Assembly (NCBI RefSeq): GCF_000720455.1
Contig: NZ_JOAK01000018.1
Coordinates: forward strand, 62,001-126,000
DNA length: 64,000 bases
Direction: 5' to 3'
Source of the DNA: Streptomyces virginiae
GTDB lineage: Bacteria > Actinomycetota > Actinomycetes > Streptomycetales > Streptomycetaceae
Part shown: positions 1 through 64,000 of the stretch, in pieces
Layout of the letters: each line of letters opens with the position of its first letter
Numbering within the stretch: the first letter of the stretch is position 1
Made by a program: the position numbers and the translations under genes
Notes under the pieces: model-generated
The model's database searches: none
What the model was told of the DNA's origin: nothing
What the model saw: the letters and a program-made list of their open reading frames with translations, nothing else

Positions 1-910
1 CCTCGGGCCCGCACAGGGTCATCAGCTCGCAGAACTCGTCCGGCACGGCCGCCGCGGCGTCGCGCGTGCGTCCGGCGAGGTAGAGCTCCTGGATCCGGCG
101 GGCCGCGTCCCCGTAGCCGTAGGCGACGGCGAGGTCGTTGTAGAAGTTCTTGCCGACCGCGCCCATGCCGCCGACGTACAGCGCGATCTGCGGGCGGGCG
201 CGTTCCCGTACCGCGGCGGCGTCCTCGCCGATGGCGAGCAGGCCGCCCGCGACGGTCTGGAGCGGGCCGAGTTCCGGCGCGCGCTTGGCCGCGCCCTCGG
301 CGAGCGGGCCGCCCCACACGGCGGCGGCCTTCTCCGGGATGAAGAGCGTCGGCAGCCAGCCGTCCGCGATCTCGGCGGTCAGCCGCACGTTCGCCGGGCC
401 GAGGGAGGCGATGTAGACGGGGATGGCGTCGCGCACCGGCCGGGTGAGGATCTTCAGCGGCTTGCCGTGCCGGCCGCCCTTGTCGGGCGGCAGCGGCATG
501 TCCGTGATGCCGTGGTGGTCGATCGTCTCCCGGCGCCAGATGCGCCGGCACAGCTCGACGGTCTCGCGGGTGCGGCCGAGCGGCTTGTCGTACGGCTTCC
601 CGTGCCAGCCCTCGACGACCTGCGGGCCGGAGGCCCCGAGGCCGAGGAGCGCCCGGCCGCCCGAGAGGGCGTCCAGTCCGGCGGCCGTCTGCGCGATGAG
701 GCCGGGGGTGCGCGAATAGACGTTCATGATCGCCGAGCCGATCTTCAGCCGCTCGGTGCGGGCGGCGAGGTAGCCCATGATCGTCGGGGAGTCGAACCCC
801 CAGGCCTCGGCCACCCACACGGCGTCGAGTCCGGCGGACTCCAGGGCGGCGGCCTCGTCGGCTGCCCGGCGCGGGTTCCCCGCGTAGTCGAGCATCATCG
901 ACAGTTCCAT
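1..910 (-). CDS. LLM class F420-dependent oxidoreductase (3' end outside window)
   Basis: The frame opens at ATG 908-910 and runs off the window edge, so 303 codons are visible and the C-terminus is missing. The protein starts MELSMMLDYAG and contains the luciferase-like (LLM) signature region with GLGASGPQVVEGWHG, typical of F420-dependent TIM-barrel oxidoreductases. The family uses F420H2 or FMNH2 to reduce or oxidise organic substrates, and many actinobacterial members sit in lipid or steroid catabolic operons. The start overlaps the stop of the upstream CoA-transferase gene by one base (TGATG), so the two genes are co-transcribed and probably translationally coupled. The substrate is not known. 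Confidence 0.85.
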   Translation of the reverse strand, partial: MELSMMLDYAGNPRRAADEAAALESAGLDAVWVAEAWGFDSPTIMGYLAARTERLKIGSAIMNVYSRTPGLIAQTAAGLDALSGGRALLGLGASGPQVVEGWHGKPYDKPLGRTRETVELCRRIWRRETIDHHGITDMPLPPDKGGRHGKPLKILTRPVRDAIPVYIASLGPANVRLTAEIADGWLPTLFIPEKAAAVWGGPLAEGAAKRAPELGPLQTVAGGLLAIGEDAAAVRERARPQIALYVGGMGAVGKNFYNDLAVAYGYGDAARRIQELYLAGRTRDAAAAVPDEFCELMTLCGPE

Positions 911-2073
911 CAGGCCTCTTTCGGGAGCAGGGCCGGTACGTCCCAGTCGGCGGCCACCGACTCGGTGTGCGCGCCGGGTCGGGCCGGGCCGCTCGTGACG
1001 GACACCGGGGTCGCGGAGAACCGCGGGGCGGGGGCGGGCTGGACGATCCCCCCGAAGTCGGTGAAGGTCCCCCGGGCGGCGAGGTGGGGGTGGTCCGGGG
1101 CCTCGCGCAGCGACAGCACCGGGGCCACGCACGCGTCGGTGCCCTCGAAGACCGCCGTCCACTCCTCCCGCGTACGGGTCCGGAAGCGGGCGGCGACGGC
1201 CTCGCGCAGCTCGCCCCAGCGGGCGACGTCCTTGCGGGCCGGCGTCCCCTCCGCGATGCCGAGGAGCTCCGTGAAGGTGTCGTAGAACTGCTGCTCCAGC
1301 GCGCCGACCGCCATGTACCCGCCGTCGGAGGTCTCGTAGGTGCCGTAGAAGGGGCAGCCGCCGTCGAGGAGGTTGGCGCCCCGCCGGTCCTGCCAGCCGC
1401 CCGCCGCCATCATCCCGTGGATCATGGCGGTGAGGTGGGCGGTGCCGTCGACGATGGCCGCGTCGACGACCTGGCCGGTGCCGGTGGCCCGGGCGTGCTG
1501 GAGGGCGGCGAGGACGCCGATCACCAGGTAGAGCGAGCCTCCCGCGTAGTCCCCGACCAGGTTGGCCGGGACCGCCGGGGGCTCTCCCGGGTTGCCGATC
1601 ATGCCGAGGGCGCCGGTGACGGCGATGTAGGCGATGTCGTGGCCGGCCGCGTGCGCGAGCGGGCCGTCCTGGCCCCAGCCGGTCATCCGCCCGTAGACGA
1701 GGCGGGGGTTGCGGGCGTGGCAGTCGGCCGGGCCCACGCCGAGCCGCTCGGCGACCCCGGGGCGGAAGCCCTCGACGAGGACGTCGGCGCGCTCGACCAG
1801 GTCCAGGACGCGGGCGGGCCCGTCGGCGGACTTGAGGTCGACCAGGACGGAGCGCTTGCCTCGGTTGGTGATGTCGTAGGCAGGGTCGACCGCGAGTGCG
1901 CCCCCGCCGGGCCGGTCCACCCGTACGACGTCCGCTCCCAGGTCGGCGAGGAGCATGGCGGCGAAGGGTCCCGGGCCGATGCCGGCCAGCTCGACGACGC
2001 GCACTCCGGCGAGCGGGCCGCGGCCGCGGGCCGTCCCGGTGCCGGTCCCGGTCCCGTTCCCTGTCACTGCCAT
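910..2073 (-). CDS. CaiB/BaiF family CoA transferase, alpha-methylacyl-CoA racemase-like
   Basis: This is a 387-residue class III CoA-transferase family protein. After an odd Gly-Thr-rich N-terminus (about residues 4-18) it follows the family fold, with GVRVVELAGIGPGPFAAMLLADLGADVVRVDRPGG near the start. Candidate catalytic residues of the alpha-methylacyl-CoA racemase subgroup are visible: His in AAGHDIAYIA, Asp in NLVGDYAGG and Glu in GALEQQF. The expected reaction is epimerisation of 2-methylacyl-CoA esters, a step in branched fatty acid and sterol side-chain degradation; a CoA transferase role remains possible. It is the first gene of an operon with the F420-dependent oxidoreductase. The ATG at 2071-2073 follows a GGGGGCTCG ribosome-binding sequence. 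Confidence 0.85.
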   Translation of the reverse strand: MAVTGNGTGTGTGTARGRGPLAGVRVVELAGIGPGPFAAMLLADLGADVVRVDRPGGGALAVDPAYDITNRGKRSVLVDLKSADGPARVLDLVERADVLVEGFRPGVAERLGVGPADCHARNPRLVYGRMTGWGQDGPLAHAAGHDIAYIAVTGALGMIGNPGEPPAVPANLVGDYAGGSLYLVIGVLAALQHARATGTGQVVDAAIVDGTAHLTAMIHGMMAAGGWQDRRGANLLDGGCPFYGTYETSDGGYMAVGALEQQFYDTFTELLGIAEGTPARKDVARWGELREAVAARFRTRTREEWTAVFEGTDACVAPVLSLREAPDHPHLAARGTFTDFGGIVQPAPAPRFSATPVSVTSGPARPGAHTESVAADWDVPALLPKEA

Positions 2074-2092
2074 CGAGCCCCCAGCGTCTGCG

Positions 2093-2146
2093 GTGTGCTT
2101 GGTATGCCTCGTGTGCCTGGTACGCCTCGTGTGCCTGGTGTGCGAC
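2093..2146. repeat. 18-bp tandem repeat, three copies
   Basis: Three consecutive 18-base units occupy 2093-2110, 2111-2128 and 2129-2146, each starting GTGTGC and sharing TGGT. They lie between the mapped promoter-like sequence and the start codon of the CoA-transferase gene, so they would form part of its 5' untranslated RNA. Confidence 0.85.
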
Positions 2147-2175
2147 TGTGTGACACAACTGATGTAACACCGGTG

Positions 2176-2204
2176 ATGCTAGGAACGTGTTCCACCGAGC
2201 ACAA
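2176..2204 (-). promoter_or_regulatory. Promoter with KstR-like operator for the CoA-transferase operon
   Basis: On the minus strand a -35 TTGTGC (2199-2204) and a -10 TAGCAT (2176-2181) are separated by exactly 17 bases. The spacer contains the inverted repeat GGAAC-GT-GTTCC (2182-2193). Its AAC-N2-GTT core is that of the KstR family of TetR regulators, which control sterol and lipid catabolism in actinobacteria. A bound repressor would sit between the two promoter hexamers. The motif match is seen; the identity of the regulator is inferred. Confidence 0.55.
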
Positions 2205-2369
2205 GCCCCCTGGCCGGGCTCCGGCGGGATCGGCCGGCTTTGGCGGATCCGGCCCCCCGGAACGGCCGCAAGATCCATGGGCCACCCCCCTGAAAGATCG
2301 CCCCCGGACTCTGTACTCTGAACTCGCTTTCGAGCTGATCAAGCGTTCAATCAGATAAATGGGGGACCG

Positions 2370-4043
2370 GTGCGTCGTCGCCGTCTTGTAATCTCCGCTG
2401 CCGCCATCGCGGCGGGCGTTGGTCTCATACCGGGCGTGGCCCAGGCCGAACCGGCCAAGCCGGACGCGCGCGGCACCACCAAGCCGGACCTGGACCTGGG
2501 CAAGGACGCCAAGGCCAAGGGCCATGCGTTCAGCAGCCCCGCGGACCGCTCGGTCCGCAAGGCCCTGCCGTCCGCCAAGACCGGTGCGGCCGCAGCCCCG
2601 CAGGCCCAGTCCGTCGCCGGCAACCCGACCCTCGCGGTCGGCGTGACGGCCTACGGCACCACGGCGCACGGGACCGAGGTGGACACCACCATCTCGAGCG
2701 CGGACACCGCGCTCAAGGTCACCGTCGACTGGGGCGACGGGAAGACGGACGTCTTCGACGCCTACGGCTCCGACAACCGGACCACGGCCCACGTCTACGC
2801 CGAGGTCGGCTCCTACAAGATCAAGGTCACCGTCGCCGACGCCGCGAACAACGTCTCGGCCGTCAACGAGGTCACGTTCGTCACCGACGGCTCCGACTTC
2901 ACCCCGTACGCCCCGACCCGTCTGCTGGACACGCGCAACGGCACCGGCGCGCCGATGGGCATGGTCCAGCCGTACAGCTCGACCCGCGTGAAGATCGGCG
3001 GCAACGGCGGCATCCCGGCCGGCGTCACCGCCGTGGTCCTCAACGTCACGGTCACCAACACCTCCACCGACGGCCACATCACCGCCTTCCCCGAGGGCAC
3101 CGAGCGTCCGACCACGTCGAACGTCAACTACAAGGCCCGTCAGACCGTCCCGAACCTGGTCATCGTGCCGGTCGGCAAGAACGGCTACGTCGAGATCGCC
3201 AACCGCGGCGGCGCGCCCGTCGACCTGATCGCCGACGTCACCGGCTACTTCTCCAAGACCGCCTCCAGCGGTTACACGCCGGTCACCCCGTCCCGCTTCG
3301 TCGACACCCGCGAGGGCCTCGGCACGGCGAAGGGCCAGCTCGGCGGCCGCAAGACCTTCTCGACCCAGATCAGCGGCCTGCGCGGCGTGCCCCAGGGCAT
3401 CAGCGCCGTCGCGCTGAACGTGACGGTCACCAACCCGAAGGAGGCCGGCCACCTGTCGGTCTTCCCGGGCGGCGGCGCCACCCCGACCGCGTCGAACCTG
3501 AACTTCACCGCGGGCCAGACCATCGCCAACTCGGTGATCGTCCCCGTCGGCCAGGACGGCAAGATCAGCGTCTTCAACGGCGCCTGGGCGGGCGCCGACG
3601 TCGTCGTCGACGTCGTCGGCTACTACAGCACCGACAGCACGAGCGCCTTCCTGCCGCTCTCGCCGGAGCGCCTGGTCGACACCCGTGACCCCAACGACCC
3701 GGTCTACGGGAAGCTGTGGGGCCAGAGCTACATCTACATGCCGATGTCCTACGACGACCCGAGCATCACGGGCTTCGTGCTGAACTCCACGGTCACCAAC
3801 ACCGAGGGCGACGGGTACCTCACGGTCACCCCGGACCCGAACTCGATGGACGACTACATCAACCGCGTGGACGTCTGGCCGACGCCGCCGAACTCCTCCA
3901 ACCTGAACTGGACGAAGGGCGCCACCGTCCCGAACCTGGTCCAGGCGAGCACCGGCGGCAACGGCATCATCGACCTCTGGAACCGGGGCTGGGACGACAT
4001 CGACCTCATCGTCGACCTCTTCGGCCTCTACCAGCAGGGCTGA
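2370..4043 (+). CDS. Secreted protein with PKD-like domain and three repeats
   Basis: A GTG start at 2370 follows a GGGGGAC ribosome-binding sequence. The 557-residue product has a Sec signal peptide (RRRR, then a hydrophobic core, cleavage near AQA at about residue 26) and a low-complexity Ala/Lys linker. A PKD-like beta domain with VDWGDGKTDVF lies around residues 100-170. Three repeats of about 125 residues follow, each with the pattern RLLDTR or RFVDTR, then LNVTVTN, then a VIVPVG-like strand and DLIADVTGYF-like end. Such repeats occur in actinobacterial surface and exported proteins, often beside hydrolase domains, but no catalytic domain is present here. A role as a cell-surface or extracellular matrix protein is inferred. 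It is divergent from the CoA-transferase operon. Confidence 0.8.
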   Translation: MRRRRLVISAAAIAAGVGLIPGVAQAEPAKPDARGTTKPDLDLGKDAKAKGHAFSSPADRSVRKALPSAKTGAAAAPQAQSVAGNPTLAVGVTAYGTTAHGTEVDTTISSADTALKVTVDWGDGKTDVFDAYGSDNRTTAHVYAEVGSYKIKVTVADAANNVSAVNEVTFVTDGSDFTPYAPTRLLDTRNGTGAPMGMVQPYSSTRVKIGGNGGIPAGVTAVVLNVTVTNTSTDGHITAFPEGTERPTTSNVNYKARQTVPNLVIVPVGKNGYVEIANRGGAPVDLIADVTGYFSKTASSGYTPVTPSRFVDTREGLGTAKGQLGGRKTFSTQISGLRGVPQGISAVALNVTVTNPKEAGHLSVFPGGGATPTASNLNFTAGQTIANSVIVPVGQDGKISVFNGAWAGADVVVDVVGYYSTDSTSAFLPLSPERLVDTRDPNDPVYGKLWGQSYIYMPMSYDDPSITGFVLNSTVTNTEGDGYLTVTPDPNSMDDYINRVDVWPTPPNSSNLNWTKGATVPNLVQASTGGNGIIDLWNRGWDDIDLIVDLFGLYQQG

Positions 4044-4211
4044 TCCACCGGCAGGTGAACCCCACGGCGCCCCGGGCGCGGCCGCACGGCCGTTCCCGGG
4101 GCGCCGTCGTCGCGGCGGGGCCGGTTCCCGGCACGCGCCGGCCACCTGCCCGCGCGAACGGCCGGGTCCCGCGCTAGCCTCGGCCACCGACACCCACTCG
4201 GAGGAGCGCTC

Positions 4212-5411
4212 ATGAACGCAGGGGTCCCGCAGGACCGATCGGAACGTGCCTACGACGTCGTCCTCTTCGGCGCCACCGGGTTCGTCGGCGCGCTGACCGC
4301 CGAGTACCTCGCCGAGCACGCGCCCGCCGGCTGCCGGTGGGCCCTCGCGGGCCGGGACCTCGCGAAGCTGGAGCGGCTGCGCGAGCGGCTGGCCGCGATC
4401 GACCCCGGGTGCGCGACGCTGCCGCTGCTGCGGGCCGACGCCCAGGACGCCGCGGCCGTACGCGAACTGGCCGCGTCCACCCGGGTACTGGCCACGACCG
4501 TGGGTCCGTACATCTGGTACGGCGCCGGGCTCGTGGCCGCCTGCGCCGAGGCCGGCACCGACTACGTGGACCTCACCGGCGAGCCGGAGTTCGTGGACCG
4601 GATGTACGTGGAACACGACGCGCGGGCCCGCGAGACCGGGGCCCGGCTGGTGCACGCCTGCGGCTTCGACTCGATCCCGGCCGACCTCGGCGCGTACTTC
4701 ACGGTCCGCCGGCTGCCGGAGGGGGTCCCGCTGAAGGTCGACGGCTTCATGCGCTCCAACGCGTTCTTCTCCGGCGGGACCCTGGCCTCCGCGCTGACCG
4801 CGCTGGGCCGCGGCCCCCAGACCCTGGCGGCCGGGCACGCCCGCCGCCTGCACGAACCGCGGCTGCTGGGGCGGCGGGCCCGCGGGCCCCTGGGCGTGCC
4901 GCGGTTCAGCCGCGAGACCGGCACGTGGGCGCTGCCGCTGCCGTCGCTGGACCCGCGGATCGTGACGCGCTCGGCGGCCGCGCTGGAGCGCTACGGCCCG
5001 GACTTCCGCTACCGGCACTACGCCTCCGTCAAGCACCTGCCCGTCGCGGTGGGCGGTACGGCGGCGGTGGGCGCGACGGCGGCCCTGGCGCAGGTGCCGC
5101 CGGCCCGGCGGTGGCTGACGAACCGCTGGGAGCCGGGCCGGGGTCCGGACGCGGAGCGGCGCGCGCGCAGCTGGTTCACCGTGCGGTTCGTGGGCGAGGG
5201 CGGCGGCCGGCGCGTGTTCACCGAGGTGTCGGGCGGCGACCCCGGCTACGGGGAGACCGCGAAGATGCTGGCGGAGTCGGCGCTCTGCCTGGCCCACGAC
5301 GCCCTGCCGGAGTCCGCCGGCCAGGTGACGACGGCCGTGGCGATGGGCGACGCCCTGACCCAGCGCCTCCAGAAGGCGGGGATCACCTTCCGGGTGGCCG
5401 ACGCCCGCTGA
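4212..5411 (+). CDS. Saccharopine dehydrogenase-like / trans-acting enoyl reductase family protein
   Basis: The 399-residue product begins with a Rossmann NAD(P)-binding segment, YDVVLFGATGFVGALTAEYLAEH, and has the conserved GPYIWYG and HACGFDSIPADLG regions of the saccharopine dehydrogenase NADP-binding family. The same fold is used by the mycobacterial trans-acting enoyl reductase of phenolglycolipid synthesis. In actinobacteria these proteins are usually annotated by similarity only. A GAGGAGCG ribosome-binding site precedes ATG 4212. The gene is a single unit, convergent with endonuclease V. Reduction of a lipid or polyketide double bond is plausible but the substrate is unknown. Confidence 0.8.
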   Translation: MNAGVPQDRSERAYDVVLFGATGFVGALTAEYLAEHAPAGCRWALAGRDLAKLERLRERLAAIDPGCATLPLLRADAQDAAAVRELAASTRVLATTVGPYIWYGAGLVAACAEAGTDYVDLTGEPEFVDRMYVEHDARARETGARLVHACGFDSIPADLGAYFTVRRLPEGVPLKVDGFMRSNAFFSGGTLASALTALGRGPQTLAAGHARRLHEPRLLGRRARGPLGVPRFSRETGTWALPLPSLDPRIVTRSAAALERYGPDFRYRHYASVKHLPVAVGGTAAVGATAALAQVPPARRWLTNRWEPGRGPDAERRARSWFTVRFVGEGGGRRVFTEVSGGDPGYGETAKMLAESALCLAHDALPESAGQVTTAVAMGDALTQRLQKAGITFRVADAR

Positions 5412-5424
5412 CGGACCGCCCGGC

Positions 5425-6102
5425 TCAGGAGGCCTCGCGCAGCGCCCTGCGGCACAGGGAGTCGGCGCGGCGGGTGGTCTCCGGGATCCGGAAGCGGGGG
5501 CTCAGGGCCAGGACGTGCGCGCAGGCGTTGTCGAGCGACACCTTGTGCCCGACGGAGACGTACACCGGCTTGGTCCCGTCCTGCGTCCGCAGGGCCCGTC
5601 CGACCTCGGTCCCGTCGGCGGCGAGCAGCGCGGCGACGTCGCCCCGCCGGGTGCCCGGCTCCTCGTGGGTGAAGGTGAACGGGTTCTTCGCGACGCCGAT
5701 GGACGGGAGCCCGGTGACCACTCCGAGGTGGCAGGCGAGGCCGAAGCCGCGGGGGTGGGCCAGGCCGTAGCCGTCGCAGACCACGAGGCCCGGCTCGACG
5801 GTCAGGGCGTCGAGGGCGGCCAGTACGGTCGGCAGCTCGCGGAAGGCGAGCAGCCCGGGCACGTAGGGGAAGCTGACGTGCCCGACGGCGGTGGCCTCCT
5901 GGACGACCTCCAGGGTGGCGGCGTCGAGGACCACGGCCGCGGCGGCGACCAGGTCGCGGGTGTCGTCGTAGGCGACGTCCACTCCCGTCACGAGCCCGTG
6001 GCCGGGCGGGGGTCCGGACTCGGTGAGCACGACGCGGTGGCGCAGCTCGTCCTGTATCGCCCGGGCCTCGGCCTCGTCGGCGGGGGTCTTCACACTCGTC
6101 AT
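5425..6102 (-). CDS. nfi: Endonuclease V (deoxyinosine 3' endonuclease)
   Basis: The 225-residue product matches the length and motifs of bacterial endonuclease V, which nicks DNA on the 3' side of deoxyinosine and related damage to start alternative excision repair. Visible family features are GVDVAYDD with the metal-binding Asp, VSFPYVPGLLAFRE, VVCDGYGLAHPRGFGLACHLG and GVAKNPF. I chose ATG 6100-6102 (MTSVKTPADEAEA) because it gives the usual family length. An in-frame ATG at 6145-6147 would add 15 residues and overlap the divergent YciI gene. The start region is shared with that gene, whose ATG lies 26 bases away. Confidence 0.9.
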   Translation of the reverse strand: MTSVKTPADEAEARAIQDELRHRVVLTESGPPPGHGLVTGVDVAYDDTRDLVAAAAVVLDAATLEVVQEATAVGHVSFPYVPGLLAFRELPTVLAALDALTVEPGLVVCDGYGLAHPRGFGLACHLGVVTGLPSIGVAKNPFTFTHEEPGTRRGDVAALLAADGTEVGRALRTQDGTKPVYVSVGHKVSLDNACAHVLALSPRFRIPETTRRADSLCRRALREAS

Positions 6103-6127
6103 GACGAGCGAGAGTAGCCTGGCGATC

Positions 6128-6427
6128 ATGTTCGTCATGGAGCTCACCTACACCGCGCCGCTCGAAGCCGTCGAGGACGAGATGGACGCCCACATCGCCT
6201 GGCTCGACGGCCATTACGCCTCCGGCGTCTTCCTCGCGTCGGGACGCAAGGTCCCGCGCGAAGGGGGCCTCATCCTGGCGCGAGGGGTGTCCCGGGCCGA
6301 GATCGAGAGCATCGCGGCCGAGGACCCCTTCGCGGTCGCGGGCGTCTGCGAATACCGCATCACCGAGTTCATCGCGACGAAGACGTCGGCGGACCTGGCG
6401 ACGGTACGGGAGAACCCGGTCGTCTAG
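6128..6427 (+). CDS. YciI family protein
   Basis: A 99-residue protein beginning MFVMELTYTAPLE and carrying the YciI core, with HIAWLDGHYASGVFLASGRK near residues 20-40. YciI proteins are ferredoxin-like-fold dimers with a conserved His and Asp and are related to muconolactone isomerases, but the cellular reaction is usually unknown. It is divergent from endonuclease V with only 25 bases between starts, so the two genes probably share a compact promoter region. An ATG at 6137 would shorten it by three residues. Confidence 0.8.
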   Translation: MFVMELTYTAPLEAVEDEMDAHIAWLDGHYASGVFLASGRKVPREGGLILARGVSRAEIESIAAEDPFAVAGVCEYRITEFIATKTSADLATVRENPVV

Positions 6428-6459
6428 GGGGTGTCCGGCCCTGATCCGGCGGGCACCCC
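6428..6459 (+). terminator. Hairpin directly after the YciI stop, part of a dispersed repeat
   Basis: GGGGTGTCC (6428-6436) can pair with GGGCACCCC (6451-6459) with one wobble pair. It begins at the stop codon and would end transcription of the YciI gene. The 13-mer CTAGGGGGTGTCC here (6424-6436) recurs exactly at 50966-50978, also across a stop codon. Confidence 0.5.
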
Positions 6460-6504
6460 AGGGGGTGTCCGCCGGGGCGTCCGCGGTCCGCGCGGGGCCG
6501 CCGG

Positions 6505-7614
6505 TCAGTGGCGTTCCAGCCGTGCCACCCGGCCCTTCTCCCCCGCCGCCCAGCATCCCGTGTCGGCGGCGCAGTCGACCGTGTCGAAGGAACCGGCGTC
6601 CAGCGGCCGCCAGCTGCGGCCGCCGTCCGTGGTCACGTCCGTGCCCGTGGGCCCGACCGCGAGGGCCGTCCCCCCGCTGTACGGGTACCAGGCCGCGCCG
6701 GACCGGTAGGCCGGCGGCGGTGTCGTCGCCCGGCGCCAGGTGCGTCCTCCGTCCGAGGACACCGCGGCGGCCTGCGGGGAGGCCTGCCCGGGCCGGTAGT
6801 CGCCGCCCACGGCGAGGCCCCTCGTACGGTCCCGGAAGGCGAGGGCGAAGACCCCTCGGGCCGGGTCGCCCGCCGGCAGGGTGGATTCGGCCACCCGCCA
6901 GGTGCGGCCGCGGTCCGCGGAGTGCAGGACCCGCGCGCTCGCCCCGCCCCCCGTGGCCAGCCATACGTCGCGCGGGCCGGCGCTGACCAGGCACTGGCCG
7001 CTCGCCGCGAAGCCCGCCTCGCCCGGTAGTGCGTCGGGCATGCCCCCGCTGGGCAGCACCCGCCAGTGGCGGCCGCCGTCGTCCGTGGACAGGATGCGGA
7101 ACTTCCCGTCCACCGGGTCGCTCATGGCCAGCCCGTGCCGGGCGTCGAAGAACGTGAGGCAGTCGTAGAAGGCCCGCGGGTCGGGGTTGCGGAAGGTCTC
7201 GGTCCAGGTGGCGCCGCCGTCCTCGGTGCGCAGCACCCTGGAGGCCTCGCCCTCGCCGATGGACAGGGCCACCGCGCGGCGCGCGTCGAACGCCTCGATG
7301 TCACGCAGTTCCAGTTCCTCCGCGACCGCGCCGGGCGGGGAGACGTCCTGCCAGCTGCGGCCGCCGTCGAGGGTGCGCAGCACGGTGCCCTTGGAGCCGG
7401 CGACCCAGGCCGTGCTCCGGCTGACGGCGGAGAGTCCCCGGAAGCGGGCGGTCTTCCCGGTCTCCTTGAGGGCCCACTCGGCGGTCGTCACGTCCTGTCC
7501 CTGGCCGGGCCCCGGCTCGGTGCCGGGGCCCGGGGCGGCGTGTGCGGGTCCGGCGAGCACCCCGACCGCCAGGATTGCCACGGACATGCCAATTCCAACA
7601 TCCAGAAGCCTCAT
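6505..7614 (-). CDS. Exported BNR/YCF48-like beta-propeller protein
   Basis: The 369-residue product starts MRLLDVGIGMSVAILAVG and has a signal peptide ending near AHA (about residue 26). The rest is built from at least six BNR-type repeats with the Asp-box pattern S/T-x-D-G-G-x-x-W: TLDGGRSWQ, TEDGGATWT, STDDGGRHW, SADRGRTW, SSDGGRTW and TTDGGRSW. Such propellers occur in sialidases, oxidoreductase-annotated proteins and the photosystem assembly factor YCF48. No sialidase active-site arginine set is evident, so a binding or scaffold role outside the membrane is more likely. An alternative start at ATG 7585-7587 has a better spaced GGAATT sequence. It is divergent from the SsgA-like gene. Confidence 0.75.
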   Translation of the reverse strand: MRLLDVGIGMSVAILAVGVLAGPAHAAPGPGTEPGPGQGQDVTTAEWALKETGKTARFRGLSAVSRSTAWVAGSKGTVLRTLDGGRSWQDVSPPGAVAEELELRDIEAFDARRAVALSIGEGEASRVLRTEDGGATWTETFRNPDPRAFYDCLTFFDARHGLAMSDPVDGKFRILSTDDGGRHWRVLPSGGMPDALPGEAGFAASGQCLVSAGPRDVWLATGGGASARVLHSADRGRTWRVAESTLPAGDPARGVFALAFRDRTRGLAVGGDYRPGQASPQAAAVSSDGGRTWRRATTPPPAYRSGAAWYPYSGGTALAVGPTGTDVTTDGGRSWRPLDAGSFDTVDCAADTGCWAAGEKGRVARLERH

Positions 7615-7916
7615 GGCGCCGGAAGCTAACGCACCCCGGATCCGCCGTCCAGAGGGCGTCCGACCGCACGTTGCGCCGGTGGAGTGAGCGACAACCGGCC
7701 CTTCTGCGGCGCCTCCCGTCCCCGCGCGGCACACCGGCCCGCCTTCGGGCACTTCCGCCCGCCGGTCACTCTGTGCGATCGCACAGGCTGGTTCCGGCCA
7801 GTCGGTGACACAGCTCACTCAAACGCCCATGCACGGATTTGCCGATTCCGGCGTCTATCGGGTTGCCGGGCCCCACCCCACAGTCCGGCAGCAGATCCGC
7901 CGCAAGGGAGTGAGCC
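7615..7916. other. 302-bp divergent intergenic region
   Basis: No gene is supported between the BNR-protein start and the SsgA-like start. It holds a perfect 16-base palindrome (7771-7786), described separately, and an AAGGGAG ribosome-binding site before the downstream TTG start. Confidence 0.6.
7771..7786. promoter_or_regulatory. Perfect 16-bp palindrome, putative operator
   Basis: CTGTGCGATCGCACAG is self-complementary over all 16 bases and lies between two divergent genes, 131 bases before the SsgA-like start and 157 bases before the BNR-protein start. The TGTG-N6-CACA layout resembles Crp/Fnr-type sites, but the regulator is not identified. Confidence 0.5.
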
Positions 7917-8333
7917 TTGATCACTGTCATCGAGCAGGCCGCGCAGGCCCGTCTGGTCGCCACCGCGCCGAAGGTCGAGAGCGTTCCCGTCACCCTCTGC
8001 TACGACCGGGCGGATCCCTTCGCCGTGCGCATGGCCTTCCCCGCCCCGGCCACGCTGGAAGGCGTCGAGGTCTCGTGGACCTTCTCCCGCGAACTGCTGG
8101 AGTCCGGCCTGGACCGCCCGTCCGGCTGCGGTGACGTGCGCGTACGGCCGTACGACGGGGACCGGACCACGATCGAGTTCCACGCGGTGGAGGGGGTCGC
8201 GATCGTGCTGATGCTGACGGCCGAGCTGCACCGGTTCCTGGAGCGGGCCGCGACCGTGGTCCCGCCCGGCCTGGAGCACCTCTACCTCGACATGGACCAC
8301 AGCCTCGCCGAGCTCATGCGCGACACCTGCTGA
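7917..8333 (+). CDS. SsgA-like sporulation/cell-division regulator (SALP)
   Basis: The 138-residue protein matches the SsgA-like family, found in morphologically complex actinomycetes, where members control septum placement, spore wall synthesis and autolysis. Family landmarks are VPVTLCYDRADPFAVRMAF, VSWTFSRELL, GCGDVRVRP, LERAATVVPPGLE and the acidic C-terminus. The start is TTG at 7917, placed eight bases after AAGGGAG; no ATG or GTG gives a full-length family protein. The gene stands alone, divergent from an exported propeller protein. Which SALP subgroup it belongs to cannot be settled without an alignment. Confidence 0.88.
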   Translation: MITVIEQAAQARLVATAPKVESVPVTLCYDRADPFAVRMAFPAPATLEGVEVSWTFSRELLESGLDRPSGCGDVRVRPYDGDRTTIEFHAVEGVAIVLMLTAELHRFLERAATVVPPGLEHLYLDMDHSLAELMRDTC

Positions 8334-8355
8334 CACCCCCGCCGTAAATCGTTTG

Positions 8356-8375
8356 CGGGCGGCCGGGGCCGCCCG
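8356..8375 (+). terminator. Hairpin after the SsgA-like gene
   Basis: CGGGCGGC (8356-8363) and GCCGCCCG (8368-8375) form a perfect 8-base stem with a CGGG loop, 22 bases after the SsgA-like stop. It could end that transcript or act as a leader structure for the ABC-F gene. Confidence 0.45.
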
Positions 8376-8442
8376 TAGCTTCGTAGACGCCCCATTGCCG
8401 TCGAACGGAGCAGGACGTTGCTCTTCTGAGGTCCGAGACACC

Positions 8443-8505
8443 GACCACCGCGACCACCGCGACCGTCGCGAAACCCGCGACCCCCGCGACCACCGCGACC
8501 GTCAA
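8443..8505. repeat. 9-bp tandem repeat in the ABC-F leader, seven units
   Basis: Seven consecutive 9-base units, mostly GACCACCGC or variants such as GACCGTCGC and GACCCCCGC, run from 8443 to 8505. They lie about 100 bases before the ABC-F start codon. Related GTCAACACCACC sequence follows less regularly. Confidence 0.8.
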
Positions 8506-8601
8506 CACCACCGTGATCCCGCATCACCGTCACGGTCGCTGATCCGAGCGTCGGCTGTCTCCCCGCGTTGCACGCACCACTCACGCAACCTGGAGGCCTC
8601 C

Positions 8602-10242
8602 ATGAGTCACGCCCCTGCTTTCATCACCTGCTCCGCCCTGTCCTTCGACTGGCCCGACGGCACTCCCGTGTTCGACGGGTTCCAGCTGGCCGTCGGCCCC
8701 GGCCGCACCGGCCTGATCGGACTCAACGGGAGTGGCAAGTCCACCCTGTTGAAGCTGATCGCCGGCGAACTGAAGCCGTCCGAGGGCCAGTCGTCCGTCG
8801 CCGGCTCGGTCGGCTACCTCCCCCAGACCGTCACCCTCGACACCGCGCTGCGCGTGGACGAGGCACTCGGCATCCGCACCGCCCGCGCCGCCCTCCACGC
8901 CATCGAGGCGGGCGAGGCCACCGAGGCGAACTTCGCCGCGGTGGGCGACGACTGGGACGTGGAGGAGCGGGCCCTGGCCACGCTCGACCAGCTCGGTCTC
9001 GCCCGGATCGGCCTGGACCGCACCGTGGGTGAGCTCTCGGGCGGCGAGTCCGTCCTGCTGCGCCTGGCCGCGCTGTTGCTGGCCCGGCCCGACGTCCTGC
9101 TGCTGGACGAACCCACCAACAACCTCGACCTGCGCGCCCGGGGCCGCCTCTACGCGGCCGTCGAGTCCTGGTCCGGGGTGATGCTCCTGGTCAGCCACGA
9201 CCGGGAGCTGCTGGAACGGGTCGACCAGATCGCCGATCTGCGCGACGGCGAAGTCCGCTGGTACGGAGGGAACTTCAGCGACTACGAGGACATGCTCGCC
9301 GCCGAACAGGAGGCGGCCGAGCGGATGGTCCGGGTGGCGGAGGCCGACGTGCAGCGACAGAAGCGCGAACTGGCCGACGCCCAGGTCAAATTGGCGCGTC
9401 GCAAGCGGTACGGCCAGAAGATGTTCGAGAACAAGCGCGAGCCGAAGATCGTGATGGGCGCACGCAAGCGTGCGGCGCAGGAATCGGCCGGCAAGCACAG
9501 GATCATGCACACCGAGAAGCTGGCCCAGGCGAAGGAGCGGCTGGACCAGGCGGTGGAGGCGGTCCGCGACGACGCCGAGATCCGCATCCAGCTGCCCGCC
9601 ACCCTGGTCCCGCCCGGGCGGCGCGTCCTGACCCTCAGCGATCTGCGCCTGCCCCACGGGGCCGCCGTACCGGGCGAGTGGGAACTGCGGGGCCCGGAGC
9701 GGATCGCCCTGGTGGGCCGCAACGGCTCGGGGAAGACCACCCTGCTGCGCACGATCGCGGGGCAGCTCGCACCCGAGTCGGGGACCGCGGTGACCCATGT
9801 GGCCACGCGGTTCCTGCCGCAGCGGCTGGACGTACTGGACGAGGACAGCTCGGTCGTGGAGAACGTGGCGCGGTTCGCCCCGCAGGCCACGAACAACATG
9901 ATCCGGGCCCGCCTCGCCCACTTCCTCTTCCGGGGCGGGCGGGCGGACCGGCCGGCCGGCACCCTGTCGGGCGGCGAACGGTTCCGGGCGGCGCTGGCGG
10001 CGCTGCTGCTGGCGGAGCCCGCCCCGCAGCTCCTCATGCTGGACGAGCCGACGAACAATCTCGACCTGTCGAGCGTGCGGCAGTTGACGGACGCCCTGGA
10101 GTCCTACCAGGGCGCGCTCGTGGTGGCCAGCCACGACGTGCCGTTCCTGGAGTCGATCGGCGTCACGCGCTGGCTGCTGCTGGACGGCGAGCTCCGGCCG
10201 ACCACGGCCGAAGAGGTCCGGGAGGCGCTGTGGCACGGATAA
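8602..10242 (+). CDS. ABC-F family ATP-binding protein
   Basis: The 546-residue protein has two ATP-binding cassettes and no transmembrane segment, as in ABC-F proteins that act on ribosomes in translation or antibiotic protection. Domain 1 has Walker A GLNGSGKST, signature LSGGES and Walker B LLLDEPTNNLDLRA. The charged linker spans about residues 240-310. Domain 2 has GRNGSGKTT, LSGGERFR and MLDEPTNNLDLSS. I start at ATG 8602 (MSHAPAFITC) because TGGAGG precedes it; the open frame continues upstream but reads through a tandem repeat. The 268-base leader may carry attenuation control, as known for other ABC-F resistance genes. Substrate or antibiotic is not readable. Confidence 0.9.
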   Translation: MSHAPAFITCSALSFDWPDGTPVFDGFQLAVGPGRTGLIGLNGSGKSTLLKLIAGELKPSEGQSSVAGSVGYLPQTVTLDTALRVDEALGIRTARAALHAIEAGEATEANFAAVGDDWDVEERALATLDQLGLARIGLDRTVGELSGGESVLLRLAALLLARPDVLLLDEPTNNLDLRARGRLYAAVESWSGVMLLVSHDRELLERVDQIADLRDGEVRWYGGNFSDYEDMLAAEQEAAERMVRVAEADVQRQKRELADAQVKLARRKRYGQKMFENKREPKIVMGARKRAAQESAGKHRIMHTEKLAQAKERLDQAVEAVRDDAEIRIQLPATLVPPGRRVLTLSDLRLPHGAAVPGEWELRGPERIALVGRNGSGKTTLLRTIAGQLAPESGTAVTHVATRFLPQRLDVLDEDSSVVENVARFAPQATNNMIRARLAHFLFRGGRADRPAGTLSGGERFRAALAALLLAEPAPQLLMLDEPTNNLDLSSVRQLTDALESYQGALVVASHDVPFLESIGVTRWLLLDGELRPTTAEEVREALWHG

Positions 10243-10297
10243 CCGCCTGACGGGGCACGGCGCTTGCGGGTTCCCTCCCCGCGCCAGGGTGAGTCAT

Positions 10298-10320
10298 ACG
10301 GGGCGCGACGGTCGCCCCGT
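10298..10320. terminator. Inverted repeat after the ABC-F gene
   Basis: ACGGGGCG (10298-10305) and CGCCCCGT (10313-10320) form a perfect 8-base stem around a 7-base loop, 55 bases after the ABC-F stop. It may terminate that gene or serve as an operator for the next one. Confidence 0.5.
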
Positions 10321-10330
10321 GTGAGACTTG

Positions 10331-10347
10331 CGCTACACACCGTAGCG
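10331..10347. promoter_or_regulatory. Small inverted repeat before the DUF5753 regulator
   Basis: CGCTAC and GTAGCG flank five bases (ACACC), 29 bases upstream of the GTG start. Its position suits an autoregulatory operator of the helix-turn-helix protein that follows. Confidence 0.4.
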
Positions 10348-10375
10348 AAACGCGGTGCAGCGGGAGAGGGGAACC

Positions 10376-11227
10376 GTGCCGCCCAGGAGCACACCGACCG
10401 CCAGGCAGCGGCGCCTCGGTTCCGAGCTGCGCCGACTCCGCGAGGAGTCGGGCACGTCGGTCCGGCACGCCGCGGGCCTGCTGGGCGTCGACCGCACCAG
10501 GATCCCGAACATCGAATCGGGCCGGATCGGCGTCAGCGCGGAGCGCGTCCGCACCCTCGCCGGCCACTACGGCTGCGCGGACCCCGAGCTCGTGGACCTG
10601 CTCGCGGCGATGGCGCGGGAGCGGGACAAGGGGTGGTGGGAGCAGCACCGGGGGGCCCTGCCGCCCGGGCTGCTCGACATCTGCGAACTGGAGCACCACT
10701 CGGTCGGGCTGCACACCGCGGTGACCACGCACATACCGGGGCTGCTCCAGACCGAGGCGCACGCGCGGGCCGTCTTCGGCGTCGCCGACCCGCCGCTGGC
10801 GGAGCCCGAGCTGCAGGACCGGCTCGCGCTGCGGATGGCCCGCCGCCAGGTGTTCGCGCGGGAGCGGCCGCCGCTGTACGAGGCGGTGGTGCACGAGGCG
10901 GCGCTACGGATGCGCTTCGGCGGGCCGGGGGTGGTCCGGGAGCAGCTGGAGCACGTACTGGCACAGTCGGAGCGGGAGCGTACGACGATCCTGGTCATCC
11001 CGTTCAGCGCCGGCGGCTTCCCGGGGTCCGGGCAGTCCTTCACGTACGCCGCGGCGGCGCTGAGCCGGCTGGACACCGTGCAGCTGGACAGCTCGCACGG
11101 CTCGGCGCTGATCGACTCGGGCCCGACGCTCACGCGCTACCGGGGGCTGCTGGAGCGGCTGCGCGCCCTGGCGCTGCCGGAGGCCGCCTCCCGCGATTTC
11201 ATCCGCACCGTCGTGCGGGACCTGTGA
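10376..11227 (+). CDS. XRE-type regulator with DUF5753 (Scr1-family) C-terminus
   Basis: The 283-residue protein has an N-terminal XRE helix-turn-helix (LRRLREESGTSVRHAAGLLGVDRTRIPNIESG, residues about 16-50) and a C-terminal DUF5753 domain, recognisable by HIPGLLQTEAHARAVF and the following VVREQLEHVL region. Streptomycetes encode dozens of such regulators paired with small DUF397-type proteins; they are thought to act as antitoxin-like developmental switches. The start is GTG 10376 after GGGAGAGGGG; an upstream ATG at 10355 has no such site. The next gene lies 25 bases downstream and is probably its partner. Confidence 0.85.
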   Translation: MPPRSTPTARQRRLGSELRRLREESGTSVRHAAGLLGVDRTRIPNIESGRIGVSAERVRTLAGHYGCADPELVDLLAAMARERDKGWWEQHRGALPPGLLDICELEHHSVGLHTAVTTHIPGLLQTEAHARAVFGVADPPLAEPELQDRLALRMARRQVFARERPPLYEAVVHEAALRMRFGGPGVVREQLEHVLAQSERERTTILVIPFSAGGFPGSGQSFTYAAAALSRLDTVQLDSSHGSALIDSGPTLTRYRGLLERLRALALPEAASRDFIRTVVRDL

Positions 11228-11252
11228 CCCCTCGCGCAGACCGGAGAACGAC

Positions 11253-11555
11253 ATGAGCACCCCCGAGGCCGCCTTCGAGGCCACCTGTGAGGCCGCTCCG
11301 GCCACCGCGGCGCCGGACGGCACGGGCGCCTTCCGGCCGGGCGTCACCGGGCCGGCCGTCGCCTGGTCGGACATCGTCTGGTCGGTGCCCTTCTGCAGCG
11401 AGGGCGCGAACTGCTTCCGCTTCGGCCGCGACACCGCCGGGCGGGCGTACATCGGAACGACCGGGTCCGCCGCGTTCGTGACCGACTCCGTCGACGCCCT
11501 CCGCGCGCTCGTCGCGGCCGTCAAGGCGGGAGAGGCGGACCACCTGCTGGCGTGA
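11253..11555 (+). CDS. Small DUF397-like partner protein
   Basis: A 100-residue protein with an Ala-rich N-terminus. The C-terminal half, beginning WSVPFCSEGANCFRFGR and ending VKAGEADHLL, is reminiscent of DUF397, which usually has a Cys-containing strand, a short conserved core and an acidic Gly-Glu-x-Asp end. The similarity is weak and the usual VRDSK motif is absent, so the assignment rests mainly on position next to a DUF5753 regulator. A GGAGAACG ribosome-binding site precedes ATG 11253. Confidence 0.6.
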   Translation: MSTPEAAFEATCEAAPATAAPDGTGAFRPGVTGPAVAWSDIVWSVPFCSEGANCFRFGRDTAGRAYIGTTGSAAFVTDSVDALRALVAAVKAGEADHLLA

Positions 11556-11663
11556 TTTTGCCCTTTCGCTGCCCCGTCTGAGCCCCCCCAAACTGCGTAA
11601 ATAACTGGACGTAACCGGACATAGGTACACCCGGGGCTTGGCTGGCCTTGATGTCGCGCTTAA

Positions 11664-11694
11664 CCTACGACTCCGTAGGCTACGGAACCGTAGG
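11664..11694. promoter_or_regulatory. Compound operator upstream of the acyl desaturase
   Basis: Two adjoining inverted repeats are present: CCTACG-N4-CGTAGG (11664-11679) and CTACGG-AA-CCGTAG (11680-11693). The forward CCGTAGG half-sites at 11673 and 11688 are 15 bases apart. A possible promoter TTGGCT-N17-TAACCT (11638-11666) abuts the first arm, so a bound TetR-type lipid regulator would block transcription. The regulator is inferred only. Confidence 0.6.
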
Positions 11695-11721
11695 TAATTC
11701 GCTTTGCACCCAGGAGTACCC

Positions 11722-12693
11722 GTGACGATCACCTCTCCCCACCTCGGCAGCTCGGAGGCGTGGACCGACGCCAAGCTGCTGTACGCGCTGGAAGAAGTGG
11801 TCGAGAAGGAGCTCAACCGCCACCTGAAGGTCACCAAGGACTGGATGCCCCACGAGTACGTCCCGTGGAGCGACGGCCGGAACTTCCCGGGCTTCTTCGA
11901 GGACGGCGAAGCCTGGGACCCGGAGCAGTCCAAGGTCACCGACATCGGCAAGATCGCGCTGGTCGTGAACCTGCTGACCGAGGACAACCTCCCCAGCTAC
12001 CACCACGAGATCGCCACGCTCTTCGGCCGCAACGGCGCCTGGGGCACCTGGGTGCACCGCTGGACGGCCGAGGAGGGCCGCCACGGCATCGTGATGCGCG
12101 ACTACCTCCTGGCCTCGCGCGCCGTGGACCCGGACAAGCTGGAAGCGTTCCGGATGCAGCACATGTCGGAGGGCTTCGAGTCCGACAACCGCCACTCGAT
12201 GCTGCACTCGGTGGCGTACGTGGCCTTCCAGGAGCTCGCCACGCGCATCTCGCACCGCAACACCGGCCACCAGTCCGGTGACCCGGTCTGCGACCGCATG
12301 CTGGCGCGCATCGCGGCGGACGAGAACCTGCACATGATCTTCTACCGCAACCTGCTGGGCGCGGCCTTCGAGATCGCCCCCGACCTGACCATGCAGGCGG
12401 TGCGGGACGTCGTCGTCAACTTCCGGATGCCCGGACACGGCATGCCCGGCTTCGAGCGCATGGCCGCGCAGATGGCCATCGGCGGGGTCTACAACCTGCG
12501 GATCCACCACGACGACGTGCTGGCCCCGGTGCTGCGCTTCCTCAAGGTCATGGACATCGCCGACCTCGGACCGGAGGGGCAGAAGGCCCAGGACGAGCTG
12601 GGACTGTTCATGAACGGCCTGGACTCGGAGGCCAAGAAGTTCGACGAGCGCCTGGCCGCCCGCGCGGCCCGCCTGGCGGCCCGCAAGGGCTGA
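11722..12693 (+). CDS. Acyl-ACP desaturase (soluble diiron, FA_desaturase_2 family)
   Basis: The 323-residue protein is a soluble ferritin-like desaturase that inserts a double bond into acyl-ACP or acyl-CoA, needing ferredoxin-type electrons and oxygen. Diiron ligand motifs are visible: the Glu in LTEDNLPSYHHE, EEGRH at about residue 115, a later helix Glu in AFQELATRISHRN, and DENLH at about residue 200. This matches the DesA-like subgroup of actinobacteria. The start is GTG 11722 (MTITSPHLG), preceded by CAGGAG; a TTG at 11704 lacks such a site. It stands alone behind a compound operator, which suggests control by fatty-acid status. Confidence 0.9.
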   Translation: MTITSPHLGSSEAWTDAKLLYALEEVVEKELNRHLKVTKDWMPHEYVPWSDGRNFPGFFEDGEAWDPEQSKVTDIGKIALVVNLLTEDNLPSYHHEIATLFGRNGAWGTWVHRWTAEEGRHGIVMRDYLLASRAVDPDKLEAFRMQHMSEGFESDNRHSMLHSVAYVAFQELATRISHRNTGHQSGDPVCDRMLARIAADENLHMIFYRNLLGAAFEIAPDLTMQAVRDVVVNFRMPGHGMPGFERMAAQMAIGGVYNLRIHHDDVLAPVLRFLKVMDIADLGPEGQKAQDELGLFMNGLDSEAKKFDERLAARAARLAARKG

Positions 12694-12734
12694 CCTGACC
12701 GGATTCCGCCCGCTCGGGCGAGTGACGCCGATTG

Positions 12735-12761
12735 CCCTGGTGGAGCACTGCTCTGCCAGGG
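12735..12761 (+). terminator. Hairpin after the desaturase gene
   Basis: CCCTGG (12735-12740) pairs with CCAGGG (12756-12761), and the inner bases extend the stem with two wobble pairs. It lies 41 bases after the desaturase stop and 9 bases before the next start, so it may separate the two units. Confidence 0.5.
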
Positions 12762-12770
12762 TTTCGCGTC

Positions 12771-13073
12771 ATGACGTCACTGCAGGTGGACATCGACCAG
12801 CTGACCCGCTTGACCCGGGCCCTGGACTCCTCGCTGAGCTCCCTGCGGGAGGCCCGGCGGGCACTGGCCCACGTACGGCCCGACCAGCTGGGCACGGCGG
12901 ATCTCGATGCGGCGTGCGACGGCTTCCAGGAACGGTGGGCCTACGGCACGCGGGAGCTGACCGAACGGGTCAAGACCGTACGGGAGGGCGTGGACCGCAG
13001 CGCCGCGCAGTACGCGGAGCTGGAGGAGGCCGTCCGCGCGGCCTTCCTCCGGGCGGCGGCCACCCATGGCTGA
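12771..13073 (+). CDS. WXG100/EspC-like helical-hairpin protein
   Basis: The product is exactly 100 residues from ATG 12771 (MTSLQVDIDQL). It is almost entirely predicted helix and breaks near the middle, the layout of WXG100 and EspC-type type VII secretion substrates. A strict W-x-G is replaced by a Trp-Ala-Tyr-Gly around residue 69. It overlaps the next gene by eight bases, and four genes (12771-15394) form one coupled operon. Its likely role is partner or chaperone of the larger WXG protein that follows. An upstream ATG at 12732 would place the terminator-like hairpin inside the gene and is not favoured. Confidence 0.65.
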   Translation: MTSLQVDIDQLTRLTRALDSSLSSLREARRALAHVRPDQLGTADLDAACDGFQERWAYGTRELTERVKTVREGVDRSAAQYAELEEAVRAAFLRAAATHG

Positions 13074-14199
13074 GCACGCGGCGCTGGGCTTCGACCCGGC
13101 CCCCGGGAACCCCGCCGCGGTCCTGGCACTGACCGGGAAGCTCGGCGCGTCGGCGAAGTCCCTCGGCGAGGCCTCGCGGGTGGTGACGGACCTCGTCTCC
13201 CACAGTTCGTCCTGGCAGGGCGAGGCGGCGACCGCCTTCCGCGCCTCCCTCTCCCGGGACCTCCCCCGCTACCTGGCCTCGGCCCACACCTCCCTGGCGG
13301 AGGCCGCCCGCCGGCTCACGGGGTGGCACGACACGCTGGTCGCCCACCGCGAGCTGGCCGCCCGGTACGAGGCGCAGGCCGCGGCGGCGAAGACGCCGGA
13401 GGCCCTCACCGACGTCCGCCGCCTGGCCCGCGAACTGGCCGCGGAACACGCGGCGGCGGCCCGCCGCGTGGCGGCCACGCTGAACGCGGCGACGGACAAG
13501 CTGGCCCCCAAGGAACCGGGCCTCCTGTCCTCGATCTGGCACAAGATCACCGAAGACCCGGCCGACGCCCTCTCCAACGCCTCGGCGATCCTGGGCGCGA
13601 TCGGCGCCGGCGTAGCCCTGTTCTTCCCACCGGCGGGCCTGGCGATCATGCTGGTGGGCAGCGGCTTATCCCTGGCCGCCCTGGCCATGCACGTCTCGGA
13701 CGCGAAGTTCCGCAAGTCCCTGACGGACGGCTTCACCAAGGGCCAGTTCGACGCGGACTTCTGGAAGAGCAGCGTCACCCTCCTGGGAGACACCGCCGGC
13801 TCCGTCCCCGGCGTGGCCGCGATCGCCTCCGGCGCCAAGGCCGGCACGGCGGCCGCCCGCGCGGCAACGGCGGCCGCCCCTGAAGCCAGCGCGCTGACGG
13901 GACTCGCCCCGGGAACCACTGCCTTCCGACAGGCGGCCTGGTCCACATCGGACGACCTACGTCAGATCGAGAGCCCGCTCACGGGATGGGCAATGCGGTC
14001 ATCGACCCAGGAGACCCGCGACCGTGTGGGGGTGCTCGTGGCCACTACAGGAGCGGTAACCGCGGGGTGCGACTATGGCCCTGACAACGAGGACCTGGAA
14101 CACGGCTCCACAGCGGTGGACGGCACCCGAGGAGTCCTCGACGATGCCCCCTCGGCCATCAAGAGGTCCGGTCGCGCCTGGTCGGTGTTGAGGCCATGA
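13066..14199 (+). CDS. Large WXG-motif protein, putative type VII secretion substrate
   Basis: The 377-residue protein has an N-terminal helical region with a WQG motif at residues 50-52 (SSSWQGEAATAF), typical of LXG/WXG-type exported proteins. It is followed by a long Ala-rich helical stretch (about 60-165) and a strongly hydrophobic segment with FFPPAGLAIMLVGSG around residues 180-210. The C-terminal 100 residues are polar and show no toxin motif I recognise. Codon 201 (13666-13668) is TTA, the rare leucine codon read by bldA tRNA. The stop overlaps the next start (ATGA). It may be a membrane-interacting effector or surface protein; function is unknown. Confidence 0.65.
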   Translation: MAEHAALGFDPAPGNPAAVLALTGKLGASAKSLGEASRVVTDLVSHSSSWQGEAATAFRASLSRDLPRYLASAHTSLAEAARRLTGWHDTLVAHRELAARYEAQAAAAKTPEALTDVRRLARELAAEHAAAARRVAATLNAATDKLAPKEPGLLSSIWHKITEDPADALSNASAILGAIGAGVALFFPPAGLAIMLVGSGLSLAALAMHVSDAKFRKSLTDGFTKGQFDADFWKSSVTLLGDTAGSVPGVAAIASGAKAGTAAARAATAAAPEASALTGLAPGTTAFRQAAWSTSDDLRQIESPLTGWAMRSSTQETRDRVGVLVATTGAVTAGCDYGPDNEDLEHGSTAVDGTRGVLDDAPSAIKRSGRAWSVLRP

Positions 14200-14816
14200 C
14201 CCTTGAGATCTCAACCCCGCCGGTCTGGTTCCGTCTGCCCCCGGGCTTCCATGACATCGGCCCCGAAGACAGGTCGGCACTGGACGCATTCGCCGAGGCC
14301 CTGGGCAGCCCCGACACCCAGCGGGAACTGTCCCAGCTCATCGATGGCCTTGAAGAACTCGCCGACCACCATGTCGTTCACACCGCGATCGGCCTTCACC
14401 CGGAAGAACCGGTAGGCGTTGCAACCTCGTTGTTCTCACTGACCGTGCAGCCAGCCGAACAGCCCAATCCTCGGCTCACCGTGGCGCGAGCAGGGTTGGG
14501 CATCGCACGCTCGCCACACTGGACCAGTTCTGTCCGTCGGTTCATCGATCTCGCGTCGGGTCTCCCCTGTTGCCTGGTTGCGGGCACTCTTTCCGTGCCG
14601 GACGTCGAACATCGTCTGTTTCAGGCCAGAGTCGCGACCGTTCCTCCGGATGGACTCCACCTGCTCGTCCTCGATCTGACTAGCGCCTCCACCCAGCACG
14701 CCGACGCGTACACGGACATCCTGGAGGCAGTCGCACACACGATCCTCTTTTCCGACCCCGAGGCAAACGCGCCGAAGGCAGCCGGTACCTCGCGGATTCT
14801 GGAGGTGCTGCTGTGA
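14196..14816 (+). CDS. Conserved-operon hypothetical protein
   Basis: A 206-residue soluble protein starting MTLEISTPPVWFRLPPGF, with no signal peptide or membrane segment and no domain I recognise. It is placed between a WXG-motif protein and a membrane protein, with four-base overlaps on both sides (ATGA at 14196 and GTGA at 14813). Its codon use is visibly less GC-biased than that of neighbouring housekeeping genes. By position it could be a cytoplasmic chaperone of the WXG substrate, comparable in role to EspG-like proteins of ESX systems, but no sequence similarity supports that. Confidence 0.65.
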   Translation: MTLEISTPPVWFRLPPGFHDIGPEDRSALDAFAEALGSPDTQRELSQLIDGLEELADHHVVHTAIGLHPEEPVGVATSLFSLTVQPAEQPNPRLTVARAGLGIARSPHWTSSVRRFIDLASGLPCCLVAGTLSVPDVEHRLFQARVATVPPDGLHLLVLDLTSASTQHADAYTDILEAVAHTILFSDPEANAPKAAGTSRILEVLL

Positions 14817-15394
14817 GCCTCGCACTCACCAAGGTGGCCTGGGACCACCCGCCCACGGAAGTCGGCTACAGGCGATTGGTCATCCGCCGCCTTGGGTGGG
14901 TGATCAGCCTCGGCGCCCCACCATTGGTCGCCTTAGCCTGCATCGACCTCGTCCCCCACGCGGGGATGGTCTCTGCCCTGACTATCTTGGCCGTCGCGCC
15001 CTACCTGCCCTGGGTGATCATCGCCTTCTTCCGGCGCCAGCGCGTCAGAGCCGTACTACGGGCCTACCCCTGGTGCGAGTGGCCGTGCCAGTACCCTCGC
15101 CGGCCGCCCGGGAGCCCCGCGACCATCGCGATTCCCTTCCGGGAGGACTTCACTGCCACGCTGCGGATTCTCCCGTTCCCCATCGCGCTCGCGCAGTTGG
15201 AGAACGACCACCCGGACAGGATCTGGTTCGCGGGGGATCCTCGATTCGGTGGGGTCGTGTCGCCCGTCGGGGGGCATTACCCCGTGCGGGTCGTACCCCA
15301 TACGCCGCGGCGCGAGGAGTGCGGTGGCGAGGGGTTCGACCTCGCGCGGCGGGTGGGGCTGGTCCGTGCCAGTGGGAAGGCCACGCGGACCTGA
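14813..15394 (+). CDS. Membrane protein of the WXG operon
   Basis: A 193-residue protein with two transmembrane helices close to the N-terminus (about residues 27-47, rich in LGAPPLVALACI, and 51-73, ALTILAVAPYLPWVIIAFF) and a cytoplasmic or external C-terminal domain of about 115 residues with several Cys and Pro. The start GTG 14813 overlaps the previous stop. Codon 41 (14933-14935) is TTA, the second bldA-type codon of this operon. No family is recognised. Only one base separates its stop from the convergent WhiB-like gene. Confidence 0.65.
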   Translation: MSLALTKVAWDHPPTEVGYRRLVIRRLGWVISLGAPPLVALACIDLVPHAGMVSALTILAVAPYLPWVIIAFFRRQRVRAVLRAYPWCEWPCQYPRRPPGSPATIAIPFREDFTATLRILPFPIALAQLENDHPDRIWFAGDPRFGGVVSPVGGHYPVRVVPHTPRREECGGEGFDLARRVGLVRASGKATRT

Positions 15395-15395
15395 A

Positions 15396-15647
15396 TCAGC
15401 GGCGGCCGGGGCGCAGCGCGAGACGCTCCGACTCCGAGAGGCCGCCCCAGACCCCGAAGCGCTCGTCATTGGCCAGGGCGTACTCCAGGCACGCCGCCCG
15501 CCCCTCGCACGCCCCGCACAGCCGCTTCGCATCACGCAATGAGGAGCCCGGCTCCGGGAAGAAGAAGCCCGGGCCGGTCTGGGCGCACAGGGCGAGTTCG
15601 TACCAGGCGGCGGTGTCGGTGGCTGCGGTAGAGGTGTTGATAGACAT
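15396..15647 (-). CDS. WhiB-like iron-sulfur regulator
   Basis: An 83-residue WhiB-family protein. The four cluster-binding cysteines are visible: one in ELALCAQTG, then CGACEGRAAC in the C-x2-C-x5-C spacing. The G[VI]WGG turn is present as FGVWGGLSESER, followed by a short basic tail (ALRPGRR). WhiB proteins bind a 4Fe-4S cluster, interact with the principal sigma factor and control development, redox or antibiotic responses. I start at ATG 15645-15647 (MSINTSTAATD), which gives the usual small size; the open frame extends 28 codons upstream without a good ribosome-binding site. Which Wbl paralogue it is cannot be decided here. Confidence 0.9.
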   Translation of the reverse strand: MSINTSTAATDTAAWYELALCAQTGPGFFFPEPGSSLRDAKRLCGACEGRAACLEYALANDERFGVWGGLSESERLALRPGRR

Positions 15648-15789
15648 GCCGCAGATACTGCTCAGCGCGGATGGACGTCCGCTATACGCCTGATCAACAC
15701 GGCGTACGCCGCCGCCCCGAGAGCATCGCATCCCCCACTGACAAGCTGCTCGCCGTCGACTCGTGGACGGGCCCGGGGCGGCCCGGGGT

Positions 15790-16809
15790 TCAGTCCTCGT
15801 GCTTGGCCCGGCTGGGCTGGACGCGCTTGGGTTCGCCCGGCATCTTCGGGTAGTCCGGGGGGTAGGGCATGTCGCCCAGGCCGTGTTCGTGTTCCAGGCG
15901 GTCCGCGAGTTCCAGTACGGAGTCCAGGGTGAAGGCGTGGTCGTCCATGTCCGCGTGCACGTCGCCCAGTTCCGCGAAGCGGGCCGGCATCGTCACGATG
16001 TCGAAGTCCCGCGGCTCGGCGTCGTCCACCTCGTCCCAGCGCAGGGGCGCTGAGACCGGGGCGTGCGGGCGCGGGCGGACCGAGTAGGCGGAGGCGATCG
16101 TGCGGTCGCGCGCCGTCTGGTTGTAGTCGACGAAGATCCGCTCGCCGCGCTCCTCCTTCCACCAGGCCGTCGTGACCTTGCCCGGCATGCGGCGCTCCAG
16201 TTCCCGGCCGAGGGCGATGGCGCAGCGGCGGACCTCGGTGAAGGTCCAGCGCGGCTCGATCGGGACGAAGACGTGCAGTCCCCGGCCGCCGGAGGTCTTG
16301 GGCCAGCCGCGCAGTCCCAGTTCCTCCAGCAGGGCGCGCAGTTGATGGGCGGCGGCCACCGCGTGGTGGTAGTCGGTGCCGGGCTGCGGGTCCAGGTCGA
16401 TGCGCAGCTCGTCGGGCCGGTCGGTGTCCTCGCGGCGGACCGGCCAGGGGTGGAAGGTGAGGCATCCCAGGTTGGCCGCCCACAGGACGGCGGCCGGCTC
16501 GGTCGGGCAGATCTCGTCGGCCGTGCGGCCGCTCGGGAAGGCGATGTGGGCGGTCGGGATCCAGTCGGGGAGGTTCTTCGGAGCCCGTTTCTGGAAGAAG
16601 GACTCGCCCTCCACCCCGTCGGGATAGCGCTCCAGGGTCGTCGGCCGGTCGCGGAGGGCACGGACGATCCCGTCGGCGACCGCCAGGTAGTACTCGGCGA
16701 CGTGCCGCTTGGTGAGGCCCCGCTCCGGGAAGTAGACCTTGTCCGGGCTGGACAGGCGTACCGTCCGCCCGGCCGCCTCCAGCTCGATCGCATTGCCAGC
16801 AGCACCCAT
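15790..16809 (-). CDS. NHEJ DNA polymerase, LigD-Pol type (stand-alone)
   Basis: The 339-residue protein is a stand-alone LigD polymerase/primase domain of the archaeo-eukaryotic primase superfamily. It fills or extends ends during non-homologous end joining. Motifs include LSSPDKVYFPERGLTK near the N-terminus, the metal-binding Asp pair in RIDLDPQPG, SGGRGLHVFVP and IFVDYNQTARDRT. The start is ATG 16807-16809 (MGAAGNAIE); 20 further upstream codons are open but unlikely. It is divergent from an ATP-dependent DNA ligase 75 bases away, so the pair forms a split NHEJ repair locus. No ku gene is in this window. Confidence 0.92.
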   Translation of the reverse strand: MGAAGNAIELEAAGRTVRLSSPDKVYFPERGLTKRHVAEYYLAVADGIVRALRDRPTTLERYPDGVEGESFFQKRAPKNLPDWIPTAHIAFPSGRTADEICPTEPAAVLWAANLGCLTFHPWPVRREDTDRPDELRIDLDPQPGTDYHHAVAAAHQLRALLEELGLRGWPKTSGGRGLHVFVPIEPRWTFTEVRRCAIALGRELERRMPGKVTTAWWKEERGERIFVDYNQTARDRTIASAYSVRPRPHAPVSAPLRWDEVDDAEPRDFDIVTMPARFAELGDVHADMDDHAFTLDSVLELADRLEHEHGLGDMPYPPDYPKMPGEPKRVQPSRAKHED

Positions 16810-16884
16810 GTGCGCCACGGTAGGCGGGCCGGACCGCGGGCGCATACCGGGCGGGTCCGGACGCACCACCGCAGAATCGGAGGC

Positions 16885-17958
16885 ATGGATCTGCCAGTGA
16901 TGCCGCCGGTCAAGCCGATGCTCGCCAAGTCAGTGGCGAAGATCCCGCCCGGCATGCAGTACGAGGCCAAGTGGGACGGCTTCCGGGCGGTCGTGCATCG
17001 CGATGGCGACGAGGTCGAGATCGGCAGCCGCACGGGTAAGTCCTTGACCAGGTACTTTCCCGAGCTGGTGGAGGCCCTGAAGGCGAATCTGCCCGGCCGG
17101 TGCGTCGTGGACGGCGAGATCGTGATCGTCCATGGGGGGCGTCTGGACTTCGACCGGCTGACCGAGCGGATCCATCCCGCGCAGTCCCGTGTCGCCCTTC
17201 TGGCCGAGACCACCCCCGCCAGCTTCGTCGCCTTCGACCTGCTCGCCCTCGACGACGAGGCGCTCCTCGAAACCCCGCTCACCGACCGCCGTACCGCCCT
17301 GGTCGCGTCCCTGTCCACCGCTCGGCCCCCCGTTCATGTCGCGCCCGCAACCACCGACCCCGCGCTCGCGCAGGAGTGGTTCGAGCGGTTCGAGGGCGCC
17401 GGGCTCGACGGGGTGATCGCCAAACCGCTCGATCTCCCCTACCGGCCCGATGCGCGCCTCATGTACAAGATCAAGCACGAACGTACCGCCGACGTCATCG
17501 TCGCCGGTTTCCGTTTCCACAAGAGCGGTCCGATTGTCGGATCGCTCCTGCTCGGCCTCCACGACGCGCAGGGCACCCTCCAGCACGTGGGCGTCTGCGC
17601 CGCTTTCCCCATGAAACGCCGGGCCGAGCTGGTGGACGAGCTCCAACCCCTGCGGATGCCCGACCCGACGGGGCACCCGTGGGCGGCCTGGGCCGAGGAG
17701 TCGGCGCACGAGAGCGCCCGTCTTCCCGGCGCACAGAGCCGCTGGACCGGCAAGAAGGACCTCTCCTGGGTACCGCTGCGCCCGGAGCGCGTCATCGAGG
17801 TCGCCTACGACCACATGGAGGGGGACCGCTTCCGGCACACCGCCCAGTTCCGGCGCTGGCGGCCCGACCGGGCCCCCGAGAGCTGCACCTACTCCCAGTT
17901 GGAGGAGGTCGTGGGCTACGACCTCGCCGAGGTGCTGGGCCCGGCCCCTGCCGGCTGA
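16885..17958 (+). CDS. ATP-dependent DNA ligase (LigC-type)
   Basis: The 357-residue protein has the nucleotidyltransferase motif I EAKWDGFRA with the adenylated lysine near residue 30, motif III-like VAFDLLAL, motif IV DGVIAKPLDLPYRP and motif V KIKHERTADVIVAGF, followed by an OB-fold domain. This size and order fit the LigC/LigD-ligase group, which seals ends in NHEJ and base excision repair. ATG 16885 follows CGGAGG. It is divergent from the LigD-type polymerase gene, and the two products probably work together although encoded separately rather than as fused LigD. Confidence 0.92.
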   Translation: MDLPVMPPVKPMLAKSVAKIPPGMQYEAKWDGFRAVVHRDGDEVEIGSRTGKSLTRYFPELVEALKANLPGRCVVDGEIVIVHGGRLDFDRLTERIHPAQSRVALLAETTPASFVAFDLLALDDEALLETPLTDRRTALVASLSTARPPVHVAPATTDPALAQEWFERFEGAGLDGVIAKPLDLPYRPDARLMYKIKHERTADVIVAGFRFHKSGPIVGSLLLGLHDAQGTLQHVGVCAAFPMKRRAELVDELQPLRMPDPTGHPWAAWAEESAHESARLPGAQSRWTGKKDLSWVPLRPERVIEVAYDHMEGDRFRHTAQFRRWRPDRAPESCTYSQLEEVVGYDLAEVLGPAPAG

Positions 17959-17970
17959 GGCGGGACGGCG

Positions 17971-18040
17971 CCGGGGCCGCCGGGTCCGGGGCCGCCGGGT
18001 CCGGGGCCGCCGGGTCCGGGGGCCGCCGGGTCCGGGGGCC
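17971..18040. repeat. 15-bp tandem repeat between convergent genes
   Basis: Three identical 15-base units CCGGGGCCGCCGGGT (17971-18015) are followed by a 16-base variant with one extra G (18016-18031) and a partial unit (18032-18040). The array fills the gap between the ligase stop and the convergent flavoenzyme stop. Confidence 0.9.
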
Positions 18041-18046
18041 GGCGCG

Positions 18047-19459
18047 TCAGCCCGCCGTCAGCTTCTCCCACTCCTCCCGGTCCGGTCCCACCTCGTTCGG
18101 TTCGTACTCCGGCCGCGCCGCCAGCCAGCGCGCCACCCGGGCCCGGATCTCCGGGTCCGCGTACGCCCGCTCCGGAGGCTCGGCCAGGTGCCTGACCCGC
18201 GCCCGGGCCCGCATCACGTCGGGGTCCTCCAGCGCGCAGTCGAACAGCGCGGCCACTTCGCGCGCCGTCCCGGTACGCCCCGCCCGCGTCGCGAAGCGCT
18301 CGCCGATGGCCGCGTCGGCGACCACCTGGAAGTCGAACCAAGGCTTCAGGGTCCGCACCGCCCACTCGTGGTGCGCCACGGCGAACCGCTCGGACCCGGG
18401 CTCCATGTGCGCCGTACGGGCCACCCTGCGCGCCGCCCACAGGGTGAGCGAGGTGCCCTGCCCCAGGGTCGGGTTGGTGTGCGTGATCGAGTCGCCGACC
18501 GGCACCAGCCCGGTCACCACCGGTCCCCGCTCGTCCACGAGCGCGCTCCAGCGGTTGTCCAGGCTCGCCGTGGCCAGTACGCCCGACAGGGGCTCGGCGC
18601 CGAGCGCCAGCCAGGCCTCACCGGGCGGGAAGGAACGTGCGGCCCGTTCGAAGACCGCGGGGTCGCGCAGCGCCGACCGCGTGGTGTCCGCGGTGTGCAC
18701 GAAGAGCGTCACGGCGAAGACCCGGTTGTCGGCGGGGAAGACGGCGCACCCGGCGAAAGCGCCGCCGGTCACCGCCCACGGCCGTCGCGGCCCCTCGTCC
18801 ATGCCCGCGGGCAGCCGGTACCAGCGGCAGAAGTACGCGAGCCCCGTGCGGTGCCGTTCCACGACGGGCGGCCGGCACCCCGCCGCGCCGAGCCTGCGCT
18901 CGATGCCGCCGCGGCGGCCGCCCGCGTCCACGACGAGGTCCCCCTCGTAGCTGCCCGCCTCGGTGGTCACTCCCGTCACCCGGATACCGGCAGCGGCGCC
19001 GGGGTCGTCCCCGGACTGCGGCGCGGTGGTGAGTCCCGAGACCGGCTCCCCGTGGCGGAGGACCGCTGCGGGCTCCGCGCGCAGTGCCGTGGCCAGCGCG
19101 CTCTCCAGCACGATGCGCCGCGCCTGCAGCATGACGAGGTCCTCGTCGCCGGGCAGCTCGGGCGGCCGTACCTCGAACCAGTCCAGCTCGTGCCGCTCGC
19201 GGGCGCCGAGCCGGAGCATCTCCCCGTAGACGTCGGGCAGCTCGTCCCGCAGGACGTTGCGGGCGGCTCCCAGCAGCGCGTGCGGCTGGACGGCCTGCGG
19301 TACGGTCGGCCGCCGCCAGCCGAAGAAGTCGCGGTCGAGCGCGCTGCCGGGGGCGCGCGTGTCGCGCTCGAAGAGCTCCGCCGTGTGTCCGCGCCGCGCC
19401 GCGAGCAGGGCGGTGGCGAGGCCGCCGATCCCTCCGCCGATGACCAGCACATGTGCCAT
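18047..19459 (-). CDS. FAD-dependent monooxygenase-like oxidoreductase
   Basis: The 470-residue protein starts MAHVLVIGGGIGGLATALLAARRGH, a dinucleotide-binding GxGxxG motif, and has the second FAD motif as GLVPVGDSITHTNPTLGQG. This places it among PHBH-like group A flavoprotein monooxygenases and geranylgeranyl-reductase relatives. The usual DG-motif region is seen as DLVVDAGGRRG. No membrane segment is evident. The start ATG 19457-19459 follows GGGGGGACG; open frame upstream is ignored. It is downstream of, and in the same direction as, a thioredoxin reductase-like gene, with 112 bases between. The substrate is unknown. Confidence 0.8.
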   Translation of the reverse strand: MAHVLVIGGGIGGLATALLAARRGHTAELFERDTRAPGSALDRDFFGWRRPTVPQAVQPHALLGAARNVLRDELPDVYGEMLRLGARERHELDWFEVRPPELPGDEDLVMLQARRIVLESALATALRAEPAAVLRHGEPVSGLTTAPQSGDDPGAAAGIRVTGVTTEAGSYEGDLVVDAGGRRGGIERRLGAAGCRPPVVERHRTGLAYFCRWYRLPAGMDEGPRRPWAVTGGAFAGCAVFPADNRVFAVTLFVHTADTTRSALRDPAVFERAARSFPPGEAWLALGAEPLSGVLATASLDNRWSALVDERGPVVTGLVPVGDSITHTNPTLGQGTSLTLWAARRVARTAHMEPGSERFAVAHHEWAVRTLKPWFDFQVVADAAIGERFATRAGRTGTAREVAALFDCALEDPDVMRARARVRHLAEPPERAYADPEIRARVARWLAARPEYEPNEVGPDREEWEKLTAG

Positions 19460-19571
19460 GGAGCGTCCCCCCGAACCGTTGGACCGTACGACGATCACAC
19501 CGCTCAGAGCCTGCGCGTATGGAGAGGGGCCGAAACCCGCACACATGTCCGCCCCACCGCCGTCCGTCCGG

Positions 19572-20582
19572 TCAGCCGTGGAGCGCACCGGCGGCCGCGC
19601 CCGTGCGGTGGGCCGCCAGCGCCCGCCTGGACTCAGCCTCGATCAGGTCGGCGTTGATGGCGGCGGCAGCCTGCGCGCCCTGGGCGGCCGCCCCCGCGAC
19701 CTTCTCCAGCGGCGCGGTCACGTTGCCCGCCAGCCAGACCCCGCGGAGCGTGGTGGCGCCGGTGGCCGGGTCGGATTCGACGCTACGGCCGATCACGTGC
19801 CCGTCCCGCGTCATGTCGATGGTCGGCAGGCCCAGGCTGGTCAGGACCCCCGAACGGGCCGTGAACCGCGGGGCCACCACCAGCGCCCGGCACTCCACCC
19901 CCGCCCCGCCGGCCAGGGTGACCCCGGTCAGCCGGTCGTCCTCGACGGCCAGGCCGGTCACCTCGCCCTCGACGACCCGGATCCCGAGGGCCGCGAGCAG
20001 CTCCCGCTCGTCCTCCCCCAGCGGCCAGGTGTGCGCCAGCAGCGTGGTCCGGTCGCTCCAGTGCCGCCACATCTGCGCCTGGTGCACGGCGAGCGGCCCG
20101 TCGGCCAGCACCGCGACCGGCTGGTCCCGGACCTCCCAGCCGTGGCAGTACGGGCAGTGCAGCACGTCCCGCCCCCAGCGGGCCCCGAGCCCCGGCACCG
20201 CCGGCAGCTCGTCCACCAGGCCGGTGGCGACCAGCAGCCGCCCCGCCCGCACGGTCGAGCCGTCCCCGCAGCGGACCAGGAAGCCCCCGTCGGGCAGCCG
20301 GTCCGCGGCGACGGCCGTGCCGGGCCGGATCCGGCCTCCGTAGCCCTCCACCTCCGCACGCCCCGTGGCGAGCAGCGTGGCCGGACTCCCGCCGTCCAGG
20401 CCCAGGTAGCCGTGCATGTGCGCGGCCGGGGCGTTGCGCGGGCTGCCGGAGTCGATCACCAGTACCGAACGGCGGGCCCGGACCAGGGTGAGCGCCCCGG
20501 CCAGTCCGGCCGCGCCGCCACCGACGACGACCACGTCGAACGATTCGCCCTTTGCATCCCTTGCGTCCCTTGCGTTGTCCAT
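19572..20582 (-). CDS. Thioredoxin reductase-like NAD(P)/FAD oxidoreductase
   Basis: The 336-residue protein has an N-terminal FAD motif VVVVGGGAAGLAGALTLVRA, a CPYCHG segment near residue 145 at the position of the thioredoxin reductase redox pair, and a C-terminal GVWLAGNVTAP FAD-binding segment. The NADPH-binding motif is degenerate (VAVLADGPLAVHQ), as in the family often annotated as thioredoxin reductase-like. It probably oxidises or reduces a small dithiol or thiol product. It is divergent from an XRE-cupin regulator, with an inverted repeat between the starts, which suggests direct control. Confidence 0.82.
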   Translation of the reverse strand: MDNARDARDAKGESFDVVVVGGGAAGLAGALTLVRARRSVLVIDSGSPRNAPAAHMHGYLGLDGGSPATLLATGRAEVEGYGGRIRPGTAVAADRLPDGGFLVRCGDGSTVRAGRLLVATGLVDELPAVPGLGARWGRDVLHCPYCHGWEVRDQPVAVLADGPLAVHQAQMWRHWSDRTTLLAHTWPLGEDERELLAALGIRVVEGEVTGLAVEDDRLTGVTLAGGAGVECRALVVAPRFTARSGVLTSLGLPTIDMTRDGHVIGRSVESDPATGATTLRGVWLAGNVTAPLEKVAGAAAQGAQAAAAINADLIEAESRRALAAHRTGAAAGALHG

Positions 20583-20623
20583 GGTGCGAGGGTCCGCCCG
20601 AATGCCTCACTTGACAAATGTTC

Positions 20624-20638
20624 TTGCCGAAGCGGCAA
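20624..20638. promoter_or_regulatory. Inverted repeat between flavoenzyme and XRE-cupin genes
   Basis: TTGCCG (20624-20629) and CGGCAA (20633-20638) flank AAG. It is eight bases before the regulator's ATG and just after a TTGACA hexamer (20611-20616). The position suits an autoregulatory operator that also controls the divergent flavoenzyme. Confidence 0.5.
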
Positions 20639-20646
20639 ATGGAGCC

Positions 20647-21264
20647 ATGGCCCCCGAGAAGCAGGACGAGGAACTCACCGACGTGCTCACCGCCGTCGGC
20701 CCGCGGCTGCGGGCCCTGCGCCGGCAGCGCGGCACCACGCTGGCCCAGCTCAGCGAAACCACCGGGATCTCCCTCTCCACGCTCTCCCGGCTGGAGTCCG
20801 GACAGCGCAAACCGACGCTGGAGCTGCTGCTGCCGCTGGCCAAGGCGCACCGGGTCGCACTGGACGAGCTGGTCGGCGCGCCGGAGACGGGTGACCCCCG
20901 GATCCGCCCGCGCCCCTTCGTCCGGCACGGCCACACCTACGTACCGCTGACCCGCAACTTCGGCGGGGTGCACGCCTTCAAGCAGATCCTCCCGCCCGTC
21001 GAGGGCGCCCCGCCCGTACCCGAACTGAAGGTCCACGAAGGGTACGAGTGGCTGTACGTGCTGTCCGGGCGCGTCCGGCTGCTGCTCGGGGAACACGACC
21101 TGGTGCTCGAACCCGGAGAGGCCGCCGAGTTCGACACGCGTACGCCGCACGCCTTCTGCAACGCCGGTCCGCAGCCTGCGGAGTTCCTCAGCCTCTTCGG
21201 CCCCCAGGGCGAGCGGATCCACGTCCGCGCCCGTCCCGCCACTCCTCCGGAAGGACGTCCATGA
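20647..21264 (+). CDS. XRE-cupin transcriptional regulator
   Basis: A 205-residue protein with an N-terminal helix-turn-helix (LRALRRQRGTTLAQLSETTG, then STLSRLESGQRKPTLELLL) and a C-terminal cupin barrel with ELKVHEGYEWLYVLSGRVRLLLGEHDLVLEPGEAAEFD. Such proteins repress neighbouring catabolic or redox genes until the cupin binds a small ligand. It is divergent from the thioredoxin reductase-like gene and overlaps the downstream NUDIX gene by four bases. I use ATG 20647 after a GGAG sequence; an in-frame ATG at 20602 would place the -35-like TTGACA inside the gene. Confidence 0.85.
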   Translation: MAPEKQDEELTDVLTAVGPRLRALRRQRGTTLAQLSETTGISLSTLSRLESGQRKPTLELLLPLAKAHRVALDELVGAPETGDPRIRPRPFVRHGHTYVPLTRNFGGVHAFKQILPPVEGAPPVPELKVHEGYEWLYVLSGRVRLLLGEHDLVLEPGEAAEFDTRTPHAFCNAGPQPAEFLSLFGPQGERIHVRARPATPPEGRP

Positions 21265-21767
21265 CCACCACCCCCGAGCACCCCGAGCGCGAGCGTCCCG
21301 AACGGGCCGTTCCGCAGCCGAACGCCGTCGTCGGCGTCGGCCTCGTCGTCGTCGGCCACGACGGCCGCGTGCTGCTCGGCCAGGCGCACGACGGCCGTTG
21401 GGAACTGCCCGGCGGGAAGGTCGACCCGGGAGAGGGCTTCGAGGAGGCCGCCGCCCGTGAACTCGCCGAGGAAACGGACCTGCGGGTGGCCCCCGGGGGC
21501 GTGCGCGTCCTGTCCGTCCAGATCGAGGCGAAGTCCACCCTGACCCGGCTGACGGCGGCCGCGGTCACCACCACGGCGGAGGGCGTGCTCTCCGTCACCG
21601 AACCCCACAAGATCGCCCGCTGGGAGTGGTTCGCGCCCGCCGAGATCCCGTCGGCGCTGTACGCCCCCTCCGCGGCGGTGCTCCGCGCCTGGCGCCCGGA
21701 CCTCACGGAACTCCCGCCCGTCCCCTCGTACGACTACCCGACGACGGGCCGGACTTCGAGCGCCTGA
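21261..21767 (+). CDS. NUDIX hydrolase
   Basis: The 168-residue protein contains a complete Nudix box (G-x5-E-x7-REUxEE-x-G/D-U) as GKVDPGEGFEEAAARELAEE, with the WELPGG lead-in around residue 50. It hydrolyses a nucleoside diphosphate linked to another moiety, and the exact substrate cannot be read. A long variable N-terminus (about 20 residues rich in Glu, Arg and Pro) precedes the domain. The start ATG 21261 overlaps the stop of the XRE-cupin regulator (ATGA), so the two are translationally coupled. Confidence 0.9.
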   Translation: MTTTPEHPERERPERAVPQPNAVVGVGLVVVGHDGRVLLGQAHDGRWELPGGKVDPGEGFEEAAARELAEETDLRVAPGGVRVLSVQIEAKSTLTRLTAAAVTTTAEGVLSVTEPHKIARWEWFAPAEIPSALYAPSAAVLRAWRPDLTELPPVPSYDYPTTGRTSSA

Positions 21768-21873
21768 GCCCTCCCGGGCGGCTCCCTCATGCCCGCGGCC
21801 ACGGTTCGCCCCCGAAGCGCCCCTGCGGCGGCTATCGTTCCGCCTCGACGAGATGCTGAGATCGGGGGGAACC

Positions 21874-22347
21874 GTGCCGGGCGCTGCCATACCCAACCGG
21901 TGTGCCGTCTGCGGAAATCCGGTGGCCAGGAAGAAGCTCATCACCCTCAAGGGAGGACGGTCGGCGCACCGCGCCTGCGGGCCGTCGGCCGTCGGCCGGC
22001 CACGCGTCGCCCCGTCCCCCGGCGCTGCCCCTGCCGCCACTGCCCTCGCCAAGCAGCAGAAGCCGAAGCAGAAGCAGAAGCCGATGAGCCGCGCCGAACT
22101 CCTCAAGCGGATCGAGGAGTTGCGGGCGCGCGACGCCAGGAAGAAGGCCGCCGCCCGGCCCCAGCCCAGATCGCCCCAGCCGAAGGCCAAGCCGAAACCC
22201 AAGCCGGCGGCCACGACCAAGGCGAAGGCCGCTCCCCGGCCCGGCGCCGGCGCGGCCCGCCGCCCCACCGCGCCCCAGCCTTACTACGGGGTGGAGATGA
22301 AGTCCGTCGGCGGCCGGTGGGTCCAGATGCATCCGGAGTCGGAGTAG
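21874..22347 (+). CDS. Basic protein with N-terminal zinc-ribbon-like motif
   Basis: A 157-residue hypothetical protein. Near the N-terminus a CAVCG (C-x2-C) pair is followed by SAHRACG, which together could bind zinc. The middle is low-complexity Lys/Gln/Pro/Ala, with a short charged helix (SRAELLKRIEELRARDARKK) and tracts of KPKPK. The C-terminus ends with a compact YYGVEMKSVGGRWVQM segment. It resembles other short actinobacterial DNA- or RNA-binding candidates, but no family is recognised. The start GTG 21874 follows CGGGGGGAA. It is convergent with the GPP34 gene, with four bases between. Confidence 0.65.
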   Translation: MPGAAIPNRCAVCGNPVARKKLITLKGGRSAHRACGPSAVGRPRVAPSPGAAPAATALAKQQKPKQKQKPMSRAELLKRIEELRARDARKKAAARPQPRSPQPKAKPKPKPAATTKAKAAPRPGAGAARRPTAPQPYYGVEMKSVGGRWVQMHPESE

Positions 22348-22351
22348 CGGC

Positions 22352-23017
22352 TCAGCTGACCGCGACGACCGTGGCCGCCATCATCACCACCATGGCGGCC
22401 TGCATGTCGCGGATGGCCGCCTGGACGCCGTCGGCCGCCCACTGGCCGCCGGCTATCTCCGCCATCCTCGGCTTCACCGCGGCGGGGTTGTGGCCCGGGA
22501 AGGCCAGGCGGTGCAGTTTCGCTCCGTGGAGCAGGGCGATGAGGCCCGCCGTGCGGTCGTCGGGCGGGGCGCACCCGATGACGGCCGCGGTCAGCCGCTC
22601 CCGCAGTGCGCGCTCGACCGTGCCGTCGACCTCGGGGTAGCGCCGCTGGGGGAACACCCCCAGCACCTTGCGCACCTGCTCCGCCACCAGCCCGCGCTCG
22701 CCGAGGCGTTCCAGCACGGGGCCGGTCGCCTTCATGTAGTCCTTCGTCAGCCAGTCCGTCACCCGGCGCCGGCCGAGGCCGCGCAGCCAGGTCTCGATCA
22801 GCCGGAGCCGCCCGTCGAGCAGCGGCTCCCCGGTCGGCTCGGTGCTCCTGAGCTGCAGGTGCTTCCCCGAGATCGACACCCGTTCCGCCAGGACCAGTTC
22901 GAGCAGGATCGCGCCCGCCAGAGCCGGTGCCACCGACTGGCGCTGCCTCACCACCCCGGACCCGTCGTCCAGGGACAGGAGCATGACCTCCTCGGCCAGC
23001 GTGATCGTGTTCCCCAT
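22352..23017 (-). CDS. GPP34 (GOLPH3-like) family phosphoprotein
   Basis: The 221-residue protein starts MGNTITLAEEVMLLSLDD, the typical opening of the GPP34/GOLPH3 family, and continues with helical segments that include VAPALAGAILLELVLAERV and GLRRVTDWL-like sequence. In eukaryotes the fold binds phosphatidylinositol-4-phosphate on Golgi membranes. In streptomycetes the many paralogues have no assigned function, although membrane association is likely. The C-terminus is hydrophobic and Met/Ala/Val-rich (MVVMMAATVVAVS). The start ATG 23015-23017 follows GGGGGCGAC. Confidence 0.85.
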   Translation of the reverse strand: MGNTITLAEEVMLLSLDDGSGVVRQRQSVAPALAGAILLELVLAERVSISGKHLQLRSTEPTGEPLLDGRLRLIETWLRGLGRRRVTDWLTKDYMKATGPVLERLGERGLVAEQVRKVLGVFPQRRYPEVDGTVERALRERLTAAVIGCAPPDDRTAGLIALLHGAKLHRLAFPGHNPAAVKPRMAEIAGGQWAADGVQAAIRDMQAAMVVMMAATVVAVS

Positions 23018-23124
23018 GTGCGTCGCCCCCAGGTCCTCGTGCTTCTCGAAGGGAAGGACGACGTGAGGCCGCCCCGAGTTCCCCACCTGCCAGCATGATC
23101 GACAAGGCGTCCGAAAGACACGCC

Positions 23125-25317
<2,193 letters not shown>

Positions 25318-26673
25318 TCAGCGCAGGTGGGCCAGGCCCGGATGGGCCTGCGCGTAGCCGTCCAGCAGCCGTCGGGCCACCGCCACGGAGTCGACCAGCG
25401 GGTGGAGCGCGAAGGCCTTGACGGCGTCCGCCCGCGCACCGCTCGCAGCCGCCGCCAGGACCTCCCGCTCCACCGCCTTGACGGCCGTCACCAGCCCCAC
25501 CGCGTGCAGCGGCAGCTGCTCCACGCCCATGGGGTGGGCGCCGTTCGCGTCCACCAGGCAGGGCACCTCGATGACCGCCGCGGCGTCCAGGACGGAGAGC
25601 GTCGAGCCGTTGCGGACGTTCAGGATGAGCGTGGCCCGCTCGTCCCGGGCGATGGCCCGCATCAGCGCCAGGGCCACCTTCTCGTAGCCGCCGGACTCCA
25701 GGTCGCTCTCGTCGCGCTCGCCCACTCCGGCCGCCTCGCGGTTCTCGGCCATGTACGTGGCCTCGCGCTCGGCCCGGGTCCGGTCCCAGGCGGCCAGCGC
25801 CGCGCCGGCCGGCAGCCCGGCCCGGCCGGCCTCGGCGTAGAAGCCGCGCTGCTGGTCGCGCAGGAACGCCCCGCGGGTCTGCCCGGCCTCCTGGTACGCC
25901 CGTACGGTGTCACGGTTGAAGTAGTAGTAGTGGAGGTACTCGTTGGGGATCGCGCCCAGCGAACGCAGCCACTCGGCGCCGAAGAGGCGGCCCTCCTCGA
26001 AGGACTCCAGCGCCTTGGTGTCGGCCAGCAGCCGGGGCAGTTCGTCCCGGCCGCCGATGCGCAGGCCGCGTACCCAGCCCAGGTGGTTGAGGCCGACGTA
26101 GTCGATCCAGGCCTCCTCCGGGCGGGCTCCCAGCAGCCGGGCGATGCGCCGGCCGAGGCCCACCGGCGAGTCGCAGATGCCGATCACCCGGTCGCCGAGC
26201 TCCTCGGCCATGGCCTCGGTGACCAGGCCGGCCGGATTGGTGAAGTTGATGACCCAGGCCTCGGGGGCCACGCGGGCGATCCTGCGGGCGATCGCACGGG
26301 CCACCGGAACGGTCCGCAGTCCGTACGCGACCCCGCCCGCGCCCACCGTCTCCTGGCCCAGCACGCCCTCGGCCAGGGCGACGCGCTCGTCCGCGGCACG
26401 TCCTTCGAGGCCGCCGACGCGAATGGCCGAGAAGACGAAGTCGGCCCCCCGCAGGGCCTCCTCCAGGTCCCGGGTGGCCGTGACGGCCGGGGCGTCGGGC
26501 ACCGCCGCGGCCGCGGCCAGGTCGGCGAGGACGCGGGTCATGGCGGCGAGCCGGTCGGGATCCTCGTCGTAGAGCGTCACGTGGGACACCCGCCCCTCGG
26601 CGTGGTCCCCGAGCAGTGCGCCGTAGACGAGCGGTACCCGGAAGCCGCCTCCGCCGAGGATCGTCAGCCGCAC
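25318..26673 (-). CDS. GH4-family 6-phospho-beta-glucosidase-like glycosidase
   Basis: The 451-residue protein belongs to glycoside hydrolase family 4, which cleaves glycosides by an NAD- and metal-dependent oxidation-elimination route. Family motifs are the NAD loop LTILGGGGFRVP, NFTNPAGLVTEA, the Cys-containing metal site ICDSPVGL, and GLNHLGW with the metal His. The GTG start at 26673 follows AAGGGCGGTAGGGGC. Known relatives hydrolyse 6-phospho-beta-glucosides, but no PTS or sugar transporter gene is adjacent, so the substrate is open. Upstream lie a hairpin and a tandem repeat. Confidence 0.9.
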   Translation of the reverse strand: MRLTILGGGGFRVPLVYGALLGDHAEGRVSHVTLYDEDPDRLAAMTRVLADLAAAAAVPDAPAVTATRDLEEALRGADFVFSAIRVGGLEGRAADERVALAEGVLGQETVGAGGVAYGLRTVPVARAIARRIARVAPEAWVINFTNPAGLVTEAMAEELGDRVIGICDSPVGLGRRIARLLGARPEEAWIDYVGLNHLGWVRGLRIGGRDELPRLLADTKALESFEEGRLFGAEWLRSLGAIPNEYLHYYYFNRDTVRAYQEAGQTRGAFLRDQQRGFYAEAGRAGLPAGAALAAWDRTRAEREATYMAENREAAGVGERDESDLESGGYEKVALALMRAIARDERATLILNVRNGSTLSVLDAAAVIEVPCLVDANGAHPMGVEQLPLHAVGLVTAVKAVEREVLAAAASGARADAVKAFALHPLVDSVAVARRLLDGYAQAHPGLAHLR

Positions 26674-26708
26674 GCCCCTACCGCCCTTCGCCAGTGCAGA
26701 TGCCGGTG

Positions 26709-26730
26709 CCGGTACGGATGCCCGTACCGG
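26709..26730. promoter_or_regulatory. Perfect 9-bp inverted repeat before the GH4 gene
   Basis: CCGGTACGG (26709-26717) and CCGTACCGG (26722-26730) flank ATGC, 36 bases upstream of the GTG start. It may be an operator for a sugar-responsive repressor or an RNA hairpin in the leader. Confidence 0.45.
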
Positions 26731-26781
26731 TGGCAGTACCCGTAACCCGTACCACCACCCGCACCCCTGAGGCACCAGTGC

Positions 26782-26862
26782 CACGATCGGTGACACGATC
26801 GGTGACACGATCCGTGTCAGGACCCGTGCCACGATCACACGATCGGCGACACGTGGTCCGGC
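26782..26862. repeat. Imperfect 12-bp tandem repeat upstream of GH4
   Basis: Units close to CACGATCGGTGA recur through 26782-26862, three at an exact 12-base spacing and then two diverged copies. They sit between the GH4 start and the stop of the MmyB-type regulator, a 231-base interval with no gene. Confidence 0.75.
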
Positions 26863-26904
26863 AGGCGGCGGTTCCCGCCCGCAGGACCAGTCTGCCCCGG
26901 CCGG

Positions 26905-27897
26905 TCAGTCCCCCAGCGACGGCACGGCGCGCAGCCTGGCGCCCTGCGGCGGGTAGGTGACGGCCGCGCCACCGCGTCCGGGGCCCGTCGGCACGCCCTG
27001 CGGCCCGGACAGGATCAGGGTGATCCGGGTCAGCCCCATCTCGTCCAGCATGCGGCTGGTCTCGGCCACCATCCGGCAGCGCACCAGACCCCACCGCGGG
27101 TCGGGATGGCGCACGGTGCGCACCGCGCCGTCCTGCTCGGCGGCATCCGGCCCGCTCTTGCTCAGCCAGTGGGGGACGCCGTACCGGTAGGCCGCCTCCA
27201 TGAACGGGTCGCGGGCCACCTCTTGGCGGATGCTGCACAGCCCCTCGTCCTCCGGGGCTTCGGCGAGCGCCGCCGCGAACTGGGCGAGCAGCGGTACGCA
27301 CCAGGCCGGTTCGTGGTCCTCCAGCACGGCCGCAGCGTCCGGGTGGAACAGCACGAAGCGCAGGAAGTTGTCGTCCGGCAGGGCCGTCGGGTGCGGCCGC
27401 ACGGACTGGAAGAGCTGGTCGAAGGCCGAATTGGTGAGGGCAACGTCCCACCGGTGGTCCACCAGGAAGCTCGGGTAGGGCACGGCTTCCATGAGCGCCG
27501 CGTAGTCGCACAGGTAGTCGCGCTGCGCCGGGTCCTCGGGGAGCCGGTTCTCGTCGGAGGCCCGCCACGTGGGCGGCGGGTCGCGGTCGACCATGACGCG
27601 GAAGAGCCAGAAGCACTGGCGCTCGCTCATCTCCAGGGCCTCGGCCAGGGCGAGGAGCTTGCGGTCGGTCCACTCCTTGACCAGGCCGCGTTCCCAGTTG
27701 CCGTACGCACGCACGCTGATGCGCAGCCGGGCGGCGAGGTCCTCCTGGCTCAGCCCCAGCTCTTCGCGACGCTGGCGCAAAATCTCCTTGCGTCGCTCGG
27801 ACCGCACGGCGCCGCGCGCGGACTCCTCGCCCGCCAGGCGTTCCTCACCGGCTCGGGCGAGGCCATCGGACGGGCCCACCGCTGCGAGATGTGGCAC
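26905..27897 (-). CDS. MmyB-type XRE regulator
   Basis: The 330-residue protein has an XRE helix-turn-helix around residues 35-90 (LRQRREELGLSQEDLAARL, then VRAYGNWERGLVKEW) and a C-terminal region of the MmyB ligand-binding type, recognisable by YPSFLVDHRWDVALTNSAFDQLF and NFLRFVLFHPDA. MmyB was first described as the activator of methylenomycin synthesis; related proteins bind a fatty-acid-like ligand. The GTG at 27897 follows GGAGGAGGGGGA. It is divergent from cassette A, 216 bases away. A TTGACA-N18-CAGGAT promoter lies at 27944-27973. Confidence 0.85.
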   Translation of the reverse strand: MPHLAAVGPSDGLARAGEERLAGEESARGAVRSERRKEILRQRREELGLSQEDLAARLRISVRAYGNWERGLVKEWTDRKLLALAEALEMSERQCFWLFRVMVDRDPPPTWRASDENRLPEDPAQRDYLCDYAALMEAVPYPSFLVDHRWDVALTNSAFDQLFQSVRPHPTALPDDNFLRFVLFHPDAAAVLEDHEPAWCVPLLAQFAAALAEAPEDEGLCSIRQEVARDPFMEAAYRYGVPHWLSKSGPDAAEQDGAVRTVRHPDPRWGLVRCRMVAETSRMLDEMGLTRITLILSGPQGVPTGPGRGGAAVTYPPQGARLRAVPSLGD

Positions 27898-27943
27898 TGA
27901 GAGCTCCCCCTCCTCCGGTCTGGATCTTCATTTCCGTGTGGCG

Positions 27944-27973
27944 ATCCTGCTACCGACTTCATTCGAGTGTCAA
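27944..27973 (-). promoter_or_regulatory. Promoter of the MmyB-type regulator
   Basis: On the minus strand TTGACA (27968-27973) is followed after 18 bases by CAGGAT (27944-27949). Transcription would start near 27937, about 40 bases before the GTG start codon. Confidence 0.5.
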
Positions 27974-28011
27974 CTATTGTGGCAATTCCAGCCTCTTGAC
28001 AGCTCATTCCC

Positions 28012-28025
28012 GCCACAGCTGTGGC
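28012..28025. promoter_or_regulatory. 14-bp palindrome upstream of cassette A
   Basis: GCCACAGCTGTGGC is a perfect palindrome, 43 bases after the -35 of the divergent MmyB-type gene and 30 bases before a TAGATT -10-like box (28055-28060). A single GTGGC half-site recurs at 27979-27983. Either regulator in this locus could bind here. Confidence 0.55.
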
Positions 28026-28113
28026 ACGTTCTAGCCCTTCCGGGCGAGAGCGGCTAGATTCCAGAAGCCGACCATGTGCCGTACCGACTTCGCGCGATCT
28101 AGGAGAACCACTG

Positions 28114-28782
28114 GTGACAGACGGCTTCCCGGCTCCCGTCGCGGTGGCCGACGCACCCCTGGCCGCGACCATCACCCGCGTCGCCGAACTCGCGGGCAAG
28201 ATGGGCCGCGAGCTGAACCAGGTCTTCGACCTGCGACGCCTCTCGGAGGCTTCGGGCGTGCCCACGGATGTGGTGAAGACCCTGCTCGAAGGCAGGCCGG
28301 CCGGCGAACCCGACCTCCAGGCCCGCTTCCTGCAGCGCCTCGACCTGCTCCGGCGCACGCGCGTCAAGGCGAACGGCCGCCGCTACACCCAGCAGGAGAT
28401 CGCCGACGGCGCCGGCATGTCGAGGCAGCAGGCGGGAGCCCTGATCAACGGCGACCGCCGCCCCACCATGGAGCATTGCGACGCGATCCAGCGCTTCTTC
28501 GGGGTGCACGCCGGGTTCCTCACGGCCCACGACGCCGACGCCCTCACCGACGCGCTCCAGCGGACCGAACAACAGCTGCTCCAGGACTATGCGGGGCGGG
28601 CGCGGGAAACCGTACCGGCCTCGGCCGCATCGGCGGGCGATCCGCTGGCAAGACTCCTGCAGAACCACGGTGTACGGGGCATCGCCTGGCGCGCTGCCCA
28701 ACTGCCCAGCGACAAGCACCGGGACAAGGTGACCGAATGGCTGGACATGCTCCTCGAAAGCGTAAAACCGAACGAATCCTGA
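28114..28782 (+). CDS. Cassette A regulator: single-unit HTH protein
   Basis: A 222-residue putative DNA-binding protein, read from GTG 28114 after AGGAGAAC. The centre (residues about 70-150) has FLQRLDLLRRTRVKANGRRYTQQEIADGAGMSRQQAGALINGDRRPT, an XRE-like helix-turn-helix, then IQRFFGVHAGFLTAHDADAL. An N-terminal segment with LRRLSEASGVPTDVVKTLLEG looks like a second, degenerate HTH half. The C-terminus (HGVRGIAWRAAQLPSDKHRD) matches the same region of cassette B's regulator. It is 64 bases before the HExxH gene. A role as the cassette's own regulator is inferred. Confidence 0.8.
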   Translation: MTDGFPAPVAVADAPLAATITRVAELAGKMGRELNQVFDLRRLSEASGVPTDVVKTLLEGRPAGEPDLQARFLQRLDLLRRTRVKANGRRYTQQEIADGAGMSRQQAGALINGDRRPTMEHCDAIQRFFGVHAGFLTAHDADALTDALQRTEQQLLQDYAGRARETVPASAASAGDPLARLLQNHGVRGIAWRAAQLPSDKHRDKVTEWLDMLLESVKPNES

Positions 28783-28846
28783 CCCAGTCGAAAGTCTGGG
28801 TCTGATCCTTGAGTCCTGATCCGGATCCGCGCCGACGGGGAGAACG

Positions 28847-29404
28847 GTGAGCATAGGCAGAGAGCAGCGGCGGTTGTGCGGGGAGCTGGTGGCCGGCATC
28901 CGGCTGACCGCCCCCGTGGAACCCGTGGACCTCTACGCTGCCCTCTGTGAGGGCATGAGCAGACACCGCGGCCGTCGGGTCGACTTCCGGATGGCTTCCT
29001 TCCCGCCCCGGACGGCCAGCGGTCTGTGGCTCGACATGGCGGACCGCGATCTCGTGGTCATCGAGGAACGCACCGCGCCCGACCACCAACTGGTCATCCT
29101 GGGCCACGAGCTGTGGCACATGAAGGCCGGCCACTGCAGCCACCACGTCGACGGCGCCGCCGTCGCCGCGCGGCTGCTGTCCGACGAGGCCGACATCGGC
29201 GAGACGGTCCGCCGCGTCGCCGCGCGTACGCGCGCCGACGTCCAGGAGGAGACCGAGGCCGAGACCTTCGGTTTACTGCTGGGCAGCCGCTGCCGCAACT
29301 GGCTGGCCGGATCGGCGAGCCATCGGCCCCCCGTCCAGCGCGACGACCTGGCGGGCCGGATCGAGGCCTCGCTCGGCTACCGGGGACTGAGGAACGACCG
29401 TTGA
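28847..29404 (+). CDS. Cassette A ImmA/IrrE-like HExxH protein (TTA-containing)
   Basis: A 185-residue protein with a zinc-metallopeptidase motif HELWH (about residues 86-90) and a downstream EAETFGL segment that can supply the third metal ligand, as in M78 ImmA/IrrE peptidases. Such peptidases cleave repressors, so the natural target here would be the HTH protein encoded upstream. It is often labelled toxin component in related genomes, without evidence. Other landmarks are LTAPVEPVDLYAALCEG and FPPRTASGLWLDM. Codon 143 (29273-29275) is TTA. The stop overlaps the TTG start of the membrane protein by four bases. Confidence 0.78.
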   Translation: MSIGREQRRLCGELVAGIRLTAPVEPVDLYAALCEGMSRHRGRRVDFRMASFPPRTASGLWLDMADRDLVVIEERTAPDHQLVILGHELWHMKAGHCSHHVDGAAVAARLLSDEADIGETVRRVAARTRADVQEETEAETFGLLLGSRCRNWLAGSASHRPPVQRDDLAGRIEASLGYRGLRNDR

Positions 29405-30570
29405 CCGGCGAGGACTACTACATACCGGCGGCGGCGATGGCGATCTCGCTCGCCTTCAAGCTGCCGGCCCTGCGGCACAACTGGCGCGACCCGCTGCTGC
29501 GCTCGGTCGTCGCCCTGCTGGCCCTGGCGGGGGCGGTGTTCTCCTTCGCCGCTCCCCCCACCATCGCGGCGGTCAACCGCTGGACCGGGATCGTCAACTT
29601 CTCGGCCCCGCTGGTGTACTGCCTGATCACCGCCTTCAGCGCGTCCTGCCTGGTCCTGATGGTCAACTGGCGGGGCGGGCCGCCCGAGCAGACCAAGCGC
29701 GTCTCGCGCCGCTGGATCCTCGGCTACAGCATCGTGATCGTGGCCCTGATCGTCCTGTTCGCCCTCGGCGAGACCCCCGAGGAACGCCTGCGGGACTTCG
29801 ACACCTTCTACGCGAACACGCCCTACGTCGGCCACATGATCGCCCTCTACCTGCTGGCCCACCACGTGGCGGCGGTGGTGATGGTGGTCCTGTGCTGGCG
29901 CTGGTCGCTCCAGGTCCGCGGCTGGCTCCGCGTCGGGCTGATGATCATCGTGGCCGGCTACATCTTCAACCTCGGCTACGACGCCACGAAGATGTCCGCC
30001 GTCGTCGCCCGCTGGCTCGGCCACGACCTCGACGGCCTGAGCACCTACGTGGCCCCGCCGCTCGCCTCGCTGGGCGCGCTGATCAGCGCCATGGGCTTCG
30101 TGGTGCCGCTCGTCTGCCAGCGGCTCTCGGACCACTGGCAGACCTGGGCGACGTACCGCCGGCTCGGCCCGCTGTGGCAGGAGGTGCAGATCTCCGCCCC
30201 CGTCGGCACACCCTCCGTGCAGATGGCCTGGTGGACGGCCGGGGAACTGCGCGTGATCCAGCGGGAGTCCGACATCCACGACGGGTTCCTGCACCTCGGC
30301 CCCTACTTCGACAAGGGCCTGCGCGACGACGCCTACGACACCGCCCTCGCCGACGGCGCCGACGAGGAGACGGCCCGCGCGGTCGCCGACGCGGCCATGG
30401 TCGCGGCCGCCGTACGGGCCCGCTCGGCGGACCCCGAGGGAAAGATCATCGGCGAGGACGAGGAGGTCCTGCCGACCGCCTCCGACGGGCCGCGCGACCT
30501 CCTGCGGATCTCCGACGCCCTGCGGCGTTCGCCCGTGGTGCACGCGGCCAGGCGACAGGTGACGGTCTAG
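29401..30570 (+). CDS. Cassette A MAB_1171c/DUF6545-type membrane protein
   Basis: The 389-residue protein begins at TTG 29401, which overlaps the previous stop (TTGA). The first 245 residues contain about seven transmembrane helices, with the family mark PPTIAAVNR followed by VNFSAPLV. The C-terminal 140 residues are soluble and contain WTAGELRVIQRESDIHDGF and an Ala-rich helix (ADAAMVAAAVRA). It corresponds to the putative transporter family named after mycobacterial MAB_1171c; transport has not been shown. In cassette B the same family is present, 402 residues long. Confidence 0.78.
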   Translation: MTGEDYYIPAAAMAISLAFKLPALRHNWRDPLLRSVVALLALAGAVFSFAAPPTIAAVNRWTGIVNFSAPLVYCLITAFSASCLVLMVNWRGGPPEQTKRVSRRWILGYSIVIVALIVLFALGETPEERLRDFDTFYANTPYVGHMIALYLLAHHVAAVVMVVLCWRWSLQVRGWLRVGLMIIVAGYIFNLGYDATKMSAVVARWLGHDLDGLSTYVAPPLASLGALISAMGFVVPLVCQRLSDHWQTWATYRRLGPLWQEVQISAPVGTPSVQMAWWTAGELRVIQRESDIHDGFLHLGPYFDKGLRDDAYDTALADGADEETARAVADAAMVAAAVRARSADPEGKIIGEDEEVLPTASDGPRDLLRISDALRRSPVVHAARRQVTV

Positions 30571-30649
30571 CGGGTGCGGTGCACGGGCGGCCTGGGGCCC
30601 CGGCGGGGGCACCGGCCACCACCCGGCCACCACCCGGCCGCCGTCCCGC

Positions 30650-31426
30650 TCAGCGGGCCGCGGCCACCGCCGTCTTCGGGAACAGCTCCTGGAACGGTCC
30701 GGCCGAATCCATCCCGTCCCGCCCGTACGGCGCGTCGAAGCTCCACACCATGAACAGTAGGAACACGATCAGCGCGCTGAAGAGCCCCGCCAGCAGCAGC
30801 TCCCGTCCGGAGCGCCGGATCTGCAGTGTGAAGATCAGCCCGACGGTGACCACCCCGCCGACCAGCAGCCCGAACCACACCACACTCGGCAGCGTCGACT
30901 CGGAACTCTGGGTGCGCGAGTGGCGGGCCTCGTCGGCGGCCGCGATGTGGTCCAGCAGCGGCTGGTAGGCCTGCGCCTGGAGCTCGGTGGCGGGGCTCTG
31001 GTGGGTGACGGAGGTACGGAGCTTGCCGAGCAGCTCGCCGCCCTCGGCCGACGCGCCCTCGCCGGAGGTCAGCAGCGGCCAGTCCACGGCGACGGTGTGG
31101 GAGACGTACGCGTCCACCTCGCCGCGGATCCGGTCGCGGACCGCGGCCGGGTAGACGTCGGCGCGCTGGGTGACCTCGTACAGCGCCTGGGCCTCCCGGC
31201 GCACGCTGTCCTCGGCGGCGCCGCGCGCCTCCCATACGCCCGCGATGGCCAGGCCCAGCACGATCGCGTAGACCACGCCCACCATCATCGTCATGTATTC
31301 GATGACGTCGGGGGTTTCGCTGGTGTCCTCGTCGGCGGCGGCCCGGCGGTGCCGGATCGCCGTGAAGGCGAGGACGAGGGCGCAGACGAGCGCCATGGCA
31401 ATGGCCAGGACCAGCCATTCGGACAC
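30650..31426 (-). CDS. DUF4239 (bestrophin-like) membrane protein
   Basis: The 258-residue protein has N-terminal membrane helices (ALVCALVLAFTAI and MMVGVVYAIVLGLAIAGV), a soluble helical middle (REAQALYEVTQRADVYP, and an Asp/Glu-rich segment), and two C-terminal helices (VVWFGLLVGGVVTVGLIF and LLLAGLFSALIVFLLFMV). This is the DUF4239 layout, distantly related to bestrophin channels. The GTG at 31426 follows GGGAGAATCC. It lies 84 bases downstream of a Pro/Ala-rich membrane-anchored protein and is probably in its operon. Function is unknown. Confidence 0.8.
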   Translation of the reverse strand: MSEWLVLAIAMALVCALVLAFTAIRHRRAAADEDTSETPDVIEYMTMMVGVVYAIVLGLAIAGVWEARGAAEDSVRREAQALYEVTQRADVYPAAVRDRIRGEVDAYVSHTVAVDWPLLTSGEGASAEGGELLGKLRTSVTHQSPATELQAQAYQPLLDHIAAADEARHSRTQSSESTLPSVVWFGLLVGGVVTVGLIFTLQIRRSGRELLLAGLFSALIVFLLFMVWSFDAPYGRDGMDSAGPFQELFPKTAVAAAR

Positions 31427-31510
31427 GTGGATTCTCCCGGTGTGGATCGGTGGACGGACGGTGGCGCAACGGTGGGCGGACGGAGCGGTGGACGGTCGGG
31501 GGTGCGGCGG

Positions 31511-32110
31511 TCAGCGGCGGCTCTTGCCGCGGGGGCGCAGCGCGGCGGCGGCCAGAACGGCCGGCGTGGTGACGACGACCATGAGCATCACGGTGGACAT
31601 CCCGCCCGGGCCGCGCCGCTGCAGGGCGACAGAGCGGTACGGGCGCACGTGGAAGGCGCTCACGGGCGCGGCGGCGGCCCTGGGCCGGGGCGGGGCGGAC
31701 GCTTCGGCCGGAGCCGGCCCGGAACCCTCCTGCGGACCCGGCGCGGGCGCCAGCGGCTCCGCCCGCGCGGCCACGGCCTCCGCTGAAGGCCCGGCGGGAT
31801 CCACGGCAGCAGGCGGCTGCGCCGGCCCGGGCGGCTCCGCCGGCGCGGGCCGCCCGGGCCGTACCCCGGCGGCCATCTCGGGGATCCGCCCGGGGTGGCG
31901 CACCGTCGGCCCGCCGACCCAGGGCACGGCGACCCGCACCGGGGGCCGGCCGGCCGGCGGTACGACGGGCCGCTTCGGCTGGCCGGCCGGCACGCACAGG
32001 TCGACGCGGGCTCCGCGGCCGTGGCCGTCGCCCGCGACCGCCACGTGGCCGTGGAGCGGACAGAGCGCCGCCACCAGCCCCGCCCCGGCGAAGTACTGCC
32101 AAGCGGTCAC
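31511..32110 (-). CDS. Pro/Ala-rich protein with C-terminal membrane anchor
   Basis: A 199-residue protein read from GTG 32110, chosen because GGGAGGA lies seven bases upstream; ATG 32138-32140 is open but has no such site. It begins AWQYFAGAGLVAALCPLHGHVAVAGDGHGRGARVDLCV, which could be a small globular segment with two Cys. About 110 residues are Pro/Ala/Gly-rich linker. A single hydrophobic helix (STVMLMVVVTTPAVLAAAAL) with a basic tail (RPRGKSRR) ends the chain, giving an N-out, C-in topology. No family is recognised. It is followed by the DUF4239 gene. Confidence 0.6.
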   Translation of the reverse strand: MTAWQYFAGAGLVAALCPLHGHVAVAGDGHGRGARVDLCVPAGQPKRPVVPPAGRPPVRVAVPWVGGPTVRHPGRIPEMAAGVRPGRPAPAEPPGPAQPPAAVDPAGPSAEAVAARAEPLAPAPGPQEGSGPAPAEASAPPRPRAAAAPVSAFHVRPYRSVALQRRGPGGMSTVMLMVVVTTPAVLAAAALRPRGKSRR

Positions 32111-32349
32111 CGCGCGTCCTCCCTGATCCGCAGCAGACATGAGGGTTACGCCTGAAGAAACGATCACGTCCCGGCTTCGACACGCGGCGGACCGGTGAAG
32201 ATCGAATCCGTCCGGAAACAGACCAAGGGGCCGCCACCCCACGCCGGAGCCCGGCCGCTCCCGGGAGGGAAATTCACACGCCGATCGATGTAGAGGCCAT
32301 TTATGCTCGGCGTGTTCTTTCGGAAATCCTTCAGAGGGGAATTGCCTTC

Positions 32350-32787
32350 ATGTCTGTCATCACATTCCAGCGCTTCTTCGTCACGGCTTCGGCCACCACC
32401 TTCCTCGCGGGCGCGGCGCTCTCGGGCGCCGCCGGACCCGCGGCGGCGTCCACGGGCGGCGGCTGCAACGGCCCCGCGTCCATGCAGGCTTGTATCACGG
32501 TGATCGAGGGCGACGCGGACGAGGATCTCGTCTTCGAGGCGCGTGCCGACCTCGGCACCGCGACCGCCCCGTCGTGCCGGCTACGGCTCGTTTCCTTCGA
32601 CGAGACCACCGGATGGCGCTGGGAGTCCTCTTTCGCGCCGTGCAACAGACCCGGGTCGCAGCGGAAGGAATTCGTTCTCCCCAACCCGACCGAGGGGCAC
32701 GTGTACCGGGCCGAATTGCAGATCCTGCCCAACGGAAAGAACTACGAATTCGCGCAGTTCGTGTCCTCACCGCTGTTGACCTACTGA
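32350..32787 (+). CDS. Small secreted protein
   Basis: A 145-residue protein with a Sec signal peptide (short polar start, hydrophobic TFLAGAALSGAAG, cleavage near AAA at about residue 34). The mature part has four cysteines (GCNGP, QACIT, SCRLR, APCNRP) that could form two disulfides and a beta-rich sequence ending NYEFAQFVSSPLLTY. ATG 32350 follows an AGAGGGG sequence at slightly long spacing. No family is recognised; a small extracellular binding protein or inhibitor is possible. A strong terminator hairpin follows. Confidence 0.7.
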   Translation: MSVITFQRFFVTASATTFLAGAALSGAAGPAAASTGGGCNGPASMQACITVIEGDADEDLVFEARADLGTATAPSCRLRLVSFDETTGWRWESSFAPCNRPGSQRKEFVLPNPTEGHVYRAELQILPNGKNYEFAQFVSSPLLTY

Positions 32788-32797
32788 CCCTCCGACG

Positions 32798-32834
32798 CCG
32801 AAGGGGCGCGACCGGTGTGGTCGCGCCCCTTCGG
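32798..32834. terminator. Bidirectional terminator hairpin
   Basis: A perfect 15-base stem (32798-32812 with 32820-32834) encloses a 7-base loop between the secreted-protein gene and the convergent metG gene. It serves both directions. Confidence 0.85.
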
Positions 32835-32868
32835 CCGGCAGGACCGGCGTCAGCCGGTCACCGGGGTG

Positions 32869-34584
32869 TCAGCCCGCCTCGGTGCCACCGAAACGCTCGC
32901 GGTAGGACTCCAGGTCCTCCTCGGTGACCCGGGCGAAGAGCACCGGCGGGACGGTGAACGGGGTTCCGGCCGGGACCGCGTCCAGGGCCTTGGCCTGCTC
33001 CGGGGTCACCCACGTCGCCGTGTCGTCGGCGAGCGCGAACGCCGAGCGCATGGCGCGCGCCGAGGCCGGGATGAACGGCTCGGAGACCACCGAGTAGAGG
33101 TGGATGAGGTTCATCGCGGTGCGCAGGGTGAGCGCGGCGGCGTCGAGGTCGGTCTTGACCTCCAGCCACGGGGCCTTCTCGTCCAGGTAGGCGTTGCCGG
33201 CCGACCACAGGGCGCGCAGCGCGGCCGCGGCCTTGCGGTACTGGAGGGTCTCCATGTGGCCCTCGTACTCGGCCAGCAGCTCGGCGATCTGCTCGCCGAG
33301 CTTCGCCTCGGCCTCGCCCGCGGGGCTGCCGGCCGGGACCTCGTCGCCGAACTTCTTGCGGGAGAAGGTCAGCACGCGGTTGACGAAGTTGCCCAGGGTG
33401 CCGCCGAGGTCCTTGTTGACCGTGGCGGCGAAGTGCTCCCACGTGAAGGAGGAGTCGTCGGACTCGGGGGCGTTGGCGATGAGGAAGTAGCGCCAGAAGT
33501 CGGCCGGGAGGATCTCCAGCGCCTGGTCGGTGAAGACGCCGCGCTTCTGCGAGGTGGAGAACTTGCCGCCGTAGTACGTCAGCCAGTTGAAGGCCTTGAC
33601 GTAGTCGACCTTCTTCCACGGCTCGCGGGTGCCCAGCTCGGTGGCGGGGAACATCACCGTGTGGAACGGGACGTTGTCCTTGGCCATGAACTGGGTGTAG
33701 CGGACGTCCTCGGCCTCGTACCACCAGGACTTGTAGTCGCGGTTCGCCGGGTCGGCGTCGGCCCACTCCTTGGTCGATGCGATGTACTCGATCGGGGCGT
33801 CGAACCAGACGTAGAAGACCTTGCCCTCGGCCGCCAGGTCGGGCCAGGTGTCGGCCGGGACCGGGACGCCCCAGTCGAGGTCACGGGTGATGGCGCGGTC
33901 GTGGAGGCCCTCGGTCAGCCACTTGCGGGCGATCGAGGAGGCCAGCTGCGGCCACTCCTCCTCGTGCTCGGCGACCCAGGCCTCGACCTCGTGCTGGAGC
34001 TTGGACTGCAGGAGGAAGAGGTGCTTGGTCTCGCGGACTTCCAGCTCGGTGGAGCCGGAGATGGCCGAGCGGGGCTCGATCAGGTCCGTGGGGTCCAGGA
34101 CGCGGGTGCAGTTCTCGCACTGGTCGCCGCGGGCCTTGTCGTAGCCGCAGTGCGGGCAGGTGCCCTCGACGTAGCGGTCCGGCAGGAAGCGGCCGTCGGC
34201 GGGCGAGTAGACCTGCCGGATCGCGCGCTCCTCGATGAAGCCGTTCTCCTGGAGCCGGCGCGCGAAGTGCTGGGTGATCTCGGCGTTCTGCGGCGAGGAG
34301 CTGCGGCCGAAGTAGTCGAAGGACAGCTCGAAGCCGTCGTAGACCGCCTTCTGGGCGTCGTGGGCCTGCGCGCAGAACTCGGCGACCGGGACGCCGTTCT
34401 CCTTGGCGGCGAGCTCGGCGGGGGTGCCGTGCTCGTCGGTGGCGCAGATGTAGAGGACGTCGTGGCCGCGCTGGCGGAGGTACCTGGAGTACACATCCGC
34501 CGGAAGCATCGACCCGACCATGTTGCCCAGGTGCTTGATCCCGTTGATGTACGGAAGCGCGCTGGTGATCAGGTGTCGAGCCAT
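32869..34584 (-). CDS. metG: Methionyl-tRNA synthetase
   Basis: The 571-residue protein charges tRNA-Met and fMet. Class I signatures are visible: INGIKHLGN for the HIGH motif near residue 18 and KFSTSQKRG for KMSKS. A zinc-finger insertion with [17 protein letters not shown] follows the family. It has no C-terminal EMAP-like tRNA-binding domain. The start is ATG 34582-34584 ([12 protein letters not shown]), nine bases after GGAG; an upstream ATG at 34597-34599 is less well placed. The gene stands alone. A 12-base palindrome lies 34 bases upstream. Confidence 0.96.
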
Positions 34585-34617
34585 CCTCGGATGCTCCATT
34601 TCCTATGTGCGGTACGA

Positions 34618-34629
34618 CGTGACGTCACG
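34618..34629. promoter_or_regulatory. 12-bp palindrome upstream of metG
   Basis: CGTGACGTCACG is a perfect palindrome 34 bases before the metG start codon. It could be an operator; it is not a T-box, and no tRNA-binding leader was seen. Confidence 0.35.
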
Positions 34630-34838
34630 GACTGTGAGTGCGGTTCATCGTATCGAACCGCCGATCGGCCACGCGCCGCATTTGTTCCTGGTGGGCATAA
34701 CGCAAAAGCGAGGACAGTGACCTCTCCGTCACGGCCCTCGCGATCGGGCCCATGCTACAGCGGGCCGACGGCGCGCCTGACCCGAGGTACGGCGGCACCG
34801 GCAGGAGGCATATGCATACGTGCTGGCTGGAGCCCTGT

Positions 34839-34856
34839 GTGATCGAGAACGATCAC
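34839..34856. promoter_or_regulatory. Inverted repeat upstream of the sigma-like gene
   Basis: GTGATCG (34839-34845) and CGATCAC (34850-34856) flank AGAA; another CGATCAT follows at 34861. The start codon is 118 bases downstream. Confidence 0.45.
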
Positions 34857-34973
34857 GGTTCGATCATCGGCGACGGAATGCTTCCCAGGTTTCTTCTCTG
34901 CGCCCCCCGAGTGCGCCCGCGCTGCTTTCCTGCTTGTGCGCACCGGGGGACGAGGTGGAGCGGAGGTGGAGCG

Positions 34974-35621
34974 GTGAGCGATGGCGGACCGGAGGAGTCC
35001 GGAGGGGCCGTGGGACTGCCGAGCCGGCGTCGGCGGCCGACTCCCATGAGCCAGTGGGACCCGACGGCACGCCTGTCGTACTGGGCCTTCCACGCCAACC
35101 GGCGCCCCGCGTACATGCGCTTCGCGTATCTGCAGCTGGGCTCGGACGCGGCGGCCGAGGAGGCGGTGGACGCCACCTTCGACTCGATCATGGGCGACTG
35201 GCTGCGCATGCTCCACATGGACCGCCTGGACGCCTACGCGTGGACCGTGCTCAAGCACTGCCTGGTCGACCGGCAGCACCGGCGCCACCCCTGGCAGCAG
35301 GAGCCCGAGCCGATGGACATCAGCGCCTTCGAGGCGGCGCTGAAGGAGGCCCACGCCGACCAGTACGAGGTGCTGACCGACACCATCCGCTTCTACTCCG
35401 CCGTCTCCCGGCTCGTCGAGCGCCAGCGCGACGCCGTGCTCCTGCGGTACGGCCTGCAGTGCACCCCCGGTGAGGCGGCCTCCGTGATGGGCGTCGACGA
35501 GGCCACGGTCCGCTCCCACCTCGGCCAGGCCCACCGGCGCCTCGCCCGGCTGCTCGACACCACCGCCGATCCGCCGGAAGCGGCCGGATCGGCCGGTCCG
35601 TCCGAACCAGCCCCCTCATGA
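34974..35621 (+). CDS. Sigma-70-family-like RNA polymerase sigma factor
   Basis: A 215-residue protein with a region-2-like helix bundle (YMRFAYLQLGSDAAAEEAVDATFDSIMGDWLRM) and a region-4-like helix-turn-helix (VERQRDAVLLRYGLQCTPGEAASVMGVDEATVRSHLGQAHRRLARLL). The spacing fits an ECF-type sigma factor or a sigma-like regulator. The start GTG 34974 follows GGAGGTGGAG. Its stop overlaps the start of a large IclR-like gene (ATGA), so both are translated together. No anti-sigma gene is seen beside it, so the IclR-like protein may take that role. Confidence 0.75.
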   Translation: MSDGGPEESGGAVGLPSRRRRPTPMSQWDPTARLSYWAFHANRRPAYMRFAYLQLGSDAAAEEAVDATFDSIMGDWLRMLHMDRLDAYAWTVLKHCLVDRQHRRHPWQQEPEPMDISAFEAALKEAHADQYEVLTDTIRFYSAVSRLVERQRDAVLLRYGLQCTPGEAASVMGVDEATVRSHLGQAHRRLARLLDTTADPPEAAGSAGPSEPAPS

Positions 35622-37483
35622 GGCGCCGCGATCGGCTCGAGCGGCCGGACGGCGACCCCGCGCCCCGCTCACTGGCCGAGTTCCTCGCCCGGGCGGGCGT
35701 CCGCGACCGCTACCGCCACTACGACCTCGGCGCGGCCGAGGCCAGGCTGCTGCGCGCCACACCGCACCCGTCCGTCCCGCACCGCGCCCGGCGCCGCGCG
35801 TCCCACGGCTGGAGCGACCCGGTCCGGGACCGTCCTCTCGACGCCGAGCGGGCCCGGCGCGACCTCAAGGCGATCTGTCTGGCCTCCGTGTGCGAGCCCG
35901 ACGCCGCGGCGCACCTGGACTCCTTCACCGGGGTGCGCACCGACCTGTCCGGCGCCGTCGTCTTCGGCTGCCTGCTGCACCTCGCCGGGATGCGCGAAGG
36001 CGCCCGGTTCTGGTGGCAGTTCGCCGCAGCGTCCGGCAGCGCGAAGGCCGCCGCGGCCGCCTACTGCCTCTTCCTCGACCACTCCCGGCGCGGCGAGCAC
36101 CACGACGCCCGGCACTGGGCGCGCGAGCTGGGCCGCCGCGGCTACCGCCCGGGCGGCCGGCGGGACCTGCGCGAGGTCCGGCTGTGCGCGCAGGCCGCCG
36201 TCCTGCGCTACGTCGACCAGTGCGAGGACCCCGACCTGGGCCCGGTGCCGCTGCCGAGGGCCGGGCTGTCGCTCGCGCTGGGCGCGTTCCTGCCGCCGCC
36301 GCCCGTCACGGTCGTGGCGCCGACGGCGGCGGGCCGGCCCGGCACCGGGCCGCTGCGCCATCCCGCGCTGACGGCCGCGGCCCGCGGGACCGTCGTGCAG
36401 GGCGGTTCGGGCGAGGCGCTGGTGGAGGCCCGCCGCGCCCTGGCCGTCGTACGGGTGCTGGAGCAGCACCCGCTGGGGGTCCGGGCCGCCCAGCTCGCAC
36501 GGGAGTCGGGCCTCGCGGAGGCGCAACTGCGGCCGCTCCTGGCGATGCTGTGCGAGGAGGAGTACGCGTACCGGCTGGGGGTGGGGGCGTACGCGCGCGG
36601 CCCGGCCCTGGACCGGCTCGCCGGTCCCGGCGGCCACGGCCTGGCCGGGCAGCTCCAGCGGACGCTGGCCCTGGCCCGGGACAGCGCGGGCGCCGCCGTG
36701 TACCTCAGCCGGTACGCGGGGGGCGAGGTCCACATCACGCAGATGGCGGCCGGGCCGGCGACGCCGCCGGTCCGGGAGTGGGTGGACTTCCGGGACGCCG
36801 CGCACGCCAGCGCGGTGGGCAAGTGTCTGCTGACGCAGCTCGACCACGACCGCCGCGCCGACCACGTGGCCCGGCACCGGCCCGCGCGGCTCACCCCGCA
36901 GACCATCACCGACAGCCGGGCCCTGTTCACGGCGCTGGACGCGGTGGCCCCCGGCGCACCCGTCTTCGACCTGCTCGAATACTCCCCCGGGGTCGTCTGC
37001 TCGGCCGTTCCCCTCGCCATGGGCGGCGCCGCGGGGAGCCTCGCACTGTCGCTGCCCGCGACGCACGCCCACCGGCTGCGGTCGGCGACCGAGACGCTGC
37101 GCCGCAAGGCCGTACCGGTCCTCCTCGCCCTGCTCCTGACCGGCGCCGTCCCCCCGGACCCCGCGCCCGCGCCCGCCGTCGAGCCCGGCCGCGCACCCGA
37201 CCGGCCCGAAACCCCGACCCCGGCCCGGCCCCAGCCGATGCGGGCGCCGGTCACCCCGGAGACCCTGCGCCACCTCCGGCAGCTCTTCCGGACCCCGCTC
37301 GCGGAGGCCGCTGCGGCGCCGCAGGGCCCGCACCTGGTCAGCGACACCACGGCCGGGGCGGCCTACCTGTTCGACGCGGCCCCGGACGGCGACGCCCCCC
37401 GCCTGTCCCTCCCGCACACCTTCACCTCGGTCACCCCGGGCAGCCTGACCCGCCCGACGGGGCTGGTGGTCCTGGGTACGTGA
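35618..37483 (+). CDS. Large IclR-like regulator with extra N-terminal domain
   Basis: A 621-residue protein, more than twice the usual IclR size. Residues about 90-190 (HLAGMREGARFWWQFAAASGSAKAAAAAYCLFLDH) look like TPR-type helices. A helix-turn-helix follows near residue 275 (VVRVLEQHPLGVRAAQLARESGLAEAQLRPLLAMLCEE), then an IclR-type effector domain with VYLSRYAGGEVHITQM, RDAAHASAVGKCLL and VVCSAVPLAMGG around residues 350-480. The C-terminus is Pro-rich and ends in about 80 residues of unknown fold. It overlaps the sigma-like gene by four bases. A partner-switching or co-regulator role is inferred. Confidence 0.72.
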   Translation: MRRRDRLERPDGDPAPRSLAEFLARAGVRDRYRHYDLGAAEARLLRATPHPSVPHRARRRASHGWSDPVRDRPLDAERARRDLKAICLASVCEPDAAAHLDSFTGVRTDLSGAVVFGCLLHLAGMREGARFWWQFAAASGSAKAAAAAYCLFLDHSRRGEHHDARHWARELGRRGYRPGGRRDLREVRLCAQAAVLRYVDQCEDPDLGPVPLPRAGLSLALGAFLPPPPVTVVAPTAAGRPGTGPLRHPALTAAARGTVVQGGSGEALVEARRALAVVRVLEQHPLGVRAAQLARESGLAEAQLRPLLAMLCEEEYAYRLGVGAYARGPALDRLAGPGGHGLAGQLQRTLALARDSAGAAVYLSRYAGGEVHITQMAAGPATPPVREWVDFRDAAHASAVGKCLLTQLDHDRRADHVARHRPARLTPQTITDSRALFTALDAVAPGAPVFDLLEYSPGVVCSAVPLAMGGAAGSLALSLPATHAHRLRSATETLRRKAVPVLLALLLTGAVPPDPAPAPAVEPGRAPDRPETPTPARPQPMRAPVTPETLRHLRQLFRTPLAEAAAAPQGPHLVSDTTAGAAYLFDAAPDGDAPRLSLPHTFTSVTPGSLTRPTGLVVLGT

Positions 37484-37509
37484 GTGGGGGACCGCGCCGG
37501 AGCAACACG

Positions 37510-37538
37510 AAGAGCCCCACACGATGTGTGGGGCTCTT
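37510..37538. terminator. Terminator hairpin between IclR-like gene and tRNA-Leu
   Basis: A perfect 13-base stem (AAGAGCCCCACAC at 37510-37522 with 37526-37538) and a GAT loop end the minus-strand tRNA transcript, six bases after the tRNA, and can end the IclR-like transcript from the other side. Confidence 0.8.
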
Positions 37539-37543
37539 GCTTG

Positions 37544-37628
37544 TGTCCGAGGGGGGACTTGAACCCCCACGCCCGATAAAGGGCACTAGCACCTCAAGCT
37601 AGCGCGTCTGCCATTCCGCCACCCGGAC
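37544..37628 (-). tRNA. tRNA-Leu (anticodon GAG)
   Basis: The minus strand folds as a class II tRNA. The 7-base acceptor stem GTCCGGG pairs with CTCGGAC with one wobble pair. The anticodon stem CTAGC/GCTAG holds the loop TTGAGGT with anticodon GAG. A long variable arm (TGCCCTTTATCGGGCG) is typical of tRNA-Leu, and the T arm carries GTTCAAGTC. The discriminator is A and CCA is not encoded. It reads CUC and CUU. A TATTGT box at 37666-37671 on the minus strand is a possible -10. Confidence 0.95.
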
Positions 37629-37907
37629 CGGTGGTCGGCCCCGGTTTCCCGCGGCGACATGGACAACAATAGCAAAGGATCGGCGGGTCTCCGACCACTT
37701 ATCCGGGCGGCCGCGGTCCGCCACGCCGGGCTGACCTGCGGGCATGCCCGGACGGGGTCGGCAAGACGGGCCGTCTCGCCGAGGTCGGGGGCCCGTGCGG
37801 CAGGGGACGGGCGGGCCCGGTCGGGCCCCCGGATGTCGGTATCGGGGTGGACAACGGCGGGCGCCGGGCGGTCGGATGGCTGCGCACACATCCGGGGGGA
37901 GCCGCGC

Positions 37908-39089
37908 ATGGAAACCGAGCACCGCGTCAGCACGCTGGAGCTGTTCTTCGACCTCGTCTTCGTCTTCACCATCACGCAGTTGACGGTGCTGCTGGCGGAC
38001 GACCTGACCCCGCGGGGCGCGGGGCAGGTCGTGCTCATCTTCACCGTGCTGTTCTGGATGTACGGGGGCTACGCCCACCTGACCAATCAGGTGCCGCCGG
38101 ACCGGACCGTCAGACGGGTGCTGCTCATGCTGGCCATGGGCGCCTTCATGGTGTGCGCGCTGGCCGTGCCCACCGCGTTCGGGGCGGGCGGTGTCGCCTT
38201 CGGCCTGGGGTACCTGCTGGTCGTACTGGTGCACGGCGCGCTGTTCACCCAGGCGCACGGCCGCGGGGTGCTGTGGTTCGCCCTGCCCAACGTGCTGTGC
38301 GCGCTGGCGGTGACGGCCGCCGGGTTCTTCGACGGGCTGCCGGCCTGGGGCCTGTGGCTGCTGGCGCTGCTGCTGCAGTTCGTGACCCCGGTGGTCGTGC
38401 AGCGGGTCGCCGCCAGCGGGGCCGCGGCGGAGCCGAAGGTGCCCGAGCAGACGGTCGGCGACCAGCTGGGCGGGATGAACGCGGCGCACCTGGTGGAGCG
38501 GCACGGCCTGCTGCTGATCATCGTCTTCGGCGAGTCCGTGATCGCGATCGGCATCGGGGTGGGTTCGCTGCCCCTGTCCGCCGGCATCGCGGGCGGGGCG
38601 TTCCTGGCCCTCACGATCGCGTCGGCGATGTGGTGGATGTACTTCGTGCGCGACGAGGGCCGGGCCGAGGAGGTCTTCGCGCACACCCCGCCGGAGCGGC
38701 GTTTCAAGCTGGCGATGGCCGCGTACTACTACGCGTTCCTGCCGGTGCTGCTGGGCATCGCCGTCTTCGCGGCCGGGGTGAAGAAGACCATCGGGCACCT
38801 CGGGGAGCACCTGCACACCGGCCCTGCGGTCGCGCTGGCCGGCGGGGTCGCCCTCTATCTGGCCGGGAACCTGGTCTTCCGGGCGGTGCTGGGCCTCGGG
38901 CCGGCCCGCTACCGCGCGACGGCCCTGGTGCTCGCGCTCGCCACCGTGCCCGTGGGGACCGGCTGGACGGGGGCGGGCCAGCTGGTGGCCCTGGCGGTCG
39001 TCCTGGTCTGCGCGGTGATCGCCGAGGGTGGCCGCTCCCCCGCCGGGCGGGCGCGGGCAGCGGCCACGGAAAGCGTCACGGGCAGCTGA
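37908..39089 (+). CDS. ltrA: Low temperature requirement protein A family membrane protein
   Basis: The 393-residue protein starts METEHRVSTLELFFDLVFVFTITQLT, the family's highly conserved opening, and has about ten to twelve transmembrane helices. A further landmark is ERHGLLLIIVFGESVIAIGIGVG near residues 205-225. LtrA was described in Listeria as needed for growth in the cold; its reaction or transport substrate is unknown. ATG 37908 follows GGGGGGAGC. Open frame extends to 37659 but has no conserved sequence. The gene overlaps the convergent FabH-like gene by 14 bases. Confidence 0.88.
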   Translation: METEHRVSTLELFFDLVFVFTITQLTVLLADDLTPRGAGQVVLIFTVLFWMYGGYAHLTNQVPPDRTVRRVLLMLAMGAFMVCALAVPTAFGAGGVAFGLGYLLVVLVHGALFTQAHGRGVLWFALPNVLCALAVTAAGFFDGLPAWGLWLLALLLQFVTPVVVQRVAASGAAAEPKVPEQTVGDQLGGMNAAHLVERHGLLLIIVFGESVIAIGIGVGSLPLSAGIAGGAFLALTIASAMWWMYFVRDEGRAEEVFAHTPPERRFKLAMAAYYYAFLPVLLGIAVFAAGVKKTIGHLGEHLHTGPAVALAGGVALYLAGNLVFRAVLGLGPARYRATALVLALATVPVGTGWTGAGQLVALAVVLVCAVIAEGGRSPAGRARAAATESVTGS

Positions 39090-40017
39090 TGACCTGGCCG
39101 GCGTAGGAGAGGTTGCCGCCGAAGCCGAAGAGGAGGACCGGCGCGCCGGAGGGGATCTCGCCGCGCTGGACCAGCTTCGACAGGGCCATCGGGATGCTGG
39201 CGGCCGAGGTGTTGCCGGACTCGACGACATCGCGGGCGACGACGGCGTTGACGGCGCCGATCTTCGCGGCGAGCGGCTCGATGATCCGCAGGTTCGCCTG
39301 GTGGAGGACGACCGCGGCCAGCTCCTCGGGAGCCACCCCGGCCTTCTCGCACACCTTGCGGGCGAGCGGCGGGAGCTGGCTGGTGGTCCACCGGTAGACG
39401 GACTGGCCCTCCTGGGCGAAGACCGGCGGCGAGCCCTCGATGCGGACCGCGTTGCCCATCTCCGGGACCGAACCCCACAGCACCGGGCCGATGCCCGGCT
39501 CGTCGCAGGCCTCGACGACGGCCGCGCCCGCGCCGTCGCCGGTGAGCACGCAGGTGGTGCGGTCGGCCCAGTCGGTGATCTCGGTCATCTTGTCGGCGCC
39601 GATGACCAGGGCGCGGGTGGCGGAACCGGCCCGGATGGCGTGGTCGGCCGTGGCGAGGGCGTGGGTGAAGCCCGAGCAGACGACGTTGATGTCCATGACG
39701 GCGGGGCTGGCGCCCATGCCCAGCTTGGCGGCGACGCGCGCGGCCATGTTGGGCGAACGGTCGATCGCGGTGGAGGTGGCGACCAGGACGAGGTCGATGT
39801 CGTCCGGGGTCAGACCTGCGCCGGCCAGCGCCTTTCCGGCCGCGTGGTAGGCCAGCTCGTCCACCGGCTCGTCCGGGCCGGCGACGTGGCGGGTGCGGAT
39901 GCCGACGCGGGACCGGATCCACTCGTCGGTGGTGTCGACCATGGCCGCGAGGTCCTCGTTGGTGAGCACTCTCGCGGGCTGGTAGTGCCCTAGCGCCACC
40001 ACGCGTGAACCGGTCAT
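39076..40017 (-). CDS. Beta-ketoacyl-ACP synthase III (FabH-like, stand-alone)
   Basis: The 313-residue enzyme condenses an acyl-CoA primer with malonyl-ACP in the first elongation step of fatty acid or secondary-metabolite synthesis. The catalytic triad is visible: Cys in NVVCSGFTHAL (about residue 110), His in VLHQANLRI and Asn in ESGNTSAAS. It is not next to fabD, acpP or fabF, so it is probably a paralogue of the housekeeping enzyme. ATG 40015-40017 (MTGSRVVALGHY) follows GAGGGGGGAC; 58 upstream open codons are ignored. It is divergent from fdhD. Confidence 0.92.
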   Translation of the reverse strand: MTGSRVVALGHYQPARVLTNEDLAAMVDTTDEWIRSRVGIRTRHVAGPDEPVDELAYHAAGKALAGAGLTPDDIDLVLVATSTAIDRSPNMAARVAAKLGMGASPAVMDINVVCSGFTHALATADHAIRAGSATRALVIGADKMTEITDWADRTTCVLTGDGAGAAVVEACDEPGIGPVLWGSVPEMGNAVRIEGSPPVFAQEGQSVYRWTTSQLPPLARKVCEKAGVAPEELAAVVLHQANLRIIEPLAAKIGAVNAVVARDVVESGNTSAASIPMALSKLVQRGEIPSGAPVLLFGFGGNLSYAGQVISCP

Positions 40018-40223
40018 GGGCGGGGTCCCCCCTCGTACGGAAGTCAGGATCACCCAGCTTTGCCTGCTACTGATGGGTACGTGTGCGTGTGACCCAACAG
40101 GATTCCGGCCCCTGATTTTGGAGCTTCCCGAGGAGCTCCCTGCCCGGGACCTGGTCGGATGCGGAACCGCGAGAATGAGTACGTCGGACATCGGCGAGAA
40201 ACAGAAGGGGTGGGCTGATCACC

Positions 40224-41051
40224 ATGGGACGGGTCACCGAGCGCCGTCGCGTCGTCCGGATCCGGAACGGCGGGGCGGGTGTCCGCCCGGACACACTGGT
40301 GGCCGAGGAGCCGCTGGAGATACGGCTGAACGGCAAACCGCTGGCCATCACCATGCGGACGCCGGGCGACGACTTCGCCCTGGCGGTGGGCTTCCTGGTG
40401 AGCGAGGGGGTGCTCGCCGGCGCGTCGGACGTGCAGGCGGTCACGTACTGCGAGGGTGCGACCGAGGACGGCTCCAACACCTACAACGTGGTGAACGTCC
40501 AGCTGGCCGCCGGGGTCCCGGTGCCGGACATCACGCTGGAGCGGAACGTCTACACCACCTCGTCCTGCGGTCTGTGCGGGAAGGCCAGCCTCGACGCGGT
40601 CCGGACGGCGAGCCGCTTCCCGGGGATCGCCGCCGACCCGGTACGGGTGCCGGTGGAGGTCCTGACCGGGCTTCCGGACCGGCTGCGGGCGGCCCAGAAG
40701 GTCTTCGACCGTACGGGCGGCCTGCACGCGGCCGGGCTGTTCACGGCGGAGGGCGAGCTGCTCGACCTGCGCGAGGACGTGGGCCGGCACAACGCCGTGG
40801 ACAAGATCGTCGGCCGGGCGCTGCAGGCGGGACGCCTCCCGCTGGCGGGCGCGGTCCTGCTGGTGTCGGGCCGGGCCTCCTTCGAGCTCGCGCAGAAGGC
40901 GGTGATGGCGGGCATACCGGTGCTGGCGGCCGTCTCCGCGCCGTCCTCGCTGGCGGTGGACCTGGCGGTGGAGTCGGGCATGACCCTGGTCGGTTTCCTG
41001 CGGGGCCCGGACATGAACATCTACGCGGGCGAGGAGCGGATCACCCTGTAG
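40224..41051 (+). CDS. fdhD: Formate dehydrogenase accessory sulfurtransferase FdhD
   Basis: The 275-residue protein matches FdhD, which carries sulfur from the cysteine desulfurase to the molybdenum cofactor of formate dehydrogenase. The sulfur-handling cysteines are in [12 protein letters not shown] (about residue 115). Other landmarks are [36 protein letters not shown] and [38 protein letters not shown] 40224 follows GAAGGGG. No formate dehydrogenase gene is in the window. Its 3' end overlaps the convergent hypothetical gene by 11 bases. Confidence 0.95.
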
Positions 41052-41520
41052 GGGCGCGCCGGAACCGCTCCGCGGCGCCCTGCTTGTAGCCGAGGAAGGT
41101 GGCCCATACGCGGCTGCCGTCGCCCGCGGAGTCCTCCTTGCCCGTCCCGCCGAGGTTGAACCAGTCGTTGCACTGCTGGACCTCGGGCGTTCCTTCGGGG
41201 CTGAACCGGATCCGGATCCCCGGGTTCTCGTCGGGGAGGTGGGCGAGGGTCCAGCTGCCCTCGCCGGTGAACACTCCCGGCTCCGGGCCCCGTGCGCACT
41301 GCCAGCCCGAAGCGTTCGAGAGGAGCGCCCGGCCGTCGGACAGCACTTCCAGCCGGGCTCCGCGGTCGCCGTGCCAGGTGCCGATGACGTCCTCCTCCGT
41401 CAGCGGGGCGGAGGACCCGCCCAACAGGCCGAGGGTCAGGGCCAGGGCGAGGGCCGGCAGCAACAGCAGACCGAACAGCAGGCTGAGCGCCATGGTCACC
41501 GCGCGGGCGGGGTTGTGCAC
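41041..41520 (-). CDS. Membrane-anchored hypothetical protein
   Basis: A 159-residue protein with one N-terminal hydrophobic segment ([25 protein letters not shown]) that may be an uncleaved anchor. The rest, exposed outside, begins with an [22 protein letters not shown] strand pattern typical of small beta-sandwich or lipocalin-like folds, with two Cys (WQCARG and VQQCNDW). No family is recognised. It starts at GTG 41520, one base after the stop of the ferredoxin-like gene, so the two are co-transcribed. Confidence 0.65.
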
Positions 41521-41521
41521 G

Positions 41522-41956
41522 TCAGCGCCTGCGGCGGGAGCGGCGGCCGGCGTCGGCCGGCGGCTTCGGGGCCGGCGGGTCGATGCGGTGCAGGTCCAGG
41601 GTGGCCGGGAGCGGGGTGGAGCCCGGCCCTCCGGATTCGGCCCAGGCGATGATCTCGTCGGTGGCGGTGTCGTCGAGGGCCCAGCCGAACCAGACCGCGC
41701 GGGCGCCGCGGCGCCGGGCCTCGGTGGTGGGCTGGACCACGATGACGTTGGCCTGGGCGCAGGGGCCGAGGCAGTCGCTCGTACGGACGGCCAGGCGGCC
41801 CCCGGAGGCGGCCGCGGCCTCGCGCAGCCGGGCGAGCTGGCCCGCGTGGTCGGAGCCGGGGTTCTTGCGGGGGTCGCCGCAGCAGCAGCCGCGGCAGACC
41901 ACCAGGGTGCAGGGGCGTTCGGCGTGGGCGCCGAGCGGGCGTATCCAGGTCACCAC
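41522..41956 (-). CDS. Thioredoxin-like 2Fe-2S ferredoxin domain protein
   Basis: The 144-residue protein has the cysteine pattern of the thioredoxin-like [2Fe-2S] ferredoxin family: CTLVVCRGCCCGDPRKNPGS near residue 20 and SDCLGPCAQANVIVV near residue 62. The C-terminus is basic (GRRSRRRR). Related domains deliver electrons in NuoE-type and formate dehydrogenase gamma subunits, which fits the nearby fdhD gene, although a direct link is only positional. GTG 41956 is the start. The downstream membrane-anchored gene follows after one base. Confidence 0.75.
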   Translation of the reverse strand: MVTWIRPLGAHAERPCTLVVCRGCCCGDPRKNPGSDHAGQLARLREAAAASGGRLAVRTSDCLGPCAQANVIVVQPTTEARRRGARAVWFGWALDDTATDEIIAWAESGGPGSTPLPATLDLHRIDPPAPKPPADAGRRSRRRR

Positions 41957-41962
41957 CGCACG

Positions 41963-43018
41963 TTACCGGGCCTGGGAAGCAGCCTGTTGAGCGGTGGGGG
42001 AGACCTCCGCCACACGGTCGGCGGGCAGTTCGGGCCGCGGGTCCGCGGCGCGGCGGCGGGCGATGACGGCGCAGACCATCAGCTGCATCTGGTGGAAGAG
42101 CATCAGCGGGAGCACGGCGAGGGCGGCCTGGGCCCCGAACAGCACGCTGGCCATGGGGAGTCCGGCGGCCAGGCTCTTCTTCGACCCCGCGAACTGGATG
42201 GCGATGCGGTCCTCGCGGCCGAAGCCGAGGCGTGCCGCGCCGTACCAGGTGACGAGCAGCATGACCGCGAGGAGCGCGGCCTCAAGGAGCATCAGCGCGC
42301 CGAGGCGCAGCGGGCTGACCTGCTGCCAGATGCCGGCCGCCACGCCCGCGCTGAAGGCGGTGTAGACGACGAGCAGGATCGATCCGCGGTCGACGCGTCC
42401 GAGGGTCTTCTTGTGGCGGGTGAGGAAGCCGCCGACCCAGCGGCGCAGGGCCTGGCCCAGGAGGAAGGGCAGCAGCAGCTGGAGGGTGATCTTGAGGAGG
42501 GAGTCGAGGGAGAAGCCGCCCGTGCGGCCGCCGAGCAGGACGGCCGCGAGCAGCGGGGTGAGCACGATGCCGGCCAGGCTGGAGAAGGAGCCGGCGCAGA
42601 TGGCGGCGGGGACGTTGCCGCGGGCGATCGAGGTGAAGGCGATCGAGGACTGGACGGTGGAGGGGACCAGGCAGAGGAAGAGCAGCCCGCTCTGGAGCGG
42701 TGGCGGCAGGAGGCCGGGGGCGAGGGCGCGCAGGGCCAGGCCGAGGACCGGGAAGAGCAGGAAGGTGCAGGTGAGCACGGTGAGGTGGAGCCGCCAGTGG
42801 CGCAGGCCGTCGAGTGCCTCGCGGGTGGAGAGCCGGGCGCCGTAGAGGAAGAAGAGGAGGGCCACGGCCGCGGTGGAGGCGGCGCCGGCGGCCGTGGCGG
42901 CCGCGCCGCGGGTGGGCAGGAGGGCGGCGAGGCCGACGGTGCCGAGCAGGGCCAGGACGTACGGGTCCAGGGGGAGCCGGGCGGGGAGGTGCGGGCGGCG
43001 CATGCGCAGGGTGCTCAC
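41963..43018 (-). CDS. Bile acid:sodium symporter family protein (YfeH/SBF-like)
   Basis: The 351-residue membrane protein has about ten helices and matches the SBF-like group of the bile acid:sodium symporter superfamily: ALLFFLYGARLSTREALDGL, LCLVPSTVQSSIAFTSIARGNVPAAICAGSFSS and QFAGSKKSLAAGLPMA. The natural substrate in actinobacteria is unknown. Start choice is uncertain: GTG 43018 is used, and ATG 43003 is also open; neither has a strong ribosome-binding sequence. It is divergent from a LysR-type regulator, which probably controls it. Confidence 0.85.
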   Translation of the reverse strand: MSTLRMRRPHLPARLPLDPYVLALLGTVGLAALLPTRGAAATAAGAASTAAVALLFFLYGARLSTREALDGLRHWRLHLTVLTCTFLLFPVLGLALRALAPGLLPPPLQSGLLFLCLVPSTVQSSIAFTSIARGNVPAAICAGSFSSLAGIVLTPLLAAVLLGGRTGGFSLDSLLKITLQLLLPFLLGQALRRWVGGFLTRHKKTLGRVDRGSILLVVYTAFSAGVAAGIWQQVSPLRLGALMLLEAALLAVMLLVTWYGAARLGFGREDRIAIQFAGSKKSLAAGLPMASVLFGAQAALAVLPLMLFHQMQLMVCAVIARRRAADPRPELPADRVAEVSPTAQQAASQAR

Positions 43019-43162
43019 TTGCTGTCGGGACGGGCGGGACCCCGGCCGGGTGGGACCGGGTGCTCTTCGTCCCTTCATGGTCGGGCCGCGGCGGTGATCG
43101 GGAAACCCGTACACCGCTCTCACTGTCATCACGGATCGGGATGAGCGTCCTACGATGGGGGG

Positions 43163-44014
43163 ATGTACGACCCGGTGCAGCTGCGTACGTTCCTCACGGT
43201 GGCCCAGACGCTGAGCTTCACGCAGGCGGCGGGGCGTCTCGGCGTACGGCAGTCCACGGTCAGCCAGCACGTGCGGCGGCTGGAGGAGGCGACCGGGCGG
43301 CCGCTGTTCCTGCGGGACACGCACAGCGTGGAGCTGACGGAGGACGGCGAGGCGATGCTCGGCTTCGCGCGGACGATCCTGGAGGCGCACGAGCGGGCGG
43401 CGGCCTTCTTCACGGGGACGCGGCTGCGGGGGCGGCTGCGGTTCGGCGCCTCGGAGGACTTCGTGCTGTCGCGGCTCCCGGAGATCCTGGAGGGTTTCCG
43501 GCACGAGCACCCCGAGGTGGACCTCGAACTGTCGGTGGAGCTGTCGGGCACGCTGCACGAACGGCTGGACGCGGGGCGGCTCGACCTGGTGCTGGCGAAG
43601 CGGCGGGGGCCGGGCGACGAGCGGGGCCGGCTCGTCTGGCGGGACCGGATGGTGTGGATCGGCGCGGAGGGGCTGCGGGTGGATCCCGAGCGGCCGGTTC
43701 CGCTGATCGTCTTCCCGCCGCCGGGCATCACCCGGGCGCGGGCCCTGGAGGTGCTCGAACGGGACGGCCGGGCGTGGCGGATCGCGTGCACGAGCGGCAG
43801 CCTGAGCGGTCTGGTGGCGGCGGCCCGGGCCGGACTGGGCGTGATGGCGCACACGCGGGGGCTGATCCCGCCGGGCCTGGTGCGGGTCGGCGGGCTGCCC
43901 GAGCTGGGGCCGGTGGAGTTCGCGCTGGTGCGCGGGCCGCGCGCGTCGCCCGCGGCCGAGGCCCTGGCGGCGGCGGTCCTGTCGGGCGCGGACCGGCTCA
44001 CGCGCAGCGGCTGA
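43163..44014 (+). CDS. LysR-type transcriptional regulator
   Basis: The 283-residue protein has the N-terminal LysR helix-turn-helix (LRTFLTVAQTLSFTQAAGRLGVRQSTVSQHVRRLEEATGRPLF) and a periplasmic-binding-type effector domain. ATG 43163 follows GGGGG at close spacing. It is divergent from the symporter, 144 bases apart, the usual layout for a LysR regulator and its target. The effector is unknown; a substrate of the symporter is the simplest guess. Its downstream flank is a degenerate 15-base repeat. Confidence 0.92.
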   Translation: MYDPVQLRTFLTVAQTLSFTQAAGRLGVRQSTVSQHVRRLEEATGRPLFLRDTHSVELTEDGEAMLGFARTILEAHERAAAFFTGTRLRGRLRFGASEDFVLSRLPEILEGFRHEHPEVDLELSVELSGTLHERLDAGRLDLVLAKRRGPGDERGRLVWRDRMVWIGAEGLRVDPERPVPLIVFPPPGITRARALEVLERDGRAWRIACTSGSLSGLVAAARAGLGVMAHTRGLIPPGLVRVGGLPELGPVEFALVRGPRASPAAEALAAAVLSGADRLTRSG

Positions 44015-44031
44015 CCGCCGCGCACCGCACG

Positions 44032-44106
44032 GACGCGTACGGGCAAGACGCGTACAGCCCGGACGCGTACCGGCGACGCGCGTACCGCCGATGCGCGTAC
44101 CGGCCG
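44032..44106. repeat. 15-bp tandem repeat, five units
   Basis: Five 15-base units, each with a GCGTAC core (44032-44106), follow the LysR stop. Read in one frame they give Asp-Ala-Tyr-type pentapeptides, so they may descend from a coding repeat, but no start or gene is now present. Confidence 0.8.
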
Positions 44107-44212
44107 GGCGCGGACCGGCGCGCGGGGGTGGCCGCCGGGCGCGCGGCGGGCCGCCCGCGCCGTCCGACCCGCACGTCAGCGGCGTGAACGGCGTGATCAC
44201 TGGGGAGGTCTT

Positions 44213-46114
44213 GTGGAGGAATCCGAACGCCGATCTACCCCCCTTGACGCTGAGGTACGTTCACCGCGGCGCGCGGAGAGGAGCGGGGCCTTGCGTGAGA
44301 TCACCGTCCCACCGATCGTCACGGGCGCGCCCGTCGGCGGGCTGGCCGACGTCGTCTTCCAGCACGCCCGCGAGGAGCCGGACCGGGTGGTCATGGGCCG
44401 CAAGACCGGCGGGGTGTGGCGGGACGTGACCTCCGGCGAGCTGGCGGCCGAGGTGCTGGCGCTCGCCAAGGGACTGCTGGCCCAGGGCGTGCGCTTCGGG
44501 GACCGGGTGGCCGTCATGTCGCGCACCCGGTACGAGTGGACGCTGTTCGACTTCGCCCTGTGGGCGATCGGCGCCCAGCCCGTCCCCGTCTATCCGACGT
44601 CCTCCACCGAGCAGGTGCACTGGATCCTCTACGACACCGACTGCACGGCCTGTGTCGTGGAGAACGAGGACCAGGCCATGACGGTGGGTTCGGTCATCGA
44701 CCGGCTCCCGCACCTGAGACGGCTGTGGCAGCTGGACGCCGGGGCCGTCGACGCGCTCGTCGAGGACGGCCGCTCGGTCGCCGATGACGTCGTGCACCGT
44801 CACCGCGGCGCGGTGACGCCCGACGCGACGGCCACGGTCATCTACACCTCGGGGACCACCGGCCGCCCCAAGGGGTGCGTGCTGACGCACGCCAACTTCA
44901 TGTATGAGGCCGACACCCTGGTGGCCCGCTGGGAGTCCGTGTTCCAGGGCAGGCAGGGCGACCGGCCCTCCACCCTGCTCTTCCTGCCGCTGGCGCACGT
45001 CTTCGGGCGGATGGTGGAGGTGGCGGCCGTCCGGGCGCGGGTCAAGCTCGGGCACCAGCCGGTGCTGGCGGCGGCCGAGCTGATGCCCGACCTCGCGGCG
45101 TTCCGGCCGACCTTCGTGCTCGGCGTCCCGTACGTCTTCGAGAAGGTCTTCGCCGCCGCCCGCCGCAAGGCGGGGGCGGAGGGCCGCACGGGACCCTTCG
45201 ACCGGGCCGTGGAGACGGCCGTGCGGTACGCGGAGGCGCGCGAGCGGAAGGCCTTCGGCACCGGGCCGGGTCCCTCGGCGGCGCTGCGGATGGAGCACCA
45301 GCTCTTCGAGAAGCTCGTGTACGGGAAGGTCCGCGAGGCGATGGGCGGGCGGGTCCGGTACGCCATGTCGGGCGGGTCGGCGATGTCGCGCCGCCTCGGG
45401 CTGTTCTTCGACGGCGCCGGGATCACGGTCTTCGAGGGGTACGGGCTGACCGAGTCCTGCGCGGCGGCCACGGCGAACCCCCCGGAGGCCACGAAGTACG
45501 GGACGGTCGGCCGCCCGATCCCGGGCAGCACGGTGCACATCGCGGACGACGGGGAGGTCTGGCTGCACGGCGGGCACATCTTCTCCGGGTACCTGGGCGA
45601 CCCCCGCTCCACGGAGGCGGTGCTGCGGGGCGGCTGGCTGGCGACCGGGGACCTGGGGCGGCTGGACGAGGACGGCTACCTGGTCATCACCGGGCGCAAG
45701 AAGGACATCCTGGTGACGTCCAACGGCAAGAGCGTCGCCCCGGCGGCGCTGGAGGAGCGGGTCCGCTCCCATCCGCTGGTGGCGCAGTGCGTGCTGGTCG
45801 GCAACGACCGGCCGTACATCGCGGCGCTGCTCACGCTGGACATGGAGGGGATAGCGCACTGGCTGTCGATGCGCGGCAGGCCACAGATGCCGGCCGCGGA
45901 CCTGGTGAGCGACCCGGAGCTGACGGCGGAGGTCCGGCGGGCGGTGGTGGCCGCCAACACCCTGGTCTCACAGGCGGAGGCGATCCGCACCTTCCGGGTG
46001 CTGGCCGAGCAGTTCACGGAGGAGCGGGGGCTGTTGACCCCCTCGCTGAAGCTCAAGCGCCGGGCGATCGAGAAGGTGTACGAGAAGGAGGTCGCGGCGC
46101 TCTACCAGACGTGA
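44213..46114 (+). CDS. Long-chain fatty acid--CoA ligase (AMP-forming)
   Basis: The 633-residue enzyme activates fatty acids with ATP and CoA. The AMP-binding motif appears as IYTSGTTGRPKGC, with GYGLTESCAAATANP, LATGDLGRLDEDGYLVITGRKKD-type motifs and a C-terminal lysine region (SNGKSVAPAALEERV). It resembles FadD15-like ligases. GTG 44213 follows GGGGAGG; a TTG at 44291 after AGGAGCGG is an alternative start. It lies 134 bases upstream of a branched-chain amino acid-type substrate-binding protein but behind a separate promoter. Confidence 0.9.
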   Translation: MEESERRSTPLDAEVRSPRRAERSGALREITVPPIVTGAPVGGLADVVFQHAREEPDRVVMGRKTGGVWRDVTSGELAAEVLALAKGLLAQGVRFGDRVAVMSRTRYEWTLFDFALWAIGAQPVPVYPTSSTEQVHWILYDTDCTACVVENEDQAMTVGSVIDRLPHLRRLWQLDAGAVDALVEDGRSVADDVVHRHRGAVTPDATATVIYTSGTTGRPKGCVLTHANFMYEADTLVARWESVFQGRQGDRPSTLLFLPLAHVFGRMVEVAAVRARVKLGHQPVLAAAELMPDLAAFRPTFVLGVPYVFEKVFAAARRKAGAEGRTGPFDRAVETAVRYAEARERKAFGTGPGPSAALRMEHQLFEKLVYGKVREAMGGRVRYAMSGGSAMSRRLGLFFDGAGITVFEGYGLTESCAAATANPPEATKYGTVGRPIPGSTVHIADDGEVWLHGGHIFSGYLGDPRSTEAVLRGGWLATGDLGRLDEDGYLVITGRKKDILVTSNGKSVAPAALEERVRSHPLVAQCVLVGNDRPYIAALLTLDMEGIAHWLSMRGRPQMPAADLVSDPELTAEVRRAVVAANTLVSQAEAIRTFRVLAEQFTEERGLLTPSLKLKRRAIEKVYEKEVAALYQT

Positions 46115-46156
46115 GCGGCGGATCCGGAGCGCGGAGCCGCCCCAGCCGACCGCGTC

Positions 46157-46202
46157 TGACGGTTCGTCACTTCACCTGGTCATCAATATTGACGATGCGT
46201 CA
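46157..46202. promoter_or_regulatory. Two TGACG-N3-CGTCA operators
   Basis: TGACG-GTT-CGTCA (46157-46169) and TGACG-ATG-CGTCA (46190-46202) are perfect inverted repeats whose centres are 33 bases apart, close to three helical turns. The second overlaps the -35 hexamer of the importer promoter. Repression by a dimeric regulator such as a TetR or GntR type is inferred. Confidence 0.6.
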
Positions 46203-46217
46203 GGTCACACACAGAAT
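46189..46217 (+). promoter_or_regulatory. Promoter of the ABC importer operon
   Basis: TTGACG (46189-46194) and CAGAAT (46212-46217) are 17 bases apart. Transcription would begin near 46224, before the GGGAGGGG ribosome-binding site and ATG 46249. Confidence 0.55.
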
Positions 46218-46248
46218 GCGGGGATTCCGACGGGAGGGGATCCCCGAC

Positions 46249-47517
46249 ATGTTGCGACCGATCCGCACCCTGGCCGCCGCGGCGACGGCCATCGCGCTCG
46301 TCTCCGCCTGCAACTCCGCCTCCACCAACGGCACGGCTCCGGGCGGGCCCGGCGACGCGCCCGGCAACACGCGCGGGGTGACCGCCGACTCGATCAAGGT
46401 CGGCGGCATCGTGTCGATGACCACCGCCAGCGGCTACAGCAAGAAGGACACCGACCTCGGCGCCAGGGCCCGTTACCTGAGGGCCAACGCCGAGGGCGGC
46501 GTCAACGGCCGAAAGATCGAATACCTGGGCGCGGAGGACGACGGCCAGGACCCCGCGAAGAACATGGCGGCCGCCCGCAAGCTCGTCCAGCAGGACAAGG
46601 TCTTCGCGGTGTCCCCCATGAGCTCCGTGACCTTCTCCGGCGCCGACTTCCTCGAACAGGAGAAGGTGCCCACCTTCGGCTGGGGCACCCTGCCCTCCTT
46701 CTGCGGGCCCAAGTACGTCTACGGTTTCAACGGCTGCCTGGTCCCCTCCCCCGGCGGCACCCTGAACCAGACCTGGCCCGAGGGCATCGCCCGGATCCTC
46801 GGCGGGGCCCGGGGCAAGTCGGTCGCGGTCATCGCCAACGACAGCGACGCCGGGAAGTTCGGCATCCGGACCTTCCAGCAGGGCTTCGCCAGCGCCGGCT
46901 TCGAGGTGTCCTACGCCAAGGCCTCCGTACCCGGCACGGCCGTCCCCAGCGACTGGTCCGCGTACGTGAAGGAGATCCTCTCCAGCAACGACGGCGGGGC
47001 CCCGGACGCGGTGGTCTCCGTCATGCAGACGCCCAACAACATCGGGCTCTTCACCGCGCTCAAGCGCGGCGGGTACAAGGGGCTGCTCTCCGACCCCACC
47101 GACTACGACCCCGGGCTGCTCGCCCAGGACGCCACCCGGCAGGCCCTCGACGGGGTCCACGTGCTGCTGCAGTTCCAGCCGTTCGAGTCGGCCGACCCGG
47201 AGATGGCCCGGTTCAAGGCCGACATCAAGGCAGCCGCGGGCGGCAAGGACGTGCCGCTCAACATGCACATGCTCACCGGGTACATGTCGGCCGACCTGTT
47301 CCTGTCCATCGCGCAGAAGGCGGGCAAGGACCTGACCGTCGAGTCCTTCCAGGCCGCCGCGCAGGGCTTCTCCGACACCGGCACGCTCGTCGGTGACCGC
47401 GCGCTGCCCAAGGGGCAGAAGGACAGCTTCGGCTGCGGAGCCCTCGTACAGCTGAAGAACGGCGCGTACGAGGTCTCCGTCCCGTTCACGTGCCACGAGC
47501 CCATCCCCTTCAAGTAG
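46249..47517 (+). CDS. Branched-chain amino acid-type ABC transporter substrate-binding lipoprotein
   Basis: The 422-residue protein has a lipoprotein signal peptide with lipobox LVSAC (Cys at about residue 20). It follows the LivJ/LivK periplasmic-binding fold: ADSIKVGGIVSMT, YLGAEDDGQDPAKNMAAARKLVQQDKVFAV and a long C-lobe. Related proteins bind branched amino acids, amides, urea or aromatic acids, so the substrate is open. ATG 46249 follows GGGAGGGG. The permease-ATPase fusion gene begins nine bases after its stop, and three genes form one operon (46249-50969). Confidence 0.9.
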   Translation: MLRPIRTLAAAATAIALVSACNSASTNGTAPGGPGDAPGNTRGVTADSIKVGGIVSMTTASGYSKKDTDLGARARYLRANAEGGVNGRKIEYLGAEDDGQDPAKNMAAARKLVQQDKVFAVSPMSSVTFSGADFLEQEKVPTFGWGTLPSFCGPKYVYGFNGCLVPSPGGTLNQTWPEGIARILGGARGKSVAVIANDSDAGKFGIRTFQQGFASAGFEVSYAKASVPGTAVPSDWSAYVKEILSSNDGGAPDAVVSVMQTPNNIGLFTALKRGGYKGLLSDPTDYDPGLLAQDATRQALDGVHVLLQFQPFESADPEMARFKADIKAAAGGKDVPLNMHMLTGYMSADLFLSIAQKAGKDLTVESFQAAAQGFSDTGTLVGDRALPKGQKDSFGCGALVQLKNGAYEVSVPFTCHEPIPFK

Positions 47518-47526
47518 GACCGCGGC

Positions 47527-50202
47527 ATGGGGGATCTGCTCGTCCTCGTCCTGAGCGGTCTGGTCTCCGGCGCCCTGTACGCGCTGCTCGCCACCGGGCT
47601 GGTGCTCTCGTACTCGGCGTCCGGGCTGTTCAACTTCGCGCACGGGGCCACCGCCTACCTGTGCGCGCTCACCTTCTACGAACTGCACTCCGGGCTGGGC
47701 TGGCCGGCGGTCCCGGCGTCGCTGCTGGTGGTGTTCGTCCTCGCCCCCGGCCTCGGCTGGGGGCTGGACCGGCTGATGTTCCGGCGGCTCGCGCGGGTCG
47801 GCGAGACGGCGCAGATCGTGGCGACCATCGGGCTGCTGGTGGCCCTGCCCGCCGCCGGACTGTGGGCGGTCGAGCTGCTCGCGGACGCGGGCGTCCCGGT
47901 GAAGCCGGCGGAGAACCGGTTCGGGCTGCCGGGCGTCGGGCCGAGCCCGGCGAAGTCCTGGCAGCTCACGGACGGTGTCGGCATCGACTCCGACCAGCTG
48001 ATCACCTGGGTGGTCACCGCGCTGGTGGCGGTGGCGCTGTGGGTGCTGATGCGGCACACGCGGATCGGGCTGCTGCTGCGGGCGGCCGTCGACAACCGCT
48101 CGCTGACCGAGCTGCGCGGGATCAGCGCCGACCGGCTGTCGTCGGTGGCGTGGATGATCGCGTCGGTGCTGGCCGGGCTGGCGGGTGTGCTGGCGACCCC
48201 CCTGCTGGGGCTGTCGGCCCACGACTTCACGCTGTTCCTGTTCGTCTCGGCCACGGCGGCCGTCATCGGACGGTTCGCGTCCGTGCCGCTCGCCTTCGCG
48301 GGCGGGCTGGGGCTGGGGGTCCTGCAGAACCTGGTGGCCGGGTACGCGTCCTTCGCCGAATCCGTCACCGGCTTCCGTACGGCGGTGCCCTTCCTGATCC
48401 TGTTCGGCGGACTGCTCGTGCTGACCCGCAGGTCACGGACCGCGGGGGTCGCGGCCGTGGACGCCCCGCCGGTGGACCACCTGGCCGGGGCGTCCTGGGG
48501 GCGGCGGTGGGGGGTGTGGGCAGCGGGCGCCGCGCTGCTGTGCACCGCCTTCTACACGGTGACGACACCCTTCTGGACCGGGCTGCTGGCGCAAGGGCTG
48601 GCCGTGGCACTGGTGTTCATGTCCTTCACCGTGGTGACCGGGCTCGGGGCGATGGTGTCCCTCGCCCAGGGCACCTTCGTGACCGGGGCCGCGCTCGTGG
48701 CCGGGCTGCTGATGAGCCGGGGCTGGCCGTTCGTGGCCGCGCTGGCGGTCGGGACGTGCGCGGCGGCGCTGCTGGGGGCGCTGGTCGCGCTGCCGGCGCT
48801 GCGGCTGGGCGGCCGGTCGCTGGCGCTGGCCACGCTGGCGCTGGCGTTCCTCGCCGACCAGGCGCTGTTCCAGCTGCGGTGGCTGCGCAACGGCGACACG
48901 GGCTGGTCGGTTCCGCGGCCGGTGGTCGGGCCGGTGGACCTGTCCGACGACCGGGCCCTGGGGGTGGCCCTGGTGGTGCTGGTCGCGCTGGTCGCCGCCG
49001 CTCTGACGGCGCTGCGCGCATCGCCGTCGGGGCGGGCGATGCTCGCGGTGCGGTCGGCCCCGGCGGCGGCCGTCGCCTCCGGGGTGTCCGTACTGCGCAC
49101 GAAGCTGCTGCTGTTCACGCTGTCGGCCGGACTGGCCGGCTTCGGGGGCGTGCTGTACGCCTCGTACAACACCCGGATCACGGCGACGGACTTCACGGCG
49201 ATGACGGGGCTGGTGTGGCTGGCGGTCGTGGTGGCGGCGGGGGTGCGGCGCCCGCAGTACGCGGTGGTGGCGGGACTGGTGTACGCCGTGGCCCCGCGGC
49301 TGCTGTCCGACTACGTGACCGCGTCCGCGCACCTGCCGGTGATCCTGTTCGGCCTGGCCGGCCTGGCCCTCGCCAACGACCCCGACGGGTACTGCGCGGC
49401 CGTCCCGGTACGGCTGGCGCGGCGGCGCGCCGCCGGGTCCCGGGGCTCCGCCCCGGACCCGTCGGGGCCCGCGCTCCCCAACCCCCGCGCCTCGCGGGCC
49501 GGCGAGGCCGATGCCGCCCTCGAACTGCGCGGCGTCACGGCCGGGTACGACGGCGGGCTCGTGCTGCACGGGGTCGATCTGGTCGTGCGGCGCGGGGAGA
49601 TCCTCGCCGTGCTCGGGCCCAACGGGGCCGGGAAGAGCACCGCGTGCAAGGTCGCGGCCGGGCTGCTGCCCGTCACCGGCGGGGAGGTACGGATACGCGG
49701 CCGGGACGCGACCGGCGACGGGTCCGTGCGCCGGTCTCGGGCCGGGGTCCTGCTCGCCCCCGAGGGCCGGGGCATCTTCCCGTCGCTCACCATCGAGGAG
49801 AACCTGGCCCTGTACCTCAGGGAGCCCGACGCCCGGGCCGCCGTCTACGACCGCTTCCCCCGGCTCGCCGAGCGCCGCGGGGTCAGCGCCGGCGCCCTGT
49901 CCGGAGGGGAGCAGCAGATGCTGGCCCTGGCTCCGCTGCTGCAGCGGCCGCCCGCGGTGCTGATCGCCGACGAGCCCTCGCTCGGGCTGGCCCCGCGCGT
50001 GGCGGAGGAGGTGTACGCGCTGCTCACCGAACTCCGCGACGCCGGCACCGCGCTGCTGCTGGTGGAAGAGAAGGCCGCCGGGATCCTGGGCGTCGCCGAC
50101 ACCGTGGCCTACCTCTCCCAGGGCCGGGTCTCCTGGTGCGGTCCGCGGGACGAGGTGGAGGCCGACCGGCTCACCGAGGCCTACCTGGGGATGGGGACAT
50201 GA
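47527..50202 (+). CDS. LivH-LivM-LivF fusion (two permease domains and an ATPase)
   Basis: An 891-residue protein with three parts of a branched-chain amino acid-type ABC importer. Residues 1-290 form a LivH-like permease (ALYALLATGLVLSYSASGLFNFAHG). Residues about 320-620 form a LivM-like permease (VVTGLGAMVSLAQGTFVTGAALVAG). Residues about 655-891 form a LivF-like ATPase with Walker A GPNGAGKST (about 697), signature LSGGEQQM (about 791) and Walker B LIADEPSLGL. A Pro/Arg-rich linker (RLARRRAAGSRG) joins the last two parts. In most bacteria these are three genes. It overlaps the LivG gene by four bases (ATGA). Confidence 0.88.
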   Translation: MGDLLVLVLSGLVSGALYALLATGLVLSYSASGLFNFAHGATAYLCALTFYELHSGLGWPAVPASLLVVFVLAPGLGWGLDRLMFRRLARVGETAQIVATIGLLVALPAAGLWAVELLADAGVPVKPAENRFGLPGVGPSPAKSWQLTDGVGIDSDQLITWVVTALVAVALWVLMRHTRIGLLLRAAVDNRSLTELRGISADRLSSVAWMIASVLAGLAGVLATPLLGLSAHDFTLFLFVSATAAVIGRFASVPLAFAGGLGLGVLQNLVAGYASFAESVTGFRTAVPFLILFGGLLVLTRRSRTAGVAAVDAPPVDHLAGASWGRRWGVWAAGAALLCTAFYTVTTPFWTGLLAQGLAVALVFMSFTVVTGLGAMVSLAQGTFVTGAALVAGLLMSRGWPFVAALAVGTCAAALLGALVALPALRLGGRSLALATLALAFLADQALFQLRWLRNGDTGWSVPRPVVGPVDLSDDRALGVALVVLVALVAAALTALRASPSGRAMLAVRSAPAAAVASGVSVLRTKLLLFTLSAGLAGFGGVLYASYNTRITATDFTAMTGLVWLAVVVAAGVRRPQYAVVAGLVYAVAPRLLSDYVTASAHLPVILFGLAGLALANDPDGYCAAVPVRLARRRAAGSRGSAPDPSGPALPNPRASRAGEADAALELRGVTAGYDGGLVLHGVDLVVRRGEILAVLGPNGAGKSTACKVAAGLLPVTGGEVRIRGRDATGDGSVRRSRAGVLLAPEGRGIFPSLTIEENLALYLREPDARAAVYDRFPRLAERRGVSAGALSGGEQQMLALAPLLQRPPAVLIADEPSLGLAPRVAEEVYALLTELRDAGTALLLVEEKAAGILGVADTVAYLSQGRVSWCGPRDEVEADRLTEAYLGMGT

Positions 50203-50969
50203 ACGGCTACGTGCTCCACGCGGGCGGCGTCGGCGTGCGCTTCGGCGGCGTCCGGGCGCTGAGCGGGGTGGACCTCGGGATCCGGGCGGGCGAGGTGTGC
50301 GGGCTGATCGGACCCAACGGGGCCGGGAAGACCACGCTCTTCGACGTCCTGTCGGGGATCCGCCGGCCGGACCGGGGGCGGGTCCTGCTGGACGGGGCGG
50401 ACATCACGCGCCGCTCCCCCGTCTGGCGGGCCCGGCACGGGATGCGCCGGACGTTCCAGCGCCAGCAGCTGTTCGGGCAGCTCAGCGTGGCCGACAACGT
50501 GCTGGTGGCGCAGGAGTGGCGGGGCGGCGGGGGCGGGCCGGCCGCCGACCTCCTCGCCCTCCCGTCCCGGCGCGCCCGGGAGCGGGCCCGCCGGGTGCGC
50601 GCCGAGCGGGTGCTGGACGACTGCGGGATCGGCGCGCTGGGGACCTCGTACGCGGGCGGATTGCCCGTCGGGCAGGCCCGGATGGTCGAGCTGGCGCGCG
50701 CGGTGGCCGATCCGCCGCGGGTGCTGCTGCTGGACGAGCCGGCGTCCGGGATGTCGGCGCCCGAGCGCGAGCAGCTCGCGGCGGTGGTGCGGCGGCTGGC
50801 GGCGCAGGACGGCTGCGCGGTGCTGCTGGTCGAGCACAACGTGGCCTTCGTGATGGACCTCTGTACGCGGGTGGTCGTACTGGACCTCGGTACGGTGCTG
50901 GCCGAGGGCACGCCGGCCGAGGTGCGGGCGGACCCGCTGGTGCGGGAGGCGTACCTCGGGGCTGCCTAG
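50199..50969 (+). CDS. livG: ABC transporter ATPase, LivG-like
   Basis: The 256-residue ATPase has Walker A GPNGAGKTT, Walker B LLLDEPASGMS and the LivG-specific sequence with VEHNVAFVMDL. The signature motif is degenerate: GLPVGQARM replaces LSGGQ or LSYGQ. It should pair with the LivF-like domain of the fusion to form the heterodimer. ATG 50199 overlaps the stop of the fusion gene. The stop codon lies in the dispersed 13-mer CTAGGGGGTGTCC, and a terminator hairpin follows. Confidence 0.9.
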   Translation: MNGYVLHAGGVGVRFGGVRALSGVDLGIRAGEVCGLIGPNGAGKTTLFDVLSGIRRPDRGRVLLDGADITRRSPVWRARHGMRRTFQRQQLFGQLSVADNVLVAQEWRGGGGGPAADLLALPSRRARERARRVRAERVLDDCGIGALGTSYAGGLPVGQARMVELARAVADPPRVLLLDEPASGMSAPEREQLAAVVRRLAAQDGCAVLLVEHNVAFVMDLCTRVVVLDLGTVLAEGTPAEVRADPLVREAYLGAA

Positions 50970-51005
50970 GGGGTGTCCCGGGGCATGATCCGGCCGGCGG
51001 GAATA

Positions 51006-51043
51006 CGTCGTGCGAGGGGCCGGTTGTCGCCCCTCGTACGACG
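51006..51043. terminator. Terminator hairpin after the importer operon
   Basis: A 15-base stem with one wobble pair (51006-51020 with 51029-51043) and an 8-base loop lies 36 bases after the livG-like stop. Confidence 0.8.
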
Positions 51044-51089
51044 CTGTACCACCGCGCACCAACGCGCCGACGTGAGGGAACGACCCGAC

Positions 51090-51938
51090 GTGAACCAGGT
51101 CCCGGCCATCAAGCTCAACAACGGCACGCTCATGCCCCAGCTCGGCTACGGCGTCTGGCAGGTGCCGGACGCCGAGGCGGAGCGCGCCGTGGGAACGGCC
51201 CTGGAGGCCGGTTACCGCAGCATCGACACGGCCGCGATCTACGGCAACGAGCGGGGCACGGGCAAGGCCATCGCCGCCTCCGGGCTGCCGCGCGAGGAAC
51301 TGTTCGTCACCACCAAGCTGTGGAACGGTCCGAAGCAGACGTGGGGCCGCGACGCGGTGCTGCGCGCCTTCGACGACTCCCTCGCCAAGCTGGGTCTCGA
51401 CCACGTGGACCTGTACCTGATCCACTGGCCGCGCCCGATGCGCGACGACTTCGTCGCCATCTGGAAGACCTTCGAGGAGATCGCGGCGAGCGGCCGCGCC
51501 AAGGCGGTCGGCGTGTCGAACTTCCGCACCGAGGACCTGGACCGGATCGCCGCCGAGAGCTCCCTGGTGCCGGCCGTCAACCAGGTCGAGCTGCACCCGC
51601 TGCACCCGCAGGCCGCACTGCGCGCCGAGCACGCCGCGCGCGGGATCGTCACCGAGGCCTGGTCGCCGCTGGGCCAGGGCAAGGAGCTGCTCACGCTCCC
51701 GGCCGTCACCGCGATCGCCGAGGGGCACGGCCGCAGCGCCGCGCAGGTGGTGCTGCGCTGGCACCTCCAGCACGGGAACGTCGTGATCCCGAAGTCGGTG
51801 ACCCCCGCCCGCATCCGGGAGAACCTGGACGTCTTCGGCTTCGAGCTGGACGCCGCCGAGACGGCCGCGCTGGACGCCCTGGGCGCGGGCGCGGCGGCCC
51901 GCCGAATCGGCCCGGACCCGGCCGAATTCGACGTGTGA
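51090..51938 (+). CDS. Aldo/keto reductase
   Basis: The 282-residue protein is an NADPH-dependent aldo/keto reductase of the 2,5-diketo-gluconate reductase-like group. The tetrad is visible: Asp in SIDTAAIYGNE (with the Tyr), Lys in TTKLWN and His in LIHWPRPMRD. GVSNF and the C-terminal IPKSVTPARIRENLDVF cofactor region complete the family pattern. GTG 51090 follows GAGGGAACG. The RICIN-like gene begins 11 bases later. The substrate is not readable. Confidence 0.92.
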   Translation: MNQVPAIKLNNGTLMPQLGYGVWQVPDAEAERAVGTALEAGYRSIDTAAIYGNERGTGKAIAASGLPREELFVTTKLWNGPKQTWGRDAVLRAFDDSLAKLGLDHVDLYLIHWPRPMRDDFVAIWKTFEEIAASGRAKAVGVSNFRTEDLDRIAAESSLVPAVNQVELHPLHPQAALRAEHAARGIVTEAWSPLGQGKELLTLPAVTAIAEGHGRSAAQVVLRWHLQHGNVVIPKSVTPARIRENLDVFGFELDAAETAALDALGAGAAARRIGPDPAEFDV

Positions 51939-51948
51939 GGACGGGCGG

Positions 51949-52374
51949 GTGAACCTTCCCGAAGGGCTCTACCGGATCCGCAACGTGGCCAGCGCCCTGG
52001 TGCTCCAGCTGGAGGGCGCCTCCCGGGTGCGGGTCGGTCCGGACGGGCCGCCCGCTCCGGCGGCCGCCCGCCGGTGGCTGATCGCGCCGGTGCACAGCGG
52101 CGGCGGGATCTTCCACGTGGTGAGCGAGGACAACGAACGGCGCCTTGACGTGGCGAACGCGTCCACGGACAGCGGCGCCCGGGTGCAGGTGTGGCGGGCC
52201 AACGCCTTCGGCGCGCAGGAGTGGATCGTCGAGGAGCACCTCGACGATCCGGGGGTGGTGTCCCTGATCGCCTGCATCAGCGGCCTGCTGCTGGAGGCCG
52301 ACGCGGAGGGCCGGGTCCGGCAGGGCGAGGACACCGACTCCCCGTCGCAGTGGTGGCGGCTGGAACCGGCGTAG
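51949..52374 (+). CDS. Small RICIN-type beta-trefoil protein
   Basis: A 141-residue protein without signal peptide or membrane segment. Its repeats with a hydrophobic core and QEWIVEEH, SQWWRLEPA (QxW motifs) show a ricin-type beta-trefoil domain, usually a carbohydrate-binding fold. Unlike most actinobacterial RICIN domains it is not fused to a glycosidase and appears cytoplasmic. GTG 51949 lies 11 bases after the aldo/keto reductase stop, so both are probably co-transcribed. Confidence 0.7.
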   Translation: MNLPEGLYRIRNVASALVLQLEGASRVRVGPDGPPAPAAARRWLIAPVHSGGGIFHVVSEDNERRLDVANASTDSGARVQVWRANAFGAQEWIVEEHLDDPGVVSLIACISGLLLEADAEGRVRQGEDTDSPSQWWRLEPA

Positions 52375-52384
52375 GGGCCGGCCC

Positions 52385-52414
52385 GGCGGGCCCGGCCGTG
52401 GCGCCGGGCCCGCC
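52385..52414. terminator. Bidirectional terminator hairpin
   Basis: GGCGGGCCCGG (52385-52395) and CCGGGCCCGCC (52404-52414) form a perfect 11-base stem with an 8-base loop between the RICIN gene and the convergent methyltransferase gene. Confidence 0.75.
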
Positions 52415-52422
52415 CGGGGCGG

Positions 52423-53187
52423 TCATGTGCGGACGAAGCTCCGCAGGCGGTACGTCGGCTCCGGGCGCGGGGCGTCCTGGTCGGGCAGCAGTTCCAGCCG
52501 GGCCGCCAGCTCCGGTGCGGTGATGCCGCGCGGGACGATGCGTGAGGCGTACCGCCCGGCGAGCAGCGCCTCGGCGGAGCCGCGCGGGGTGCGGCCCTGG
52601 CCGTGGCCGGTGAAGCGGGCCTCGCCGCCGGGGCGCAGGCCCGCCCGGGACGCGTGGGCCTCGACCTCTCCGGAGGCGTCCGAGGGGGTCGGGGTCAGGT
52701 GCGCGGCGAACACGGCGTCGATGTCGCTGCCGACGTCGTGCGCGGAGTCCTTGTCCACGGTGGTGACGAGGACCCCGCCGGGCCGCAGCACCCGGGCGGC
52801 CTCGGCGATCACCGCGGGCACCAGTCCCGGCTCCCGCAGCAGGTGCAGCAGCCACACCGCGCTCACCGCGTCCAGCGAGCCCGAGCGCACGGGCAGCCGG
52901 GCGGCGTCGGCGAGGGCCACGGGGACGCCGCGGCGCAGCGCCGCGCCGGCCATGCCGTGGGAGGCGTCGGCGCCCAGGACGCGCAGTCCTGGGCGTCCCA
53001 GCCGGGCGGTGACGATGCCCGTGCCGCAGCCGAGGTCGAGGAGGGTGGCCACCTCGGCCGGGAGGAGGCTGAGGACGGCCGCCGCGGCGGCCTCGGCGCG
53101 CGGGGTGCCGCCGCGGGAGGCGTCGTAGACCTCGGCCTCGGCGTCGTAGTCGAGCAGGGGTTTCGCGGTCGGTATGTGCGTGGTCAT
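52423..53187 (-). CDS. Class I SAM-dependent methyltransferase
   Basis: The 254-residue protein has the SAM-binding motif I TLLDLGCGTGIVTARLG (about residue 50), a motif II-like VLGADASHGM and motif IV around LDAVSAVWLLHLL. It is a Methyltransf_11-type enzyme of unknown substrate. ATG 53185-53187 overlaps the stop of the pterin dehydratase gene by one base, so the two are co-transcribed and possibly translationally coupled. Confidence 0.88.
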   Translation of the reverse strand: MTTHIPTAKPLLDYDAEAEVYDASRGGTPRAEAAAAAVLSLLPAEVATLLDLGCGTGIVTARLGRPGLRVLGADASHGMAGAALRRGVPVALADAARLPVRSGSLDAVSAVWLLHLLREPGLVPAVIAEAARVLRPGGVLVTTVDKDSAHDVGSDIDAVFAAHLTPTPSDASGEVEAHASRAGLRPGGEARFTGHGQGRTPRGSAEALLAGRYASRIVPRGITAPELAARLELLPDQDAPRPEPTYRLRSFVRT

Positions 53188-53492
53188 CAGCTCGCGCCGT
53201 GGGCGGGGGCGAGGGACTCGACGCGCTCGGCGAGGGCGAAGTCGTTCTCCGTCACCACGCCTCCGGCGTCGTGGCTGTTCACGGAGAGCCGCACCGTGTT
53301 GTAACCGAGCGTCAGATCGGAGTGGTGGTTCAACTCCTCCTGGACGGAGGCGATGTGGGCGACCAGGGCGCTCGCGGCGAAATGCGTGCCCAGGCGGTAG
53401 GTACGGATGATCCGGTCGTCCTCGAAGGCCCAGCCGGGAAGTTCCCGCAACCGGTCCTCGATCTCCTTCTGCGACAGCGGTTCACTCGGCAT
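53187..53492 (-). CDS. 4a-hydroxytetrahydrobiopterin dehydratase (PCD/DCoH-like)
   Basis: The 101-residue protein matches pterin-4a-carbinolamine dehydratase, which recycles the pterin cofactor of aromatic amino acid hydroxylases. The active-site region is EELNHHSDLTLGYNTVRL with two neighbouring His, and the C-terminal VNSHDAGGVVTENDFALAERVE matches the family end. No phenylalanine hydroxylase gene is in the window. ATG 53490-53492 has a GGAGCC sequence about eight bases upstream, in reverse orientation. Confidence 0.9.
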   Translation of the reverse strand: MPSEPLSQKEIEDRLRELPGWAFEDDRIIRTYRLGTHFAASALVAHIASVQEELNHHSDLTLGYNTVRLSVNSHDAGGVVTENDFALAERVESLAPAHGAS

Positions 53493-53637
53493 GCACCGGC
53501 TCCTTTTCCCCGTGACGTGTAGTCAAGGTTCCCACAGTGCACGCCGGAGCGAACCTTTCGCGCCATAGTGCGCTCGGGTACTTCTGCACCTTCCGCCCCC
53601 GGCGGCCGCCCCCTAGGCTCCTGCGCCGGACGTGACT

Positions 53638-53652
53638 GTTACCAGCGGTAAC
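53638..53652. promoter_or_regulatory. Inverted repeat before the Tat-exported flavoenzyme
   Basis: GTTACC (53638-53643) and GGTAAC (53647-53652) flank AGC, directly before the GAAGGGGC ribosome-binding site and 15 bases before ATG 53668. It could be an operator placed over the transcription start. Confidence 0.5.
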
Positions 53653-53667
53653 GAAGGGGCATTCGCC

Positions 53668-55461
53668 ATGGCCGGCACCGGGAGTTCCAGGCGTACGTTC
53701 ATCGCGGGCACGGGCGCCGCGGCCCTGTCGGCCCAGGCCGCGGCGGCCCTGGCGGCTCCGACGGCGGCCGCCGCGCCCGCCGGGGCACCGGCCGCGCCGA
53801 ACGGCCGGCGCGTCGCCGTACTGGGAGGCGGGGTGGCGGGGATGACCGCGGCGCACGAACTCGCCGAGCGCGGCTACGCCGTCACCGTGTACGAGCGCCG
53901 GGCGCTCGGCGGCAAGGCCCGCAGCATGGACGTACCGGGCAGCGCCCGCGGCGGCCGCAGGCCGCTTCCCGCGGAACACGGCTTCCGCTTCATCCCCGGC
54001 ATCTACCACAACCTGCCCGACACCATGCGGCGCATCCCCTTCGCCGGCAACGCGAACGGCGTGTGGGACAACCTGGTGGCCCCGCCCGAGATGATGTTCG
54101 CCCGCACCGGGGGCCGCGAGGACCTGCGCGGCCCCATCCCCTGGCCCGGCCACTCCCCCGCCCCGCTCACGCCCGACGAGGTACGGCGCGCCCTGTCGGG
54201 CATCCTGCAGACCCTGGTCAGGCTGCCTCCGCACGAGACGGCGTACTTCGTCGACCGCGTGCTGGTCTTCCTCACCAGCTGCGACGAGCGGCGGGCCGAG
54301 GTCTGGGAGCACGTCCCGTGGTGGGAGTTCACCCGGGCCGCGCGGATGTCGAACGAGTACCAGCGCATCCTGGCCGTCGGCGTCACCCGCAACATCGTGG
54401 CGACCAAGGCGGAGGAGGCCTCCACCCGCACGGTCGGCACCCTCGGCGAGGCCTTCGTCTTCAACCTCCTGGGCCGCGGGGCGGACGGCCCGCCGGACCG
54501 GATCCTCAACCTGCCGACCAACGAGGCGTGGATCGACCCGTGGGAGGCCCATCTGCGCTCCCTCGGGGTGGAGTTCAGGATCGGCTGGACCGTACGGGAG
54601 GTGCAGTACGCCGGCGGCCGGGTGAGCGGGGTCGCGGTCGAGGGCCCCGACGGCGCCCGGCAGACCGTGACCGCCGACCACTACGTCAGCGCGCTGCCCG
54701 TCGAGCACGCCCGGCGCACCTGGAGCCCGGGGCTGCGCGCCGCCGACCCGATGCTGGGGCGCTGCGACAGGCTCCGGACCGACTGGATGACCGGCATCCA
54801 GTTCTATCTGACCGAACGGGCCCCGCTGGTGCACGGCCATCTCAACTGCATCGATTCGCCGTGGTCGTTGACGGCGATCCAGCAGGCCGAGCACTGGCCG
54901 GCGCGGGACTTCCCCGCCGACTACGGGGACGGGGCGGCGGTCGACTGCCTGTCGGTGGACATCTCCGAGTGGGACAAGCCGGGGATCCTGTACGGCAGGA
55001 CGGCCAAGCAGTGCACCCGCGACGAGGTGGCGCGCGAGGTGTGGGCCCAGCTGAAGGCCTCCCTCAACGACACCGGCAGGACGCTGCTGTCCGACACGAA
55101 GCTGCACTCGTGGTTCCTGGACCCCGGCGTGGACGGGCTCGGCACCCCGAACCCCACCAACCAGGACGAGCTGCTGATCCACCCGGTCGGCACCCTCGCC
55201 AACCGGCCGAGCGCGGGCACGCGCGTCGCGAACTTCTTCCTCAGCGGGGACTACGTCGCCGTCGACATCGACCTCGCGACGATGGAGGGCGCAAACGCCT
55301 CCGCCCGCGCGGCCGTCAACAGCCTCCTGGACCGGGACGGTTCCACGGCCCCGCGGTGCACCGTACGGCCCCTGTACCGGGCGCCGGAGATGGAGTCCGC
55401 CAAGCGGCACGACCTGTGGCGCCACCGCCTCGGCCTGCGCAACGTCTTCGATGTCGGCTGA
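53668..55461 (+). CDS. Tat-exported FAD-dependent amine oxidase/desaturase-like protein
   Basis: The 597-residue protein begins with a twin-arginine signal (SSRRTFIAGTGAAALS), so it is expected to be exported folded with its flavin. The FAD-binding motif RVAVLGGGVAGMTAAHELAERGYAVTVYERR is at about residue 55, and the rest follows the flavin amine oxidase/phytoene desaturase/HpnE superfamily. A role in carotenoid, hopanoid or amine oxidation cannot be separated by sequence alone. ATG 53668 follows GAAGGGGC. It is divergent from the pterin dehydratase gene. Confidence 0.82.
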   Translation: MAGTGSSRRTFIAGTGAAALSAQAAAALAAPTAAAAPAGAPAAPNGRRVAVLGGGVAGMTAAHELAERGYAVTVYERRALGGKARSMDVPGSARGGRRPLPAEHGFRFIPGIYHNLPDTMRRIPFAGNANGVWDNLVAPPEMMFARTGGREDLRGPIPWPGHSPAPLTPDEVRRALSGILQTLVRLPPHETAYFVDRVLVFLTSCDERRAEVWEHVPWWEFTRAARMSNEYQRILAVGVTRNIVATKAEEASTRTVGTLGEAFVFNLLGRGADGPPDRILNLPTNEAWIDPWEAHLRSLGVEFRIGWTVREVQYAGGRVSGVAVEGPDGARQTVTADHYVSALPVEHARRTWSPGLRAADPMLGRCDRLRTDWMTGIQFYLTERAPLVHGHLNCIDSPWSLTAIQQAEHWPARDFPADYGDGAAVDCLSVDISEWDKPGILYGRTAKQCTRDEVAREVWAQLKASLNDTGRTLLSDTKLHSWFLDPGVDGLGTPNPTNQDELLIHPVGTLANRPSAGTRVANFFLSGDYVAVDIDLATMEGANASARAAVNSLLDRDGSTAPRCTVRPLYRAPEMESAKRHDLWRHRLGLRNVFDVG

Positions 55462-55507
55462 CCGCGGCGCAGGGCCCGCCCCAGGGGGCTCGGCTACCGT
55501 CGGAGCC

Positions 55508-56302
55508 ATGACCACCTCGACGCCCACGGTCGGCGCCCTGCTCCGCACATGGCGGGAGCGGCGCGGCATCAGCCAGCTGGAGCTGGCGGGCCGCGCCGAC
55601 TCCTCGTCCCGGCACATCAGCTTCATCGAGACGGGGCGGTCCCGGCCGAGCGAGGAGATGGTGCTGAGGCTCGCCGACCGCCTCGACGTCCCGGTGCGGG
55701 AGCGCAACGCCCTGCTGCTGGCGGCCGGTTACGCCCCGCACTACGCGCAGACCGCGCTGGACGACCCGTCGATGGAGACGCTGCGCGAGGGCATCGAGCG
55801 GCTGCTGACCGGGTACGAGCCCTATCCCGCCCTGGTCGTGGACGCCACCTACGACGTCGTCGCCGCCAACCGGGGCATCCTGATGCTGCTGGACGGCCTG
55901 CCGGAGCACCTGCTGACGCCGCCGCTGAACGCGATGCGGATCACCCTGCACCCCGAGGGCCTGGCGCCGAGGATCCGCAACCTCCGCGAGTGGCGCGGGC
56001 ACCTGCTCGCCCAGATGGAGCGGCAGATCGCGCTGGCCCGCTCCGAGCCGCTGCGCGCGCTGTACGAGGAGGTGTCCTCCTATCCGGTGGCCGAACGCCC
56101 CGGCGACGGCGCACCGGAGGAGCCCGTCCCCTACATCGCGCTGCCGCTGGTCATCGAGCACGACGGCCACCTGCTGTCCTTCGTGTCGTCCATCGCGACC
56201 TTCAACACCCCGATGGACGTGACCGTCGCCGAGCTGGCCATCGAGACGATGCTCCCGGCCGACCCGGCGACGGTGAAGTACCTGCGCTCACTCGGCGACT
56301 GA
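55508..56302 (+). CDS. XRE regulator with MmyB-like ligand-binding domain
   Basis: The 264-residue protein has an XRE helix-turn-helix (LRTWRERRGISQLELAGRADSSSRHISFIETGRSRPS) followed by the MmyB-like ligand-binding region (PYPALVVDATYDVVAANRGILML, then LHPEGLAPRIRNLREWRGHLL). ATG 55508 is used; the frame is open upstream but without conserved sequence. Its stop overlaps the convergent membrane-protein gene by 15 bases. It is the nearest MmyB-type regulator to cassette B, as the gene at 26905-27897 is to cassette A. Confidence 0.85.
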   Translation: MTTSTPTVGALLRTWRERRGISQLELAGRADSSSRHISFIETGRSRPSEEMVLRLADRLDVPVRERNALLLAAGYAPHYAQTALDDPSMETLREGIERLLTGYEPYPALVVDATYDVVAANRGILMLLDGLPEHLLTPPLNAMRITLHPEGLAPRIRNLREWRGHLLAQMERQIALARSEPLRALYEEVSSYPVAERPGDGAPEEPVPYIALPLVIEHDGHLLSFVSSIATFNTPMDVTVAELAIETMLPADPATVKYLRSLGD

Positions 56303-56704
56303 GCGCAGCGCGAGCTGCTGGAGGAGGGCGAAGCCGGCGACGGTGAGGGCCTGCGCCGGGATCCACACGGTCCCGGCGAGGGTCGGCGAGAACCACACGA
56401 CGAGGGAGACCAGGCTCAGCGCGGCCCAGGCGCAGTTGGTCTCGACGACGGCCTTCACGGCGAGCACCGGGGGCCGGCGGCGCGAGGCCAGCAGGCCGAC
56501 GGCCGAGCCGTACAGCACCAGCAGGACGCCGAGGGCCAGGAGCAGCCCGGGCCCGACCCCGAGCAGCCGTCCCAGGGGCGCGGAGAAGGCGACGTAGGCG
56601 AGGCCGTTGCCGGTGGTGACGACGGCGTCGAGGGCGAGGAAGCGACGCAGCGCGAGCTGCGGGACGGCGGTACGGGCGAAACCGGCGAGCAGGGTCGCGG
56701 ACAT
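56288..56704 (-). CDS. Small membrane protein with four helices
   Basis: A 138-residue integral membrane protein with four hydrophobic segments (FLALDAVVTTGNGLAYVAF, LLLALGVLLVLYGSAVGLL, AVVETNCAWAALSLVSLVVWF and VWIPAQALTVAGFALLQQLAL). No family is certain. The ATG at 56702-56704 has GGAGG eight bases upstream. It is divergent from cassette B with 258 bases between and overlaps the convergent XRE gene by 15 bases. Confidence 0.72.
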   Translation of the reverse strand: MSATLLAGFARTAVPQLALRRFLALDAVVTTGNGLAYVAFSAPLGRLLGVGPGLLLALGVLLVLYGSAVGLLASRRRPPVLAVKAVVETNCAWAALSLVSLVVWFSPTLAGTVWIPAQALTVAGFALLQQLALRSVAE

Positions 56705-56962
56705 GGGGAATCAGCCTCCGTCGAGGTCGAACGGCCAGGTGGGAGCCGGGCCCCGGAACCGAGTGCGCGGCCCCGGAACCCGACGCCCCCACTGTGCCGG
56801 GCACCCTCGCCGGGGGTCGATTACCTCTGAGGTCATGCCAACGGTTTTTGAGGTGGGCGGCAGGAAACATTGGGGTTCCCGTGGTTCTGCCGGGGGTGGG
56901 GGGCTAGGCTTCACGCAGCCCGATCCACTCGAACGCCTTGTCGACATATGGAGAATCAGCCG

Positions 56963-57988
56963 GTGCGAGCCGCCGCCCGACCCGACCTCGCCGCGATCTG
57001 GCGGCGCGTCGGGGCACTCGCGGAGCGGTGCGGCCAGGACCCGGCCGAGGTGCTGGCCGTGGGGCGGCTGAGCCACCTGTCCGGGGTCGAACCCCGGCGC
57101 ATCCCACCGGTGGTGGCGGGCACGGCTGCCGAAGTGCCGCTGGAACGGCGGGTGCACCAGCGGTTCCGGCTGCTGCGCGCGACCCGCCGCGACAAGCACG
57201 GGCGGGAATGGCCGCTCGCCGCCATCGCCCACGACTTCGACGCCCCCGGTGCCTCCCTCGGCCCCCTCAACGCGGGCACCGGGCTGCTGCGGCTGGGCCA
57301 CGCGGCGGGCGTGCAGCGGTTCTTCGGCGTCTACGCCGGTTTCCTGCTGGCCGACTGCAAGAGCGCGGTGGAACGCGCCCTCGCCCTGTCCGTGACCACC
57401 GTCTCCGACGGCCGGGACGACCTGGAGCACCTCTCGTACCTGACCGGCATCACGCCCCAGGCGGTCCGGCAGACGCTGGACGGCAGGCCGCCCCGGCTCC
57501 CCCTGAAGGAGCAGGTGCACCAGCGGTTCGAGCACCTGCGGCGCACCAGGCCGCGGGAGGACGGCCAGGCCCATTCGCTCACGGCCATCGCCAAGTCCTT
57601 CGACGCGTCGGGGCAGTCGCTGACCCGCCTTGCCCAGGGCGAGGGCATGCCCAACCTCGCCGCGGCCGCCGGGATCCAGCGCTTCTACGGCGTCGACGGC
57701 GGCTTCCTGCTCGCCGACGACACCGAGGCGCTCGCCACGGCACTCGCGCTGATCGAGGGCGAACTGGAGTGCGTCGAACGGGAGCGGGAGAATCCGATGC
57801 TGGCCGTGCTGCGTGCGCATGACGTACGGAGCATCGTCACGCGGGCCGGCCGGCTGTCGCCCCAGGGGTGGAAGTCACTGGCCGACCACTTGGACGACCT
57901 CCTCGCGCGCGAGGGGCAGCTCGGACTTCCGGGCACGAAGGGCGGGGCGCCGACCGATGGCGCCGCCGCCGAGGGAGAAACACCATGA
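56963..57988 (+). CDS. Cassette B regulator: HTH protein with duplicated unit
   Basis: A 341-residue protein that contains the core of the cassette A regulator twice. Unit 1 (about residues 30-140) has VHQRFRLLRATRR, LAAIAHDFDAPGASLG and VQRFFGVYAGFLLAD; unit 2 (about 155-265) has VHQRFEHLRRTRP, LTAIAKSFDASGQSLT and IQRFYGVDGGFLLAD. Each unit is preceded by an LSHLSGVEP or LSYLTGITP helix and a basic stretch. The C-terminus shares the HDVRSIVTRAGRLS region with cassette A. I use GTG 56963, nine bases after GGAGA; ATG 56948 has no such site. It overlaps the next gene by four bases. A TAGGCT -10-like box lies at 56905-56910. Confidence 0.78.
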   Translation: MRAAARPDLAAIWRRVGALAERCGQDPAEVLAVGRLSHLSGVEPRRIPPVVAGTAAEVPLERRVHQRFRLLRATRRDKHGREWPLAAIAHDFDAPGASLGPLNAGTGLLRLGHAAGVQRFFGVYAGFLLADCKSAVERALALSVTTVSDGRDDLEHLSYLTGITPQAVRQTLDGRPPRLPLKEQVHQRFEHLRRTRPREDGQAHSLTAIAKSFDASGQSLTRLAQGEGMPNLAAAAGIQRFYGVDGGFLLADDTEALATALALIEGELECVERERENPMLAVLRAHDVRSIVTRAGRLSPQGWKSLADHLDDLLAREGQLGLPGTKGGAPTDGAAAEGETP

Positions 57989-58620
57989 GGACCACACGGG
58001 CCATGCGCAAGCTGGGCTCCGAACTGCTGGAGGGCGCACGCCTGACGGCGCCGGCCGATGTCGGGGAGATCATCGGGGCGCTGTGCGCCGCCTACGCCCA
58101 ACGGCGCGGCACAGAGCGGAAGGTGGACTTCCACTTCACCTCGTTCCCGCCCGACACCGCGAGCGGCCTGTGGCTGGAGCTGGACGACGTCGACCTGATC
58201 GTCGTCGAGCAGCACACCCGGCCCGAGCACCAGCTCGTCATCGCCTGCCACGAGCTGTGGCACCTGGACGAGGGGACCTGCGACAGCGTCGGTCCGGGCA
58301 TGCTCGTGGCCGCCCGGCTGGCGGGACGCCACGGCAGCCTCGCCGAACTGCTGGCCCCCGGCTCCGGGCTGGACGCGGTGGTCCGGCAGGCCGCCGCCCG
58401 CGCCGACCAGGGGGATCCGGCGGAAATCCGGGCCGAGACCTTCGGCCTGCACCTCGGCAACATCCTGCGTTCCCACCTGCCGTCGCCCCGGGAGCAGCAG
58501 TTCCCCGAGGCGATCGAGCGCATCAAGTCCTCACTCGGCTGGGGAAGCCCCGTGCCACGCCGTGACCAGCACCAGCCAGTCGCAGCATCCCTCACGCCGA
58601 TGCCCTCAGCACGGCCCTGA
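57985..58620 (+). CDS. Cassette B ImmA/IrrE-like HExxH protein
   Basis: The 211-residue protein is the paralogue of the gene at 28847. It has HELWH (about residues 90-94), FPPDTASGLWLEL and the AETFGL segment that can supply the third zinc ligand. The ATG at 57985 overlaps the regulator's stop (ATGA) and follows GAGGGAG. In contrast to cassette A, no TTA codon is present. Cleavage of the regulator encoded upstream is the natural hypothesis from the ImmA precedent; peptidase activity is unproven. Confidence 0.78.
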   Translation: MRTTRAMRKLGSELLEGARLTAPADVGEIIGALCAAYAQRRGTERKVDFHFTSFPPDTASGLWLELDDVDLIVVEQHTRPEHQLVIACHELWHLDEGTCDSVGPGMLVAARLAGRHGSLAELLAPGSGLDAVVRQAAARADQGDPAEIRAETFGLHLGNILRSHLPSPREQQFPEAIERIKSSLGWGSPVPRRDQHQPVAASLTPMPSARP

Positions 58621-58636
58621 CAGAGAGCCCGCCACG

Positions 58637-60151
58637 ATGAACCAGTCCTCCCCGCCCCGCCACGCCGTCGTCATAGGCGGCAGTCTGGCCGGCCTCCTCG
58701 CGGCCGCTGTCCTCGCCGAGCACGCCACGGTCACCGTCATCGACGCCGACCCGCTGCCCGAGGGGCCGGCCCCTCGCCGTGGACTCCCGCAGGCCCGGCA
58801 CACCCATCTCCTGTGGTCGGGCGGCGCCCGGGCCATCGAGCGGATCCTGCCCGGCATCACCGACGACTGGACGAAGGCCGGCGCGATCCGCCGCAGCCTG
58901 CCCACCGACCTGGTGACCAAGACCGCTCAGGGCTGGATCCCGCGCTGCGGCGAGAAGCAGTTCAACATCTCCTGCAGCCGCGACCTCCTCGACTCGGTGG
59001 TCCGCGCCCGGGTCACCGGCCTCGCCGGGGTCACCACCCTCCAGCAGAGCCGGGTCCGGGGCCTGGAGGGTACGGCGGCCCGGGTCACCGGCGTCCGCGT
59101 CGACACCCCCGAGGAGCAGGACCGGCTGGTGACGGCCGATCTGGTGGTCGACGCCAGCGGCCGCGGATCGCGCGCCCGGACGTGGCTGCAGGCGCTCGGC
59201 GTGAGCGGCATCCGGCAGGCCGAGGTCGACTCCGGTCTCGTCTACGCGACCCGGATCTTCGAGGCCCCGGCCGGCGCGCACGAGATGGGCTTCCCCATCG
59301 TCAACGTGCAGTCCGACCCCCGGGTGCCCGTGCCCGGACAGACCGCCACGATCGTGCCCATCGAGAACGGCCAGTGGCAGGCCACCCTGTCGGGCACCCG
59401 CGGCGGCCAGCCGGCGGGCGACCCCGACGCGTTCATCCCGTTCGCCAAGTCCGTGCGCGACCCGATCGTCGGCGAGCTCCTGGAGGGCCGCAAGCCCCTG
59501 ACGGACGTCGCCGTCACCCAGGGCACGGCCAACCGCCGGATCTACTTCGAGAAGGCAGAGCTGCCCGACGGCTTCTTCGCCGTCGGCGACTCCGTCGCCA
59601 CCTTCAACCCGCTGTACGGGCAGGGCATGACCGTCGCCGCCCAGGGCCTCCTGGCCGTCCGCACCCTGCTGCGGGCGAAGGGGCTGGCCCACCCGGGGAT
59701 CGGCCGCGAGGCGCAGCGCGTCATCGCCCCCCAGGTCGCCACCGCCTGGGAGCTCGCCACGTCGCAGGACATCCTCTATCCGGGCGCCACCGGGATGAAG
59801 CCGCGCGCGGGCACCGGCCTGCTCAACGGCTACGTCAACCGTCTGATGACGGGTGCCACCACCGACGAGGCACTCACCGCCGCCCTGTTCAACGTCCTCA
59901 CCATGAGCATCGAGCCCACCCACTGGCTGCGCCCTTCGGTGGTCTGGCACGTGGCGCGCGCCTCCGACCGCGGCGCGCTGAAGGCGCCTCCCCTCACCGC
60001 CGCGGAGCGGGCCGTCGCCGGGCTGGACCCGGCGCCCGGCACGAGAACCGGAGCCGGGAGCACCGGCACCGGGGCCGGGACCGGAGCCGCCCCCACCGGT
60101 GCGGCGAGCGATCCGGTCGGCCCTGCCGACCCCGTCGGACAGGCCCGATGA
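58637..60151 (+). CDS. Cassette B FAD-dependent oxidoreductase
   Basis: The 504-residue protein is present in cassette B only. It has an N-terminal FAD motif HAVVIGGSLAGLLAAAVLAEH, the Rossmann DLVVDASGRGSRAR segment and a second FAD motif FAVGDSVATFNPLYGQGMTVAAQG, as in PHBH-like monooxygenases and LasC/Lsd18-type polyether epoxidases. A Gly-Thr-Ala-rich tail (about residues 465-504) is unusual and probably unstructured. ATG 58637 has a GAGAG ribosome-binding sequence and lies 16 bases after the HExxH gene; its stop overlaps the membrane-protein start. Confidence 0.82.
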   Translation: MNQSSPPRHAVVIGGSLAGLLAAAVLAEHATVTVIDADPLPEGPAPRRGLPQARHTHLLWSGGARAIERILPGITDDWTKAGAIRRSLPTDLVTKTAQGWIPRCGEKQFNISCSRDLLDSVVRARVTGLAGVTTLQQSRVRGLEGTAARVTGVRVDTPEEQDRLVTADLVVDASGRGSRARTWLQALGVSGIRQAEVDSGLVYATRIFEAPAGAHEMGFPIVNVQSDPRVPVPGQTATIVPIENGQWQATLSGTRGGQPAGDPDAFIPFAKSVRDPIVGELLEGRKPLTDVAVTQGTANRRIYFEKAELPDGFFAVGDSVATFNPLYGQGMTVAAQGLLAVRTLLRAKGLAHPGIGREAQRVIAPQVATAWELATSQDILYPGATGMKPRAGTGLLNGYVNRLMTGATTDEALTAALFNVLTMSIEPTHWLRPSVVWHVARASDRGALKAPPLTAAERAVAGLDPAPGTRTGAGSTGTGAGTGAAPTGAASDPVGPADPVGQAR

Positions 60152-61356
60152 GCCGCGAGATCACCCTGCTCCTGCCCGGCTCCCTGATGGTCCTGGCACT
60201 GCTGATCAAAGCTCCGAAGCTGCGCCGGAACTGGGACCAGCCGCTGAACCGGACCGCGTGCGCACTGCTCGTCGTCGGCGCCCCCATCACCTTCCTGGCG
60301 TCGCCGCCGACGATCGCCGCGGTCAACCGCCGTACCGGCGTGGTCAACTTCTCCGCACCGCTGGTGTTCGGCCTGCTCACGGTTTTCTCCGGACTGTGCG
60401 TCGTCCTGGTCCTGCAGTGGCGCGGCGGCCCGCCCGCTGCCGTGCGCCGGGCCACCCGGCTGACCGCGGCCGTGTTCGCCGCGGCGACCGCCGCGATCGT
60501 CGCCCTGTTCGTGATCGGCGACGCGCCGGTGGAACGCCTCCGGGACCTGGACACGTACTACGCCACGACGCCGTGGATCCGCGAGATGATCGTCTGCTTC
60601 CTGGTGGCGCACACCCTGGGCACCTCGGCGCTGACCTGGCTGTGCGCCAAGTGGTTCGCACGCGTCGACCGCTCGCTGCGCCCGCTGCGCACCGGTCTGG
60701 CCCTGATCGTCCTCGCGGGACTGCTGGACCTGGCCTACCTGGCCGCCAAGTGGGCCTCGGTGGTCGCCCGCTGGGCCGGCCGCGACTGGGTCGTCCTGTC
60801 CACGGACGTGGCACCGCCCCTGGCCTCGGCCTCCGCCCTGCTGCTGGGCGCCGGGTTCGTCGTGCCGCTGATCGGCGGGTCGGCGACGTGGACCGCCTAC
60901 GGCGACTACCGGCGGCTGCGCCCGCTGTGGAAGGCGCTGCGCGGGTTCGCCGCGGCCCAGGGACGGACCGTACCGCTCGCCTGGTGGTCCCCGGTGGGGA
61001 TCCGGCTCATCCACCGCGAGTCCGTCATCGACGACGGCATCCTGGCGCTGGCCGGCTGGTTCGACCCACGGGTGCACGCCACCGCCTACGAGGCGGCCCG
61101 CAGCCGCGGCATGGACGAGGCGCGGGCCGCCGCGGTCGCGGACGCCGCCGTCGTGGCCGCCGCCTGCCACGTCAAGGGCGCCGCCGCGCGCGGATCCGGC
61201 CCGGGGCCGGCCCCGGTCCCGGAGCCGCACCGCCTGGGCCGCCGCCCACTGACCGCGCTGGCCCACGAGTTCCGCACGTCCGCCGTCGTCGCCGCGGCCC
61301 GCGACGCGGCCGCCGCCGGCACGCCCGGCCCGTGCCTGGAGCCCCTGGTCGCCTGA
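60148..61356 (+). CDS. Cassette B MAB_1171c/DUF6545-type membrane protein
   Basis: The 402-residue protein is the paralogue of the gene at 29401. The membrane half contains about seven helices and shares PPTIAAVNR, VNFSAPLV and VERLRDLDTYYATTP-type sequence. The soluble C-terminal half carries WWSPVGIRLIHRESVIDDGI and an Ala-rich helix (ADAAVVAAACHV). ATG 60148 overlaps the flavoenzyme stop (ATGA). Two strong terminator hairpins follow, so it ends the operon. Confidence 0.78.
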   Translation: MSREITLLLPGSLMVLALLIKAPKLRRNWDQPLNRTACALLVVGAPITFLASPPTIAAVNRRTGVVNFSAPLVFGLLTVFSGLCVVLVLQWRGGPPAAVRRATRLTAAVFAAATAAIVALFVIGDAPVERLRDLDTYYATTPWIREMIVCFLVAHTLGTSALTWLCAKWFARVDRSLRPLRTGLALIVLAGLLDLAYLAAKWASVVARWAGRDWVVLSTDVAPPLASASALLLGAGFVVPLIGGSATWTAYGDYRRLRPLWKALRGFAAAQGRTVPLAWWSPVGIRLIHRESVIDDGILALAGWFDPRVHATAYEAARSRGMDEARAAAVADAAVVAAACHVKGAAARGSGPGPAPVPEPHRLGRRPLTALAHEFRTSAVVAAARDAAAAGTPGPCLEPLVA

Positions 61357-61370
61357 GTACCGGAAAAACG

Positions 61371-61406
61371 CCGCACCGTCCCGGACCGGGGTCCGGGGCG
61401 GTGCGG
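61371..61406 (+). terminator. First of two terminator hairpins after cassette B
   Basis: A 16-base stem with one wobble pair (61371-61386 with 61391-61406) and a CGGG loop lies 14 bases after the cassette B stop. Confidence 0.85.
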
Positions 61407-61429
61407 CTGCGCGCCGACCGGCGCGCAGC
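61406..61429. terminator. Second hairpin, between cassette B and folD
   Basis: GCTGCGCGCC (61406-61415) and GGCGCGCAGC (61420-61429) form a perfect 10-base stem with a GACC loop, 17 bases before the folD stop; it can serve both directions. Confidence 0.75.
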
Positions 61430-61445
61430 CGGATCGGCGGGCGGA

Positions 61446-62336
61446 TCAGAGGGCCGCGAGGTCCAGCCCCGCCTGCGCGGCGGCGGCCCGCACGGTCTGC
61501 TCCAGCAGGACGGCGATGGTCATCGGGCCGACACCGCCGGGAACCGGCGTGATCAGCGAGGCACGGGCCGCCGCCGACTCGAAGTGGACGTCGCCGACGT
61601 TGCCCTCGTTGTAACCGGCGTCCAGGACCACCGCGCCCGGCTTGATGTCCTCGCCCCGGATGAACTCGGCCTTGCCGACGGCGGCGACCAGCACGTCCGC
61701 CTGGCGCACGATCGAGGAGAGGTCCCGGGTGCGGGAGTGGCAGTAGGTGACGGTGGCGTTCTGCTCCAGCAGCAGCATCCCGGCCGGCTTGCCCAGGATC
61801 GCGCTGCGGCCGACGACCACGGCGTGCTTGCCGGTCAGGTCCACGTCGTACTCGGCGAGGAGGCGCATGATGCCGCCCGGGGTACAGGAGACGAAGCCCG
61901 GCAGGCCGAAGCCCATGGCCGCGAACGAGTGCATGGTGACCCCGTCGACGTCCTTGCCGGGGGCGATGGCCTCGAAGGCGGCGCGCTCGTCGATGTGGTG
62001 CGGGACGGGGTGCTGGAGCAGGATGCCGCTGATCCGGGGGTCCTCGGAGAGCGCCGTGATCGTCGCGACCAGCTCCTGCGTGGTGGTCGAGGCCGGCAGC
62101 TCCACGTGGCGGGAGGTGATCCCCGCCTTGGCGCAGCGGTTCTGCTTCATGCGGACGTAGGTGACGGAGGCGGGGTCCTCGCCGACCAGCACGGTCGCCA
62201 GGCAGGGCGCGGTGCCGGTGCGCTCGGTGATCTTCGCCGCGAGGGCGGCGGTCTGCTCCGAGATGCGGCGGGCGAGGGCGGTGCCGTCCATCAGCTGGGC
62301 GGTACCGGCGGCGGGGGCAGTCTGGGCAGTCGTCAC
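61446..62336 (-). CDS. folD: Bifunctional methylenetetrahydrofolate dehydrogenase/cyclohydrolase
   Basis: The 296-residue protein interconverts 5,10-methylene- and 10-formyl-tetrahydrofolate. Family marks are the catalytic Lys in TYVRMKQNRC, LLQHPVPHHID, GKDVDGVTM, the NADP loop VVGRSAILGKPAGM and PGGVGPMTIAVLLEQT. The GTG start at 62336 (MTTAQTAPAAG) follows CAGGAG, and the first 14 residues are an extra Ala/Thr-rich leader. No other one-carbon gene is next to it. Confidence 0.96.
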   Translation of the reverse strand: MTTAQTAPAAGTAQLMDGTALARRISEQTAALAAKITERTGTAPCLATVLVGEDPASVTYVRMKQNRCAKAGITSRHVELPASTTTQELVATITALSEDPRISGILLQHPVPHHIDERAAFEAIAPGKDVDGVTMHSFAAMGFGLPGFVSCTPGGIMRLLAEYDVDLTGKHAVVVGRSAILGKPAGMLLLEQNATVTYCHSRTRDLSSIVRQADVLVAAVGKAEFIRGEDIKPGAVVLDAGYNEGNVGDVHFESAAARASLITPVPGGVGPMTIAVLLEQTVRAAAAQAGLDLAAL

Positions 62337-62459
62337 GGGGTCTCCTGAACGTCGCTGCGGATCGCGGTTCGCCCAGGCGCGCGGCAGTCGACGTACGGGA
62401 CTGAGGTACGCCGGGCCGCTCCCCGGTGGTGATCCACCCGAACGCCAGTCACGGCCCGC

Positions 62460-62490
62460 CGACCACTGTAGTCGACCAAACCGGTGGTCG
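62460..62490. promoter_or_regulatory. Inverted repeat upstream of the methyltransferase
   Basis: CGACCAC (62460-62466) and GTGGTCG (62484-62490) flank 17 bases in the gap between divergent folD and the methyltransferase gene, 30 bases before the latter's ATG. Confidence 0.35.
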
Positions 62491-62519
62491 CCCGGCGCCC
62501 GACCTGCGACGATCAATGC

Positions 62520-63281
62520 ATGACGCGTACTTTCGACCATCTTGTCGCCGAGGCCGAGTCCGTCTCCGTGGACGGCTGGGACTTCTCCTGGCTCGACGGC
62601 CGCGCCACCGAGCAGCGTCCCTCCTGGGGCTACCAGCGCCTGATGGCAGAGCGCCTGGCCCGGGTCCGGTCCGCCCTGGACATCCAGACCGGCGGCGGCG
62701 AGGTCCTCGCCGGATCCGGTCCCCTGCCGCGCCTGACGGTGGCCACGGAGTCCTGGCCGCCCAATGTCGAGCGGGCCACGAGACTGCTGCACCCGCTGGG
62801 CGCGGTGGTGGTCGCGGATTCCGACGAGCCGCCCCTGCCCTTCGGCGACGAGGCCTTCGAGCTGGTGACCAGCCGGCACCCGGTGACCATCTGGTGGGAC
62901 GAGATCGCCCGGGTGCTGGCGCCGGGCGGCACGTACCTCTCGCAGCAGGTCGGCCCGGCGAGCGTCTTCGAACTCGTCGAATTCTTTCTCGGACCCCAGC
63001 CGGAGGAGGTCAGGCGCGCACGGCACCCCGACGACGCGGTCGCGGACGCCACGAAGGCGGGTCTCGACGTGCTCGACCTGCGCTCCGAACGGCTGCGCAC
63101 CGAGTTCCACGACATCGGGGCTGTGATCTATTTTCTACGGAAGGTGATCTGGATGGTGCCGGGCTTCACGGTCGGGCAGTACCGGGACCGCTTGCGCGAG
63201 CTGCACGAGCGGATCGAGCGCGACGGCCCGTTCGTCGCACATACCGCCCGTTTTCTGATCGAAGCCCGCAAAACGGGCTGA
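62520..63281 (+). CDS. Class I SAM-dependent methyltransferase
   Basis: The 253-residue protein starts MTRTFDHLVAEAESVSVDGWDFSWLDGRA and has the Methyltransf_11-type SAM fold. Motif I is degenerate (LDIQTGGGEVL), motif II-like sequence is seen as VVVADSDEPPLPFGDEAFELV and motif IV-like as RVLAPGGTYLSQQVG. The substrate is unknown. It is divergent from folD. A strong upstream ribosome-binding site is not evident for ATG 62520, but the sequence from this Met is the conserved opening. Confidence 0.82.
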   Translation: MTRTFDHLVAEAESVSVDGWDFSWLDGRATEQRPSWGYQRLMAERLARVRSALDIQTGGGEVLAGSGPLPRLTVATESWPPNVERATRLLHPLGAVVVADSDEPPLPFGDEAFELVTSRHPVTIWWDEIARVLAPGGTYLSQQVGPASVFELVEFFLGPQPEEVRRARHPDDAVADATKAGLDVLDLRSERLRTEFHDIGAVIYFLRKVIWMVPGFTVGQYRDRLRELHERIERDGPFVAHTARFLIEARKTG

Positions 63282-63496
63282 CGCGGAGGGCGGACGGATC
63301 CACGCCGGATCCGGTTGCCCGGCCGCAGCGTGGCGCAGGTCACTCAATTCAGCGCGTAACGAATCGACTCGGGCATGCGATGAACCGACAGGTGTCCTCG
63401 CGCGGCCCGGAATACAGACCCCCCTCGGGTCTGTTTCCCGAGTTCGCGCGATGATGTCCCGCCCACCCCTTATCTGTTCGCAACGAGAGGCTCCTT

Positions 63497-64000
63497 GTGT
63501 CGCTCAGCCCGTCCCGTACGTTCCCTCCGGAGATCGCCGAATCCGAGGCCCTGGTAGCGCTCGTCGAGCGCGGCCGCGAGCAGGGTCACATCAACGGTGA
63601 CGACGTGCGCCAGGCCTTCGAGGCCGGCCGCATCCCGGTGGACCAGTGGAAGCGGGTCCTGCGCAGCCTGAACCAGGTCCTCGACGAGGAGGGTGTCGCC
63701 CTTCACGTCAGCGCGGCCCCCGCCACCAAGGCTGCCGCGAAGAAGCCCCGCAAGGCTGCCGCCGCCCCCGCCCGTACCGTGGCCAAGAAGGCCACCGCCG
63801 CGCCCCGCCCCATCGGTGCGCGCAAGACCGCGGCCACCGCCGCGGCCACCACGGTCACGTCCACGGCTTCGGCGATATCCGCTCCGTCGGCCGCCGCGGC
63901 TGCGGAGGCGGCGCCGGCCGAGGCCGCCGCCGAGCCGAAGAAGCGCACGGTCAAGAAGACCGCCGCCAAGAAGACCGCCGTGAAGAAGACCGCCGCGGCG
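63497..64000 (+). CDS. HrdB-type RNA polymerase sigma factor (5' part; runs off window)
   Basis: The first 168 codons are visible from GTG 63497, which follows ACGAGAGGCTCC. The N-terminus, with FPPEIAESEALVALVERGREQGHINGDDVRQAFE and WKRVLRSLNQVLDEEGVALHVSA, closely resembles the sigma region 1.1 of streptomycete HrdB. It is followed by a Lys/Ala-rich tract (repeats of KKTAAKKTA) also seen in HrdB. Regions 2-4 lie beyond the window, so full identity as the principal sigma factor or a paralogue cannot be settled. Confidence 0.8.
   Translation, partial: MSLSPSRTFPPEIAESEALVALVERGREQGHINGDDVRQAFEAGRIPVDQWKRVLRSLNQVLDEEGVALHVSAAPATKAAAKKPRKAAAAPARTVAKKATAAPRPIGARKTAATAAATTVTSTASAISAPSAAAAAEAAPAEAAAEPKKRTVKKTAAKKTAVKKTAAA

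Follow-up and report, generated by a model that had tools for sequence, protein, structure and literature searches.

A flavin epoxidase homologue linked to a receptor-like membrane protein and a putative XRE regulator-peptidase pair in Streptomyces

A cassette of four genes in Streptomyces virginiae combines a regulator, an HExxH protein and a MAB_1171c/DUF6545 membrane protein with a flavoenzyme homologous to the polyether epoxidases. The arrangement exceeds chance, since further genomes of the genus have it too, and it suggests an undescribed way to sense or make an oxidised small molecule. Switches built from an XRE regulator and a peptidase are known and their inputs are mostly open; here a putative switch of this type is accompanied by a receptor-like membrane protein and by an enzyme whose type of chemistry is known, in an antibiotic-rich genus. 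The cassette, referred to as B, is located in a stretch of 64,000 nucleotides, referred to as the window, that also contains a related cassette, A.

Organization of the two cassettes

Cassette B consists of the following genes:

56963-57988, + strand: regulator gene, 341 aa, with a GTG start and GGAG upstream; an in-frame ATG at 56948 is a possible alternative start
57985-58620, + strand: HExxH protein gene, 211 aa, with HELWH at 58249-58263
58637-60151, + strand: FAD monooxygenase (flavoenzyme) gene, 504 aa, of the Lsd18/MonCI polyene-epoxidase family
60148-61356, + strand: MAB_1171c/DUF6545 membrane protein gene, 402 aa

This gene order at 56963-61356, with the flavoenzyme ahead of the membrane gene, is the one given in an earlier note on this DNA. 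Four-base overlaps (ATGA) were found between the regulator and HExxH genes and between the flavoenzyme and membrane genes, that is, at two of three junctions rather than at the three of four counted previously, while the HExxH and flavoenzyme genes are separated by a gap of 16 bp with no overlap.

Cassette A consists of three genes:

28114-28782, + strand: XRE regulator with HTH_3, a single unit of 222 aa
28847-29404, + strand: HExxH protein, 185 aa
29401-30570, + strand: MAB_1171c-type membrane protein, 389 aa; no flavoenzyme gene follows

Alignment of the proteins bore out the proposal that A and B are paralogues, with homology at the HExxH protein (42% over 186 aa), the membrane protein (45% over 318 aa) and the regulator, for which each half of the B protein matches the A protein (35% over 176 aa and 37% over 139 aa). 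Given these divergence levels, the duplication is old. The earlier note overlooked the XRE-like tandem double-unit build of the B regulator, which reflects an internal tandem duplication (48% between the two units over 107 aa, E 1e-28). The A regulator matches HTH_3 (PF01381) above the cut-off with E 3.3e-9; the B regulator, although homologous to A, matched no Pfam family and no HTH model at E<=1. Comparison of both regulators with the sequences of solved structures yielded nothing informative, the best match for A being DBP48 with E 0.07.

The flavoenzyme is a homologue of Lsd18 and MonCI

The enzyme is, by its sequence, a member of the Lsd18/MonCI family with a predicted epoxidase activity; it matches the PDB sequence 8up4 with E 7.4e-104 over query positions 7-457 and the MonCI entries with E of about 1e-95. 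The homology to Lsd18/LasC, MonCI and other polyether epoxidases thus extends over 450 residues. According to correspondences placed by hand on the 8up4 alignment, the flavin-stacking H71 of Lsd18 is retained as H57, W74 as W60 and Y218 as Y203, whereas the pocket residues V252, V342 and H239 and the adenine-stacking R51 are replaced by T, L, Q and A. The family motif RKGxPQxRHxHxLWSxGA (allowed letters from PMC10560226) is near-complete in the window enzyme, where RRGLPQARHTHLLWSGGA agrees at 12 of the 13 fixed and three of the five variable positions, and is complete in one cassette relative (L057). For the motif AFNPxxGHGMSxxA, seven of ten fixed letters are present in TFNPLYGQGMTVAA.

Unlike the polyether epoxidases, the window enzyme has no polyketide synthase (PKS) motif beside it and is instead surrounded by the regulator, the peptidase-like protein and the seven-helix membrane protein. 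Among the fetched stretches for loci L035-L094, the KS motif was found only at L089, L090 and L092, all of which are non-cassette loci; their PKS-side enzymes form a clade of their own among the cassette enzymes in an unrooted tree, which gives no order of origin.

The flavoenzyme recurs with the same partners across the genus

We compared the neighbourhoods of cassette B in other genomes, as the earlier note had proposed. The flavoenzyme is kept in all of the 20 named orthologues (19 from Streptomyces and one from an "Actinobacteria bacterium"), and cassette B itself is a single clade from which parts have been lost separately. More divergent flavoenzyme relatives were sampled at 40 loci (L055-L094), selected by hand down a ranked list in which second copies per genome were mostly passed over. 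MAB_1171c and HExxH genes adjoin the flavoenzyme at 32 of these, in agreement with the suggestion that the enzyme is functionally tied to the other genes, and the pairing with the membrane gene occurs in both gene orders and at many places in the genus, with enzymes 42-57% identical to that of the window. A homologue outside the 40 (L016, 56%) had no membrane gene within 1.5 kb, and none of 12 distant flavoenzymes from other genera was located beside the other three genes within that distance.

The regulator is present less consistently. Eighteen of the 32 loci encode it in cis, while no regulator of the same family was found in the fetched stretch of the other 14 except for a weak six-frame match at L061. 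Most of the cassettes without a regulator group in a single clade, and all 14 genomes concerned contain an A-type locus elsewhere. Because of this clade, a Fisher test overstates the co-occurrence of A-type loci and flavoenzymes; corrected for ancestry, it is borderline (median p 0.06), as estimated on a species tree of the 70 of 121 genomes that carried the marker (the other 51 were dropped) with flavoenzyme presence per genome entered by hand at E<=1e-90.

A family-wide search recovered DUF6545 in 116 of 150 genomes. From the 113 matches of a separate search, 40 DUF6545 regions (L095-L134) were hand-picked, a non-random set that partly overlaps the flavoenzyme loci. In a tree of 98 rows, all 65 membrane proteins from flavoenzyme operons grouped in a single clade with 75 members, and the flavoenzyme was the sole enzyme partner identified there. 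Outside this clade, MAB_1171c genes are followed by genes for a P450, a reductase, an amidase or an amidohydrolase, and in one enzyme-less clade member (L130) the next gene encodes a 198-aa protein without a Pfam match. The labels for flavoenzyme operon or no enzyme depend on script-made gene calls, which missed the HExxH and flavoenzyme genes of L070 that a six-frame search recovers; the enzymes of L105 and L111 were labelled by resemblance.

Cassette A nests inside the cassettes with a flavoenzyme in the tree, and its membrane protein retains the outer-loop signature ERLRDFDTFYANTP. Only 3 of 49 A-type loci have a flavoenzyme in cis, and 10 of 30 have the regulator and HExxH genes without a membrane gene within 1.5 kb. 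The description of the enzyme as an addition to B was not supported, since this MAB_1171c subfamily normally has the flavoenzyme as its partner; what sets B apart is gene order, the flavoenzyme preceding rather than following the membrane gene. An unrelated recent insertion of the flavoenzyme was rejected in view of the recurrent co-occurrence and the partner-specific clade.

The membrane protein has a predicted receptor-like fold

The membrane protein scores above the cut-offs of NF042915 (102.8 bits versus 100) and PF20182 (50.1 bits versus 24.4), the MAB_1171c/DUF6545 family that is named a putative transporter. In the AF2 model, residues 2-243 form a GPCR-like bundle of seven transmembrane helices and residues 246-389 a helical domain that is probably cytosolic. 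Foldseek detected similarity to the GPCR fold, yet no GPCR match reached E 0.001 and the TM-scores were modest among the matches listed (at most 0.41 by query, 0.55 by target). A profile of the protein found no GPCR among the PDB chain sequences at E<=1; no G protein is known for it, and animal GPCRs differ further in that the DUF6545 domain is present here. The predicted resemblance is likely to be convergent or very remote. Counts of lysine and arginine per segment (2, 2 and 1 in the outer loops, 0, 0 and 1 in the inner loops, 19 in the C-terminal domain and more at the helix ends) fit an N-out/C-in topology roughly, not sharply.

The most conserved part of the protein is a loop predicted to be outside rather than the transmembrane core, whose identity averages 73% between proteins linked to a flavoenzyme and 18% between these and proteins outside the group. 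Because the prediction combines a GPCR-like seven-helix bundle with a soluble domain, "receptor" fits better than "transporter", and the subfamilies differ from the family as named in being linked to enzymes.

The HExxH protein resembles regulator-cleaving peptidases

No Pfam family matched the HExxH proteins at E<=1 (B) or E<=0.05 (A). Sequence profiles of the HExxH and membrane proteins gave nothing usable in the PDB, so that fold comparison was needed; for the B HExxH protein this revealed the ImmA/IrrE/CapP fold, with CapP, a member of a defence regulator pair, as the best structural match. H89, E90, H93 and E147 are invariant in an alignment of 38 HExxH sequences. E147 belongs to a conserved downstream motif, E147-x2-A150-x2-F153, and may be a zinc ligand alongside the HExxH residues. 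The likeness to PprI/IrrE-DdrO, ImmA-ImmR and CapP-CapH thus comprises the fold, the HExxH with a downstream glutamate and, in the window and 18 of 32 relatives, an adjoining XRE-type regulator gene, whereas the link to a seven-helix protein and an enzyme and the lack of a Pfam match set the present protein apart. For PprI, ssDNA is the reported signal in the accessible part of PMC10904395. Most named close homologues are labelled "toxin-antitoxin system, toxin component" at NCBI.

Gene loss and sequence constraint

In 7 of the 20 named orthologues, the membrane gene is lost and the flavoenzyme is intact. Five of these seven have no HExxH gene at E 1e-20 and one has a truncated copy; the regulator is decayed in L053 and mostly constrained elsewhere in this group. 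The dN/dS values between the window and L036 were 0.109 for the flavoenzyme and 0.107 for the regulator, indicative of constraint, while the values within the window clade were 0.34-0.62 for the HExxH gene and 0.43 for the membrane gene, both of which look relaxed. As an intact, constrained enzyme persists in the membrane-less clade, the flavoenzyme has no need of this receptor there. Its persistence after loss of the HExxH and membrane genes is also hard to reconcile with a repressor that is freed solely by the peptidase.

A model for the cassette and its alternatives

In the leading model, the GPCR-like protein would sense a small, probably lipid-like molecule at the outer face, and its cytosolic DUF6545 domain would relay the state of the receptor to the ImmA/IrrE-type metallopeptidase. 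The activated peptidase would act on the XRE regulator as PprI does on DdrO, thereby setting expression; this regulator may be encoded alongside the peptidase or, acting in trans, elsewhere in the genome as part of an A-type pair. The output would be the flavin epoxidase, which may oxidise an unsaturated (isoprenoid- or polyene-like) substrate, presumably drawn from general metabolism since no PKS adjoins the gene, and the ligand would most likely be the substrate or product of the epoxidase. Control of an epoxidase with ligand-linked chemistry by the receptor, the peptidase and a regulator encoded in cis or in trans is a serious possibility, which we put forward tentatively. Besides the gene losses described above, it has against it the 14 cassettes that have no regulator in cis, which lowered our confidence, the A-type loci that have no membrane gene nearby, the modest GPCR matches, the rough fit of the charge counts, the B regulator with no HTH match and the 12 distant flavoenzymes with other neighbours. 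A hormone circuit is a rather doubtful extension: the epoxidase would produce a signal in the form of an oxidised lipid or isoprenoid, which the seven-helix protein would read through its outer loop and which proteolysis of the XRE regulator would relay. The enzyme-less A-type loci would be further receivers, or a regulator source, for a signal made in trans, and the sister cassettes that pair with a P450, a reductase or an amidase would be circuits for other signals. Conservons and gamma-butyrolactone circuits in Streptomyces are likewise modular sets of signalling genes in the vicinity of oxidative enzymes, built from unrelated protein families. If true, the model would assign a function to a family annotated as a transporter and to a peptidase annotated as a toxin, predict a class of oxidised signals and offer a handle on silent metabolism.

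The earlier note had envisaged that a small molecule is made or oxidised and then exported or sensed. The making or oxidation of the molecule and its sensing are retained in the leading model; export, with the flavoenzyme making a metabolite, MAB_1171c exporting it and the regulator and HExxH protein controlling both, we regard as improbable. It would agree with the NCBIfam name of NF042915 and with the biofilm reduction of about 50% in a M. abscessus MAB_1171c mutant, read as transport by its authors in the accessible part of their paper (PMC8707978), but it is disfavoured by the predicted fold of seven helices and one soluble domain, by the seven orthologues with an intact enzyme after loss of the membrane gene and by the loop signature that cassette A retains without an enzyme in cis. 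A response to envelope damage or stress that involves no diffusible signal, in which the seven-helix protein reads the state of the membrane and the epoxidase acts on the tail of a quinone or on a membrane lipid in the same cell, is unlikely. It agrees with a stand-alone enzyme that has no PKS motif in the sequence fetched for any cassette locus among L035-L094 and that is worth keeping once receptor and peptidase are lost; Lsd18, moreover, takes an isoprenoid. Against it, conservation peaks in the predicted outer loop and not in the transmembrane core, a pattern that resembles ligand recognition.

The toxin label of the HExxH homologues and the match to CapP raise the question of a toxin-antitoxin or phage-defence pair, with the HExxH protein as toxin, the regulator as antitoxin and the other two genes as passengers. 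This is very improbable since the flavoenzyme and the receptor subfamily are co-inherited, 14 of 32 cassettes have the HExxH gene without a regulator in cis, and several orthologues have lost HExxH and kept the regulator, the reverse of what is expected for an addictive pair. Hardly credible, finally, is a set of loose neighbours that chance, or hitchhiking within a single lineage, brought together: it would suit the single clade of cassette B with its separate losses, but at the genus level it is made unlikely by an enzyme-membrane pairing found in both orders, across many divergent loci and in a partner-specific clade.

A search of the open-access literature returned nothing under DUF6545, and this operon does not appear in the accessible part of the MAB_1171c biofilm paper (PMC8707978). 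The gene combination was not found in any of the listed titles or abstract starts, with coverage mostly of open-access papers.

Candidate operators

Palindromes were identified upstream of both regulator genes:

28012..28025, no strand: GCCACAGCTGTGGC, palindrome upstream of the cassette A regulator
56823..56833, no strand: candidate operator B, the ACCTCTGAGGT palindrome within a GTCGATTACCTCnGAGGTCA-like footprint upstream of the regulator

The A palindrome is kept in all seven aligned A-type cassettes with one variable base in the middle; it has one place in the genome and the regulon search therefore yielded no distant target. The GTCGATTACCTCnGAGGTCA-like footprint is present in most aligned orthologues of cassette B and absent from L037, L039, L044 and L053 as aligned. 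The B palindrome is a candidate operator that could also serve the divergent gene for a 138-aa protein. Its 11-mer occurs once in the window, and the extended palindrome has one exact place in the genome and one further place with a single mismatch.

Organization and paralogy of cassette B

The gene order described in the earlier note for cassette B, a regulator, an HExxH protein, a flavoenzyme and a membrane protein on the plus strand, was borne out by the gene calls. The four-base overlaps, reported there for three of four positions, were present at two of the three junctions, the first and the last, while the middle junction is a 16-base gap.

Cassette B and its paralogue in the window
56963-57988, +, regulator, cassette B
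57985-58620, +, HExxH protein, cassette B
58637-60151, +, flavoenzyme, cassette B
60148-61356, +, MAB_1171c-type membrane protein, cassette B
28114-30570, cassette A, distant paralogue of cassette B

The proposed paralogy of cassettes A and B also held, at a distance, with 42% identity for the HExxH proteins and 45% for the membrane proteins. The B regulator is the unit that is single in A, doubled in tandem (halves 48% alike, E 1e-28). Among the cassette-B regulators called at 19 named loci and in the window (n=20), 19 were 330-366 aa long and the other was a 66-aa remnant in L053; A-type regulators measured 210-222 aa (n=7). The 8.3 Mb genome, in which the window spans positions 62001-126000 of contig 18, contains four DUF6545 matches. 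A copy of the candidate operator palindrome at 56823-56833, in its extended form, was found with one mismatch elsewhere in the genome (G000:C5:59635-59649, locus L253). Cassette B is preceded by genes for an amine-oxidase-type flavoprotein (53668-55461, +) and an MmyB-like regulator with a ligand-binding domain (PF17765; 55508-56302, +), and genes of similar size and family score lie upstream of the cassette in many orthologues.

Co-occurrence of the flavoenzyme with the other genes

Of the 121 genomes from the genus, 101 contained homologues of the flavoenzyme (E<=1e-30). Nine of the 30 loci from the genus-wide enzyme search, the window included, were cassette-B orthologues, two of which had a part missing from the stretch: no regulator was seen at L011, and the L012 stretch contained just 89 aa of the membrane protein. 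The membrane gene adjoined the enzyme at 17 of the remaining 21 loci, and none was found beside it at L016, L018, L019 and L020. Comparison of neighbourhoods, with longer flanks, for 40 divergent homologues (L055-L094) supported the association: 32 were in a run with MAB_1171c and HExxH genes, and eight had no membrane gene (L058, L059, L060, L086, L087 and the PKS neighbours L089, L090 and L092). The regulator was also present in 18 of the 32 runs; in the other 14, a six-frame search gave nothing above a weak score. The enzyme is commonly last, at times behind two membrane genes, whereas in cassette B it precedes the membrane gene. The cassette system is real and conserved, and the earlier note was right to link the flavoenzyme with sensing; points added here are the family of the flavoenzyme, the receptor-like fold predicted for the membrane protein, the peptidase fold of the HExxH protein, the partner-specific loop, the exchangeable enzymes, a regulator that may work in trans, and a pattern of gene loss.

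Regulator-less cassettes (L072, L073, L074, L075, L078, L079, L080, L083, L088, L094) often have neighbours that, judged from their first residues alone, resemble enzymes that handle sugars or a transport protein that binds them.

Enzyme family and exchangeable enzymes

The closest solved relatives of the window flavoenzyme are Lsd18/LasC (E 7.4e-104) followed by MonCI, the epoxidases that act on the polyene chains in lasalocid and monensin formation. Two motifs are named as exclusive to polyether enzymes in PMC10560226; of their fixed letters, 12 of 13 in the first and 7 of 10 in the second occur in the window enzyme. Since the first is matched in full by the cassette relative L057 and the second by L087, a homologue with neither a PKS motif nor a cassette nearby, the statement seems too narrow. 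Lsd18 converts farnesyl acetate to a bisepoxide, according to PMC12144862, which makes a free isoprenoid or polyene a plausible substrate for a stand-alone relative.

In a tree of 98 membrane-protein rows, all 65 rows from flavoenzyme operons fell inside one clade of 75; no enzyme was identified for its other ten rows. Outside the clade, the membrane gene is followed by genes for a P450 (L107, L112, L132), an aldo-keto reductase (L095), an amidase (L108), an amidohydrolase (L109, L110, L113) or an SDR (L133), several of which overlap it by four bases. With the flavoenzyme bound to one clade and other enzymes outside it, the HExxH and 7TM proteins resemble a chassis on which the enzyme can be exchanged. 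The HExxH gene shared a run with the membrane gene in 37 of 40 DUF6545 regions, the misses being L104, L118 (contig end) and L131 (fragment). An opposite-strand regulator-type gene (232-298 aa), not heading the operon, was seen at L104, L105, L106, L110, L111 and L113. Two loci of another DUF6545 subfamily (L096 and L097), of which one belongs to the same genome as the window, have the order membrane gene, regulator, HExxH gene.

Gene loss and constraint

The flavoenzyme was full length (to residue 464 or beyond) in all 20 named cassette-B orthologues, the HExxH protein in 14, with one truncated (L035), and the membrane gene was found in 13; the regulator was not found at E 1e-20 in L045 and L053. 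Only L042 of the seven orthologues without a membrane gene (L035, L036, L041, L042, L051, L052, L053) had a full HExxH gene, and several of the seven carry scars of lost genes. A membrane gene without the HExxH gene was seen in none of the 20. On the enzyme tree the losses map to about four positions, with varying supports. Nei-Gojobori dN/dS estimates were 0.11-0.25 for the enzyme (12 pairs, including reduced loci), 0.11-0.35 for the regulator (11 pairs; 0.54 with the L053 remnant), 0.13-0.62 for the HExxH protein (7 pairs) and 0.17-0.46 for the membrane protein (5 pairs).

From the losses and dN/dS values, the HExxH and membrane proteins look like one unit that can be shed jointly, and the enzyme, in most cases along with the regulator, serves a purpose in their absence. 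In the cassette-B orthologue clade this pattern weighs against a role of the membrane protein as an exporter, and against a simple relay by a repressor alone. The loss pattern limits how obligatory the coupling of the four genes can be.

Possible effects in trans

A-type HExxH genes (>=66% identity) were present in 49 of 121 genomes. An enzyme followed the A-type locus in cis at 3 of 30 loci scanned and, by position lists, in at least 3 of the 49 genomes. A close flavoenzyme (E<=1e-90) occurred somewhere in 48 of the 49 A-bearing genomes versus 19 of the 72 others (Fisher 7e-17), and ancestry-independent pairs pointed in the same direction (means of 5.1 of 7 for and 0.0 against, with a median p of 0.06). 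Each of the 14 flavoenzyme cassettes without a regulator was in a genome with an A-type locus, compared with 9 of 15 regulator-bearing cassettes not themselves A-type (Fisher 0.017); because 9 of the 14 belong to one clade of ten, this link is no more than a lead. At ten of the 30 A-type loci scanned, regulator and HExxH genes stood without a membrane gene within 1.5 kb. Together, the co-occurrence, the regulator-less cassettes and the membrane-less A loci suggest that A-type pairs belong with the flavoenzyme cassettes to a single distributed system, in which the pair would lend its regulator to the cassettes or receive a molecule from them. The regulator may act in trans.

Other genes in the window

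A second, distant FAD monooxygenase (18047-19459, -) shares 30% identity with the cassette flavoenzyme across 243 aa; its neighbours (19572-20534, -; 20647-21264, +) resemble pyridine-nucleotide oxidoreductase and XRE-like genes on inspection of the sequence. The methionyl-tRNA synthetase (32869-34584, -) is of a type for which only 70 of the 121 genus genomes gave a match (E<=1e-200), which suggests that two forms of this enzyme exist in the genus.
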